Origin: an uncultured Prevotella sp.
Lineage (GTDB): Bacteria; Bacteroidota; Bacteroidia; Bacteroidales; Bacteroidaceae
Direction: 5' to 3'
DNA length: 46,708 nt
NCBI GenBank assembly: GCA_946183415.1
Contig: CAMHAM010000019.1
Coordinates: forward strand, 1-46,708
Part shown: piece by piece, positions 1 through 46,708 of the stretch
Position numbering within the stretch: position 1 is the stretch's first letter
Layout of the letters: every line of letters starts with the position of its first letter
The notes under the pieces: model-generated
The model's input: the letters and a program-made list of their open reading frames with translations, nothing else
Database searches by the model: none
Told to the model about the DNA's origin: nothing
Translations under genes and position numbers: made by a program

Positions 1-559
1 TTCAGACTTATGAAACTATGTGCATGAACACAACCAGCTTTTCGGACTGAGCCCTTTTTGTTATCAAGAAGTAGTTTCAACTGCTTATCAAAGTCGCTCA
101 TGATTTCTCAATCTTGAATGATGCGGAACTTATCGTATTCTGAGAGTGCCTTTTCTACCGCCTGTTCGTGAGTCACACGGCCCGCATCAGGAAGTAATCA
201 TCGTCCAACACAAAGCCTTTGGTAAGGTATTCTTTCAAGATTTGTGTCGCCCAGATACGAAACTGAGTAGCCTCATAGCTGTTTACTCGATAACCAACAG
301 CAATGACTACATCGAGGTTGTACATCATCACCTCTCCAGACCATTTGTCCGAAGGTATTCGAATTTTTCTAATAGTATCGGACAAATGTATTTCCCCACT
401 TTGTTCTATTTGGTCAAGGTGGTAGTTAATTGTGGGTACTGTCACTCCAAACAGCTCTGCCATTCTCTGCTGTTAAAGCCAAAAAGTATTAGTATCAAAG
501 ATAACTTGAACCTGTACTTTCCCACGTCCGCCTTTATACATCAAAATGGAGGACTCCAT
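1..559 (-). pseudogene. RhuM-family protein remnant, multiply broken, runs off left edge
   Basis: Reads leftwards from a possible ATG at 557-559. The N-terminus (SSILMYKGGRGKVQVQV...TFWL) and the stretch MAELFGVTVPTINYH...YNLDVVIAVGYRVNS are typical of the RhuM family (pfam13310), proteins of unknown biochemistry common in defence and toxin islands. An in-frame TAA at 473-475 splits the N-terminus just before QQRMAELF. The central part of a normal protein of about 330 residues is missing after KGFVLDD. A frameshift near 165-175 moves the reading to GRVTHEQAVEKALSEYDKFRIIQ, which then meets a TGA at 108-110 before SDFDKQLKLLLDN. With at least three lesions it is a decayed gene. Two further RhuM copies lie at 13.0 and 13.9 kb. 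Confidence 0.8.
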
Positions 560-868
560 GCTTCTCACAGCGACATCCGGTGTCATGGTCGCACTGAAAT
601 ACTGCTGTGCAGCCTTCACCATCTCTTTCTTTTGATCGGCATTCATAGCCACAGCCATACAGGCTGCACGAGACAGACGGATGCTCGTCACCTCTCTGAC
701 TGCACCATTGCCCAATTCAGCCATCTCCGTTATTTCCACAAAATGCTCACCCAGATGATAGCCCTTCTGCGAAGTCCACGCCTGTGCTTTGGCTATTACA
801 CGTTCAAAGTTCCAGTATTTGCCATAGCCCATCACTCGCGCCAACCTGCGTGAGTTCCAAAAGGCCGT
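560..868 (-). pseudogene. DinD/BRO-N-like N-terminal fragment
   Basis: The minus frame gives FWNSRRLARVMGYGKYWNF, then HLGEHFVEITEMAELGNGAVREV and RLSRAACMAVAMNAD. This matches the N-terminal domain of DNA-damage-inducible protein D (DinD) and related BRO-N antirepressors. The normal start is missing, since the fragment begins at the junction with the exonuclease fragment near 866. The C-terminal half is missing too: after QQYFSAT the frame runs straight into the RhuM remnant. It is therefore a domain fragment sandwiched between two other truncated genes. Function is unlikely unless the chimeric 123-residue frame (473-844) is translated. Confidence 0.7.
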
Positions 869-1110
869 TTAGGGAACAACAGTGGTGAAAGAAACAGCGT
901 ATCAACAATAGTCGGATTGCCCCTCAATGAAGTATATTTCAGATCGAAATTGATGATGTTATGCCCACATACCGTATCACATTTTGACACAAAGGCATCA
1001 AAGTCAGCCTTGGAATGAGAGTGCAACACGGCACCATCCTCCCTAACTGCTCCGTAATCCGCCACCTTCTTCGTCTGCGGATTCACCTCTGTATCAATAA
1101 ATGCAATCAT
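832..1110 (-). pseudogene. Truncated DEDD-type 3'-5' exonuclease domain
   Basis: The 92-residue frame begins MIAFIDTEVNPQTKKVADYGAV. FIDTEV is the exonuclease I motif with its metal-binding Asp and Glu, and CGHNIINFDLKY is the Exo II region with the second Asp. In Bacteroidetes this domain usually forms the N-terminus of a large RecQ-like helicase/exonuclease; that is family knowledge. Here the similarity stops at LLFPKRP, and the last residues read out of frame into the DinD fragment. Exo III and any helicase are absent, so activity is not expected. The ATG at 1108-1110 looks like the original start. Confidence 0.6.
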
Positions 1111-1222
1111 ATCTTCATTTTTTGTTTTTATTCTTCTGTTTACTTCTTACCCTATCGAGAGACTATCGAACGCCTATCCTAAGTCCTTGCTACGACCTTC
1201 GAACGACGGCGAAACGACCTTG
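1111..1222. other. Short intergenic spacer with ACCTTGCTACGA-type repeat
   Basis: This gap between the exonuclease fragment and the AlbA_2 gene holds two copies of a CCTTGCTACGA-like word (about 1185 and 1216) and one similar CCTATC word. No ORF or clear promoter is visible. It may be part of the rearrangement scar at the left edge. Confidence 0.3.
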
Positions 1223-2782
1223 CTACGATATGGCTTGAAGCTTTTCTCTACCTTCATCAGTTAACGTATATTTCTGTTTCGGACTGTTTGGAACATCCTT
1301 TATCGTTGATTCTACCAAGCCTATATCAACGAGGGGCTTAAGGATTGTCTGACGGAATCTGTTTTTGTTTTTCTCACCAGCACAATCCATCAATTCTGTT
1401 ATAGAGCCTGAGGTGCCAATCAAGTAATTAATTACTGTTGCTATCTTTTTCAACTGCACGTCACTCAACTGGGGACAAACTGGGGACAGGACTAGGGACA
1501 AGGCTTGGGACAAACTGGGGACATCTACGATGTTTCCTGCGATGTTTTCTACGACATCACCGCCAACCTTACCGCCATTCTCGTTGGCATAACTCTGTGA
1601 AACTTTTACATCAACCTTGAATGCCGTGATAAGATTAACGTTGAACTCTGCGGGTTGGTTGCCATTTTCCTTCAAGTCAGTCTGGACTTGTCCTACACCT
1701 CGATTGAACATATTGACATAGCCCAACGTCTTCATGGCACTGGCTACAAGTGGATTGCGGTAGTCATTCACACTGGGGAAATTCTCTGGACGGGCATTGC
1801 CATACAAACCGCCTGCATTCAGAATCTCCAGATGGCTGGCAAACTCATAAAAGCGAAGTGGCGTATTACTCTGCATGTCGCGATGCATACAAGCGTTGAG
1901 GAGCAGCTCTCGGATAGCCTGATAGGGGTAGTTGCTGACCATCTCCTCGCGAAGGATAGAAACGAAAACGGGCTTCTTCTTGATAACAGACAACTCCAAA
2001 AGCGATTCCAGCCGTGGCAGCAGTTCACAATAATTGCCTTCCAACTGCATCTCATTCTCTACCTCACTTGTCACGTCTTCGCCCTTGAAACACACATACT
2101 GCACATAAAGACCTGGCATAAAACGGCGTGGCTTGTAGCCAAACAGGACGACAGCAGCGTATGTGGGGCATTGGTGCTCAGTGTCATACATGCCCACAGC
2201 GGCCATCTGTTCCTCGATAGGACGAGTATCAGATTCCACTAACTCATTACCTAATAGAGGTATCAGATATTTTGTACGTAGCAATTCTGTGTTCACGTCA
2301 GAGAGTTTTGCTGCCAAACAAGGCATGGTGTCGAAGGTGGCCATAAATGACATTCTTCGTTCTGCGAGGATGCGCTCTTCTGCCTCCGTAGCTATGTCAC
2401 GACGAGGACCGATACGTATAAACGTGCGACCACGATAGCGCACAGGCGGCAGGTCAGACGGACTAACCTCAGCAACCAGTAAGTCACCTTCTGGAAACTG
2501 GAAACGGTCAACACTCATAACAGGTATAGGTAGGATGTTTCCGTTGCTGCGTATGGCTGCAATCTTCTTTAGCAAGTCATCGGTGACTTTCAGCCCTGAC
2601 AATGTGCCATTATCGTATGCGCCAAGTATCAAATAGCCATTCTTGCGTGAATTTGGCAGATCGTTGGCAAAAGCACAGATGGCTTCTTGGAACTTATCCA
2701 TGTCACCTGTTGACGTGGTTCGCTCCACACGATAGGTTTCCGTGCTATGCAGCAGTTCTTGTATTTCGTCTTTTGTTATCAT
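1223..2782 (-). CDS. AlbA_2/Schlafen-type ATP-binding regulator
   Basis: A protein of about 519 residues. The N-terminal third (VERTTSTGDMDKFQEAICAFAND...GYLILGAYDNG...PVRYRGRTFIRIGPR) is an AlbA_2 domain (Schlafen-like, pfam04326). The middle holds an HATPase_c_4-like region (QAIRELLLNACMHRDM, HLEILNAGGLYG, FNRGVGQ). The C-terminal about 80 residues look like a winged helix. Such proteins are annotated as ATP-dependent transcriptional regulators; their ligands are not known. I prefer the ATG at 2780-2782 (MITKDEIQ) to the upstream one at 2809, because MQEGRRRSQ is not conserved-looking. It follows the XRE gene by about 80 nt on the same strand, so the two probably form an operon. Confidence 0.75.
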   Translation of the reverse strand: MITKDEIQELLHSTETYRVERTTSTGDMDKFQEAICAFANDLPNSRKNGYLILGAYDNGTLSGLKVTDDLLKKIAAIRSNGNILPIPVMSVDRFQFPEGDLLVAEVSPSDLPPVRYRGRTFIRIGPRRDIATEAEERILAERRMSFMATFDTMPCLAAKLSDVNTELLRTKYLIPLLGNELVESDTRPIEEQMAAVGMYDTEHQCPTYAAVVLFGYKPRRFMPGLYVQYVCFKGEDVTSEVENEMQLEGNYCELLPRLESLLELSVIKKKPVFVSILREEMVSNYPYQAIRELLLNACMHRDMQSNTPLRFYEFASHLEILNAGGLYGNARPENFPSVNDYRNPLVASAMKTLGYVNMFNRGVGQVQTDLKENGNQPAEFNVNLITAFKVDVKVSQSYANENGGKVGGDVVENIAGNIVDVPSLSQALSLVLSPVCPQLSDVQLKKIATVINYLIGTSGSITELMDCAGEKNKNRFRQTILKPLVDIGLVESTIKDVPNSPKQKYTLTDEGREKLQAIS

Positions 2783-2862
2783 TTGACTTCGTCTTCTTCC
2801 TTCTTGCAAGGCATAGCCAAAACAAGTTTTAGCTCTGCTCTTGCTTCGTGCGTCATTTCGAC

Positions 2863-3078
2863 TTATTTCTCTTGATTGAATTCTTCCTGTCTCACCAACT
2901 CCTGCACAGGCACTTCAAGCGCATTTGCTATTGCAATGAGGGCTTCAAGGCTTGGCTGGGTGGTATTGGTGACCCACTTGGACACTGTAGCAGGATCCTT
3001 GCCGAGTTTATCGGACAGCCACTTATTGTTCAGGTCACGTTCAGCTAGAACGACTCTTATACGATTTAACTTTGCCAT
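2863..3078 (-). CDS. XRE-family helix-turn-helix protein
   Basis: Seventy-one residues forming one Cro/CI-type HTH: RVVLAERDLNNKWLSDKLGKDPATVSKWVTN...PSLEALIAIANALEVPVQELV. Solitary XRE proteins of this size often act as antitoxins or autoregulators. It is first in a two-gene minus-strand unit with the AlbA_2 protein, which suggests joint regulation (inference). A good -7 box (TAACTTTG, complement of 3102-3109) lies about 25 nt upstream of the ATG. Confidence 0.85.
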   Translation of the reverse strand: MAKLNRIRVVLAERDLNNKWLSDKLGKDPATVSKWVTNTTQPSLEALIAIANALEVPVQELVRQEEFNQEK

Positions 3079-3100
3079 GATAGATTACCGTTGTTCGATG

Positions 3101-3109
3101 GCAAAGTTA
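3101..3109 (-). promoter_or_regulatory. Bacteroidetes -7 box for XRE/AlbA_2 unit
   Basis: On the minus strand this reads TAACTTTGC, matching TAnnTTTG. A TTTG-like -33 element lies about 18 nt upstream. Confidence 0.55.
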
Positions 3110-3380
3110 CAAAATATAATCGAAACAAATGCTGATATGCTCAAAAAACTCTATAAATAAGCCATAATTTGACTAAAAGACCAATCTTTTGATGAAAACA
3201 TGACAATATTCATGCTTATTATTATATATAATGTGTATCTGAAATATCTTTTGAAATGACCGACAACCATATGGTTTTCTTCGCGGAAATCGCATTCATT
3301 TATGGAGGCAATGATAGTCCGGAGAAAAATGTGTTTGGTTCGGAGATTAGAGAAGAAGCGAAAAGCATATAATTGTACGA

Positions 3381-3425
3381 TTTAAGTTCGATTTTTGCAA
3401 GAAAACAACAAAAATCGCACTTAAA
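3381..3425. other. Strong inverted repeat, terminator-like
   Basis: A 17-nt arm at 3381-3397 (TTTAAGTTCGATTTTTG) pairs with 3409-3425 with one mismatch around an 11-nt loop. The surrounding 3110-3500 region is AT-rich and without a credible gene. It could be a bidirectional terminator or an operator. Confidence 0.5.
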
Positions 3426-3500
3426 AATGGGTTGGATATCGATTGGGGGAAGCGAGGAGGTGAAGTAAGAGCCGATAAGAAACGATAAGCAAATCTATAG

Positions 3501-3540
3501 CAATGAGAGTGTGCCCTTCAAAATTGACACACCCTCATTG
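3501..3540 (-). terminator. Hairpin downstream of the VirE-type gene
   Basis: CAATGAGAGTGTG (3501-3513) pairs with CACACCCTCATTG (3528-3540), 13 bp with one mismatch. It lies immediately past the stop codon of the minus-strand VirE-type gene, though the T-run is weak. Confidence 0.6.
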
Positions 3541-3543
3541 CCT

Positions 3544-5658
3544 TTATTTCTCTGTCAACCAGTATTCCATGTGCTTCATCGTACGCTTGCTCCTGAAGTT
3601 GAACTGTACGTCGTTCAGGGCATTTCCGATTTTCTGGAATGGGGTGTCGGGGTCGAAACTGGAATAGTGACGAGACAAGATGTCACTGATATCGCTCAGG
3701 CTCAGCCATTTCCCTTTTACATCATTCTCTGGCCGACTGAAGGTTTCGCCTATCATTTCTACCAGGTCGTTCAATTTCTGAAAGGGTTCGTTCTCCTTGA
3801 TCAGCGTCTGTATCTCGGTTTCGTCCAGCCAATAGCGCTCACCAGCGTTAAAGAGATGGAGCGCCTGGGCATAGAGTTGCCTGTGGTTGATGGTGTCTTC
3901 GAAATTGATTTTACCCGTTACGCCCACACACACGAAACGGCGTGAGCCCGTGGGGTCAACCAGTGGTTTCATCTGGTTGGTTGTTCCTATGAACGAGGTG
4001 TATCGACGGAACTGCTTAATGGTCTTGCCATAAGGTGGGCGGAACTTGACATCGGCGGATGAGAGCAGGTATTTCAGTACTATTTGCTGCGACGACGTGG
4101 TCTTGTCGAATTCGTCAATATTTATCAGTGCAAACGAGGTCAGCGCGATGTTCAGGTCGAACTCGTTTTTGAAGTTAATCTTGTCGTTGTAGTAGTCGCG
4201 CAGTTCCTCGGGCAGCAGTATCTTGCAGAATCGCGTCTTGCCACACCCTTGCCGCCCTATCAGCAACGGTGTCAGCGCGTTACCCGTCAGTTGGCGGTCA
4301 CTCTCTCGCCATTGTGCCACCATCCCCACAAGCCAGTAGCGCAGGTATTTCTCCCATTGTGGCTGATCGGTAGGCACGCGCTGTGCCAGTTCCCTGATTC
4401 TGTCCTTCCCGTCCCATTTAGGCAGTTTGTCGAGCCATTGGTTCACGGGGTCGTACTGCTCGATATGCATCGAGTCGATGAATCGGTTCATATTCTTGTC
4501 AAAGCCCTTCAGCCCCATTTCCGTTGCCGTGAGCGACATACTGTTGCGCACTTCCGGCGTAAGGGGCTTAAAGTCTTGGTTGTCAGAGAATTTCTTACGA
4601 TATTCAGCCACGCCGGTCAGCAAGTTCTTGCGCATTTCATAGTGTGAATTGAGGAATATCTCCGTCCTTATCTGATTGAGCGTATCGTCGGGCACACTCT
4701 TCAGGGGTCTTATCTTATGGGTCTTGCGAAAATGCTCCTGCTCTGCCACACTATACACCGTCTGGAAAATCTTCTCCACCAACAGGCGGTCGGTGTTCAG
4801 CACAGGGTGCAGCATGGTCAAGCCTTGGGCGTGAGCCAGGGGGATGCCCTGATCCAGACACGCCGAGGCAATCTGCATCAGCAGCTTAGCCGTCTTGTCT
4901 TCATCGGGCAGATCAAAATAATGGCCCATGATTGTCTCCACGATAAACGTCCAGTTCAGGTGGTAGGTTCTCGTGACGGTTCGTCCAGGCATCAATATGT
5001 CCTCCTCGCGACTGATGCAGACGGGCTGAGGCTGTTCGTGGTGCTCGGTATCGGCATAGAACGGACGTGCCTGCATATTGATGCCCATCTCCGGATCGGC
5101 ACTCATATATACGGTACGCGTGATCAGCGGCTCCAGAAACTCGATGTCAAAACCAAACTGGTTCTGGTAAGCCCTCCGCGCCGTGTTATACAGATTCAGA
5201 TGAAACTGGCGTATCGCCGCCTCACCTTCCGGCAGTCCGCCTCCAAAGAGTTCACCACGACACACAATCTTCACGCTGCGACCGGAACCACCCAGAAAAC
5301 AAAGCATCGTTTCTGGCATTTGTTTTGCCAACTCTCTGATTTCCACCGCTTTTTCGTAGGTCGGCAAGTCATTCACCTCCAGCACGACAAGCCCGCTGTA
5401 GGCCATCATTTTCCACTCGCCCTTCAGCATTCGGTAGTCAGCAGCGAAGCAGATTCTCGGCAGTCGGACACCTCCTACCCAATTGGTGACTATCTGACCG
5501 TCGACCTTTCTGTGGATGCTCATCAAGTGATACACTTCACGAAGCCTCCTTACCGCATTTTCCATCGCGCCCTCTTTGATGGCTGTGGCTATTGCGCCCA
5601 CCTCCACACGGTTAATCACTTCCTTTTTCCCGTCTTTTTTTAGAAAAGATACCTTCAT
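3544..5658 (-). CDS. VirE_N/VirE-family primase-helicase-like protein
   Basis: A 704-residue protein. The N-terminal about 200 residues fit the BT4734/VirE_N family (pfam08800; primase-polymerase-like, KMMAYSGLVVLEVNDLP). The C-terminal half is a VirE P-loop NTPase (pfam05272): Walker A GRQGCGKT near residue 470, FALINIDEFDKT as Walker B, and FIGTTNQMKPL as a sensor-like motif. Such proteins are hallmark genes of Bacteroidetes mobile elements, where they are thought to act in replication; that role is inference here. It is transcribed divergently from an HU-like gene across a repeat-rich region, consistent with a replication or control module. The start at 5656-5658 is supported by a well-spaced promoter. 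Confidence 0.85.
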   Translation of the reverse strand: MKVSFLKKDGKKEVINRVEVGAIATAIKEGAMENAVRRLREVYHLMSIHRKVDGQIVTNWVGGVRLPRICFAADYRMLKGEWKMMAYSGLVVLEVNDLPTYEKAVEIRELAKQMPETMLCFLGGSGRSVKIVCRGELFGGGLPEGEAAIRQFHLNLYNTARRAYQNQFGFDIEFLEPLITRTVYMSADPEMGINMQARPFYADTEHHEQPQPVCISREEDILMPGRTVTRTYHLNWTFIVETIMGHYFDLPDEDKTAKLLMQIASACLDQGIPLAHAQGLTMLHPVLNTDRLLVEKIFQTVYSVAEQEHFRKTHKIRPLKSVPDDTLNQIRTEIFLNSHYEMRKNLLTGVAEYRKKFSDNQDFKPLTPEVRNSMSLTATEMGLKGFDKNMNRFIDSMHIEQYDPVNQWLDKLPKWDGKDRIRELAQRVPTDQPQWEKYLRYWLVGMVAQWRESDRQLTGNALTPLLIGRQGCGKTRFCKILLPEELRDYYNDKINFKNEFDLNIALTSFALINIDEFDKTTSSQQIVLKYLLSSADVKFRPPYGKTIKQFRRYTSFIGTTNQMKPLVDPTGSRRFVCVGVTGKINFEDTINHRQLYAQALHLFNAGERYWLDETEIQTLIKENEPFQKLNDLVEMIGETFSRPENDVKGKWLSLSDISDILSRHYSSFDPDTPFQKIGNALNDVQFNFRSKRTMKHMEYWLTEK

Positions 5659-5705
5659 AATACTATAATAAATATTTCAAAATCTATTCTCTTTCAAAAC
5701 TCCCG

Positions 5706-5736
5706 CAAAGGTACTAAAAAAATAGCGGTTTTCAAA
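5706..5736 (-). promoter_or_regulatory. Promoter of the VirE-type gene
   Basis: On the minus strand TTTG (5733-5736), 19 nt, then TACCTTTG (5706-5713): a full match to the Bacteroidetes sigma-70 consensus about 50 nt upstream of the start. Confidence 0.75.
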
Positions 5737-5763
5737 ACATTTTTTGCAAAATTTTCAAAAAGA

Positions 5764-6190
5764 CCTACATGCCTACACAATAGGTAGCAAGAATCCAGTA
5801 TTTATCAACATTTCACGCATTTGCGAGCATACACCAAACCTACATAAAGCCTACATAAGCCTACATAGATTTAACCTTGTAACTATTTAATCTAATCCGA
5901 ATGTATCAATTCTCTAGAGAATTAAGCAGTTACAACGCCTTCCATCAGCACTTGCATTACGTCTAACTCACAAATTCTCTAGAGAATTAAAATGATATAT
6001 ACCATCAAGAAATTACAGATAATGGCTTTTCGAATCTCAGACACCCCTATGAGAAACTAGGAATATGTATGTTTTTCATCAAAAGCATGTAGGATATATG
6101 TATGATATATGTAGGCTTTATGTAGGCTTATATTTCAAGAAAACACAGTAAACATAAGGTATTTACAACTATTTATGTAGGCATGTAGTC
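5764..6190. repeat. Nested inverted array of CCTACATA repeats around CTAGAG palindromes
   Basis: Left half: CCTACAT or CCTACAC at 5764 and 5772, and CCTACATA at 5839, 5850 and 5860, spaced 10-11 nt (one helical turn). Right half, inverted: ATGTAGG or TATGTAGG at 6087, 6108, 6119 and 6174, and CATGTAGT at 6183. The outer pair (CTACATGCCTACA-like) and the inner triplets mirror each other about a centre near 5980. Two perfect palindromes, AATTCTCTAGAGAATT, sit near the centre at 5908-5923 and 5973-5988, with a degenerate third at 6248-6257. The array fills the AT-rich gap between the divergent VirE-type and HU-like genes. An iteron-type origin or a looping operator are the obvious readings. Confidence 0.8.
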
Positions 6191-6283
6191 AAATGTGAAA
6201 TTTTTAAAGAATCGCAGATAAGAGAAAAAACAGAAATAATAAATATTTTCTAGAGAATATGAAAGTTTTTCAGAGAAAGTTCA

Positions 6284-6291
6284 TAAATTTG
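6284..6291 (+). promoter_or_regulatory. -7 box of the HU-like gene
   Basis: TAAATTTG fits the -7 consensus and lies 25 nt before the start codon at 6317; the -33 side (TTTTTC at about 6266) is weak. Confidence 0.5.
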
Positions 6292-6316
6292 CAATCGAAA
6301 TCAAACACGATACAAG

Positions 6317-6709
6317 ATGAGATACAAAATCAAGAAAGAAACAAAGCCCACCCTGCCCACATTCGGCAAATACAAGGCAGTAGCCGTCCACAACCAGACA
6401 GTAGATAGCAAAGTGATAGCCAAGGAAGCCTGTCGAGGCACCACCCTCTCAGCAGGCACGATGGAGGGTCTGATGATGGCGGTGGGCGAAGTAGTGATGC
6501 GCCGATTGCAAATGGGCGACAAGGTGCGCCTGGCAGGCATTGGACTGTTGAAGCTCGAGATAGAGAGTGAGAAGGTGGACGATCCCAAGCTATTCCGCGC
6601 CAAAAAGCACATTCGCGGTGTCCGCCTCCACTTCATCCCAGAGAGCGAGGGCGGCAGTCCTGAGCTCTACAAAGGCATCACCTTCGAGCGCGAGAAAGAC
6701 AGCCTATAG
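6317..6709 (+). CDS. HU-family (HU-HIG type) DNA-binding protein
   Basis: A 130-residue protein with the HU core: SKVIAKEACRGTTLSAGTMEGLMMAVGEVVMRRLQMGDKVRLAGIGLLKLEIES. The C-terminal extension (RGVRLHFIPE...LYKGITFEREKDSL) is typical of the Bacteroidetes HU-HIG group. These are nucleoid-associated DNA-bending proteins, often next to VirE_N-type genes. The divergent arrangement over the CCTACATA array suggests it may bind there, but that is not shown. Its last codons and downstream promoter region are duplicated at 7691-7806. Confidence 0.85.
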   Translation: MRYKIKKETKPTLPTFGKYKAVAVHNQTVDSKVIAKEACRGTTLSAGTMEGLMMAVGEVVMRRLQMGDKVRLAGIGLLKLEIESEKVDDPKLFRAKKHIRGVRLHFIPESEGGSPELYKGITFEREKDSL

Positions 6710-6801
6710 CCCCCTCCGCCTAATCACACTACTAATAAAATGTAAAAATGCAGCTGTAGGCACCGATGTCTGAATAATTTTCAGTAATTTTACAGCCAAA
6801 T
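6686..6801 (+). repeat. Direct repeat A1 (HU 3' end plus promoter), left of fic
   Basis: 116 bp about 95% identical to 7691-7806. It starts at GAGCGCGAGAAAGACAGCC inside the HU-like gene and runs past its stop codon to TTTACAGCC. The repeats flank the Fic gene. Confidence 0.85.
6785..6793 (+). promoter_or_regulatory. -7-like box of fic (TAATTTTAC)
   Basis: TAATTTTACAGCC lies 20 nt upstream of the fic ATG. The same TAnnTTTACAGCCA word precedes the truncated yhcG-like gene (7790) and cas12a (8239). Confidence 0.5.
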
Positions 6802-6812
6802 AGCAAATCCTG

Positions 6813-7652
6813 ATGAATGAAGAATATTTGAATTTCGACGAATATATACGCCAAGGCGATCCGGCACAACGAGAACGTGCTGAGGCATGGAATACTGCCA
6901 TCGGTTTACAAGCCGTTGACGGGCTGAAAGTGTCTGACTATCTGAGAGAAACGGCCAGGAAGAACATCGAGGGAGAGATTAGTATTGACGAGGCGAGAGA
7001 GCTTGTCAAGCAGTATTACGTCAAAAGAACGGCACACGATGCTGGCGATGAAGACAAAGAAGAAGCTGACCGCGTGTCGAGCAACATCTCGAAACTGCTT
7101 CAGACGGATGCTTTCACCTATAGCGTAGCAGGTTTAGCTGCTATTCACAGAGCTATCTTCGAAGGAGTATTCAAGCATGCCGGACGCTTCCGTGACTATG
7201 ACATCTCGAAGAAAGAATGGGTGCTCAGAGGCGACTCCGTGCTCTATGGCCGTTGGCAGGATTTACGAGAGACCATTGAGTATGACTTGGACCAAGAGCG
7301 GCAGTTTGACTATACCAGATTGAGCAAGGATAAGACAGTGGAGCATATAGCCCGTTTTGTGTCTGGACTGTGGCAGATTCATCCATTTAGGGAAGGCAAC
7401 ACCCGCACAACGGCACTCTTCACCATCAAGTATCTGCGCATGCTTGGCTTCACTGTCAGCAACGAACTCTTCGCCAACCACTCCTGGTTTTTCCGTAACG
7501 CTTTGGTACGTGCCAATTATCGCAATGTAGCAAAAGGCATCGCTGCTGACGAATCTTTTCTCATACGATTCTTCCGCAACTTGCTATTGGGAGAAAGCCA
7601 TTCGTTGAAGAATCGCTATATGATGATTGATCCACCAGAAGTTATCTGCTGA
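6813..7652 (+). CDS. Fic-domain protein with VbhA-like N-terminal region
   Basis: A 279-residue protein. The Fic core motif is HPFREGNTRTT, preceded by the family's long helix and by AGRFRDYDISKKEWVLRG...YGRW (substrate-binding flap). The catalytic His is present; the second Gly of the usual GNGR is replaced by Thr. Fic proteins usually transfer AMP from ATP to a hydroxyl of a target protein. The N-terminal LRETARKNIEGEISIDEARELVKQYY resembles an in-cis VbhA-type inhibitory helix, so it may be self-inhibited or act as a toxin with built-in antitoxin; the exact S/TxxxEG motif is imperfect. It sits alone between two 116-bp direct repeats. Confidence 0.85.
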   Translation: MNEEYLNFDEYIRQGDPAQRERAEAWNTAIGLQAVDGLKVSDYLRETARKNIEGEISIDEARELVKQYYVKRTAHDAGDEDKEEADRVSSNISKLLQTDAFTYSVAGLAAIHRAIFEGVFKHAGRFRDYDISKKEWVLRGDSVLYGRWQDLRETIEYDLDQERQFDYTRLSKDKTVEHIARFVSGLWQIHPFREGNTRTTALFTIKYLRMLGFTVSNELFANHSWFFRNALVRANYRNVAKGIAADESFLIRFFRNLLLGESHSLKNRYMMIDPPEVIC

Positions 7653-7690
7653 CGGTGAAGGGCCTCATGCTATATAAGGAATTGACTAAC

Positions 7691-7806
7691 GAGCGCGAGA
7701 AAGACAGCCTATAGCCCCCTCCGCCGAATCACACTACTAATAAAATGTAAAAATGCAGCCGCAGGCACCGATGTCTGAATATTTTTCAGTAACTTTACAG
7801 CCAAAC
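7691..7806 (+). repeat. Direct repeat A2, right of fic
   Basis: Second copy of 6686-6801, offset 1005 bp. It repeats the last codons and stop of the HU-like gene without the rest of that gene; immediately upstream, ATGCTATATAAGGAA... resembles a decayed HU 3' end. It supplies the promoter of the truncated yhcG-like gene. Confidence 0.85.
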
Positions 7807-7814
7807 TACAAATC

Positions 7815-8159
7815 ATGAAAATAGTACAAGATAGAAAAGACCAATTTGCTGAAATCGTCACCATGATTCAGCATACTCGCAGCGAAGTGGTGCGACTGGC
7901 TAATGCTTCTCTGATAGATTTATATTGGAGAGTTGGCAGGTATATCTCCGACAAGATTTCTGTTTCAGAATGGGGCAATGGTGTGGTTAAGCAATTAGCA
8001 GACTATATTGAGAGGAACAGCCCTGAAGTCAAAGGATTTTCTGACAAGAATCTTTGGCGCATGAAGCAGTTTTATGAGACATATAAGGATGCTGACGAAA
8101 AACTCTCAGCACTGCTGAGACAAATTAGTTGGACCAACAATCTTATTATTAATGAGTAA
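7815..8159 (+). pseudogene. YhcG/DUF1016 N-terminal fragment
   Basis: 114 residues: IVTMIQHTRSEVVRLANASLIDLYWRVGRYIS...GFSDKNLWRMKQFYETY...LRQISWTNNL matches the N-terminal domain of DUF1016/YhcG proteins (about 330-380 residues, with a C-terminal PDDEXK nuclease domain). Similarity stops after ISWTNNLII and a TAA follows, so the nuclease part is lost. The cas12a promoter region begins about 60 nt later, so the cas12a segment was probably joined at this point. A second frameshifted YhcG copy lies beyond the array. Confidence 0.75.
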
Positions 8160-8215
8160 AAATGTATAATTTGAATAGAATTATAATCGAAAAAATTATA
8201 TTTTACCCGATTTAT

Positions 8216-8247
8216 TTTGCAAAGTGAACATATTTTACTATCTTTAC
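8216..8247 (+). promoter_or_regulatory. Promoter of cas12a
   Basis: TTTG (8216-8219), 19 nt, then TATCTTTAC (8239-8247): a near-consensus Bacteroidetes promoter with TTTA in place of TTTG, 44 nt upstream of the ATG. Confidence 0.6.
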
Positions 8248-8290
8248 AGCCATATAATTAAACTGAAAATAACAAAAAACTGAATTTCCT

Positions 8291-11200
8291 ATGCAACAAT
8301 TTACTCACCTCTATAACGTTCAAAAAACATTATGTTTTGAACTGCAACCAGAAGGAACTCTTCCAGAGAAAGTACAAGAACTGCTTGCTAACGATAAGGA
8401 AAGGTATCTACTGGCACCTATAGTCAAAGAAATGATGAATGAGTTACATAAATCATTTATCACACAGACACTTCGAAATATAGTAGTTGAGATAAAGAGT
8501 GATAATGAAGAAATCCGTAATGCTAAATTACTCACTAAAGAACTTCTTTATACTATTTACCAACTGTATAAGAAGGCAAACAAAAGTGACGAAGAGAAAG
8601 AAGAATTAGAGCAAAAACAAACGGAACTTCGACTTTGTCTGAGTCTGGTTTTCACAAAAGACAACTTCTATGGAAACTTGTTTAATAAAGAAATCATGAA
8701 AGAACTTCGAAATCAAGTTTCCAATGATGAAGAGAAACTCAATATCTTAGACAAATTCAAAGGCTTCTTTGGTTATTTTGATACTTTTTGCACAAATCGC
8801 AAAAATATGTATGTAGCAGATGAGCAGGAAACAGCCATCCCCTTCAGAATCGCTAATCAGAATCTCCCTAAATTCTGCGATAATCTTGCTGTATATCAGC
8901 GGTTAAAATCCAGTTCATTATCGAACTGCATTGCAACAGTATATACAGATTTTGAAGATATGCTTAATGTGGCAAGTCTTGATGAATATTTCTGCATTGA
9001 CAATTATCTCCATTGTCTTTGCCAAACAGACATACAGGCTTATAATTATATTATAGGCGGTCGAGAGCAAGAGGGGACGAATGTTCTTTTAAAAGGCTTA
9101 AATCAATATATAAATGAATATAACCAAAAGAATCCGAAAACAGAACGGCTACCCTTATTCAAGCCTCTTTTTAAGCAGATATTGAGTGACAAAGAAAAAG
9201 TAAGCTGGTTGCCAGAAGAGTTTGAATCGGATGCAGAAATGCTTCAAGCCATTAAACTTTGTTTCAAAGAACTGGAAGGTTTCCTTTGTGATAAGGGAAG
9301 CCATTCATTACCTTTGTTACTCCAGAATATAGGTTCTTTTAAACAAGACGCCATATATATTCAAAACGGAGAGCCTCTTAATCTTATTTCCAAACGCTTG
9401 TATGGGAATTATTCTGTTATCTCCGATGCCTTAAAACAAGTTTGGAAAAGAGATCATGTAAAGGGTAAACGCGAATCAGAAGAAAAGTATGAAAAGAAAT
9501 GCAGTGATGCAATTAAAAAGATATCAGCCTTCAGTTTTTCTACTATTAACCAAGCTTTGGGCATAATGTCAGGTAATGAGAAAAGAACCATCGCTGACTA
9601 TTTTGCAAATTTTGGCTCGGAAAGAGAATGTGGGAAAACCTATATTCAGGAGTTAAATGAATTATACAAGGATGCAGAACCGATTTTAAACACAAAGGAT
9701 AAAGATATTATTAATGACGACACGAAAGTAGGAGCAATTAAGGCCTTGCTTGACCAACTCAAAGCTATTCTGCATTTTATAGAACCTCTTCACATGAAAA
9801 ATGTAGAAGAAAACTCTAACACTGATTTCTATAATACTTATGACCAGATCTACGAACAACTGGATAAAGTCACAAGCCTTTATAACCAAGTAAGGAACAG
9901 ACTTTCCCGTAAGCCCTACAGCAACAATAAATATCCGATATATTTTGAAAACAACAGTAAATTGCTTGGGGGGTGGCCGGATAGTTGCACTGAGACCTCA
10001 GACAATGGTACCCAGTACGGTGGGTATCTCTTTCGTAAACAAAATGAAATAGGAGAGTACGACTATTTCTTGGGTATATCTGCCAATGTAAAACTTTTTA
10101 GGCGATTTAAAGAAGTCTCACCATCTGACCGTTCAGAATATCATCGTTTAAATTTTTATCAACTAAAGACACAAACTTTCTATGGCGGATGTTACAAAAC
10201 TGCTATTGGTCATGACTTTGATGAAGACAAAACAAAGCTAATTACATGTATTCTAAATAATTGTAATCACTACGCATCTTCTGTATTATTGGATGCTATT
10301 AATAAAGAAAAATCAAAAGTCAATTCTAAGTTAGGCAGCCCCAAAAGTTTACTTGAACTAATTGAGAAGAAAGATATGGAGTGCTATGAGAAGATTGTCA
10401 CAGACAAACAATTTCGTATATTAGATGCAATGATTACAGGAAATATCAAAAAGACGATGGCTTCTGTAAACATCCAGTTTCTTCAAGATGCAGCGAATAA
10501 TGGCTATGACTCTTTCATTCAAGCAATGAATATTGTAGAAAAAGGTTGTGCAGACGAGAGGGGCTTTGAATATTTTCCAATAAGCCAAAGTGAATTGGAT
10601 GCGGCACTAACCAGTAATAGCAAACGTCTTTTCTTGTTCAAGATAACCAATAAAGACCTTTCCTATTCTCAGAACTATAAACAAAGGAAATCACGTGGAA
10701 CAGATAATTTGCATACTATGTTCTTCAAGGCTTTGATGGAGGGTGGTTATGGAACATACACCTTAGGAACAGGCTCCTTATATTTCAGAGAAGAGACACC
10801 GGGTCTTGCGAAAGACAAGCCCACGCATCCTCAGAATGTACCTATTGAAAAGAAAAGTGTGTTCTTCCGAAAACAAAAGAAACAGAGTGTCTTTGAATAT
10901 GACATACAGAAAGATCGCAGGTTTACACGTAATATGTTCAAACTTCATCTTTCCGTAAAAGCAAATTATACTTGTGGTAATGCTAATGAGACTGCGCTGA
11001 ACCTGAAAGTGATTGATGCTATTCGAGGGGGGGAAATTAAGCATATCATTGGCATTGATCGTGGAGAACGCCATTTGCTCTATGTAACAGTCATTGACTT
11101 TAATGGACGACTTGTTGATAAGTTTAGCATGAACATTATTGAAAGTGAGAAGAGCATAGACGGAGAAACCGTTAAAACAGACTATAAAAATCTGTTGGAT

Positions 11201-12256
11201 TCACGAATGAATTTACGTACAGAACAGAAGAGGACATGGCGCCGTCAAGAAAACATTAAAGACTTGAAAGAAGGCTATTTGAGTCAAGTCGTCCATAAGT
11301 TGACAAAAATGATAGTCGATAATCAGGCTATTGTTGTGCTTGAGAATCTTAGCAAAGGATTCATGCAGACTCAAATCGAAAGTTCTGTTTATGCTAAGTT
11401 TGAGCAAATGCTCATTACAAAACTTAACCTGTATATTGACAAACAAAAGGATAAAAATCAGCCTGGAGGCTTATACATGCCATTACAATTAACATCGCCT
11501 TATAAATCCAGAGCAAATGCAAGTATTCAGAATGGTGTGGTCTTTTATATCCCTGCATGGAATACCAGTAAGATAGACCCTGTAACAGGGTTTGTAAACT
11601 TCCTTCATCCTAAGTACGAAAACATTCAGAATGCAAGAGATTTTATCAGTAAGTTCGACAACATCTATTATGATTCTGACAAAGGCTATTTCGTATTTCA
11701 TATCAGTAACTATACTGCATTCAACCCTAAAGCAAGGTGCTCACGTCAGGTTTGGGATATCTGTACGGTGGGAAAGCGTATTCGTAATTACCGAGATCCT
11801 GATAATAACAATGAATGGAAAAGCGAAGAAATAGAACTCACAAAAGAATTCAAAGGTTTGTTTGATGAATATGGAATCGACTATCATTCGAATCTTTTAG
11901 ACTCTATCCTGATACAAGATAATAAGAGCTTTTTCTACAATGAAGATGTAAGAAAGCCCTCTCTATTCCTATTGATTAAACTAATGGTCCAACTGCGTAA
12001 TAGTTTTATCAAATCGGATGTTGACTATATATTCTCTCCTGTCGCTGACACAAAAGGAATTTTCTATGATAGCAACAATTGTGGATCCCATTTGCCGAAT
12101 AATGCTGATGCCAACGGAGCCTTTAATATCGCCCGCAAAGGACTGATGCTTGTAGAGAGAATTCTATCTACCCCTTCTGACAAGAAATTGTCTCTAATTA
12201 TTACAAATGAAGAGTGGCTGCACTATGTACAGTCGCAAAATTTAATCAATATCTGA
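8291..12256 (+). CDS. cas12a: Type V-A CRISPR nuclease Cas12a (Prevotella disiens-like)
   Basis: 1321 residues, full length for Cas12a. It is the crRNA-guided DNA nuclease of type V-A systems. All three RuvC acidic residues are present: D923 (IIGIDRGERH), E1018 (VVLENLS) and D1273 (NADANGAFNIARKG). The Nuc-domain arginine is R1236 (MVQLRNSF). The pre-crRNA RNase site is kept (H846 in PTHPQ, K874 in YDIQKDRRFT), so it should process its own array. The PAM-interacting region lacks the usual LPGxNKMLPKVFF and instead has DNGTQYGGYLFRK, NEIGEYDYFLGIS and YQLKTQTFYGG; from memory this matches Prevotella disiens Cas12a. No zinc ribbon replaces Nuc, so it is not Cas12a2. The gene is markedly more AT-rich than the core genes. 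No cas4, cas1 or cas2 is present in the window. Confidence 0.97.
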   Translation: MQQFTHLYNVQKTLCFELQPEGTLPEKVQELLANDKERYLLAPIVKEMMNELHKSFITQTLRNIVVEIKSDNEEIRNAKLLTKELLYTIYQLYKKANKSDEEKEELEQKQTELRLCLSLVFTKDNFYGNLFNKEIMKELRNQVSNDEEKLNILDKFKGFFGYFDTFCTNRKNMYVADEQETAIPFRIANQNLPKFCDNLAVYQRLKSSSLSNCIATVYTDFEDMLNVASLDEYFCIDNYLHCLCQTDIQAYNYIIGGREQEGTNVLLKGLNQYINEYNQKNPKTERLPLFKPLFKQILSDKEKVSWLPEEFESDAEMLQAIKLCFKELEGFLCDKGSHSLPLLLQNIGSFKQDAIYIQNGEPLNLISKRLYGNYSVISDALKQVWKRDHVKGKRESEEKYEKKCSDAIKKISAFSFSTINQALGIMSGNEKRTIADYFANFGSERECGKTYIQELNELYKDAEPILNTKDKDIINDDTKVGAIKALLDQLKAILHFIEPLHMKNVEENSNTDFYNTYDQIYEQLDKVTSLYNQVRNRLSRKPYSNNKYPIYFENNSKLLGGWPDSCTETSDNGTQYGGYLFRKQNEIGEYDYFLGISANVKLFRRFKEVSPSDRSEYHRLNFYQLKTQTFYGGCYKTAIGHDFDEDKTKLITCILNNCNHYASSVLLDAINKEKSKVNSKLGSPKSLLELIEKKDMECYEKIVTDKQFRILDAMITGNIKKTMASVNIQFLQDAANNGYDSFIQAMNIVEKGCADERGFEYFPISQSELDAALTSNSKRLFLFKITNKDLSYSQNYKQRKSRGTDNLHTMFFKALMEGGYGTYTLGTGSLYFREETPGLAKDKPTHPQNVPIEKKSVFFRKQKKQSVFEYDIQKDRRFTRNMFKLHLSVKANYTCGNANETALNLKVIDAIRGGEIKHIIGIDRGERHLLYVTVIDFNGRLVDKFSMNIIESEKSIDGETVKTDYKNLLDSRMNLRTEQKRTWRRQENIKDLKEGYLSQVVHKLTKMIVDNQAIVVLENLSKGFMQTQIESSVYAKFEQMLITKLNLYIDKQKDKNQPGGLYMPLQLTSPYKSRANASIQNGVVFYIPAWNTSKIDPVTGFVNFLHPKYENIQNARDFISKFDNIYYDSDKGYFVFHISNYTAFNPKARCSRQVWDICTVGKRIRNYRDPDNNNEWKSEEIELTKEFKGLFDEYGIDYHSNLLDSILIQDNKSFFYNEDVRKPSLFLLIKLMVQLRNSFIKSDVDYIFSPVADTKGIFYDSNNCGSHLPNNADANGAFNIARKGLMLVERILSTPSDKKLSLIITNEEWLHYVQSQNLINI

Positions 12257-12315
12257 TGGACAACTATATTTGACGCACCTAATGCAAAAGTAGAGAAGTT
12301 TGGTAATGCCATTCA

Positions 12316-12370
12316 TAGAGACAAAGACGTAGTATACCTTTAATGCATACCTTAGTCTCTACAATTTTTG
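12316..12370 (+). terminator. Probable cas12a terminator
   Basis: TAGAGACAAAG (12316-12326) pairs with CTTAGTCTCTA (12351-12361) with one mismatch, followed by CAATTTTTG. It separates cas12a from the array leader. Confidence 0.55.
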
Positions 12371-12472
12371 TAATGTATATAAATGGTTAGTAACCAGAGA
12401 AATAGTTTTTGGGGGTGTTATAGGTGGGGTAAAATTCCTCTTTTGTGTTCTTTGATTTTTTTACATAAATAA

Positions 12473-12504
12473 TTGGTAATGTGAGAATTTGTTGCTATAT
12501 TTGC
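12473..12504 (+). promoter_or_regulatory. CRISPR leader promoter
   Basis: TTG (12473-12475), 20 nt, then TATATTTGC (12496-12504), a perfect TAnnTTTG. The predicted start at about 12510 falls just before the first repeat at 12515, so the array should be transcribed on its own in the same direction as cas12a. Confidence 0.7.
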
Positions 12505-12514
12505 AAGCGAATAG

Positions 12515-12921
12515 GGCTAAAGAGCCAATATAATTTCTACTATTGTAGATGAGCGTGAGAACATGAACATCATCTCATGGCTAAAGAGCCAATATAATTT
12601 CTACTATTGTAGATATTTTAAGTTTGTATATTTGCACCCGAGGGCTAAAGAGCCAATATAATTTCTACTATTGTAGATGGAAATGCCCGCCGTGCAGTGG
12701 TCTGCCTGGCTAAAGAGCCAATATAATTTCTACTATTGTAGATTTGATACATTCTCGCAAATCATACCTAAGGGCTAAAGAGCCAATATAATTTCTACTA
12801 TTGTAGATTGCCTGAGTGTCTTGCCACACCGCTCGCGGCTAAAGAGCCAATATAATTTCTACTATTGTAGATACTTTTCGTCCCTGATTTCTCCTTCCCA
12901 GGGCTAAAGAGCCAATATAAT
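12515..12921 (+). CRISPR. Type V-A CRISPR array, six spacers, last repeat truncated
   Basis: Six complete 36-bp repeats at 12515, 12579, 12643, 12708, 12773 and 12837, identical to one another. They begin GGCTAAAGAGCC, itself a small hairpin, and end in the canonical Cas12a handle TTTCTACTATTGTAGAT. Spacers are 28, 28, 29, 29, 28 and 29 nt, at 12551-12578, 12615-12642, 12679-12707, 12744-12772, 12809-12836 and 12873-12901. A seventh repeat keeps only its first 20 bases (12902-12921) and lacks the whole crRNA handle; the sequence then switches to junction element R. The perfect repeats suggest the array was recently functional. Without the seventh handle the last spacer still yields a crRNA, since the handle lies 5' of each spacer. 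Confidence 0.97.
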
Positions 12922-12922
12922 A

Positions 12923-13000
12923 AGAATCACGGGGACAGGTACATGATTCATCAACACAAAGTATAGATTTCCCAAATAATTGATTACTTTTGCAAACGAA
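12923..13000 (+). repeat. Junction element R, copy 1 (after truncated CRISPR repeat)
   Basis: Starts AGAATCACGGGGACAGG and runs through TACATGATTCATCAACAC to TTGATTACTTTTGCAAACG. It is nearly identical to copy 2 at 13809, and the identity continues into the RhuM genes downstream. It includes a -7 box TACTTTTG (12985-12992). It directly abuts the broken seventh CRISPR repeat. Confidence 0.85.
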
Positions 13001-13015
13001 AACGATATTGAAGAT

Positions 13016-13441
13016 ATGGCAAACGAAATAGAGAAGAGGAATGAGGCTTTCCTGATTTATCAGGATGAAAACGGGATTGCACGAGTCAATGTAAGATTCG
13101 AGGGCGAGGATGTATGGCTACTTCAGGAGCAGATAATGGAGTTATTTGATGCTTCTCGACAGGACGTGAGCTACCACATTAATCAGATTTATGCAGAAAA
13201 CGAGCAGGACCCAGAACGAACTCGCAAAAATTTTTTGATAGTTCGACAAGAGGGTAAAAGAAGTGTGAAGCGAAATATGTACCACTACAACCTTGACATG
13301 ATTATCGCTGTGGGCTATCGTGTGAAGTCACAGGTGGCCACACGCTTCCGCCAGTGGGCTACTCAACATCTGCGTGAATTTATCCAAAAGGGGTTTACGC
13401 TGGATGATATTAATTGGAGGCTTGTGATTATTTCGAGTTAA
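13016..13441 (+). pseudogene. RhuM-family protein, C-terminally truncated (copy 1)
   Basis: The ATG at 13016 (MANEIEKRNEAFLIYQDENG) gives 141 residues. RVNVRFEGEDVWLLQEQIMELFDASRQDVSYHINQIY and YNLDMIIAVGYRVKSQVATRFRQWATQHLREF are the conserved N-terminal half of RhuM. After KGFTLDD the similarity ends and the frame closes at INWRLVIISS. A normal family member has about 330 residues, so more than half is missing. The end abuts the 13430-13499 inverted repeat. A short product could still be made from the R promoter. Confidence 0.75.
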
Positions 13442-13505
13442 TGGTTAGCTTTCGTTAGTTAGTGGGAAGCCACAATATACTTAGCGGTTAACTCGAAATG
13501 TGGCT
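13430..13505. repeat. Overlapping inverted repeats between RhuM and BRO-N fragments
   Basis: ATTTCGAGTTAA (13430-13441) is the exact inverse of TTAACTCGAAAT (13488-13499). A second pair, AGCCACA (13469-13475) and TGTGGCT (13499-13505), overlaps it. The repeat marks the point where the RhuM copy ends and the next fragment begins. Confidence 0.6.
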
Positions 13506-13522
13506 ATATTAAAAAGAAAAAT

Positions 13523-13852
13523 ATGAGTAAGAAGTCTATACGATTCTATAAAGACCATGAGGTCAGGGCTGTGTGGGACGAGAAGAAGTCGGCATGGTGG
13601 TTCTCTATAGTGGATATTGTGGGAGCTGTAACTGACAGCCCTACCCCGCGAAAGTATTGGAGCGTGCTCAAGACCAGGCTCAAACGGGCTGGGAACGAGT
13701 TGACTACACGTTGTAGTCAACTGAAGATGACTGCTGCCGATGGCAAACAATATGCTACCGACTGTTTTGCGCAAGACGATATCATCCAGTTAGTGAGAGC
13801 GATTCCCGAGAATCACGGGGACAGGTACATGATTCATCAACACAAAGTATAG
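13523..13852 (+). pseudogene. BRO-N (phage antirepressor-like) fragment
   Basis: 109 residues: IRFYKDHEVRAVWDEKKSAWWFSIVDIVGAVTDSPTPRKYWSVLKTRL and AADGKQYATDCFAQDDIIQLVRAIP match the BRO family N-terminal DNA-binding domain (pfam02498). The family continues after this point with a conserved FKQWLA-type segment. Here it is replaced by ENHGDRYMIHQHKV, the translation of element R copy 2. The domain itself may fold, but the gene was cut at the R junction. Confidence 0.75.
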
Positions 13853-13886
13853 ATTTCCCAAATAATTGATTACTTTTGCAAACGAA
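13809..13886 (+). repeat. Junction element R, copy 2
   Basis: Offset 886 bp from copy 1 and nearly identical. It begins inside the truncated BRO-N frame and carries a -7 box TACTTTTG at 13871-13878 for the second RhuM fragment. Confidence 0.85.
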
Positions 13887-13901
13887 AACGATATTGAAGA
13901 T

Positions 13902-14132
13902 ATGGCAAACGAAATAGAGAAAAGGAATGAGGCATTCCTGATTTATCAGGATGAAAACGGGATTGCTCGAGTCAATGTAAGATTTGAGGGCGAAGATGTG
14001 TGGCTAAATGTAGAGCAGATGATGAAGTTGTTTGATGCTTCGCAAGCACCAGAACGAACTCGCAAAAATTTTTTGATAGTTCGACAAGAGGGTAAAAGAA
14101 GAGGACACAAGGGACAGGTACTTGATTCATAA
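13902..14132 (+). pseudogene. RhuM-family fragment with internal deletion (copy 2)
   Basis: Begins MANEIEKRNEAFLIYQDENG, like copy 1. About 16 residues are lost in frame (DASRQDVSY...QDPERT in copy 1, DASQAPERT here). The coding similarity ends at VRQEGKR, where element R copy 3 takes over. Only about 70 residues remain, so it is non-functional as a RhuM protein. Confidence 0.75.
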
Positions 14133-14187
14133 GTATGAAGTGTAGAATTCCCCAAAAATTGATTAATTTTGCAAACGAAATATCAGT
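14101..14187 (+). repeat. Junction element R, copy 3 (diverged)
   Basis: GGGACAGGTACTTGATTCAT...GAATTCCCC...TTGATTAATTTTGCAAACG is a diverged R copy at the end of RhuM copy 2. Its -7 box TAATTTTGC precedes the second YhcG fragment. Confidence 0.75.
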
Positions 14188-14537
14188 ATGGAAGAAAATG
14201 CAATTGTATTATACAGACCTGCAGCTGAAATAATAAAAACGGCAATCTTGCAGGGGCAGTACGAAGCAGCTAAAGGTGTGAACCGCATACAGTTGGCTGT
14301 CTATTTCGGCATTGGCAAGTTTGTGTCTCAGAACACTCGCAAGGGAGTTTGGGGATCTGAGCCTTGGAGGCTATCAGCCAGATATTACGAAAAGAACTTC
14401 CTGGATTAAAGGGATATTCTGCCACTCAGTTAAGGGAGATGCGCCTTTTTTATGAAGCATGGCAGATACTTGATCCTAATTCGTCGGTCATGACCGATGA
14501 AAGTTCTAATCAAGAGCATACACAATCAATACCTGTA

Positions 14538-14563
14538 AATTCATCGGTCATGACCGATGAATT
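14538..14563. repeat. Perfect 26-bp palindrome
   Basis: Centred on CGGTCATGACCG with perfectly complementary 13-nt arms. An imperfect copy lies at about 14480-14501. Both encode SSVMTDE in the YhcG remnant, so they may simply be duplicated linker codons. Confidence 0.7.
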
Positions 14564-14564
14564 A

Positions 14565-14626
14565 GAATCACGGGGACAGTACATGATTCATCAACACAAA
14601 GTATTGATTTCCCAAATAATTGATAA
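14565..14626 (+). repeat. Junction element R, copy 4
   Basis: AGAATCACGGGGACAG, then TACATGATTCATCAACAC and CCCAAATAATTGATA: nearly identical to copy 1 over about 60 bp, but with no -7 box after it. It continues in frame as LISQIIDNQRAEYGKQ, perhaps the original protein context of the element. Confidence 0.75.
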
Positions 14627-14668
14627 CCAGCGTGCTGAATATGGTAAACAGGCTAAAATAAAGAGATA

Positions 14669-14702
14669 TTTGTCATTTGTTCGCAAAAAATATGTATCTT
14701 TG
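14669..14702 (+). promoter_or_regulatory. Promoter of the DUF2147 gene
   Basis: TTTG (14669-14672), 22 nt, then TATCTTTG (14695-14702), 32 nt before the start codon. It marks the resumption of ordinary chromosomal sequence. Confidence 0.65.
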
Positions 14703-14734
14703 CACCATTATTGTAAAAAAACATATCGATTAAG

Positions 14735-15130
14735 ATGAAGAAAGTAATAATCAGCTTAGTACTGGCGATGATGTCAGTAGCCGGATACGCTCAGAGCGTT
14801 GTCGGCAAATGGGTAACAGAAGGTGGTGATTCTCAGGTGGAGATTTACCAGAGTGGTGACAAACTGAACGGCAAGATCATCTGGCTGAAGAAAGGTGACG
14901 GGCAGCTCGATGTCCACAATCCAGACAAGAAGCTGCAGAGCCGCAAACTGGTTGGCGTCAACATTCTGACGGGCCTCACCAAGAAAGGCGACAAGTGGGA
15001 AGGCGGAAAGATTTACAATCCCAAGAACGGCAAGACCTACAAGTGTTCCATCTGGCTCGACGGCAACAACCTGAAGGTCCGTGGCTACGTCGCGATGTTC
15101 TACGAGACCCAGATCTGGACAAAAGAGTAA
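14735..15130 (+). CDS. DUF2147 family secreted protein
   Basis: 131 residues with a signal peptide (MKKVIISLVLAMMSVAGYA, cut before QS), so periplasmic or exported. The mature part VVGKWVTEGGDSQVEIYQSGDKLNGKIIWLKK...KWEGGKIYNPKNGKTYKCSIWLDGNNLKVRGY is the DUF2147 beta-barrel-like domain (pfam09917). The biochemical role of the family is not established. Intact and under its own promoter. AAGAGATGCGAC...CGCATCTCTTCTC (about 15160-15190) forms a terminator just downstream. Confidence 0.85.
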   Translation: MKKVIISLVLAMMSVAGYAQSVVGKWVTEGGDSQVEIYQSGDKLNGKIIWLKKGDGQLDVHNPDKKLQSRKLVGVNILTGLTKKGDKWEGGKIYNPKNGKTYKCSIWLDGNNLKVRGYVAMFYETQIWTKE

Positions 15131-15160
15131 GCACAACCTATGCTGTAGTATATAAAAAGG

Positions 15161-15197
15161 AAGAGATGCGACGTAAGCCGCATCTCTTCTCTTTTTT
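15161..15197. terminator. Hairpin between convergent DUF2147 and DUF349 genes
   Basis: GAAGAGATGCGAC pairs with the following GCCGCATCTCTTC, then CTTTTTTATC. It lies between two convergent genes and can serve as terminator for DUF2147. Confidence 0.65.
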
Positions 15198-15211
15198 ATC
15201 ATCGCATGAAA

Positions 15212-17047
15212 TTAGTTCTCAGCCTCTTTGTTCTCGGCATCGATGGCCTTGATCTTCTCACGGACGAGGTTCATGTCGTCCTTGAGCTTCTGAACTTTGC
15301 GGTTCATCTCGTCGATGAGGGAGTTGCCCTTCTTTGATGAGACATTCAGGAATCCGAGGTTGTTCTCGTAGGTCTGAATCTCCTGCTTCAGGGCCTCATA
15401 CTGACGGAACAGACGGGCGCGCTCGTTGTCAAGGGCATTTCCGCCACGCTCTGCCACTTGCTTGAGATTCTGCTTGAAATTGTTCAGGCGACGCTTGGCC
15501 ACACTGATATTCAAGTCTTTATAAAGCTTGTCGAGCACAGCATGATACTCTTCATAGAGCTTATCCTTCTCCTTGAAAGGCACATGACCTACAGCCTGAT
15601 ACTCCTCAACGAGGCCCTGTACCTTCTCCTGGATATTGTCACCAGCCTCTTCAGCTACAGCCTTGAGCTTAGAGATGATGTCGCGCTTCTTCTCGAGGTT
15701 GCCATGCTCCTCGCTGCGCTGACCTGCACCAGCGGCATTACGTGCCTCGAAGAACTTGTTGCAGGTACCAAGGAACTCATTCCAAAGCTGATCACCCAGT
15801 TTCTTGGGCACCACGCCAATGGTCTTCCACTCCTTCTGAAGGGCTACGAGCTTATCTGATGTCGACTTCCAGTCTGTAGAATCCTGTAGTGCCTTGGCCT
15901 TCTCGATGAGTGCGCGTTTCTTATCAGCATTCTCCTTGAAGGTATTCTTCAAGCTCTTGAAATATTCTGCCTTACGTCCGAAGAAGTCATCACAGGCAGC
16001 ACGGAAGCGCTCGAAGATCTTCACGTTCATCTTCTGAGGAGCAAAACCGATGGTCTTCCACTCTGCCTGAATATCGATAATCTCCTTGGTATGCTTCTCC
16101 CAGTCACCACTGCCTTTATTCTCCTCAGCGGCAATAGCCTCCACCTTCTCGCAGAGAGCAGTCTTACGAGCCAGATTGTCTTCCTCCTTGGCACGTACAC
16201 CTTCGAAATGCTGCTGATGACGCTTGTTGATGACTGTCGAAGCAGCCTTGAAACGGTTCCAAATCTCCTCACGCTGCTCCTTGGCAACAGGACCGATCTC
16301 ACGATATTCCTGATGCAGTTTCTGCAACTGGTGGAATGCACTGATGACATCCTCCTCGTCAGCCAGTTTCTCTGCTGCCTCACAGAGGGCGGTCTTCAGC
16401 TCAAGGTTCTTCTTGAAGTCATATTCACGAGCCTCACTATTGAGGCGAAGCATATCATAGAACTGCTCAACATAGAGCTGATAGTTACGCCACAGTTCGC
16501 TGGCCTTTTCAGCAGGAACAGCCTTGATCTCACGCCACTGCTGCTGGAGTGCCTTGAACTCCTGGTAGCTCTTGTTTGCCTCTTCAGGCGTCGTAATCAT
16601 AGCCTTGATTTTGTCGATGATGGCGAGTTTCTTGGTGAGGTTCTCCTGTTTCTCAGCTTCCTGCTCTTTCATGAGTTTGGCGCGCTTCTCTTTGATGATG
16701 CCCATTTCTGCCTTGAAGTGCTCCTCGAGTTCATCAGGCGTTACCTGATACTGCTCTGGGTCGCCGCCAGCTTCGAGATAGGCCTTGAGCTTTGCCTCAC
16801 GCTCAGCAATATGGAGCTTATAGAAGGCTGTTTTCAGGTAGTCTACCTCTTCCTTCTGCGGTGCTTCGTCGCCATGCGCAATATCCTGCACACGCTTCAG
16901 TACCTCAGCTTTTGTCTCATAGACCTTGCGAGGCTGTTCTTCCGCAGCTGGAGCTGTTTCTTCATTCACCACTTCAGGAGCTGCTGCTTCCTGGATAACT
17001 TCTTTCGTTTCCTCCTGCTGGAGGATGTTCTCTTGAGAGTCCATCAT
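15212..17047 (-). CDS. DUF349 repeat protein
   Basis: About 611 residues, acidic N-terminus (QEETKEVIQEAAAPEVV...), then repeated units with a conserved W: LQQQWREIKAVP, LHQEYREIGPVAKEQREEIWNRFKAA, IQAEWKTIGFAPQ, LQKEWKTIGVVPKKLGDQLWNEF, EEYQAVGHVPFKEKD. These are DUF349 modules (pfam03993), predicted helical and coiled. A C-terminal coiled coil follows. DUF349 proteins are common in Bacteroidetes as single chromosomal genes of unknown function. A -7 box (TAACTTTG on the minus strand, 17108-17115) lies 60 nt upstream. Confidence 0.9.
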   Translation of the reverse strand: MMDSQENILQQEETKEVIQEAAAPEVVNEETAPAAEEQPRKVYETKAEVLKRVQDIAHGDEAPQKEEVDYLKTAFYKLHIAEREAKLKAYLEAGGDPEQYQVTPDELEEHFKAEMGIIKEKRAKLMKEQEAEKQENLTKKLAIIDKIKAMITTPEEANKSYQEFKALQQQWREIKAVPAEKASELWRNYQLYVEQFYDMLRLNSEAREYDFKKNLELKTALCEAAEKLADEEDVISAFHQLQKLHQEYREIGPVAKEQREEIWNRFKAASTVINKRHQQHFEGVRAKEEDNLARKTALCEKVEAIAAEENKGSGDWEKHTKEIIDIQAEWKTIGFAPQKMNVKIFERFRAACDDFFGRKAEYFKSLKNTFKENADKKRALIEKAKALQDSTDWKSTSDKLVALQKEWKTIGVVPKKLGDQLWNEFLGTCNKFFEARNAAGAGQRSEEHGNLEKKRDIISKLKAVAEEAGDNIQEKVQGLVEEYQAVGHVPFKEKDKLYEEYHAVLDKLYKDLNISVAKRRLNNFKQNLKQVAERGGNALDNERARLFRQYEALKQEIQTYENNLGFLNVSSKKGNSLIDEMNRKVQKLKDDMNLVREKIKAIDAENKEAEN

Positions 17048-17107
17048 TTAACTATTTAGTTACTGACATTAAGCTATAATGATGCATCGCATCATCGCAT
17101 TTGGGGT

Positions 17108-17115
17108 CAAAGTTA
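17108..17115 (-). promoter_or_regulatory. -7 box of the DUF349 gene
   Basis: TAACTTTG on the minus strand, a perfect TAnnTTTG match; no clear -33 element is seen. Confidence 0.45.
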
Positions 17116-17119
17116 CCAA

Positions 17120-17231
17120 AAAGAAGAGAAAAAAGAGAAGTGAAAAGTAAAAAATTGTTATGTCTTTTGATTTTTTAACTTTTCAGTCCTCACTTTTCAC
17201 TTTTCACTCCCCACTTTTCACTCCACACTCC
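17120..17231. repeat. Low-complexity ACTTTTCACT/CACTCC tract
   Basis: The gap between DUF349 and corA is filled with degenerate TTTTCACTTTTCACTCC copies. The same simple repeat family recurs near 19.94, 20.42, 24.19, 24.27 and 28.79 kb, sometimes inside genes. Confidence 0.7.
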
Positions 17232-18158
17232 TCAAACAAGCCGCTTATGATGGAAGAACAACCAGCACATGCCCGAAACGCCCATAGAGAGTATGATAGC
17301 AAAGAAGAATCCCCAAGGCTTGGCCTCCATGCCATTGATGAGGTTCATACCGAACATCGAGGTTATCAGCGTCGGAATCATCATGATGATAGTGACAGAA
17401 GTCAGTGTACGCATCACGGTGTTCATATTGTTGTTGATGATACTCGAATAGGTTTCCATTGTCGATTCCAGAATATTGGAATAGATGAGGGTAGTCTCTC
17501 GAGCCTGCGTCATCTCGATGTTAACGTCCTCAATCAGGTCTGCGTCCAATTCGTCGATCTGGAGTTTGAACTTCAATTTCGACAACAGCGTCTCGTTACC
17601 TCGGATGGAGGTCTGGAAGTAGGTGAGTGAATCTTGCAGACGACTGAGACCAATCAGACTCTCATTGTTCACCTCTTTGTCGAGATTTCGTTTGGCCTTA
17701 TCGATGAGCATCGAGATCTGCTTGAGTCGCTTCAGATACCAGACAGCTGATGACAGGAATATGCGGAAGATCATGTCAACATGATCCGTAAAGCCCTCGC
17801 CGCGTTTCTGCTGGAACGAAAGGAAGTCGATCATCATGTTCGTTTCATAGAAACAGACGGTGATCGTGACATCGCGCTTATGGATAATACCGAGAGGCAC
17901 AGTGGTATAAGGCGTGCGACTGCGGATCTCCTTGACATAGGGGATACGCAGGATGATGAGCATCCAGCCATCATCGTACTCATAACGGGCACGCTCGTCG
18001 GTATCGCTGATATCCGACATGAAGTAATCAGGGATATTGAACTTCTCTTCGAGTTCGTGCTGGTCTTCTTCGGTGGGGCATGTCACCTGTATCCAGCAAT
18101 TGGGCTGCCACTCTGAGAGTTGGTTCAGTCCGCCTTGGGTGTTCCAGAAAGTCTTCAT
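17232..18158 (-). CDS. corA: CorA-family divalent cation transporter
   Basis: 308 residues. A soluble N-terminal domain with long helices (IFRIFLSSAVWYLKRLKQISMLIDKAKRNLDKEV) leads to two C-terminal membrane segments: SVTIIMMIPTLITSMFGMN and FFFAIILSMGVSGMCWLFF. The pore signature GMN is present in SMFGMNLING. CorA pentamers carry Mg2+ (or Co2+/Ni2+) across the inner membrane. The C-terminal HHKRLV is basic, as usual. A TATCTTTGC -7 box (18301-18309, minus) lies 145 nt upstream, so the mRNA would have a long leader. Confidence 0.9.
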   Translation of the reverse strand: MKTFWNTQGGLNQLSEWQPNCWIQVTCPTEEDQHELEEKFNIPDYFMSDISDTDERARYEYDDGWMLIILRIPYVKEIRSRTPYTTVPLGIIHKRDVTITVCFYETNMMIDFLSFQQKRGEGFTDHVDMIFRIFLSSAVWYLKRLKQISMLIDKAKRNLDKEVNNESLIGLSRLQDSLTYFQTSIRGNETLLSKLKFKLQIDELDADLIEDVNIEMTQARETTLIYSNILESTMETYSSIINNNMNTVMRTLTSVTIIMMIPTLITSMFGMNLINGMEAKPWGFFFAIILSMGVSGMCWLFFHHKRLV

Positions 18159-18300
18159 TGTGCTAATCCTTTTTTCGTTTGTGAAATGGTTTTAGCGGCA
18201 AAGGGATTAGCAGCCTTGCCACTCGTCCCCCGCCTTTACGAATTGTAATTTTCCGCCGGGTAATCGTCCATAATTTTGTTACTAATTTGAGTTATCGGGT

Positions 18301-18309
18301 GCAAAGATA
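18301..18309 (-). promoter_or_regulatory. -7 box upstream of corA
   Basis: TATCTTTGC on the minus strand, followed by ACCCGATAAC. The stretch TTTGCACCCGA is shared with CRISPR spacer 2. Confidence 0.5.
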
Positions 18310-18349
18310 AACAAAAATACTGAAAAACATGGTTGTTTTTTAGATTTTT

Positions 18350-18455
18350 TTGTTTATAGTTTAAAGTTTATAGTTTAGAGATGATTTCTTTATAGGCAGT
18401 TTTTCAGGGCTTGCCAGCAAATCAACTATAAACTATAAACTCTCAACTATAAATA
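18350..18455. repeat. Inverted TTTATAGTTTA repeats downstream of pepD
   Basis: TTTATAGTTTAAAGTTTATAG at about 18352 is mirrored by CTATAAACTATAAACT at about 18428. An AT-rich hairpin of this kind could end the pepD transcript (minus strand). Confidence 0.5.
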
Positions 18456-18458
18456 GAA

Positions 18459-19916
18459 TCACTTTTCAGGAATATCCTCGAGTGCCTTCTTGAGCAGCAT
18501 CCAGAAGGGTTCAACGGTAGCGATGAGGGCACGTTCTGTCGTGGTGTGAGGCGACTTCATCGTAGGACCGAACGAAACGACATCAAGGTGAGGATACTTG
18601 CCCAGAATGATCGAGCACTCCAGACCAGCATGGTCTACCTGGATGATGCCATCAGCATTGAAGAGTTCCTTATACTCCTTCAGCAACAAGTGTAGGATCT
18701 CTGATTCAGGATTAGGATCCCAACCCCCATACGAACCAGCAGTCTCCACCTTCATGCCTGCCATATTGAAGCAGCTCTCCAACGTCTTCACGATATAGTC
18801 CTTCATATCCTCACGACTACTACGGGCAAGGATCTTCAGTGATGCCTTGCCCTCGCCAATGTTGATGATGGCGAGGTTTGAAGACGTCTCTACCACACTG
18901 GGATAGCTGGGTATCATACGGATCACACCGTCGTGACAGCCATAGATAGCATTGATGAGATTGTCCTGAATCTCCACAGGCACCTCCATCTTGGGTGTCT
19001 CAACATCTTCGCAGATTACCTCGATGCCACTTTCGATGCCTTTATACTCATCAGTGAAATCCTCGAGCCAGTCCTGTGCGAGTTCCTTCAGGGCTGCCAC
19101 GTTCTCCTTTGGTAATGTCAGCACAGCCTCAGCCTTGAAGGGGATAGCGTTGCGCATATTTCCACCCTGCCAGGAAGCCAGACGAGCCTCGCACTCCTCG
19201 ATGGCCTCACGAACGAGACGCACCAGCAGTTTGTTGGCATTGCCACGACCCTCATGGATCTCCAGACCAGAGTGTCCACCACGCAGGCCTTTCACTGTCA
19301 CCTTCACGGCAGCATCGCCAGCCTCCGTCTCCACCTCTTTATAGTCGAGTGTTGCTGTCACGTCGATACCACCAGCACTACCAATCACGAACTTACCCCA
19401 GTGCTCCGAGTCGAGGTTCATGAGGATATCACCATTGAGTTCACCTGCTGGCAGCGCATTGGCACCAAACATACCCGTCTCTTCATCAGCAGTGATCAGA
19501 GCCTCGATAGGTCCGTGTTTGAGAGTCTTATCCTCCATGATGGCCATGATGGCAGCCACACCCAGACCATTATCTGCACCGAGGGTTGTACCCTTGGCCT
19601 TCACCCACTCACCATCAATCCAGGGTTGGATGGGATCTATCTCAAAGTTATGGGTACTCTCAGGTGTCTTCTGTGGCACCATATCCATGTGAGCCTGCAG
19701 GATAACGCCCTTTTTCTTCTCCATACCTGGCGAAGCGGGCTTACGCATCACGATGTTGTCCGCGGGGTCCTTAAAAGCCTCCACGCCTGCCTCTTTGGCA
19801 AAGTCAAGCAGGAATTGTTGTACCTTTTCCAGATGTCCTGAAGGACGAGGAACCTGTGTCAGTGCATAGAAGTTCTTCCAGATGCACGCTGGGTTTAAGT
19901 TCTGAATTTCGTTCAT
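18459..19916 (-). CDS. pepD: Aminoacyl-histidine dipeptidase (PepD, M20)
   Basis: 485 residues when started at MNEIQNLNPACIWKNF (ATG 19914-19916); the open frame upstream is intergenic repeat. M20 metal-site motifs are all visible: QAHMDMVPQ (His, Asp), TTLGADNGLG (bridging Asp), ITADEETGMFGA (catalytic Glu pair), NLDSEHWG and VVSFGPTMKSPHTTTER (C-terminal His). PepD is a cytosolic dizinc peptidase cleaving Xaa-His dipeptides such as carnosine. Length matches the family (about 485). Confidence 0.93.
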   Translation of the reverse strand: MNEIQNLNPACIWKNFYALTQVPRPSGHLEKVQQFLLDFAKEAGVEAFKDPADNIVMRKPASPGMEKKKGVILQAHMDMVPQKTPESTHNFEIDPIQPWIDGEWVKAKGTTLGADNGLGVAAIMAIMEDKTLKHGPIEALITADEETGMFGANALPAGELNGDILMNLDSEHWGKFVIGSAGGIDVTATLDYKEVETEAGDAAVKVTVKGLRGGHSGLEIHEGRGNANKLLVRLVREAIEECEARLASWQGGNMRNAIPFKAEAVLTLPKENVAALKELAQDWLEDFTDEYKGIESGIEVICEDVETPKMEVPVEIQDNLINAIYGCHDGVIRMIPSYPSVVETSSNLAIINIGEGKASLKILARSSREDMKDYIVKTLESCFNMAGMKVETAGSYGGWDPNPESEILHLLLKEYKELFNADGIIQVDHAGLECSIILGKYPHLDVVSFGPTMKSPHTTTERALIATVEPFWMLLKKALEDIPEK

Positions 19917-19999
19917 AGATTTTTTTTGTTTTTTTACGAGGAAGGAGGAACGAGGAACGAGGAAGGAGAATACCTTCTTCAAACCAAATAACTCACAAC

Positions 20000-20377
20000 C
20001 TACATATTTGAAATTATTTTTGTTGATAGATAATTCTTCAATCCAGACATCACTTTTGATAGACGTTCTGTCCTGCTTTCCGCTTCTTCTAACTCCTCGG
20101 CTGATATATAACCTAATGATTCTGATATATCTAATTGACATGAGACCTCAGCAAGCGAGCCAAATGCAATCTCCAAGAAATGGATTCTTTCTTTTACAGA
20201 TACACGGCCTAGTCCTTCTGCAATATTCGATGGAATAGACACAGCAGCCCTTCTAATCTGATCACATAAGGCATAAGTTTCATACTGAGGGTATTTCTGC
20301 AATAAAGAATATACGAAAATCACATATTCTTTAGCTATATGGTAGGCATCTACTTTCTTATAGAAAAAATCGTTCAT
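20000..20377 (-). CDS. Four-helix-bundle protein (S23/IVP family)
   Basis: 125 residues: YKKVDAYHIAKEYVIFVYSLLQKYPQYETYALCDQIRRAAVSIPSNIAEGLGR...FLEIAFGSLAEVSCQLDISESLGYI fits TIGR02436, proteins first seen encoded in 23S rRNA intervening sequences. The RRAAVSIPSNIAEG signature is intact. Here it stands alone on the chromosome between pepD and a YbhN-like gene. Family members form pentamers of four-helix bundles; their role outside rRNA is unknown. Confidence 0.85.
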   Translation of the reverse strand: MNDFFYKKVDAYHIAKEYVIFVYSLLQKYPQYETYALCDQIRRAAVSIPSNIAEGLGRVSVKERIHFLEIAFGSLAEVSCQLDISESLGYISAEELEEAESRTERLSKVMSGLKNYLSTKIISNM

Positions 20378-20402
20378 GACAATAATATTGAAATCATTTA
20401 TC

Positions 20403-21545
20403 TTAAACAGAAGTAATCTCGTTCCTCATTCCTCGTTCCTCATTCCTCGTTCCTCGTTCCTCACTCCTCGAAAAATCACTCCTTGAAAAATCATTCCTCG
20501 AAAAATCATTCCCCGAACTTCTCTTCACAAAAAGAAGCCGAGCCCAGGCGTAGATGCCGAGGACGACGACGAGCATCGTCTGGACGGTATGTACGATCAA
20601 TACAAACCAGAGGGCCTGTTCGTCGGCTACACCGTAGAGGATGAGCATGGTCTTGATGGCGAAGTGCCAAGGGCCAGCTCCATTGGGCGTTGGCACGATA
20701 ACGGCGAAATTGGCTACCACGAATGATACCAGCGCACAACCGATGCCCAGGTTCTCCGTGAAGTCGAAACAGAAGAACGTCAGGTAGTAGTGCAGGAAGT
20801 AGCACACCCAGATGCCAACGGAGAAAAACAAGTAGAGCGGCAGGTTCTTGACCCCCCTCAGCGAGAGCACGCCCTCCCAAATGCCGCCCAGTGTCATCTT
20901 CACCTTATTATATATAGAGAAGTTCTTCAGCAGCAGATGGAGCAGAATCAGGACTGCCATACCACAGATGGCTGTGACGAGCCATCCCGTCAGCGAAAAG
21001 CCATCCAGGATACGGTCGAGCGAAGTACCTGTCTTCTTAAAGAATGTGCCAAAGATGCTCATCTCAATCAGAAGAATCAGCCCAGAATAGAGCATCACAA
21101 TCAGCGTATCAACAGCGCGCTCTGTCACCACCGTACCAAGTGCCTTGCTGAACGACACCCCATCGTAATGCTTCAGAACGGCGCATCGCGAGAATTCTCC
21201 GATACGCGGAATCAGCAGACTGGCAGCATAAGAGATGAATACAGCATGTATGCAGGTAGCACTTCGTGCACGGATCTTTTTATCTGAAGAGGACTGCTTC
21301 ACTGAATTTGGCGACAGGTCGTCGATAGGATCGAGCGTCTGTTTCCAGCGCCAGCCACGAAACATCTGGGCGAGAATACCGAAAGGAAAAGAGAGCAGCA
21401 TCCACGTCCAGTCCATCTCTTCTGTCAGCACATGCTCGAGGCGCGAGAAGTCCTCTCCCCTATACATCCAATAAAGGATGGCCCCACCCAACAGGATCGG
21501 GAATATGATTTTGGCCGTATTTGTCAGGAGCGTTTTCATTTCCAT
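20403..21545 (-). CDS. YbhN/LPG-synthase-like transmembrane protein with repeat-derived tail
   Basis: 380 residues from MEMKTLL (ATG 21543-21545). About eight membrane segments, with conserved AQMFRGWRWKQTL, ISYAASLLIPRIGEFSRCAVLKHYDGVSFSKALGTVVTERAVD and PTPNGAGPWHFAIKT, mark the lysylphosphatidylglycerol synthase transmembrane family (pfam03706/UPF0104). There is no catalytic C-terminal domain, so lipid translocation or a similar role is more likely than synthesis. The last about 35 residues (SGNDFSRNDFSRSDFSRSEERGTRNEERG...) come from the CCTCGTTCCTCATT simple repeat, so the tail is an unusual in-frame gain. Confidence 0.85.
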   Translation of the reverse strand: MEMKTLLTNTAKIIFPILLGGAILYWMYRGEDFSRLEHVLTEEMDWTWMLLSFPFGILAQMFRGWRWKQTLDPIDDLSPNSVKQSSSDKKIRARSATCIHAVFISYAASLLIPRIGEFSRCAVLKHYDGVSFSKALGTVVTERAVDTLIVMLYSGLILLIEMSIFGTFFKKTGTSLDRILDGFSLTGWLVTAICGMAVLILLHLLLKNFSIYNKVKMTLGGIWEGVLSLRGVKNLPLYLFFSVGIWVCYFLHYYLTFFCFDFTENLGIGCALVSFVVANFAVIVPTPNGAGPWHFAIKTMLILYGVADEQALWFVLIVHTVQTMLVVVLGIYAWARLLFVKRSSGNDFSRNDFSRSDFSRSEERGTRNEERGMRNEITSV

Positions 21546-21550
21546 GGGTG

Positions 21551-21895
21551 CAAAGATAGTGCAAATCGAGCGAAATACCAAATTTATTTGGATATTTCCG
21601 AGATGCAGCCTATTTTCGAGCGTCAGCTCAAAGGTACGAATAAGTGAGAAGAAAACCAAAAGAATTTTGAGTTTTCTCGAACGTGAGTACCTTCGAGCGA
21701 AGCTCAAAGATAGTGCAAATCGAGCGAAATACCAAATTTATTTGAATATTTCCGAGATGCAGCCTATTTTCGAGCGTCAACTCAAAGGTACGATTTAGTG
21801 AGCAAAAATCCAAATTTATTTGAGATTTTTCGAACGCGAGTACCTTCGAGCGAAGCTCAAAGATAGTGCAAATCGAGCGAAAAACCATCGTACTA
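21551..21895 (-). repeat. Promoter-bearing tandem repeat, about 154-bp unit
   Basis: Unit starts at CAAAGATAGTGCAAATCGAGC at 21551, 21705 and 21858 (154 and 153 bp), with the third copy partial. On the minus strand each unit holds TATCTTTG and TACCTTTG boxes. It lies just upstream of the minus-strand YbhN-like gene. Related copies occur at 25712-25890 and, shortened, at 31912-31950. Confidence 0.85.
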
Positions 21896-21948
21896 CAATT
21901 GATACATATCAATGAAATTCCGTTTTTTCATTCGTTTTGTCCAAAAAT

Positions 21949-21980
21949 TTTGCCTGTGTGCGCAAACAATGTTAATTTTG
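21949..21980 (+). promoter_or_regulatory. Promoter of the 30-residue ORF
   Basis: TTTG (21949-21952), 20 nt, TAATTTTG (21973-21980): a full consensus match. Confidence 0.7.
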
Positions 21981-22022
21981 CACCGTAAAAAAGGAAGTTA
22001 AGGATAACAAAGGTAATAGACT

Positions 22023-22115
22023 ATGACTTTATTATTTATGATAACATTAGTTGTTGCAGTATGCGCTACAGAGGCATTCAGAATCAACAACGACATGAAT
22101 TTGGGAGTTAAGTAA
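22023..22115 (+). CDS. Small (30-residue) membrane-type protein
   Basis: Encodes MTLLFMITLVVAVCATEAFR and ten more residues ending NLGVK. One hydrophobic segment covers residues 2-16. It has its own consensus promoter 43 nt upstream and an intrinsic terminator right after it, a complete small transcription unit that makes translation plausible. I do not recognise the family. Confidence 0.6.
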   Translation: MTLLFMITLVVAVCATEAFRINNDMNLGVK

Positions 22116-22150
22116 AATTGACTTGAAAGAACAAAGAAAGCATCATAAGA

Positions 22151-22184
22151 AAGCGGGCAAGATGAGAGTCTTGGCCGCTTTTTT
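22151..22184 (+). terminator. Intrinsic terminator of the small ORF
   Basis: AAGCGGGCAAG and CTTGGCCGCTT form an 11-bp stem with one mismatch, followed by TTTTTCG. Confidence 0.85.
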
Positions 22185-22217
22185 CGTTTTTTACTTTTCT
22201 GTCTGAAAAAAAATGTG

Positions 22218-22225
22218 TACCTTTG
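22218..22225 (+). promoter_or_regulatory. -7 box placed 5 nt before the ksgA start codon
   Basis: TACCTTTG ends at 22225 and the ATG is at 22231, so transcription should begin at or near the A of ATG. This implies a leaderless mRNA. Confidence 0.6.
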
Positions 22226-22230
22226 TCCGC

Positions 22231-23037
22231 ATGAAGCAAGTAAGACCGAAGAAAAATCTGGGTCAGCATTTCCTGACTGATCTGAACATCGCCAAGCAGA
22301 TTGCCGATACAGTTGACGCGTGTCCTGATCTTCCTGTTCTGGAAGTAGGACCAGGTATGGGTGTGATGACCCAGTTCCTCGTTGAGAAGCCTCGCCCCTT
22401 CAAGGTCGTTGAGATCGACCGTGAGTCTGTGGCGTATTTGCAGGAGCACTTTCCCCGCCTATATAATAATATAATAGGTGGCGATTTCCTCCGCATGGAT
22501 CTCAAGGAGGTGTTCGATGGCCAGCAGTTTGTCTTGACGGGCAACTATCCCTATGACATTTCCTCGCAGATTTTCTTCAAGATGCTTGATAATAAGGACC
22601 TGATACCTTGCTGTACAGGCATGATCCAGCACGAAGTGGCTGTACGCATGGCCTCGCAGCCTGGCAATAAGCAGTATGGCATTCTCTCCGTACTGATTCA
22701 GGCGTGGTATCATGTCGAATATCTCTTCACGGTAGAGCCTGGCGTCTTTAATCCGCCTCCCAAGGTACAGAGTGCCGTCATTCGTATGACGCGCAACGAG
22801 GTGACTGACCTTGGATGCGACGAACAGTTGTTCAAGCGCGTGGTGAAGACCGTGTTCAATCAGCGCCGTAAGATGCTGCGCGTCTCCCTGCGACAGATCT
22901 TTAATGGCGACCATCCTGCCTCCCCAAATTTCTTCGAGGATGAGATGATGACACGCCGCCCAGAGCAGCTTTCTATCCCTGAATTTGTAGAGCTGACAAA
23001 TAAGGTGGAAAAAGAGCTGTTTGCGAGCACAATTTAA
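22231..23037 (+). CDS. ksgA: 16S rRNA dimethyladenosine transferase KsgA/RsmA
   Basis: 268 residues from MKQVRPKKNLGQHFLTD. An in-frame ATG 18 nt upstream lies inside the promoter and is unlikely. Motifs: KKNLGQHFL, VLEVGPGMGVMTQFL (SAM motif I), VVEIDRE (II), IIGGDFLRMD (III) and LTGNYPYDISS (motif IV, N-x-P-Y), then the C-terminal all-helical domain. KsgA dimethylates two adjacent adenosines in the 3' hairpin of 16S rRNA during 30S maturation. The TACCTTTG -7 box suggests a leaderless transcript. Confidence 0.95.
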   Translation: MKQVRPKKNLGQHFLTDLNIAKQIADTVDACPDLPVLEVGPGMGVMTQFLVEKPRPFKVVEIDRESVAYLQEHFPRLYNNIIGGDFLRMDLKEVFDGQQFVLTGNYPYDISSQIFFKMLDNKDLIPCCTGMIQHEVAVRMASQPGNKQYGILSVLIQAWYHVEYLFTVEPGVFNPPPKVQSAVIRMTRNEVTDLGCDEQLFKRVVKTVFNQRRKMLRVSLRQIFNGDHPASPNFFEDEMMTRRPEQLSIPEFVELTNKVEKELFASTI

Positions 23038-23108
23038 TTGTGTTCGCACACAATCGATTGACATACATCAAAAGAAAGCCTTATTTTTACTAAAAAAGGT
23101 AGTAATTC

Positions 23109-23139
23109 TTTGTGGGTTACGAAAATCGTCGTACCTTTG
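23109..23139 (+). promoter_or_regulatory. Promoter of a putative ncRNA
   Basis: TTTG (23109-23112), 19 nt, TACCTTTG (23132-23139), a full consensus promoter with no ORF downstream on this strand. Confidence 0.75.
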
Positions 23140-23144
23140 CATCG

Positions 23145-23360
23145 TCAAAAGACAAAAAGATCTTCAATAGAAGAAAACAACAATACAGAGGTATTAGTTT
23201 GGTAAAAGATTGAATTTTTAGGTTTTAGTTAGAGTTAATAGTTAGTTAGGATTTAGGTTTTAGGTTTATTATTATTGATTAGCAATAGGTATTCTAAGGT
23301 GTTAGAATAAAAAGATTTGTTAGTAAGGATAACAGACGCAGTGGTGACACTCCGTTTTTT
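23145..23360 (+). ncRNA. Putative about 215-nt non-coding RNA
   Basis: Bounded by a perfect promoter and a strong terminator (23336-23360: ACGCAGTG/CACTCCGT stem with one mismatch, GTGA loop, six T). The interval has no ATG-initiated ORF. It contains an ATTCTAA-GGTG-TTAGAAT hairpin (23291-23308) and an AT-rich run with repeated TTTAGGTTTTAG and TTAGTTAG words. Size and lack of ORF would fit a stable regulatory RNA such as 6S, but I could not show the required long bulged helix. A 5' leader of a longer transcript is the alternative. Confidence 0.55.
23336..23360 (+). terminator. Terminator of the putative ncRNA
   Basis: Eight-bp stem with one mismatch around GTGA, followed by TTTTTT. Confidence 0.8.
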
Positions 23361-23397
23361 ATAAGAAAAAAGGTTTTTAGTTATTCATAGATTGTTG

Positions 23398-23440
23398 GTG
23401 CCGCCCTTGAGTCGTTGATGACCCTTGAGCGGCTTTTTTG
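23398..23440 (+). terminator. Second intrinsic terminator
   Basis: GCCGC pairs with GCGGC across an inner GTC/GAC hairpin, followed by TTTTTTG. It backs up the first terminator or serves the convergent PPIase gene. Confidence 0.6.
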
Positions 23441-23468
23441 TGTCCGTATGTGTCGTAGGTCCCCACCC

Positions 23469-24245
23469 CTACTTGCGTTTGGCAGGGCGCTTGCTGACTT
23501 TCTTCGCAGGTGCCTTCTTCACAGGCTTAGGCTGAGGCAGGTCCTTCGTCACAGTAGCCTTCAGGATACGGATATCCTCCAGCGGACGATCGTTTTTGTC
23601 TGTCTTCACACCCTGAATCTGCTCTACGACATCCATTCCCTCTACCACTTCGCCAAACACGGTATATTGTCCGTCGAGATGAGGCGTACCTCCAACGGTC
23701 TTATACACCTCGATCATCTCTGGTGTCAACTTCACCTGTCCTTGCGTGACAGAGTCGAGCTTCTCCTGTACTTTTGCCAGCAGGCGATCATCCTGATACA
23801 CCTTCCCCCACACGATATAGAACTGGCAGGCAGAAGAACGACGTTCAGGGTTCACCTTATCACCCTCGCGAGCCATTGCCACAACACCTCGACGGTGGAA
23901 GATCTGAGGCAGGCGGAACTCTGCTTCTGTCGTATAGTCGAAGTCGCCACTTCCCAGCAGCTGTCCAGGTTTGGCGTGTTTACTGTTCGTATCACCACTC
24001 TGAATCATAAAGTCCTTGATGACACGATGGATAAGCAGCGAGTCGTAGATACCCATCTTCGTGATTTTCAGGAAGTTGTCACGCGTCTGCGGCGTCTCGT
24101 CATAAAGGGCGATACGGATGTTACCAGCAGTTGTCTCGAAGAGCACCTCCGTATTCTTGGTCTGCGCCCAAGATACGAGAAGAGAGAAGTGAAAAGTGAA
24201 AAGTATCACCACTACTCTCAAAGTTTCATAATTCATTCTTTCCAT
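23469..24245 (-). CDS. Cyclophilin-type peptidyl-prolyl isomerase, exported
   Basis: 258 residues. A signal peptide (LRVVVILFTFHFSLLVSWAQ) precedes a cyclophilin domain: VLFETTAGNIRIALYDETPQTRDNF, LIHRVIKDFMIQSGD (catalytic Arg), ACQFYIVWG and LDGQYTVFGEVVEGMDVV. The domain carries a long insertion around DRLLAKVQEKLDSVTQGQVKLTPEM, as in other Bacteroidetes members. The C-terminal PKPVKKAPAKKVSKRPAKRK is strongly basic. It should catalyse proline isomerisation in the periplasm. The hydrophobic core of the signal peptide is encoded by the TTTTCACTTTTCACT simple repeat. Start may be M1 or M4. Confidence 0.88.
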   Translation of the reverse strand: MERMNYETLRVVVILFTFHFSLLVSWAQTKNTEVLFETTAGNIRIALYDETPQTRDNFLKITKMGIYDSLLIHRVIKDFMIQSGDTNSKHAKPGQLLGSGDFDYTTEAEFRLPQIFHRRGVVAMAREGDKVNPERRSSACQFYIVWGKVYQDDRLLAKVQEKLDSVTQGQVKLTPEMIEVYKTVGGTPHLDGQYTVFGEVVEGMDVVEQIQGVKTDKNDRPLEDIRILKATVTKDLPQPKPVKKAPAKKVSKRPAKRK

Positions 24246-24284
24246 ATATTTCTATTTTTTAATCTTTCCTTCACTCCACACTCC

Positions 24285-25676
24285 TCACTCCACACTCCTC
24301 ACTTTCAACTTCTCCGCCCAGCCACCTTTGAACAGACGAGCCAGGAAAATCGTGCCTCTGAAGAACAGTTCGACAGCCATCGCAGTCCACACACCCTTCA
24401 GGCCAAACTTCGGAGCGAGCGAGGCTGCCAATGTCAGACGCACAGCCCACATCGAGGCAAGACTCATGATGGCAGGAATCATCGTGTCGCCAGCTCCGAT
24501 GAAGACACCGTTGGCCACGATAGACGCTGCAAACATCGGCTCTGCCCAAGCCTCGATACGAAGCACCTCCGTACCTTGCGCAATCACCTCCTCTACAGGC
24601 GACATGATAGCCATCAGCTCTGGAGCGAAGATCCACATCAGCACGCCCATCAGCGTCATCACCGTAATACCCAGACCTACAGACATATAGGCAAACGAAC
24701 GGGTGAGCAGTTTCTGTCCTGCACCAATCCCCTGCCCTACAAGCGTGGTGGCAGCTTCGGCAATGCCATAGCCAGGCATGTAGCAGAGACTCTCCACCGT
24801 GATAGCCAGCGAGTGGGCAGCGATGGCGACAGTACCAATAGGCGCCACGATCAGCGTGCTCACCACCTGGGCACTACCCATCAGCAGATGCTGCAGTCCC
24901 ATGGGCGCTCCAATCTTAAAGGCTCTGCTGACAGTATCAGACTGAGGCTTGAACGAGCCTGGGCGCCCTACCAGCGAGAGCATTTTCGATCGGTAGATTA
25001 GGAAGTAGAGCATCAGACAAGCCGTTATCAGGATGGCGACACCCGTTCCGATGGCTGCTCCAACGACTTTCAAGTCGAGCACATATATAAATAGGTAATT
25101 GAACACGACGTCCATCACGCACATGCCGATATTCAGGACAGAGGGGATCTTCATGTTACCAGAACATTTCAGCATCGAGCCAGCCAGCCCCTCCATCTGG
25201 AAGAAGATGCCGCAAATGCCAAAGATGCCGAAATAGAGCGAGGCATCACGAGCAATCTCAGCAGACCCACCCAGCCAATACGGCAGGAATGGCGCAATGC
25301 CGAGGGCTATCACCGAGGTCATCAGACTCCAGATGAGGCAACAGACGATCGACTGGCGCAACACCCCGCGCGCAGCCTCGAAGTCGTTGGCTCCGATACA
25401 ATGAGCCACCTGCACAGAGAATCCCATGTTCGCTGCAGAGGCCAATCCTCCCATCAGCCACCCAGTAGTCTCCACCAGTCCGATAGCCGCAGAAGCCTTT
25501 GCCCCCAAATGTCCCACCATCGAGGCATCGATGAAGAACATCACGGTAGCAGAAATCTGCGCCAGAATGCTGGGTATACTCAACTGTGTGATGAGTGCCA
25601 ACTTCTCGCGAGAGGTCATCGTGCGCCCTTCCCTGATATAGGAGAGCAGCAGTTCGCTGTTCTTCACCTTTTTCAT
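24285..25676 (-). CDS. MATE-family efflux transporter
   Basis: 463 residues with about twelve membrane segments. ALITQLSIPSILAQISATVMFFIDASMVGHLGAKASAAIGL is the N-terminal MATE signature, and the second half repeats it (IGAPMGLQHLLMGSAQVVSTLIVAPIG). MATE proteins exchange Na+ or H+ for cationic drugs. The C-terminus KLKVRSVE is encoded by the GAGTGTGGAGTGAGG simple repeat, so the last residues are repeat-derived. The promoter probably lies in the 25712-25890 repeat block. Confidence 0.9.
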   Translation of the reverse strand: MKKVKNSELLLSYIREGRTMTSREKLALITQLSIPSILAQISATVMFFIDASMVGHLGAKASAAIGLVETTGWLMGGLASAANMGFSVQVAHCIGANDFEAARGVLRQSIVCCLIWSLMTSVIALGIAPFLPYWLGGSAEIARDASLYFGIFGICGIFFQMEGLAGSMLKCSGNMKIPSVLNIGMCVMDVVFNYLFIYVLDLKVVGAAIGTGVAILITACLMLYFLIYRSKMLSLVGRPGSFKPQSDTVSRAFKIGAPMGLQHLLMGSAQVVSTLIVAPIGTVAIAAHSLAITVESLCYMPGYGIAEAATTLVGQGIGAGQKLLTRSFAYMSVGLGITVMTLMGVLMWIFAPELMAIMSPVEEVIAQGTEVLRIEAWAEPMFAASIVANGVFIGAGDTMIPAIMSLASMWAVRLTLAASLAPKFGLKGVWTAMAVELFFRGTIFLARLFKGGWAEKLKVRSVE

Positions 25677-25711
25677 CTTCTATGTCAGTTTTTGCCGGAC
25701 ATCCGCCTGCA

Positions 25712-25890
25712 AAGGTACGAATAAGTGAGGGAAATTCCAAATTTATTTGAGAATTTCCGAACGAGAGTACCTTCGAGCGAAGCTCAATGATAGTGCAAAT
25801 CGAGCGAAATGCAAAATAAATCCCGATTTATTTTCATTTCCGAGATGCAGCCTATCTTCGAGCGAAGCTCAAAGGTACGAATAAGTGAGA
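25712..25890 (-). repeat. Second copy of the promoter-bearing repeat, upstream of the MATE gene
   Basis: Shares CAAAGGTACGAATAAGTGAG, GATAGTGCAAATCGAGCG and CCGAGATGCAGCCTAT with the 21551-21895 array. On the minus strand it holds TACCTTTG boxes just upstream of the MATE start. Confidence 0.8.
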
Positions 25891-26002
25891 AGCCCCAATA
25901 CACATGCGAGGCCATCGCCTTATCTCCACTTGTACTTTTTTGCCCTGAAAACAAGTATTTGCTTGGCATGAGAAATAGCCCCTTTAGCCTTTTATATAGA
26001 TC

Positions 26003-26040
26003 ATTGCGCTCCTGATTTATTTCAGGGGCGCAATCTTTTT
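26003..26040 (+). terminator. Intrinsic terminator
   Basis: ATTGCGCTCCTGA pairs with TCAGGGGCGCAAT with one G-T, followed by CTTTTT on the + strand. Confidence 0.6.
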
Positions 26041-26575
26041 AAGTAGCTTTACAACAGAGGTGTAGTAGACACGTGATTTTTAAGCGTTTGAAATAGGGTA
26101 TAGGCGCACGGTCGTTTGCGTATAGGCAAGCAATTGTTTGGGTACAGGAAAACGATGGATAGATACGGTCTTTCTCCCTGTTTCATTGTAACCACTTCCC
26201 TGCGTGCCTTAATCCCCTCCCAGCCTTAATACATAAATGGTTACGGTTACAGCTGTAACCATGTAACTGTCTTTAATAGATTATGCTGTACCCGACAAAG
26301 CGAGCAGTCATTGGAAAACTGGTGTCGATCGTGGCCGACTTTTATGATTCCCAGCAAGCGTCTTTTGTTATCTGATAAGAGCCACATAGTAAGAAATAAG
26401 TGCACTAAAGTTTTCTGAAAGATTGACCATTCATAAAATTACTATTTTTAATACAAAATGGATAAAAAATGACTATATATATGACACAAGAATTGTCGGT
26501 TGTTTTGATTGAAAGTTTTCTATTATCTGGTATCATTATTCCCATTTTATATTTCCTCACTTTCTGCGCAATGCA

Positions 26576-26612
26576 TAAAAATTGCGCCCCTGGTATGAAC
26601 CAGAGGCGCAAT
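26576..26612 (-). terminator. Terminator of the large lipoprotein gene
   Basis: A 14-bp stem (ATTGCGCCCCTGGT, one mismatch) around ATGA, with a T-run on the minus strand 28 nt after the stop codon. Confidence 0.75.
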
Positions 26613-26639
26613 GATTATTATACTTTGGAATTATTCTGC

Positions 26640-28241
26640 TTATTTGCGGAGCTCATATGCTAAAGCAACCTTAGGATCATCAGTGGTCTTCTTCCAAGTA
26701 TACTTAACATCATTCAGAATTACTGCGTAACCAGGATCAATACTCTTTGCACCACCAAACAGAGTTGTGACGTTTGCACCTGTAATCTTGTTAGTATCAA
26801 CTGTTGCCTTGTCAAGAGTAATTGATGTATTCTCAGGAACAGTAGTCAATGTAGAAGAACCTGTCTTAAAGCGAACTATATCTTCAGCAGGAACTACCTC
26901 TGTTTTACCATCTGCCTTGTAGAACTTACCACCAGAGAAAGAAGCAATGTCAGAGTTAACTGCTACACTAGGATCATCAGCTACTGGAGCCCAGCCTGTA
27001 GCAACGCTATACTTATATGTTGCATAAGTATTAACAGTCTCACTTTCAACCTTTCCTTCAACATTGATCGTGCTATTGAACTTCACACCTTTGAATGCAA
27101 AATTAACATTGCTCTTATCGAAATTGATAGTAACCAGGTCGTCGAAAATTACATTAGAAATAGATCCAATGTTTGCAGAGGCCTTTACAGGTTTCATAGC
27201 CATAACATTATCCAATGCGCTTCCATCCTTGATCTCAGTAGTCTTTGCTGTTAAAGGATAGAGTTTAACCTTAGACAACTTACCAACGATAGCATCTGCA
27301 TACACACGAGCCTGAAGAGCCTTGCTGTCATCAAGATCACCACTGATATTGGCAATACTCTCTACATTTACGTCTAACCACTTTGAGTTTGTAGCATCCC
27401 AAGTACCAAGACGCAGCCATCCTGCTCCATTAACATGAACGTTATCTAATTTTAACTTCTTGTCACCAGCTTTACCATTAACATCAACAGTGCCAACAAT
27501 TTCAAGGTTCTTAAAGTTCAGACCGTTCTTTTTAATAGTGCCATCATCCTCGCCTGTGTATGTACCACCAACCAACTTAGCAGCTACTACATCACCTGTA
27601 CCTGACTTCTTAACATCAGAAGTAACATCGAGAATCTTAACAGTTACGCCATCTGCAACGGTAAGGAGGTTCTTAGCAGCAGTAGGAAGGGTACCTGTAA
27701 GGGTCTTAACAGTAGCACCGCTCTCCGACTTGATAGTAGGACGACCACCAGCTGCGGTCAGATCCATGTCAAACTCACCAGCAGGCAGAGTGATATTTAC
27801 ATTTGCTCCAGTGTTGTAAGTATCAGCATCAATCTTCAAAGGATTCTTTGCCTCAGCAAATCCACTTGTAAATACAACATTCAGAGTCTTGTCTGCAGGA
27901 GCGGCCCAAACGGCGGGAAGAGTAAGAACTCCATTATCCAGCTTGTAACCCTTTGCGTTAATAGCAATGGTAAACTCCTTGGCATCAGCGATAGCCTTCT
28001 TCTGATCAGCGTTCAGTGAAGCAGCCCATTTGTCATACTGAGTTTTGAGGTCAGTACTTGCAACGACAGTAATGGTAACATTAGCCGAACCCTTAGAGAT
28101 AGCACTCGGCTGAGTCGGAGTCTTAGTGTTGTACGGATCATTAGGATCGACCACAGTGTTGTTATTACATGAAGTCAAACCCATGGCTACGAGCAGAGCT
28201 AAGCCTGCAAGAGCTTTCCATGAAAATAGCTTTTTGTTCAT
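26640..28241 (-). CDS. Large surface lipoprotein of unknown function
   Basis: 533 residues. The N-terminus MNKKLFSWKALAGLALLVAMG is followed by the lipobox LTSC, so it is a lipoprotein. A flexible Pro/Thr-rich linker (DPNDPYNTKTPTQPSA) leads to a region rich in Val/Thr/Asn/Asp with recurring short beta-type stretches (KNLEIVGTVDVNGKAGDKKLKLDNVHVNG), suggesting a beta-helix or repeated beta-domains. No known family was recognised. It has two well-formed promoters in its long leader and its own terminator, a well-expressed single-gene unit; probably outer-membrane anchored and surface exposed (inference). Confidence 0.75.
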   Translation of the reverse strand: MNKKLFSWKALAGLALLVAMGLTSCNNNTVVDPNDPYNTKTPTQPSAISKGSANVTITVVASTDLKTQYDKWAASLNADQKKAIADAKEFTIAINAKGYKLDNGVLTLPAVWAAPADKTLNVVFTSGFAEAKNPLKIDADTYNTGANVNITLPAGEFDMDLTAAGGRPTIKSESGATVKTLTGTLPTAAKNLLTVADGVTVKILDVTSDVKKSGTGDVVAAKLVGGTYTGEDDGTIKKNGLNFKNLEIVGTVDVNGKAGDKKLKLDNVHVNGAGWLRLGTWDATNSKWLDVNVESIANISGDLDDSKALQARVYADAIVGKLSKVKLYPLTAKTTEIKDGSALDNVMAMKPVKASANIGSISNVIFDDLVTINFDKSNVNFAFKGVKFNSTINVEGKVESETVNTYATYKYSVATGWAPVADDPSVAVNSDIASFSGGKFYKADGKTEVVPAEDIVRFKTGSSTLTTVPENTSITLDKATVDTNKITGANVTTLFGGAKSIDPGYAVILNDVKYTWKKTTDDPKVALAYELRK

Positions 28242-28328
28242 AATGCTTTTAATTAAAATGATTAAATTACTTATACTTTAAATGTTTATTTTATACTTTC
28301 TTTACGCATTTTCGGTCTAAAAACCGCT

Positions 28329-28361
28329 GCAAAGATAGGTATTATTCATGTAACCTCCAAA
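28329..28361 (-). promoter_or_regulatory. Proximal promoter of the lipoprotein gene
   Basis: Minus strand: TTTG (28358-28361), 20 nt, TATCTTTGC (28329-28337). The -33 element sits in TTTGGAGGTT, a word also found at the distal promoter. Confidence 0.7.
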
Positions 28362-28486
28362 CTTTTAAGCATTTTTTTTTCATTTTAGTTGAAATTTTTG
28401 CCTTTTTATGGGCAATCATGCTGTTTTTTCGAAGAATTCCACTCAAATTCACCATTCTCGCAGTTCGTTACGTTTGTAAAATCAGT

Positions 28487-28519
28487 GCAAAATTAGATAA
28501 AAAATCTAAAACCTCCAAA
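28487..28519 (-). promoter_or_regulatory. Distal promoter of the lipoprotein gene
   Basis: Minus strand: TTTG (28516-28519), 20 nt, TAATTTTGC (28487-28495), again within TTTGGAGGTTTTAG. Same spacing as the proximal promoter. Confidence 0.65.
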
Positions 28520-28570
28520 TTTTTTCCTAATTTTTTTAAGATTTACCCTCATTTTTAAGATTTTCAGCCC

Positions 28571-29443
28571 CTATATATATAATAAGGTGTAGATATAAAC
28601 CGCAGCTGCCGGTATGGCCAAGAGAGAAGAGTCGAAACGATCGAGCATGCCTCCATGGCCTGGCAGGACGTTTCCGCTGTCTTTAATACCCAGGGTGCGC
28701 TTGAAGAGCGACTCTATCAGATCACCCCAGGTTCCAAACATTACGATCACCAGTCCGAGACCTGCCCACTGGAGAGATGAGAGTTGTGGAGCGAGGAGTG
28801 AGGAGTGAGGAGTGAGGAGTGAGATTTGTTCTAACAGGTAGGGGATTGAAGCTGCGACGAGCATCACGAGGATGCCTCCGCCAATGCTGCCCTCCCAGCT
28901 CTTGCCTGGGGAGATACGGGGGAAGAGTTTGTGCTTGCCCAGCAGCGAGCCGCAGATGTAGGCGCCTGCATCGTTGATCCAGAGGAAGACGAACATGCAG
29001 AGTGGCAGCACGAGGTCGTAGACCACATCGTTCTCAGGTGTCAGATGGAAGGCGAGGGCGTTGAGTAGCGAGAAGGGCAGGGCGATGTAGAGCTGCGCCA
29101 GCATCGTATAGGCCCAGTCGTGGATGGGATCCTCGTGCTTCAGGTAGAGTTCGGCCACCATCAGGTAGATGAGGGAGATGAGATAAGGGATGAAAACAGC
29201 CGAGGGCGTCAGTTCGCTGCAAAACCCAGCCATTGCAAAGAACAGGTAGACACTTGCAACAGTGGTGATCATGCGATTGACAGTGACCTGAGGCCTGTCG
29301 TTGACGAGCCCAGTAAACTCCCAGACGGTCATTCCTGTGACGAGGGCGAAGAGCAGGATCATCGTCTCTGCCCTCAGGAAACTGGCCACGATAACAGCCA
29401 CGAAAATAACAGACGTGATAGTCCTCACTATGAAATTATTCAT
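28571..29443 (-). CDS. cdsA: Phosphatidate cytidylyltransferase
   Basis: 290 residues with about eight membrane segments. The C-terminal signature SLFKRTLGIKDSGNVLPGHGGMLDRFDS is the CdsA motif with its Asp metal ligands; FPRISPGKSWEGSIGG is the second conserved block. CdsA makes CDP-diacylglycerol from phosphatidate and CTP for all membrane phospholipids. It overlaps ftsH by 8 bp. A loop carries the insert LLTPHSSLLAPQLSS, encoded by a GAGTGAGGAGTGAGG simple repeat (28790-28823). Confidence 0.93.
   Translation of the reverse strand: MNNFIVRTITSVIFVAVIVASFLRAETMILLFALVTGMTVWEFTGLVNDRPQVTVNRMITTVASVYLFFAMAGFCSELTPSAVFIPYLISLIYLMVAELYLKHEDPIHDWAYTMLAQLYIALPFSLLNALAFHLTPENDVVYDLVLPLCMFVFLWINDAGAYICGSLLGKHKLFPRISPGKSWEGSIGGGILVMLVAASIPYLLEQISLLTPHSSLLAPQLSSLQWAGLGLVIVMFGTWGDLIESLFKRTLGIKDSGNVLPGHGGMLDRFDSSLLAIPAAAVYIYTLLYI
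28790..28823. repeat. GAGGAGTGAGGAGTGAG repeat inside cdsA
   Basis: Four 7-bp GAGTGAG-type units, in frame with cdsA. The same simple repeat fills intergenic gaps elsewhere in the window. Confidence 0.8.
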
Positions 29444-31487
29444 CTTTTGCCTCCTTTTCTTCCTTACTTCTCACTTCTCCGTTTTTCTGCGCTTCCAGTT
29501 CCTTGGCGCGCTCTTCAGCCATGCGCTCTGCATCGGCTCTCATCTGGGCCTCAAGCAGCTCCTCGGCGCGAGAGGTCCAAGGACGCTTGCCAAAAATCTT
29601 CTCGACATCCTCTGCAAAGATGACCTCGCGGTCTACGAGCAGCTGCGCCAGCTGTGCGTGGCCCTCTTTGTGCTCCGTCAGAATCCGCTTGGCGCGCTCA
29701 TACTGCTCGTTGATCATGCGCAGCACCTCGTCGTCCATCACCTTAGCCGTAGTCTCTGAGTAAGGCTTCTGGAACTGATACTCCGCATTGTTATAGTAGC
29801 ACACATTGGGCAGCTTATCGCTCATGCCGGCAAAGGCAATCATGCCGTATGCCTGCTTGGTGACACGCTCCAAGTCGTTCATCGCGCCCGTAGAGATATG
29901 ACCGACGAAGAGTTCCTCAGCAGCGCGACCTCCCAGGAGCGAGCACATCTCGTCGAGCATTGCCTCCTTCGTCTGGAGCACACGCTCCTCAGGCAGATAC
30001 CAGGCTGCACCAAGAGCCTGACCACGAGGCACGATGCTTACCTTCACCAGCGGATTGGCAAACTCCGTGAACCACGAGATCGTGGCGTGACCAGCCTCAT
30101 GGATAGCGATGGAGCGTTTCTCTGCCTGTGTCATCACCTTGGTCTTCTTCTCCAGACCACCGATGATGCGGTCTACGGCGTCGAGGAAATCCTGCTTCTT
30201 CACAGTCTGAGAGTTATGGCGCGCAGCAATCAGGGCTGCTTCATTACATACATTGGCGATATCGGCACCAGAGAATCCTGGTGTCTGACGGGCGAGGAAG
30301 TCGATATCCACGCTGTCGTCTGTCTTCACGGGCTTCAGATGCACCTTGAACACTTCCTTGCGCTCATTAAGGTCGGGCAGATCCACATGAATCTGGCGAT
30401 CGAAACGTCCTGCACGCAACAGGGCTGAGTCGAGCATATCTGCACGGTTCGTGGCTGCAAGGATAATCACACCCGAGTTCGTGCCAAAGCCGTCCATCTC
30501 TGTCAGCAGGGCATTCAGTGTGTTCTCGCGCTCGTCATTGCCTCCCATCGCAGGATTCTTCGAACGAGCACGGCCCACAGCATCGATCTCGTCGATGAAG
30601 ATGATACAAGGACTCTTGGTCTTCGCCTGCTGGAACAGGTCGCGAACACGAGAGGCACCCACGCCCACGAACATCTCGACGAAATCAGAACCTGACATCG
30701 AGAAGAAGGGTACGCCAGCCTCACCAGCCACAGCCTTAGCCAACAGCGTCTTTCCTGTTCCTGGAGGGCCAACGAGCAGAGCGCCCTTGGGAATCTTACC
30801 TCCCAGCTCTGTGTACTTCTGAGGATTCTTCAGGAAGTCGACAATCTCCTGAATCTCCTGCTTGGCACCAGCCTGGCCTGCCACATCCTTGAACGTGATA
30901 CCCAGGTCGCCACCCTTCTCATACATCTTCGCCTTCGACTTGCCTACGCTGAAGACGCCACCTCCGGCTCCCATGCCGCCACCACCCATGCGACGCATGA
31001 AGAACATCCACAGCAGCACGATGATGAAGATGGGGAAGAGGTTATATAAGATCATGTTGAAGAAGTCGTTGTCCTTGTGGTTCTCGTACACGAAGTCGCC
31101 AGTGAAGATCTTCTCCTCCTTGGCCTTATTGACAAACTCCTCGAGCTGATCAACAGAACCGAACTCCACCTCGACGTATGGATCCTTGCCCGTCTGCTGC
31201 GCGCTCTGATGGAACACGTCGCGGATGTGCTCAGGCTTCACATACATCCTGATGTTGCTCTGATTCTTGTTGACGACGATTCTCTGGGCATAGCCGTTAT
31301 TCACCATTTCCTTGAAGTCGGAGTAGGATGCTGTCTTGGCGATGCTGCTGTTCGAAGGACCTCCGCTCGAGAAGTAGAGCAGTCCCAATGCGAGGATGGA
31401 GAGGATGTAGATCCAGTTCATGTTGAACTTGGGCATATTCATCTTTGGCCCATTGCCACCTTTGTTGCTTATCTGATTATTATCCAT
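29436..31487 (-). CDS. ftsH: ATP-dependent zinc metalloprotease FtsH
   Basis: 683 residues. Membrane segments at about 24-40 and 145-163 flank a periplasmic domain. AAA+ module: Walker A GPPGTGKT (240-247), Walker [11 protein letters not shown] (near 294-303), and [21 protein letters not shown] (second region of homology). Protease site HEAGH at 463-467. FtsH degrades damaged or regulatory membrane and cytosolic proteins. The C-terminus is a charged coiled tail. It follows rsfS by 37 nt and overlaps cdsA, so rsfS-ftsH-cdsA is one operon, a conserved Bacteroidetes arrangement. Confidence 0.96.
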
Positions 31488-31524
31488 TTATTACTTTTTT
31501 ACTTTTTTACCTTTTTACTTTTTT

Positions 31525-31884
31525 TTAGTCCAGATCGGGTATCCTCGTCAGTTTGGCATCATCCCAGAGGTGCTCCAGGTCATAATACTCTCTGACGTCA
31601 GGCAGGAAGATGTGCACCAGCACATCGCTATAGTCCATCGCTACCCACTGCGCATTCTCGAGACCCACCACGTGGGCAGGCTTCTCGTGCAGCTTCTCAC
31701 GGGCGAAGTCGCCCACAGACTCGGCGATGGCCCCAACCTGCGAAGGCGAGTTGCCCTCACAGATGATGAAGTATTGGCAGATGGTGCCGTCTATCTGTGT
31801 GAGGTCGGCAACCACGATGTTGCGCCCCTTCTTCTCCTGGATTCCCTCCGTAATGATCTTGACTAATGTCTTGTTTTGTTCCAT
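31525..31884 (-). CDS. rsfS: Ribosomal silencing factor RsfS
   Basis: 119 residues from MEQNKTLVKIITEGIQEKKGRNIVVADLTQI (ATG 31882-31884); the longer frame to 31926 starts in promoter sequence. IDGTICQYFIICEGNSPSQVGAIAESV and WVAMDYSDVLVHIFLPDVREYYDLEHLWDDAK are the RsfS/DUF143 signatures. RsfS binds L14 on the 50S subunit and blocks subunit joining when nutrients are low. First gene of the rsfS-ftsH-cdsA operon. A minus-strand TACCTTTGC box at about 31912-31920 is probably its promoter. Confidence 0.93.
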   Translation of the reverse strand: MEQNKTLVKIITEGIQEKKGRNIVVADLTQIDGTICQYFIICEGNSPSQVGAIAESVGDFAREKLHEKPAHVVGLENAQWVAMDYSDVLVHIFLPDVREYYDLEHLWDDAKLTRIPDLD

Positions 31885-31990
31885 TATAAATATAATAAGG
31901 TGTATTGGTCTGCAAAGGTACTGCAAATCGAGTGAAATGCCAAATAAAAAGGGAAAAATTGCGTTTTTTTATAAATTTTCGCCTAAAAGT

Positions 31991-32021
31991 TTTGGAGATT
32001 CGAGAAAAAGTAGTACCTTTG
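31991..32021 (+). promoter_or_regulatory. Promoter of tRNA-Gln
   Basis: TTTG (31991-31994), 19 nt, TACCTTTG (32014-32021), 34 nt upstream of the tRNA. Confidence 0.75.
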
Positions 32022-32054
32022 CACCCGCAATTCAAAAATAATCACCTGCGTAAT

Positions 32055-32125
32055 TGGGGTATGGTGTAATGGTAACACTACAGATTCTGGTCCTGTCATT
32101 CTTGGTTCGAGTCCGAGTACCCCAA
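32055..32125 (+). tRNA. tRNA-Gln (CTG)
   Basis: 71 nt. Acceptor TGGGGTA/TACCCCA, D-arm GGTGTAATGGTAACAC, T-loop TTCGAGT, discriminator A; CCA not encoded. The anticodon loop TTCTGGT gives CTG (codon CAG). The last pair of the anticodon stem is A-C (ACAGA/CCTGT), as if it derived from a TTG-type tRNA. A mobilisable element begins shortly after its 3' end. Confidence 0.92.
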
Positions 32126-32131
32126 CCCATT

Positions 32132-32177
32132 AGACCGCTAAGTCGTTGAAAATCAACAACTTAGCGGTCTTGCTTTT
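32132..32177 (+). terminator. Terminator after tRNA-Gln
   Basis: AGACCGCTAAGT (32132-32143) pairs perfectly with ACTTAGCGGTCT (32159-32170), and GTTGA/TCAAC extends it inward. CTTTTT follows. It may also mark the edge of the integrated element. Confidence 0.85.
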
Positions 32178-32317
32178 TCAAAATTCCCGTGATTTTCCCG
32201 TGATATTGTAGCGATTACCATCTTACAGGATATCTGCGCCTGTTCTAAATTATAAGGATAACGGTCATTTTGAGGGTCTTCTACCATCCAAATCCGACCT
32301 TTTTTTGTAATTTTGCC

Positions 32318-32325
32318 ACCAAATA
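32318..32325 (+). promoter_or_regulatory. -7 box before the 65-residue ORF
   Basis: TAATTTTG, 15 nt before the ATG; no clear -33 element. Confidence 0.4.
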
Positions 32326-32339
32326 TCAAAAAGTAACAT

Positions 32340-32537
32340 ATGAAAAAGATAAAATCACTATTCTGGAGGCTGTGGTACCGTCTGTACCCTACTCCGTCCA
32401 GATATACCAGGCCAGAGGCCCTGGCTATCGCAAAGAAATACAATCTGGAGTACGAAATCATCAAGGCGATGGATCACAGATGCACGCCTGACGAAGCCTT
32501 ACAGGAATGGGATATTTTTCCAAATAGTTCTGAATAG
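32340..32537 (+). CDS. Small hypothetical protein (65 residues)
   Basis: Encodes MKKIKSLFWRLWYRLYPTPS, a basic and aromatic N-terminus, followed by RPEALAIAKKYNLEYEIIKAMDHRCTPDEALQEWDIF. The second half resembles short helical proteins found on Bacteroidetes mobile elements, but I do not recognise a named family. It has a -7 box just upstream and a nearly leaderless layout. Its last codons overlap the first 25-bp palindrome, suggesting autoregulation (inference). Confidence 0.55.
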   Translation: MKKIKSLFWRLWYRLYPTPSRYTRPEALAIAKKYNLEYEIIKAMDHRCTPDEALQEWDIFPNSSE

Positions 32538-32551
32538 CCGCTATACAGAAC
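32527..32551. repeat. 25-bp interrupted palindrome, left of 9-mer array
   Basis: GTTC, then ATAGCCGCTAT, then AGAAC. Repeated at 32700-32724 with four differences. A dimeric protein (Rep or repressor) could bind it. Confidence 0.75.
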
Positions 32552-32572
32552 CCAACTATATATAGAGGATAT

Positions 32573-32680
32573 GTGTCCACATTATCCACATTGTCCACAT
32601 TATGGATAATGTACACGTGTGTACATTGTGGATATTGTACACATGTGTACATTGCGGACAATGCCCACAATGAATACAAA
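32573..32680. repeat. Twelve 9-bp DnaA-box-like tandem units
   Basis: A strict 9-nt period: GTGTCCACA, TTATCCACA (perfect DnaA box, 32582-32590), TTGTCCACA, TTATGGATA, then inverted forms such as TGTGGATAT and TGTACACAT. It is bracketed by the two 25-bp palindromes at 32527 and 32700. Confidence 0.8.
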
Positions 32681-32699
32681 CATACAAAAGACATATCCA

Positions 32700-32724
32700 G
32701 TTCCAAATAGCCGCTATTTAGAAC
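32700..32724. repeat. 25-bp interrupted palindrome, right of 9-mer array
   Basis: Second copy of the 32527-32551 site: GTTC, ATAGCCGCTAT, AGAAC with different spacer letters. Confidence 0.75.
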
Positions 32725-32729
32725 TTTTG

Positions 32730-33376
32730 TATTATCCATCCATGAGATTATTTCAAAATCATGCTTCAACATATTCAATTCAGGCTAGTACTCCAGCCCT
32801 CATTTCCTCCTATGATTTACTAATTCTTTCAAGAATGGCCTTCTCTTCCACAAGGTTTCACTTCCGGTGCCTTGCCGTGGCATTGTGTAGTTTTGAATCG
32901 CCTCAGTCTCTTTCTAATGGCCACTTCTTTTTTTCAAGGGTGACCATAGCTCCCTCCAGGTTGCATTTCCATCTCAGGCTACAATCTCTCACGGACGATG
33001 CCCGCCATATTCCCGGCGGTGCTCTAATTATAAGTTGTCACAGCCCCATTGTGCCGTTGCCCCACATCATCCATACATCTGTGCCGCGATATCCGTCACT
33101 AATCGCCGTTCTGTTGCCTTTCATTTTTGATTGCGGGTTCTGCTTATATTTTTCCTTTGCAAAGGTAGCCTAAGTGTCATCCGTCAAGTACCACGATGTT
33201 ATTGCTTCACAAATTTCTCGGCAGCCTTCCGCATTTTTATCTTAACGGTAAACCTAATAAAAATGTGGTATTCCGATAAATTTGCTTGTAATTCCTTGCC
33301 TTTTCATGACTTGTTCTTATTGGCTCTTATATGCACGTAAAAATTAATAAGTTAAACCCTTTAAAAATAAAAAGTT
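32730..33376. other. Non-coding stretch upstream of the SSB-like gene, with element L1
   Basis: Open frames here lack family features and I do not support them. Element L1 (about 33151-33310) contains GCAAAGGTAG and, 61 nt on, GGCAGCCTTCCGCA. It resembles L2 at 34121-34262. On the minus strand L1 reads TTG, 17 nt, TACCTTTG, a possible promoter for a leftward RNA. Confidence 0.45.
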
Positions 33377-33727
33377 ATGGCAACGAACAACAATTTTACA
33401 GTGACTGGAATCGTAGCAGTAGATGCTCAGGTTAAGAATAATGGCAACGGTAGCGTATGGGGCAAATTCCCGCTTTCTATCCGCACCACAGTCAAGGACA
33501 AGGAAGGCAACGAGAAGAAAATCTCCGCCCTGCAGGATATCGAGGTAGCAACCAAGGAAGGTTCACCGAAGTTGGATCTCCTTAAGAAGGGCACACTCAT
33601 CAAGGTTACCGGCTTTTTCTCTCCCAGAGTCTACACTGGCAAAGATAACCAGGAACATTCAGCAATCTCCTGGAAGGCTACCGCCATTGAGAAGATTGAA
33701 GTAAAGGAGGAAACTCAGGAGGCTTAG
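33377..33727 (+). CDS. SSB-like OB-fold protein
   Basis: 116 residues: MATNNNFTVTGIVAVDAQVKNNGNGSVWGKFPLSIRTTVKD...DIEVATKE...LLKKGTLIKVTGFFSPRVYTGKDNQEHSAISWKATAIEKIE has the alternating strand pattern and the GTLIKVTGF...W elements of single-stranded-DNA-binding proteins. Probably an element-encoded SSB protecting ssDNA during replication or transfer; no classic acidic DDDIPF tail is present (it ends in KEETQEA). A stem-loop terminator overlaps its stop codon. Located next to the candidate origin. Confidence 0.7.
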   Translation: MATNNNFTVTGIVAVDAQVKNNGNGSVWGKFPLSIRTTVKDKEGNEKKISALQDIEVATKEGSPKLDLLKKGTLIKVTGFFSPRVYTGKDNQEHSAISWKATAIEKIEVKEETQEA

Positions 33728-33740
33728 CGAAGCCTCCTTT
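33717..33740 (+). terminator. Terminator overlapping the SSB-like stop codon
   Basis: AGGAGGCTT (33717-33725) pairs perfectly with AAGCCTCCT (33730-33738) around AGCG, followed by TT. The stop codon lies in the hairpin. Confidence 0.75.
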
Positions 33741-34423
33741 CTACAATTAAGTTGATATACGTTAGATTTTTAGTTTAACAATCTGCGAGGGCTGGATGAG
33801 AATCCCGCCCTTTTTTCATGCTATTCTATCATTTTCCAGATCTTACGATTCTGGCGGTATTTTATCGATACCGACGAAAAACACCTTATTTGGGGTACTA
33901 TTCCGGCTCCTGAAGCCTGCATAACAGCTCAAAACTCGCGTATTTACAACAAAACCCGACCTTGTGGTCGAATATGCGAAAAATAAACAGCCTGGTAAGG
34001 CTCTATGCCGCCAATACATGACGGCACCCGAAAACGGGTAAGGTTCTTTTCTGGCTTATCTTCGTCCGTCCGTGCGTATTTCCACCGTTGACGGTTCATA
34101 ACGCTTTCTGACGAGTCCTTTTCCCTTGCAAAGGTAGGGCAGACCGTTGCCACACCAAGAACCGTGCCTATTCAGGGACAAATTTTCCGGCAGCCTTCCG
34201 CAGATTGTGCCAATCTGGGTATTCCATAAAATTTATCGCTGAATTTCTTGGCTTAGGCCACTATTAGTCAGCTCCTTTATACCAGCAAGGAAAAAGACTC
34301 AAAGCGATATGAAGTCGATGACGACTGGAAATTTTGAAACACACGGCTGACTTTGATAAGAAAAGACACCTAAAAAGGAAAAGATCTTAAGCTCCATTCA
34401 GCCGATAACTCGCAAAACAAAAA
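33741..34423. other. Non-coding stretch with element L2 and hairpins
   Basis: No supported gene. L2 (about 34121-34262) repeats the L1 pattern: GCAAAGGTAG, 63 nt, GGCAGCCTTCCGCA, then GGTATTCC. On the minus strand a TTG, 19 nt, TACCTTTG promoter points left into hairpin-rich sequence (CGACCTTGTGGTCG at about 33957). A leftward ncRNA is possible. Confidence 0.4.
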
Positions 34424-34493
34424 GGGTGGGTAATTCAGGGGTAGAATGATGGGCAGGTTCCATGTAACGGCGGTTCGAGTCCGCTCCCATCCA
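34424..34493 (+). tRNA. tRNA-like gene with aberrant anticodon loop
   Basis: 70 nt. Acceptor GGGTGGG pairs with CCCATCC (seven pairs, one G-U), discriminator A. D-arm ATTC-AGGGGTA-GAAT and T-arm with loop TTCGAGT are canonical. The anticodon arm is odd: either ATGGG/TCCAT closes a five-base loop, or ATGG/CCAT closes GCAGGTT, which lacks U33 and a purine at 37. No standard anticodon can be assigned. It lies in the mobilisable element between non-coding DNA and a small-ORF cluster. Could be a degenerate tRNA or a tRNA mimic. Confidence 0.6.
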
Positions 34494-34546
34494 CAAATAA
34501 CAAAATAAAACCGCAGCCGACGGGATATAAAACAGGCATAAAGAAT

Positions 34547-34939
34547 ATGGCACCAACAGTAAGTAAAGTGATGATCGGTGACTGGCTGTTAGTTGACGGC
34601 AAGGTCACGAAGGTAACGAAAGAGAACATCGACTATGTTCTGAATACCCTTTGCCAGCCCCTGCCCCTCACTCCAGATTTTTTTGAGAAGAACGGCTGGG
34701 AACATCAGAAGTCTGACTTCTATGATGGTTACTACTTCGTCAATGAGGATCTCTACGAGATGCACGCCCATGAGTTCAATGATGGCATGTGGCAGGTAGA
34801 ATATGACAACATCGAAATGAGCGGCATCCCAACAATGAGCGTGAATGTCTGCTGGATCCATGAGGTTTGCCGGTTCCTGGAGTTTTGCGGTATCAGTGGA
34901 GAAATGATCAAACATGTCGAGTATAAGGGCTATGTATGA
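34547..34939 (+). CDS. Hypothetical phage/ICE-type protein
   Basis: 130 residues. IGDWLLVDGKVTKVTKENIDYV...PLPLTPDFFEKNGW...YYFVNEDLYEMHAHEF resembles the small IGNWV...ITPDILEKCGF proteins common in Bacteroidetes phages and ICEs. Their role is unknown. It begins 53 nt after the tRNA-like gene. A related sense (LEFCGISGEMIKHVEYKGYV) closes the protein. Confidence 0.65.
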   Translation: MAPTVSKVMIGDWLLVDGKVTKVTKENIDYVLNTLCQPLPLTPDFFEKNGWEHQKSDFYDGYYFVNEDLYEMHAHEFNDGMWQVEYDNIEMSGIPTMSVNVCWIHEVCRFLEFCGISGEMIKHVEYKGYV

Positions 34940-35009
34940 TAATTGTTACAAGTAACTACGCAATCAAGGTAACGGGAGCCTAACCAACTCCCATTAAATA
35001 CTCTACAAT

Positions 35010-35132
35010 ATGGAACATCTGACAAATTTTGAACTGCTGCTCGTTGGCGCATCAATTGCCACCTTCTGTTTCGGATTCAATACCTTCGTTAAAGAGATAT
35101 TTTTCAAGGGTTCCAAATCTTCAAAGCAATGA
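35010..35132 (+). CDS. Small membrane protein (40 residues)
   Basis: MEHLTNFELLLVGASIATFC, then GFNTFVKEIFFKG and a basic tail. One hydrophobic segment. Its stop overlaps the next start (ATGA at 35129-35132), indicating translational coupling with the next ORF. Family not recognised. Confidence 0.5.
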   Translation: MEHLTNFELLLVGASIATFCFGFNTFVKEIFFKGSKSSKQ

Positions 35133-35410
35133 GAGAACATTCAATAGGTGCCATCTGGACTGACCGGATAGATGGACTGCAGGTGGTGACAATCGCCGAT
35201 GCCGGAAAGGTAGGATGCAAGGCCTGCGCCTTCGCTACCTCTGCCGGTGGCGCCTGCCCTGGCGCGGTCTATGATCGTCATCCTTGCTGCGCCTCTGACC
35301 GTGAAGATGGTCACGAAGTCTACTACAAGTTGATTGCCCATGTCCCGGAAGCAATAACCCGGCCTCTGGTCTTCAGAACATTCGGCTCAGTACCATTCAA
35401 ATCAAATTAG
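35129..35410 (+). CDS. Cys-rich hypothetical protein (93 residues)
   Basis: IGAIWTDRIDGLQVVTIADAGKVGCKACAFATSAGGACPGAVYDRHPCCASDREDGHEVYYKLIAHVP. Five Cys in two clusters (GCKAC and C...CC) may bind metal. It is coupled to the preceding ORF through ATGA and followed by another small ORF after 2 nt. Small Cys-rich proteins of this look occur in Bacteroidetes phages; function unknown. Confidence 0.6.
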   Translation: MREHSIGAIWTDRIDGLQVVTIADAGKVGCKACAFATSAGGACPGAVYDRHPCCASDREDGHEVYYKLIAHVPEAITRPLVFRTFGSVPFKSN

Positions 35411-35412
35411 CT

Positions 35413-35520
35413 ATGAAAGGGAGATTGATATATGTCGTCGAGGGCATGCTGCTTGCCACCACAACGGCCAGTTTTCTTCTGGCAGTCTATGTAATGCTGA
35501 CACTGAGCAACATGCATTGA
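35413..35520 (+). CDS. Small membrane protein (35 residues)
   Basis: MKGRLIYVVEGMLLATTTAS, then FLLAVYVMLTLSNMH: a single hydrophobic helix. Third in a tight run of small ORFs (2-nt gap), so probably co-translated. Confidence 0.5.
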   Translation: MKGRLIYVVEGMLLATTTASFLLAVYVMLTLSNMH

Positions 35521-35560
35521 ATTGGATAATAATTTACATTATTGGCATTTCCAATAGCCA

Positions 35561-35740
35561 TGTGTACACTGCGGACATTGTACACATTGTATTCATTGTT
35601 TACATTGTGGACATTGTACACACTGCGGACACTGCGGACATTACGGACATTGTACACACTGCGGACACTGCGGACATTACGGACATTGTACACATTGTGG
35701 ACAATGTGGATTGTGTGGACAATGTGGACATGTGTACAAT
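35561..35740. repeat. Twenty-copy 9-bp tandem repeat (consensus TGTGGACAT)
   Basis: 180 bp of 9-mers such as TGCGGACAT, TGTACACAC, TACGGACAT and TGTGGACAA, with a higher-order duplicated block of five units (about 35615-35689). The units resemble inverse DnaA boxes and match the 32573-32680 array. Since 9 is a multiple of 3, all frames stay open, so the ORFs across it are artefacts. Confidence 0.85.
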
Positions 35741-35832
35741 CTAATGATGGAGGAAGAAGGAGGAGAAGAAGGGGAAGACACTTGAACCACCCAGGTAGAA
35801 GAAGGGAAGAAGAGGAAGAAGAAATTGCCACA

Positions 35833-36552
35833 TCAGCGCTTGTTAGGAAGAACGCCCTTTTTGTAAATATCCTTTACAATTGGATTGAAAAATGAACCTT
35901 CTGCCTTGTAATCACACGCTGGGTAGGTTCTCCATTGGGAACAACATAGGAAACGATTAGAAATAGGGCCTTGCATCTTCATTAAACTACCGCACTTGGG
36001 ACATATCTGCCTCTTGATAAGTATTATCTGGTCTTTTTCATCCAGCATCTCTGAATTGTCCTGTCTTTTCTTAACAGCCTCGAAAGAATAATCCTTTTCC
36101 GGGGTAATAGGAGAGGAAGAGGGAGAAGAAGGAGAAGAAGGGGATGCAGGACAAATGGTATGAAGAAGAGGAGAAGGAGAAGAAGGCCTTCCATCGGTGT
36201 GGGCAGGAGAAGATGGGGAAGAAGAAGAAGGGAAAGACTCTCTGACTATCTGGCCATTGCTTGGACGTGTTAAGTTGGCTGCGGTCTTGCGTGTCAGTTC
36301 AAGTAAAGTATTTTCCACGTGCTTCAAATCATTGATGGCTTGTGTTACCTCCACCGGAATGGTACTGGAGGACTGGCGAGGATCGCCATTGAGGGAATTG
36401 AGAATCTTGAGCGAGATCTCTACAAAGTCAACCTGGGTCAGGTTGTACTTCGTGCAGTACTCCTTGACCTGATCGTGCAGCTTCTCTGAGACGTTGATCG
36501 AACGCTGCTTGACTGTGCGCGGCTTGGATGCCGCCTTGCTCTTCCTTGCCAT
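35833..36552 (-). CDS. BfmA/BtgA-like mobilisation protein with zinc ribbon
   Basis: 239 residues from MARKSKAASKPRTVKQRSINVSEKLHDQVKEYCTKYNLTQVDFVEISLKIL (ATG 36550-36552). The N-terminal half fits the BfmA/BtgA accessory mobilisation family, a probable ribbon-helix-helix DNA binder. A Ser/Pro-rich linker (SSPSSPSSSP) encoded by GGAGAA repeats follows. The C-terminus CPKCG...CC...C is a topoisomerase-type zinc ribbon. It is transcribed away from the mobC-like gene, with the candidate oriT between them; it probably helps form the relaxosome (inference). Confidence 0.75.
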   Translation of the reverse strand: MARKSKAASKPRTVKQRSINVSEKLHDQVKEYCTKYNLTQVDFVEISLKILNSLNGDPRQSSSTIPVEVTQAINDLKHVENTLLELTRKTAANLTRPSNGQIVRESFPSSSSPSSPAHTDGRPSSPSPLLHTICPASPSSPSSPSSSPITPEKDYSFEAVKKRQDNSEMLDEKDQIILIKRQICPKCGSLMKMQGPISNRFLCCSQWRTYPACDYKAEGSFFNPIVKDIYKKGVLPNKR

Positions 36553-36612
36553 TATCCTTGCTAATTTCTGGCAAAGGTAATAATAAATAATCACACCTGC
36601 AAGCATCCGCAT

Positions 36613-37021
36613 GCGCAGTTAGTATTATTTACAGAAAATTAGTGAAAGTTAATTGAAAGTTCACCATTTTCCGAGTGCAGAATGGCAATTCGCACTCCAT
36701 GATGACTGCGAGTCCCCCGCAGTCTCTTAGGGTCTCATTGTTAATCTATCCTAAATAATCGGCAGGTTCCTTGCACATCTCAGAAATAATGCCTAAATTT
36801 GCACTCAAAGTACTGACATTCTCGTGCAGTAGTGCAGGAAGTGCTCCGGGTAATACACGCTAAATCTGAACTTTCAGTTCAATTTACACGGTATTCCACT
36901 CGCCTCCCTGCCCAGTTCCTGGGATTGCGATGGCTCCTATCGTCGCAATCGCTTTTCCTAAGATTCCGCTCTGGTTTGAGCATCATTTCCTGTTTTTCCA
37001 ATCGTCCTTTGGACGGCAATA
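36613..37021. other. Candidate origin of transfer (oriT) region
   Basis: Lies between divergent bfmA-like and mobC-like genes, the usual oriT position. Three stem-loops: GAGTGC/GCACTC (36673-36697), a perfect GACTGCG/CGCAGTC (36704-36724) and GATTGCGA/TCG-T-CGCAATC (36923-36950). No nic site can be assigned from sequence alone. Confidence 0.5.
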
Positions 37022-37606
37022 ATGATCAGAATGAAGAAGGAAGAAGAAGAGAAAAAAATCCCTGAAAACATGCCCAGCCGGAAATCTCCAGTCAGGACTT
37101 TCAGGACGACTCAGCAGGTAGAGAACTCCCTGGTCAAGATCATGAACCTGCCCGGGTTCCCGAGGGGACAGCGGGGAGTACAGTCGTGTGCCATCAGGTA
37201 TGCCATCAATCACTTCATTGAAGGGAAGAGGGCTGTGGATCTGAAGGAGGCAGACGGACTTATCAAGTGCATCTCCAAGAATCGGGAGCCTCTGCAGGAA
37301 TCACTGTATGCTATTACTGCAGCCAATGCTGATTTGAGGAACGTGGCAACAAACATCAATGATATTGTAAAACGGCTTCTTACGATTAATAAGATGATAA
37401 ACAAGTCTGGTGACAAGCAGCTGCTTGCAGACTTCGTAAGGGTCATGGAGAAGCTGACGAAGTTCCAGGATGATATCGATGCACAGAGTGCGAAGGTGGT
37501 AGAGGCGCATGAGAGATCTCGTGTTGCCGTCTCTAGTACCGTGCAGTTTGAGAATGAAATTCTCAGGCGTGCACTAATGTATGATGACAAGGATCACGAA
37601 GTGTAA
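37022..37606 (+). CDS. MobC-like relaxosome accessory protein
   Basis: 194 residues. The N-terminus RKSPVRTFRTTQQVENSLVKIMNLPGFPRGQRGVQSCAIRYAINHFIEG looks like an RHH-type DNA-binding region. The rest is helical (LQESLYAITAANADLRNVATNINDIVKRLLTINKMI), similar to MobC proteins. It ends 20 nt before the relaxase, so it belongs to its operon. MobC proteins open oriT DNA to help the relaxase nick. Confidence 0.7.
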   Translation: MIRMKKEEEEKKIPENMPSRKSPVRTFRTTQQVENSLVKIMNLPGFPRGQRGVQSCAIRYAINHFIEGKRAVDLKEADGLIKCISKNREPLQESLYAITAANADLRNVATNINDIVKRLLTINKMINKSGDKQLLADFVRVMEKLTKFQDDIDAQSAKVVEAHERSRVAVSSTVQFENEILRRALMYDDKDHEV

Positions 37607-37626
37607 GAATGTAAACGATTATTACT

Positions 37627-40587
37627 ATGGCATCAAGTGTTGTTGTAGCCTTGGGTGACAGTGCTACCGGCGGTGTGCCGGCAATACCATACAATGAAAT
37701 GCGCGTAGCTGCCCGCGAGGCAGAGTGCATCCTCATGCTGAACTGTGGTGCTCTTGGAGAACACCACATTCACGATGCCGCTCTGCTTCAAGAATATTTT
37801 GACAAAATATGCGACAAAAATGATAATGTAACAAAGAGACAGTTCCACTATGCTTTCAGCCTCCCTGGAAAGTTCAAAAAAGAGGAGATTATGAAGTTTG
37901 CAAATGACTGTGTTCAGGCTATCTGGAATACTGACCCTTCATTTAGACATCAGCCTTTGGTGGCTTGGTGGCATTGGAATACTGACCATGACCATATTCA
38001 TTTTGCTGCCCCAAGAGTGAGTGTTATAGACGGACATAACATTAATCTCTGGTGGGAGGCGGCAAGGATTCATCGTGAACTTGACCTGATCAGAGGTGTT
38101 AAGTTTGAAGAGACGAACAATGAACTGATGAAGTATGACTTCCGTTCCAAGAACGAGTTTTTCAGTCTGCTCCGCTCTGCTGGATACAGGACATATTTTG
38201 ACAAAACAAACCCTGATGTCGTTCATGTCAGGAAATACGGTTACGAAGCTTCGACACTTAACGTTAATGACCTTGATGCAATTATTCGCCGGAACAAGGA
38301 ACATGCCGACGAGGAGAAGCGTAAGGCCAGGGCAAAACAGATTCAGGCGATAATCCTTAAATACAGGAAAGAGTCGCTGAAGGACAAAGACGGCATTGAG
38401 GGTGCCGCCAAGAAGGGTGAAAACTGGAACAGGCAAAATCCAGAAGACAACTGGAACAGGTTTTTCAATACTTCTGATACTCCTATTGCAAAGGAAGGCC
38501 CATTGGGAAAACACGAGACGGCTGACATCGGGAACCTGGACAAAAAACAGTTCCATGATTTCCTGTCCGCATTGAAGGATAAGACAGGCATCGAGATTGC
38601 CATGACAACCAACGGCAAGGGTGATGTTACGGGATATACCGTCATTGACAATGCGAATAAAATAGTGTTCAAAGGATCAGATGTCCTCCACCTTCGCCGG
38701 CTCCTGAACCCGTCGGCAAAGGCCTCGGAAAAAATCGATCAGGCACTTGCACAGTCTGCTAATCTGGCCGTTTCAGCTCGATATGAAGAAAAGAACAGGA
38801 TAACTGACATGATTAAGCAGAATCCTGATGACAGTCGCATCCCTGAAAAACTGAGGATGGACTGGATTGTTGGTTCCGTTTCGGAACTGATGCCGTCATA
38901 CTCGTTCTCCGGCGGGAAATACTATCTTCAATATCTCGATGAGAACAGCGACGAAGTGAAGCTTCCGATAACGGCTCTTTACGGAACATGGCTTGACAAC
39001 GGCTTCAGGATGTCCGAGGAAATGGGTAACTTGCGCCTGAGTGCCTTGACTGCATACATACTCCGTGACGAAGTGGTAGACCCGGACATCCTCTATGCGA
39101 TAGACACCTGGAATGCTGCAAGACAGCTTCCCTTCGACTCAAAGCAGTCGTCATACGGTGATCCGCATGATGACACGTCGGCCACCTCGATGGTTCCGGA
39201 ACCCATTACAAGAGACAACGTATATGACTATGCTGTATCAAGGATAAGCGAACTGGGTGTGAAGATTGACTTCAATCCTGAACCGCTCAATGATTGGGAA
39301 AGGATTCCGATGGACAAGATAGACGAACTCGTTGAAATGACATTGTTGAATCTTGGAAGACTTGACACCAAACTCAAGGAAAACGCCAACAGCTATGTCA
39401 AGATGGATGCCATGAATACGCTTATGTGCGCTTTGACGGTAAGGAACATGAACTATAAAGCCAAGGGAATGCGAGTACCCGAAAAGACTGTCCTGCCGAA
39501 TGCCGTGCAACAGGCTGCGGCCAGACCAGATACAAGGTCTGTCTCTACAGAACCAGTACAGCCGCAGAAATCCGTGCGTCCGGCTGCTCCTCCAGAGACA
39601 GGCATCAAGACAGATGCAAGAATCGAATGCAATGTCTTGTATGATGAACTCCTTGGCGTTTGTGTGAAGGCCACCATTAACGGGATGGAATATAAACCCA
39701 AGCCCATTGCTGCAGAGCATAGGGAATGGTACCGAAAGAGTGACAACCATGAAACAGCCGCCCTACAACTTGCCATGTATTATTATCAGAAGGAAATATC
39801 GGCAGTGCAGCCTGTCAGTCGCAAGAATACAGCAGGCGGTGGCGTTCCGGCAATCACATTTACAGATGTCAATGCCCGGGTAGCATCGGTAAAGGGTAAG
39901 CCTTATGTCTTCATCACAATCGGCGGAAAGGAGTATGGCAAGCCGCTTGAAAGGGCACATGCCGAATGGTACAGGCAGCAGCCGGAAGCCGACAAGAAAG
40001 CAGCAGCGCAGAACCTTGCACTGAATTACTTTGCCAAAGATATATATAGGTATAAGAGGAACCTCTATATGGATGAATGTGTCAGCAGGGGCAGAATGCC
40101 TTGGGGAATACAGATCGAGAAATCGAGGTACTTACCCGTATCTGTTGCCAACGAGACGAGACTTAAATATCCTGACGGAAACTCTGACTTCTTCAGGAAT
40201 AAGGTTAATAAGAGCGAATACAAGCCAGGTGAGACCGAGGAACAGATGTTCATCAGGAAGTTCGGCATGCAGGAGGCAAACAAATACTGGAACTATTCCT
40301 TTAATGACATCAAGGTGCATTTCTTCTCCAAGCCTGCAGAGGCAGACACTGTAACTGCTCTTGGAGAGACGATGAGCGTTCTCGATGAGGTCGCCGCGTC
40401 GTTCAATGATTCCTTGACTGCCATGTTCGGGGCTGTTGTCGGGGCAATAGCATGTAACGTTCCTGTACCTGGCGGTGGCGGCGGTGGTGGCCACAGCAGC
40501 GGATGGGGACGTAAGAAGGATGACGATGACTACATTCCTCGCAGCCTGTTCGGCATGAAACTCCGGAAGTCCGGAATAAAGCGATAG
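37627..40587 (+). CDS. Relaxase/mobilisation nuclease
   Basis: 986 residues. The N-terminal third holds the relaxase metal motif: VAWWHWNTDHDHIHFAAPRV, three His in HxDHDHIHF form, preceded by RQFHYAFSLPG. It should nick oriT and lead the strand into a recipient. The long C-terminal part has two repeats with NGMEYKPKPIAAEHREWYRKSDNHETAALQLAMYYY and GGKEYGKPLERAHAEWYRQQPEADKKAAAQNLALNYF, an internal duplication. A Gly-rich run and KKDDDDY are near the end. The catalytic Tyr is not certain. No transfer (T4SS) genes are visible, so it is mobilisable rather than self-transmissible. Confidence 0.85.
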   Translation: MASSVVVALGDSATGGVPAIPYNEMRVAAREAECILMLNCGALGEHHIHDAALLQEYFDKICDKNDNVTKRQFHYAFSLPGKFKKEEIMKFANDCVQAIWNTDPSFRHQPLVAWWHWNTDHDHIHFAAPRVSVIDGHNINLWWEAARIHRELDLIRGVKFEETNNELMKYDFRSKNEFFSLLRSAGYRTYFDKTNPDVVHVRKYGYEASTLNVNDLDAIIRRNKEHADEEKRKARAKQIQAIILKYRKESLKDKDGIEGAAKKGENWNRQNPEDNWNRFFNTSDTPIAKEGPLGKHETADIGNLDKKQFHDFLSALKDKTGIEIAMTTNGKGDVTGYTVIDNANKIVFKGSDVLHLRRLLNPSAKASEKIDQALAQSANLAVSARYEEKNRITDMIKQNPDDSRIPEKLRMDWIVGSVSELMPSYSFSGGKYYLQYLDENSDEVKLPITALYGTWLDNGFRMSEEMGNLRLSALTAYILRDEVVDPDILYAIDTWNAARQLPFDSKQSSYGDPHDDTSATSMVPEPITRDNVYDYAVSRISELGVKIDFNPEPLNDWERIPMDKIDELVEMTLLNLGRLDTKLKENANSYVKMDAMNTLMCALTVRNMNYKAKGMRVPEKTVLPNAVQQAAARPDTRSVSTEPVQPQKSVRPAAPPETGIKTDARIECNVLYDELLGVCVKATINGMEYKPKPIAAEHREWYRKSDNHETAALQLAMYYYQKEISAVQPVSRKNTAGGGVPAITFTDVNARVASVKGKPYVFITIGGKEYGKPLERAHAEWYRQQPEADKKAAAQNLALNYFAKDIYRYKRNLYMDECVSRGRMPWGIQIEKSRYLPVSVANETRLKYPDGNSDFFRNKVNKSEYKPGETEEQMFIRKFGMQEANKYWNYSFNDIKVHFFSKPAEADTVTALGETMSVLDEVAASFNDSLTAMFGAVVGAIACNVPVPGGGGGGGHSSGWGRKKDDDDYIPRSLFGMKLRKSGIKR

Positions 40588-40953
40588 ACAATGGTTCGAT
40601 AAAATCCAAAGTTTAGTGTACCATCAGAAGGATGTTTGAAAAGGCATCACTCCTCACTTGGAAATAGTTCGATATTGACAGATTCGCAAAGTCTGACTTT
40701 ATCGAACTTTTGTATTCTTGAACTGGTGAAATAGTTTCACCGGTTCTGAATAATCTGAAATTATAGTCTGGCGTAATCTCCACTTTTTCCATAGATTGCG
40801 CCAGTTGATGAATTGTGGACGCAGTGAGTCCAAATTGTCCTGGAAGAAAAAAAGGGATGCCGCTGCACCCCAGGTACAAATATGATAGTTTGTAAATTCC
40901 CCGCCAACTCGTGACGGGGACTGTTAGCATACAACAAGTCAGAAGCTATCTGA
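40588..40953. other. Intergenic region with terminator hairpins after the relaxase
   Basis: AGTTCGAT and ATCGAACTTTT (about 40665-40705) bracket an inner AGACT/AGTCT-type hairpin. GAACTGGTGAAA/TTTCACCGGTTC forms a 12-bp stem at about 40720-40746. CCCCG/CGGGG lies near 40900-40918. A 105-residue minus-strand frame covers this stretch but has no family features. Confidence 0.5.
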
Positions 40954-41679
40954 CTATCTTCTCATTCCCATGGACTGGCTCTGATCCTGTCCGCGCTGTG
41001 CGTTCAGCCCCATCTCTACCTGGCCCTGCAAGGCCATCTGCTGATTGTCATAACTCTTCAAGACTGCATTGGCCAGTTGATTAAGGGAAACCTTGCCATT
41101 GTTATACGCATCCAGCGCACGCTGGCTGTGAATGGTTATTACTTGCGGAATGCCGTCAATTTCACATGTCATGGCATTACCATGCAAATCGGGGTTCTTG
41201 ATACGGGAATTAAGCGGATCGAGTATTTTATTTATATCGAGAAAACGATCTCTATCCATATCTTCCTTGTATCTTATACCGACACCATCCGATGTATAAG
41301 GTGTATGGGTCAGAACACGGCGATTAAGATCATTTATCTCTGATCCCATCAGTTTGTTATACGTCTCCAGTGAATGATGTTTAATGAAATCCTCCACAAA
41401 CGATTTCCTCTGTCGATAGTCGGTAAGGGAAATGAATTTGTTGTATTCCTGCTTATCCATATTGATGGTGAGACCTCCCTCCCCCCTGGCTCCGAGACCT
41501 GACACCTGTAACAATGCTCCTTTGTGGTCTGGAATTACATCTATTCCCTTTCCACCGAACATCTTCATGTGGATGGCATTGTCGTGAAACATTTCGCCTG
41601 TATGTGCTTTTGTATTTACATTCCTGGCAATATCTTTACCAGTCTCCATAGTGGCTTTAATTATAGTTGGACTTGGCAT
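40954..41679 (-). CDS. Hypothetical mobile-element protein (241 residues)
   Basis: A basic, hydrophilic protein: KGIDVIPDHKGALLQVSGLGARGEGGLTINMDKQEYNKFISLTDYRQRKSFVEDFIKHHSLETYNKLMGSEINDLNRR, with a Gln/Met-rich tail (QDQSQSMGMRR). No signal peptide. It follows the HExxH protein by about 33 nt on the same strand, so the two are probably co-transcribed. The RQRKSFVEDFI and NDLNRR stretches suggest nucleic-acid or partner binding, but no family was recognised. Confidence 0.6.
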   Translation of the reverse strand: MPSPTIIKATMETGKDIARNVNTKAHTGEMFHDNAIHMKMFGGKGIDVIPDHKGALLQVSGLGARGEGGLTINMDKQEYNKFISLTDYRQRKSFVEDFIKHHSLETYNKLMGSEINDLNRRVLTHTPYTSDGVGIRYKEDMDRDRFLDINKILDPLNSRIKNPDLHGNAMTCEIDGIPQVITIHSQRALDAYNNGKVSLNQLANAVLKSYDNQQMALQGQVEMGLNAQRGQDQSQSMGMRR

Positions 41680-41712
41680 AACTGTATTATTTTAAAATTA
41701 TCAATATAGGTT

Positions 41713-43077
41713 CTATATGTGATATCCAGCGGAACGGTGTACCTGCTGGCTTTCATTCAATGACTGTGCTTCTGCCTCGTAATTCATGGCCGACATGGCC
41801 ATCAGTGTCTCTGCAGACAACGGTCTTCCTTGATCGATCTGCCGACTGTCAGCATGCGCTGGCTGTTTCGGTTCCGACTGTGCAACTTCTTGAGCGTCAC
41901 CGCCGGACATGACAGAGGCAAACTGGCTGAGCTGACTCATGAAATTCTGACTGTCGAAATTCCGGATCATCTGCTGGAGATCTTGTTTCTGCCCGACGGA
42001 AGGACTCTTTTCCTGTCCGTTCTGGGCGATAGTGTTGAGGAAGTACGTGGCCTCCCTGGTATTCCAGTACTCAAAGATACGGCTGTCAGGATGCCTTTGC
42101 CGGAACTGCTCGACATGCTCAGGCTTCAACGGCTCATTGCTGAAGGGGTTCCAGATTCCCTCATGCAGCATGATCATGCGGGCGGCATGGACATCTGCAG
42201 CACGCTCATAGCCTGTGTTGTCGTGCTGTAGCCTAGCATCGACATAAGTGCGTTCCGCAAGCCGTTCCGGTGTCTTGGCAGAAATACGTTCGACATATTT
42301 GTCATAGTCATACTTTGAAATGACCCCATTCTCATGGAGGCCTTTTATATACATCAGTTCCATGTTTGTATACCATTTAACGACCTCCATTCTGTCCGGG
42401 TTACTCTCATTGATCCTGTCATATGGACTGCCGGGTTTTCCGTAACTATTCGACGGCTCCAGCGATTCCCCTTCCCCTTGGTGGTAAATGCCAGGATTCA
42501 CAGCGTCCGGGGCAGTACTGTTGTATATATGATGGGCTATCTCATGGTTGGTGACTCCCAGGGCCTTCGTCTGGTTGACATAATGCTCATATCCGTCAGG
42601 AATACGGACGGCAGTTCTATCAGTGTCTGACAGATCAATCCCCGTATGGCTCTTTTTTATATCATCAATCACTTCAAAAGTGATATCATTGTAGGCGAAG
42701 CGGCCCCGCTGGATAACGGCATTATATGTCTCTGCATCCTCTTCTGTCATTTCCGAAGCACCGCTGACATATCCCAATGACTGTGCTTCCCTGTCCTCAA
42801 AGACCGGAGAACGGAAATATGCCAGCCCCAAGATAATATCTGCCTGCACCTTCGGCGAGAACTCCTGAAGGTTGAACATCTCCGCACCGCGTTCAAGATC
42901 TGAACCCAGAAGCTTGGCATCATCGATGGGCTGGCCGTCCATCTTCATGCTGGAGATTCGGGCAACGATATCATCAAGGTACTGCTCTTTATTCTGCAGT
43001 TCCCTGACCCTAGCCATTATTTCAGGATCAAATACCAGAGGTTGTGTTTTTTGTTTCTCGTCGTCCTTGTTTTGCAT
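41713..43077 (-). CDS. Putative HExxH metallopeptidase on the mobile element
   Basis: 454 residues without a signal peptide. It has H178-E179-I-A-H182 (NHEIAHHIY), the zincin motif. GYERAADVHAARMIM (E291, D295, H297) provides a likely third ligand, as in gluzincin-like folds. The N-terminus is charged and helical; the C-terminal 110 residues are Gln/Ser-rich and end QQVHRSAGYHI. The gene sits between HNH and hypothetical genes of the mobilisation region. A role in cleaving a conjugation, defence or host protein is inference only. Confidence 0.6.
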   Translation of the reverse strand: MQNKDDEKQKTQPLVFDPEIMARVRELQNKEQYLDDIVARISSMKMDGQPIDDAKLLGSDLERGAEMFNLQEFSPKVQADIILGLAYFRSPVFEDREAQSLGYVSGASEMTEEDAETYNAVIQRGRFAYNDITFEVIDDIKKSHTGIDLSDTDRTAVRIPDGYEHYVNQTKALGVTNHEIAHHIYNSTAPDAVNPGIYHQGEGESLEPSNSYGKPGSPYDRINESNPDRMEVVKWYTNMELMYIKGLHENGVISKYDYDKYVERISAKTPERLAERTYVDARLQHDNTGYERAADVHAARMIMLHEGIWNPFSNEPLKPEHVEQFRQRHPDSRIFEYWNTREATYFLNTIAQNGQEKSPSVGQKQDLQQMIRNFDSQNFMSQLSQFASVMSGGDAQEVAQSEPKQPAHADSRQIDQGRPLSAETLMAMSAMNYEAEAQSLNESQQVHRSAGYHI

Positions 43078-43146
43078 ATCTACAACATTGTTTCCGTATA
43101 AAATTCCCGGCCAGCCCGTGACCGAGACTATAGGTCATTACAAATT

Positions 43147-43464
43147 TCAATCCACAAAATCTCCCGTCTCAAAATAGAATTTCTTCCTGGCCATGGCAGC
43201 AACCATGTTGTCATACGTGGCCAGCTCCGACGGACGCAGACTGTCCCAGAAGAACCGCAGGCGGAACGTCTCCAAACTGTCTGAGGCCTTCATTGTGTTG
43301 CATCTGGCACACGACGGCATAAGGTTCTCGATATTGTTGCCGCCGCCCTTGCTCTGAGGAACAACATGATCGACTGTCATGTTATTCCGCTTCATATGCT
43401 CGCCGCAGTATGCACAATGGCCGTTGTACCTGGCATAGATGGCCTGTCGCTTTCCTACAGTCAT
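43147..43464 (-). CDS. HNH endonuclease domain protein
   Basis: 105 residues: CAYC (C17, C20), VDHVVPQSKGG (D32, H33), NIENLMPSC (N47, C52) and ARCN (C55, N56) make a complete zinc-stabilised HNH site. It is a small stand-alone nuclease of the McrA-like type. It lies 69 nt upstream of the HExxH gene on the same strand. A TACCTTTG -7 box (minus, 43503-43510) precedes it, so it has its own promoter downstream of the large RNA terminator. Confidence 0.85.
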   Translation of the reverse strand: MTVGKRQAIYARYNGHCAYCGEHMKRNNMTVDHVVPQSKGGGNNIENLMPSCARCNTMKASDSLETFRLRFFWDSLRPSELATYDNMVAAMARKKFYFETGDFVD

Positions 43465-43502
43465 ATCATATTCTTATTTCTATATTCTCCTGTTTATATC
43501 GA

Positions 43503-43510
43503 CAAAGGTA
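43503..43510 (-). promoter_or_regulatory. -7 box of the HNH gene
   Basis: TACCTTTG on the minus strand, 39 nt before the HNH start; the -33 region is weak. Confidence 0.5.
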
Positions 43511-43583
43511 TGATATAATCCTGGAGTTAATCCCTTGAGGAAATAAAATCTCTTGCTTTAACATAAACAAGACGATTTTGAAC

Positions 43584-43622
43584 AAAAAAAGAGCCGCCGC
43601 CGTCCGAAGATGGCAGCAGCTC
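43584..43622 (-). terminator. UUCG-loop intrinsic terminator of the large RNA
   Basis: GAGCTGCTGCCATC and GACGGCGGCGGCTC (minus strand) form a 14-bp stem with G-U pairs closed by TTCG, followed by seven T. One of the strongest terminators in the window. Confidence 0.9.
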
Positions 43623-44468
43623 TTGCCTCCTGTTACACCACCCGGCACTAATCGCCGGAGCATCAGCAAGGCTATGGGTGTCCTCTGGAGCAAACTTGCA
43701 CCTGGGGACAGATGAAGGCCGTTTTTCCAGTCATTATCGGCTTTCGCCTCAGACCCACCCAGACGTGCTATTGATGCACCCGGATTCACCTATTCCGCAC
43801 CTTCACCAATGGGGCACTTCCGGACGTTACCCCATGCCATTTGTCAAAGAAGGGAGGACACGACCATACATCCCATGTGCATGCAGTAGTATCCTCCCGA
43901 GGAAACCCAAGATCGACACCAGCACAATTCCGGTGAGGAGTACATGGCGTTTCCAAAAATGCTGCACTCCTGTCTGAGTTGTCTTCACTGGAAGAACCCG
44001 GATGCAAGGAACTACTCCAGCCGGCAGTGTGCAGCCATCAGGGACTATGACACCCTCCCTGAGAGGTAAGAAGCAATCTCCTATGTCCGACTACGGACAC
44101 TCTGACGGCAGGTACGCTCCCCATGGGGAACACCTCCTCCGTTATCGACGGCGAACCGTCTCACGCGCCCAGAGCGTTGCTTCTCTGAAAATGGAGAGCC
44201 GTTTTTCCAGCCGTTATCGGGAAGGGTAACAAACCCAGCGACAGACGTGCCAGTGAATCACCCGGATTCGCCTATATCCGCACTCTCCAGTAGTAAAGAG
44301 TTGCCTTCCACCCATTATCGAAAGTTCACTTTCTCAGGGATGCCCAGCCGTACTTTCGCACCCGGAACTCCATCCGCAACTCTTTTGAAAATGGGGTTTC
44401 GATCTCTGATCGCTTTCACCAAGCGTAGCGACTGAAAGAACCGCTATAGATCGCATTCCCCAAGAAGT

Positions 44469-44559
44469 AAAGAGAACTCGCCCGTCGGCTCTGATAGGCA
44501 CTTAGCCGACCGGCATAGAGCCGTGCCGGACCTCTTTCCTACGCAGGGCGATTCTCTTT
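44469..44559 (-). other. Three-way junction domain in the large RNA
   Basis: Outer helix AAAGAGAACTCGCCC with GGGCGATTCTCTTT; inner hairpins TCGGCT/AGCCGA (44485-44509) and CCGGCA/TGCCGG (44510-44529), both perfect. Confidence 0.7.
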
Positions 44560-45726
44560 TAGGATCCTGGCACCGCGGTACCGGGCGAGTAATCGCCTTT
44601 CAAAGCCACTGCCATGCCAGGAAAACACTCTATTTGACAACAGGATCCCATCTGGGGACACGCCATGGCGCACGTATCACCAATAGAGTGTAGAAGAACC
44701 TGGCACCGCTCGCTCATGGGCCGGACAACATGAGGTGGCCGTAACCGCCTCCCGCAACTCCCAAGGCACACAGACCGACATGCCAGGCAGGAATTGAAGA
44801 TCAAAGGAACAAGGCTCAAAAGACCCCTTGCGGGGCGACACTGACGAATCAGCAGGAGCAACCAATGATCTCAATTCCTTTAGAAGAACCTGGCACCGCT
44901 ACGCTCATGGGCCGGTCATACTGAGGCCGCCGTAACCGCCTCCCGCTTCTCCCATGGCTCAAGTGCCGACATGCCAGGCTGGGACACCGCGGAAACTCAG
45001 TTTGCATACAAACCTTATTAGGGGTTCAGTACAAAGAGGCATACACCACTAACATGTCCCGTATTTCAGAAACCTGGCACCCAACGACGGGATGCCATCA
45101 GGCGACACGTCTTTCGACGCATGCATTGCCAGTGCCAGGCCGAGTTTCTTGATACTCCGATGGCAGCGAGTTTTATTCGATCAGTCAACGTTGGCCAGAA
45201 TGTATCTGACACGAAGGAGCGTCTATCAAGAATCTCTTTTAGGTATGAAGGGCAATCTCCTCAATCCGACTACGGAAGCTCTGTCAGCAGCCTCACTTGT
45301 CGCGCTTCCGGTGACAAGCAGCCCTCTCCAGCGTACAGACCGTACCTATGGTGACAATAGCGTTACCCTTCATATTCAGAAGATGGATGCCAGTGGTGGC
45401 GCGAACTCACCACACAGTTCTGGCCACTGATCCGATATGCCCCACTATTCCTAACTACGCCAGCGGAACGGATATACGCTACGGCAGCACCCATCTATAA
45501 TATAAGACGGATGTCACCCTCCAAGGTGGCCGATGCCCGGCCGACCAGCCATCCAATGTGACTGCAGTAGGCCGTCCCCATGTCTCTACGCCCGAAGCGT
45601 TCTCCAAGGCAGCGACACCCATCTATATTTTCCACTATTTCAAAGATCGCTCTATTTCATCATCAATTTCCGCTCGACCCGCAAGGGGCGCTTTCATAAA
45701 GCGAAGCGACTGAAAGAAAGATCGCT

Positions 45727-45762
45727 CTATTTTGCTATGTAAGCATTTTTCGTTTCGGCCAT
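45727..45762 (-). CDS. Eleven-codon ORF with a strong Shine-Dalgarno
   Basis: Encodes MAETKNAYIAK. AAGGAGG lies 7 nt before the ATG and overlaps the stop of the preceding gene. Strong Shine-Dalgarno sequences are unusual in Bacteroidetes. It could be a leader peptide at the 5' edge of the large RNA, or a chance match. Confidence 0.35.
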   Translation of the reverse strand: MAETKNAYIAK

Positions 45763-45774
45763 AGTCAATCCTCC

Positions 45775-46134
45775 TTATTGGTTCTCGATAGCCTGCACCA
45801 AGGCATCGACCATCGGGTTTTCTTCCGGACTGGTGATGTTCAGGGCCTCGCCCTCTGCAGCCTCGAAGGTAACGCTGGGTGCTGCACCGGCGGCATCAGC
45901 TTCTTTCAGATAGGCCACCACCTTGTCCTGATCCTTGAAGGAGGCTGCAAGTCCGAACATGATACACGTCATTACGTCAGTCGGATATCCTGCCTTCCGG
46001 ATATTCTGAAGTTTATCCTTCGTTGGCCTAAGTGTTATCGTATGGTACTTGATAACCATCTGGCCGCCTACCTCGTTCAGGAGGTCAAGCATTTCCATTT
46101 CATAGGGGTTTACTGTCTGTTTCTTCTTTGCCAT
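45775..46134 (-). CDS. Hypothetical protein (119 residues)
   Basis: MAKKKQTVNPYEMEMLDLLNEVGGQMVIKYHTITLRPTKDKLQNIRKAGYPTDVMTCIMFGLAASFKDQDKVVAYLKEADAAGAAPSV...: basic start, then helical and acidic C-terminal half. Not recognised. It follows the phosphoesterase by 16 nt, so it is in the same minus-strand operon, and lies immediately upstream of the large RNA. A function connected to that RNA is possible but only inferred from position. Confidence 0.6.
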   Translation of the reverse strand: MAKKKQTVNPYEMEMLDLLNEVGGQMVIKYHTITLRPTKDKLQNIRKAGYPTDVMTCIMFGLAASFKDQDKVVAYLKEADAAGAAPSVTFEAAEGEALNITSPEENPMVDALVQAIENQ

Positions 46135-46150
46135 ATCTTTTGTTTGTATA

Positions 46151-46708
46151 TTATATCAATTCTTTCAGTTCCATGATTTCTAATATGTTGTACCTCACTC
46201 CATCTATTTCGCTATTCCAGGAGTAATGAAAATGCCCAATGAACCAGTGCTGCAGGGGATGGCCGTGCTCCTTCAGGAATGAATGAATGTCATCCATCAC
46301 CTTCCTCTCATGCTTGATGTCATCAAGGAGATCTTCATCCTTCACCAGCCAATTCTGGATAAGGATGGGTTGCACCTCCTGACAGAATGACGGTGCTGTG
46401 TGTGTGATGACCACATCGACGGCATGATCCTTGCTGATGGCCTCTAACTGTGCCTGGTCATATACAGGCCTTTCATCTGGCCAATAGACAAACGGAGTCA
46501 GTTTGCCGTCTCCTGTCTCTATACGATTCTCATACATTCTCCAGACTCTATCAATTGATATTGCACCACCAACGCAGAGGATGGTATGACCACAGGCTTT
46601 GATAACGGAGTAGTCCGGCACGGCCTTCCACCGCTCGTAGTTCACCTGCTGGCCGTCAAAGTACGCAGGGTTATCGTGGTTTCCACGAATGAACACTATC
46701 CAGTTGTT
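46151..46708 (-). CDS. Calcineurin-like metallophosphoesterase (5' end outside window)
   Basis: About 185 C-terminal residues; the frame runs off the right edge (NNWIVFIRGNHDN), so the start lies outside. GNHDN is metallophosphoesterase motif III, VVITHTAPSFC gives a metal-binding His, and FIGHFHYS is the GHxH motif. The N-terminal DxH and GD motifs must lie beyond the window. Such enzymes hydrolyse phosphomonoesters or nucleic acids; the substrate cannot be told. Upstream gene of the operon that leads into the large RNA. Confidence 0.85.
   Translation of the reverse strand, partial: NNWIVFIRGNHDNPAYFDGQQVNYERWKAVPDYSVIKACGHTILCVGGAISIDRVWRMYENRIETGDGKLTPFVYWPDERPVYDQAQLEAISKDHAVDVVITHTAPSFCQEVQPILIQNWLVKDEDLLDDIKHERKVMDDIHSFLKEHGHPLQHWFIGHFHYSWNSEIDGVRYNILEIMELKELI

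What the first reader, a model, noticed from the sequence alone, without database searches (positions are those of the whole stretch)
43584..45726. A 2.1-kb ornate structured RNA with no obvious protein, inside a mobilisable element
The region lacks credible ORFs but is full of complementary segments on the minus strand: repeated closed elements, multi-branch junctions, GNRA/UUCG loops and a very strong terminator. Several helices are perfect or nearly so over 10-15 bp. RNAs of this size and complexity are rare; GOLLD and ROOL (600-800 nt) are the closest known types and also live on mobile elements. This one seems about three times larger and modular. It follows a phosphoesterase and an unknown protein and precedes an HNH gene.
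Basis: partly seen in the sequence, partly recalled or inferred. Interest (0 to 1): 0.9.

Follow-up and report, generated by a model that had tools for sequence, protein, structure and literature searches.

The report
Giant modular RNA chain in Prevotella
One strand of this Prevotella-type DNA holds a 2.1-kb chain of about 25 modules predicted to fold as RNA, most of them found again in other genomes and one also found alone inside giant phage-type genes, so it is predicted to be a very long noncoding RNA whose modules likely each bind a protein.

Summary
The minus strand of 45,760-43,584 has no detectable protein, no Rfam match at gathering score, and about 25 closed modules ending in a strong predicted terminator. 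Helices covary: 15 of 26 pairs of module D have two-sided changes (0 of 500 shuffles). Folding energy alone is not unusual; the evidence is covariation and long helices. Nine of 11 chain starts carry a boxA-like motif resembling 16S rRNA leaders of the genus, suggesting rRNA-type antitermination. Single modules also occur as apparent small RNAs behind Bacteroidetes promoter motifs. Module 12 lies antisense inside giant open frames (982-4205 aa) in 11 of 11 loci outside chains (some near-duplicates); two giant frames tested, one with M12 and one with M11, carry phage polyvalent-protein domains. Most likely this is one boxA-protected transcript of many independent, probably protein-binding RNA modules. 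Transcription, processing and function are untested. It is not GOLLD or ROOL.

The parts
45717..45760 (-). 5' block of the RNA, 100% identical over 44 nt to the G119 relative; starts with a short ATG-TAG frame in the window
45638..45650 (-). boxA-like signal GCGATCTTTGAAA near the start of the chain (predicted antitermination site)
   Evidence: TCTTTGA at 9 of 11 chain starts and in 3 of 3 readable 16S rRNA leaders
45499..45629 (-). module M1
   Evidence: closed fold; 99% identical in L024 only
45380..45497 (-). module M2
   Evidence: closed fold; 99% identical in L024 only
45244..45374 (-). module M3, closed by a 12-bp helix; absent from the matching site in L024
   Evidence: only a partial repeat of M16 in the same RNA
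45144..45234 (-). module M4
   Evidence: relatives in L049, L066, L024; covariation weak, 45/200
45072..45140 (-). module M5, CCUGGCA-closed
   Evidence: 100% in L024 only
44978..45071 (-). module M6
   Evidence: 98% in L066
44887..44977 (-). module M7 (type B inside a CCUGGCA clamp)
   Evidence: 13 relatives, one of them M9 of this RNA; closing helix is GGGGAA/UUCCCC in L024, L050, L052; two-sided changes 12/200 shuffles
44789..44882 (-). module M8
   Evidence: 6 of 29 pairs with two-sided changes, 0/200 shuffles
44697..44788 (-). module M9 (type B)
   Evidence: 7 of 19 pairs with two-sided changes, 0/200 shuffles
44623..44693 (-). module M10, closed by a 10-bp helix; no relative found
44564..44623 (-). 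module M11; also stands alone after a promoter motif in L030
   Evidence: 6 of 18 pairs with two-sided changes, 0/200
44468..44560 (-). module M12; also an antisense unit inside giant phage-type frames
   Evidence: 8 of 24 pairs with two-sided changes, 3/200
44391..44464 (-). module M13; carries a copy of a dispersed Prevotella hairpin
   Evidence: only partial relatives
44295..44384 (-). module M14 (type D')
   Evidence: R1 match, E 4.7e-7; 5 of 22 pairs, 3/200
44191..44292 (-). module M15 (type D)
   Evidence: R1 match, one of the copies the model was built from
44067..44187 (-). module M16
   Evidence: 88% in L024 only
44039..44066 (-). module M17, short hairpin
   Evidence: 92% in L024 only
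43958..44037 (-). module M18 (type E)
   Evidence: relatives over at least half its length in L025, L049, L051, L052, L066, L071, partial in L024, L026, L050; 5 of 21 pairs, 5/200
43901..43956 (-). module M19
   Evidence: 91% in L024 only
43851..43900 (-). module M20
   Evidence: three relatives in L024 and one in this RNA; 6 of 17 pairs, 3/200
43806..43847 (-). module M21
   Evidence: 97% in L024; partial in L074
43710..43806 (-). module M22 (type D)
   Evidence: R1 match, one of the copies the model was built from; 8 of 26 pairs, 1/200
43678..43709 (-). module M23, short hairpin
   Evidence: 96% in L024 only
43625..43678 (-). module M24 (type F)
   Evidence: 13 relatives; motif in 8 stretches of genome contigs; two-sided changes not beyond shuffles (36/200)
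43586..43625 (-). module M25: 13-bp UUCG hairpin and U tract, predicted intrinsic terminator
   Evidence: 100% in L024, partial in L074
45775..46134 (-). 119-aa protein gene directly upstream, same strand; no Pfam or PHROG family
46151..46708 (-). metallophosphoesterase gene, cut by the contig end
   Evidence: PF00149 E 5.1e-4 (21.0 bits, just under its cut-off 21.5), phrog_1649
43147..43464 (-). HNH endonuclease gene downstream
   Evidence: PF01844 E 4.6e-15

Best explanation
The minus strand of 45,760-43,584 carries a chain of about 25 modules predicted to fold as closed RNA units, many with helices that covary across Prevotella relatives, that is predicted to be one long noncoding transcript, likely protected from early termination by a boxA signal, whose modules would each work as a separate protein-binding (decoy or inhibitor) small RNA of the mobile element. 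Shown by calls: the covariation of the modules that could be tested, their gain, loss and swapping between genomes, the mostly kept order, the lack of coding, the boxA-like match to 16S rRNA leaders, and module copies outside chains behind Bacteroidetes-type promoter motifs. Inferred: transcription as one RNA from a promoter beyond the contig end (no TAnnTTTG lies in the 1.1 kb upstream), NusB/NusE recruitment, possible cutting in the linkers, and protein binding. The protein-binding step rests on conserved junction and loop cores with swapped closing helices, which is what a structure read by a partner, not by base pairing, would show.
For: Noncoding. Module parse. Of 25 modules, 22 have a relative covering at least half their length in another locus (10 of these only in G119), M3 and M13 only partial ones, M10 none (M20 in G119). 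Covariation: module D, 15 of 26 pairs two-sided, 0/500 shuffles; M12 copies outside chains, 8 of 29 pairs, 0/500; of 12 modules tested, M8, M9, M11, M15 0/200, M22 1/200, M12, M14, M20 3/200, M18 5/200. Order mostly kept in L024, L066, L049. Strand: sense more stable in 18 of 22 modules; boxA, terminator and flanking genes agree. boxA: 9 of 11 chain starts; L027 GAGTTCTTTGAAAG is identical to the 16S leader motif of G117. Stand-alone units: L030, L053, L054, L068 and others; M12 antisense in 11 of 11 loci outside chains, each with TAnnTTTG 29-65 nt upstream of the motif, background 0.032 per 70 nt. L066 opens, at the edge of the stretch held, with a TACCTTTGC motif and its chain.
Against: No transcript data. 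Folding energy is not unusual. L065 has module D without a boxA motif in the stretch searched. M7, M24 and M4 do not stand out from shuffles (12/200, 36/200, 45/200), and shuffles do not correct for relatedness. modules are not independent (M7 with M9, M14 with M15 and M22). The kept order would also fit one integrated fold. No partner protein is constant: a metallophosphoesterase adjoins in the window and L049 and, by reading, L074. The antisense place of M12 in long genes could mean cis regulation of that gene. Several M12 loci are near-duplicates (L097 and L101 of L054, L102 of L096).
Confidence: 0.5

Rival explanations
1. One integrated giant scaffold RNA that folds and perhaps self-assembles as a whole, as GOLLD and ROOL do, with modules as expandable peripheral domains.
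For: Mostly kept module order in L024, L066 and L049; D-E-F order shared by L066 and G217 at 85% identity; mobile-element setting; ROOL and GOLLD form RNA cages (PMC12286853, start of abstract and passages).
Against: Modules are predicted closed units, some of which occur alone behind promoter motifs, and are lost or replaced without disturbing their neighbours; chains range from about 0.5 to 2.5 kb.
Confidence: 0.25
2. A structured 3' region of an mRNA that sets stability or expression of the upstream genes.
For: Chains follow small ORFs on the same strand (window, L049, L051; L074 by reading).
Against: No ORF of 30 aa or more starts between 6400 and the chain in L050; L066 opens with a promoter motif; no DNA match upstream of the RNA between the window and G119 while the RNA is kept.
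Confidence: 0.15
3. A DNA-level array of hairpin cassettes (single-strand recombination or insertion elements), not a functional RNA.
For: Modules appear and vanish cleanly (M3 is absent from L024) and one hairpin is a dispersed repeat.
Against: One strand is more stable in 18 of 22 modules; promoter motifs, boxA and U tracts all point the same way; modules have unlike cores. A shared recombination site was not systematically searched for.
Confidence: 0.06
4. A decayed or frameshifted protein gene.
For: Only that the flanks are coding.
Against: No codon-position bias, 13 of 16 indels break frame, no Pfam match of the four ORFs; two-sided compensatory changes.
Confidence: 0.01

Closest known systems
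GOLLD and ROOL RNAs
   Same: Large, ornate, noncoding, on phages and prophages; function unknown (PMC12286853, passages)
   Different: No match to these models here; 2.1 kb against 659 nt (ROOL env-120) and over 800 nt (many GOLLDs); built of modules some of which also occur alone
boxA-led noncoding transcripts (rRNA operons, CRISPR arrays)
   Same: boxA-like motif at the head of a long untranslated RNA, resembling the 16S leader of the genus; boxA reported upstream of CRISPR arrays (PMC7862264, passages)
   Different: Modules are unlike each other and no CRISPR-type regular repeat array is present
Racr RNA anti-CRISPRs
   Same: Small noncoding RNA units in viral genomes that act as mimics of a host RNA (PMC10651486, start of abstract)
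   Different: Resemblance to a CRISPR repeat was not tested; modules are diverse; a shared mechanism is only inferred
Structured phage RNA sensed by CBASS cyclases (name cabRNA recalled)
   Same: A structured RNA transcribed from within phage genes that meets a host protein (PMC10686824, start of abstract)
   Different: There the RNA is sensed by defence; here M12 lies antisense in giant genes and nothing about sensing was tested
Type III toxin-antitoxin RNAs (recalled)
   Same: Concatenated structured RNA units that bind a protein
   Different: No near-identical tandem units; no toxin family among the neighbouring proteins searched

Membership tests
GOLLD / ROOL | Match to the Rfam covariance model | tested here: not met
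   No match at gathering score in the window but one tRNA; with E up to 5 in 43400-45900 four weak matches (RUF6-5, mir-191, lysM-Actino, SCARNA6), far below their gathering scores, none of them GOLLD or ROOL
GOLLD / ROOL | Carried by phage or prophage, often near tRNA genes | tested here: inconclusive
   Relaxase on the contig; two tRNAs about 9-12 kb away; element borders unmapped
GOLLD / ROOL | Homo-oligomeric RNA cage | not testable with these tools
   Needs cryo-EM
boxA-antiterminated transcript | boxA sequence like that of the rRNA operons of the genus | tested here: met
   TCTTTGA at 9 of 11 chain starts; 3 of 3 readable 16S leaders (of 6 loci given). A nine-letter pattern for it occurs 12 times on both strands of the window
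boxA-antiterminated transcript | NusB/NusE binding and read-through | not testable with these tools
   Needs transcription assays
CRISPR array | Regularly spaced near-identical direct repeats | tested here: not met
   Eleven repeat families of 2-4 copies, mostly imperfect, irregularly spaced
Type III antitoxin | Near-identical tandem pseudoknot repeats beside a ToxN-like toxin | tested here: not met
   Repeats not of that kind; neighbouring proteins searched match no toxin family in Pfam; the padloc library was not used
Stand-alone promoter-driven small RNA | Bacteroidetes TAnnTTTG motif before the module and a T tract after it | tested here: met
   In L053, 4 of 4 TAnnTTTGC sites on the module strand have a closed stem and T-rich tail, background 0.115; in L030 1 of 3, background 0.062; M12 11 of 11 with the motif, background 0.032; consensus from PMC7366714 (passage)
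Stand-alone promoter-driven small RNA | A transcript | not testable with these tools
   No RNA-seq held

The most novel reading that the evidence does not exclude
Prevotella mobile elements build toolbox RNAs: long boxA-protected chains that collect small structured RNAs from phages and other elements, one bead per target, so that a single transcript disarms many host or rival proteins at once. The 2.1-kb chain of this window, with its 25 beads, would be an extreme case.
Probability: 0.2. Interest if true: 0.95.

Novelty: categorically new. Interest (0 to 1): 0.86.

Why it matters
A noncoding RNA of over 2 kb made of interchangeable modules, some of which also occur as apparent small RNAs inside giant phage-type genes, has no counterpart among the Rfam families searched or in the papers listed here. 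It would link phage polyvalent-protein genes, mobile elements and a new class of modular RNA, and it offers small covarying units (about 50-130 nt) ready for pull-downs and structure work. The caveat: large ornate RNAs on mobile elements are already known as a phenomenon; what is new is the family and its build.

Tried and rejected
Folding energy as proof: 200-nt window z-scores were not unusual, so I relied on covariation and helix counts. Search by the neighbouring 119-aa protein in viral contigs found no relative. blastn in phages and plasmids found nothing for the whole RNA or for M12. Exact-pattern scans of viral contigs for modules E and D found none. The DNA hit in L055 is a 34-nt match inside a 490-codon open frame; I saw no module around it and dropped it. 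My notebook says boxA at 9 of 9 chain starts; counted over all 11 stretches given to it is 9 of 11. Type B modules aligned alone gave only 9 consensus pairs. One search lists many promoter-plus-stem units; only those named here resemble modules, the rest may be chance. One search tested 12 of 25 modules; the other 13 were left out, most having only one relative or none.

Limits: E-values of model R1 are rough (short calibration). The genome search scores only candidates of a first look, so genome counts are lower bounds; own genome included they are: DNA of the whole RNA 27 of 199 (mostly short dispersed repeats), of its middle part 10 of 398, R1 5 of 199 and 8 of 14 chosen genomes, M12 pattern 4 of 398. 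A4 is fitted to the model structure, which favours it; A5 is a gap-free MAFFT alignment.

Full report
What is there. The window is the whole of contig C19 of a genome in the same genus (label g1) as its relatives. The closest relative by this RNA, G119, has a contig of 75,473 bases; a contig of that length, of Prevotella sp. MAG RGIG10051 from yak rumen, carries the F motif at the matching place, so I take it to be that genome. Between the 119-aa gene (45,775-46,134) and the HNH gene (43,147-43,464) lie 2.3 kb without a conserved frame. The four ORFs of at least 80 aa there match no Pfam family. In the 7 strong aligned pieces with G119, substitutions are spread evenly over codon positions and 13 of 16 indels break frame. 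The sequence shared with G119 begins at 45,760 and stops at 43,584, just after the terminator, and no DNA match lies upstream of it; this sets the ends of the RNA better than the ORF gaps do. Elsewhere the two contigs share other pieces, among them a 454-aa protein at 41% identity.

The chain. Local folding and inspection divide the minus strand into 25 closed modules, M1-M25, with mostly short linkers and a final 13-bp UUCG terminator hairpin; the division is mine and some modules may nest. Twenty-two of 25 have a relative over at least half their length in another locus (10 of these only in G119), M3 and M13 only partial ones, M10 none. The G119 chain lacks M3 and holds sequence of its own; L066 (Bacteroidales MAG RUG14617) has a 1.2-kb chain that opens, at the edge of the stretch held, with a TACCTTTGC motif. 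Order is mostly the same in the window, L024, L066 and L049; exceptions are M7, M11, M22 and M24 in L024 and M7 and M22 in L066. The same interior appears with different closing helices: type B sits in CCUGGCA/UGCCAGG in the window and in GGGGAA/UUCCCC in L024, L050 and L052.

Is it more than chance? Folding energy says no: 200-nt windows give a mean z of -0.28 on the minus strand, against -0.63 elsewhere. Long helices say yes against shuffles: 15 of at least 9 bp, shuffles 2.8 +/- 1.8, maximum 8 of 60; but other stretches of the window reach 12, and at 8 and 10 bp the highest other stretches (28, 9) exceed the region (23, 6). Covariation is the main evidence. Module D was modelled from 7 copies (R1) and found 12 times in 15 sources; in 11 distinct rows, of 26 pairs 15 have two-sided changes, 94.5% of cells pair, and no shuffle of 500 reaches this, nor do partners slid by 1-3 columns. 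The shuffles keep no account of relatedness, so these are not probabilities. Of 12 modules tested, M8, M9, M11 and M15 exceed all 200 shuffles, M22 199, M12, M14 and M20 197, M18 195; M7 (12/200), M24 (36/200) and M4 (45/200) do not stand out. The sense strand is more stable in 18 of 22 modules; M4, M11, M17 and M18 go the other way.

How it would be made. No TAnnTTTG lies on the minus strand from 45,601 to the contig end or inside the RNA, so it is probably transcribed with the genes upstream, from a promoter beyond the contig. At 9 of 11 chain starts stands TCTTTGA in a context such as GCGATCTTTGAAA or CGCTCTTTGAAA, in L049 and L051 directly after the stop codon of the gene upstream. Three of 3 readable 16S leaders of the genus have GNGTTCTTTGAAA, and the L027 motif is identical to that of G117 (the other three 16S loci were in the opposite orientation and could not be read). 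The two misses are L066, which has a promoter motif instead, and L065. [quoted passage not shown] Antitermination is therefore the likely way a 2-kb untranslated RNA escapes Rho; this is inferred.

Modules outside chains. M11 in L030, type A in L054 and M12 in L053 and L054 follow a Bacteroidetes promoter motif and lie antisense inside open frames of 2020-3667 aa that mostly run off the stretch held. Two of these frames were searched: L053 carries an inorganic pyrophosphatase domain, MuF_C and PBECR1 above their cut-offs, and ART-PolyVal and PBECR2 below them; L030 carries LPD38 and RadC. A 23-nt M12 motif hits 9 viral contigs and 4 of 398 genus genomes, the window's own included. In all 11 loci outside chains M12 lies antisense in an open frame of 982-4205 aa, with TAnnTTTG 29-65 nt upstream of the motif (11 of 11, background 0.032). 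Its covariation in 9 aligned copies (8 distinct) is clear: 8 of 29 pairs two-sided, 0 of 500 shuffles, though 18 pairs never vary. Coding on the other strand would not by itself produce paired changes at distant sites. No M12 relative was found in the named phage or plasmid collections.

Where it occurs. The F motif is in 8 stretches of genome contigs (84,980 species genomes), all titled Prevotella, Prevotellaceae or Bacteroidales; three titles name yak rumen, water-deer omasum and goat abomasum, and four others bear RUG names that I recall as rumen MAGs; it is in one viral contig. R1 hits 5 of 199 relatives, all in one of 80 genera. So the family is rare and, as far as these searches saw, confined to this group.

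What it does. I commit to a boxA-protected chain of independent RNA modules that bind proteins, most likely as decoys or inhibitors for the mobile element. The grounds are swappable closing helices around conserved cores, single-module units inside phage-type genes, and module gain and loss between genomes. Analogies are Racr RNA anti-CRISPRs and the structured phage RNA sensed by CBASS cyclases (starts of abstracts only). No partner, transcript or activity was shown. The chief rival is one integrated scaffold in the manner of ROOL or GOLLD, which form RNA cages (PMC12286853).

Novelty. At gathering score no Rfam family matches the RNA, and in the relatives scanned only tRNAs in L054 and one SAM-I/IV riboswitch in L049, away from the modules; permissive scans gave only weak, unrelated matches. 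L096-L105 were not scanned. The paper searches named in this report listed nothing like it. Large ornate RNAs on mobile DNA are known; a chain of modules that also stand alone is, to my knowledge, not.

Noticed in passing
L025 about 3900-3600 (-), L026 3500-3740 (+), L027 3860-4130 (+), L029 6010-5710 (-), L049 4470-4640 (+), L050 6640-6340 (-), L051 7430-7150 (-): A second recurrent structured leader (AAAAGGTGGC...GGTAACTGGCTAC, by reading) behind a Bacteroidetes promoter motif, ending in a terminator-like hairpin; no Rfam match at gathering score in these loci (L050 only). It may control read-through into small lipoprotein genes and chains.
   Followed up: partly
window 44411-44440 and 45689-45718: A hairpin of about 30 nt (CTTTCAGTCGC...GAAAGCG) that is dispersed in many genomes of the genus, present twice in the RNA.
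   Followed up: partly
L053 3811-3900 and 4404-4510, L068 5570 (-), L066 1259-1345, L074 2353 (-), L051 4898 (-): Further promoter-motif plus closed-stem plus T-tract units of other module types; possibly many more small RNAs of this kind.
   Followed up: partly
window 41713-43077 and L024 3867-5210: A protein without a Pfam match, 41% identical between the window and G119, with a HEIAH/HELAH stretch; a shared gene of the element.
   Followed up: partly
L049 4687-5535, L051 7099-6248, L074, L065: Small lipoprotein plus DUF1896-like gene directly upstream of several chains (DUF1896 E 1.9e-12 in L049; the others by reading).
   Followed up: partly
L024 12188-12288: The M24 module of G119 carries a stem-loop insert inside its hairpin loop.
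   Followed up: no
L049 723-838 (-): SAM-I/IV riboswitch match, 51.3 bits against a gathering score of 41.1.
   Followed up: no
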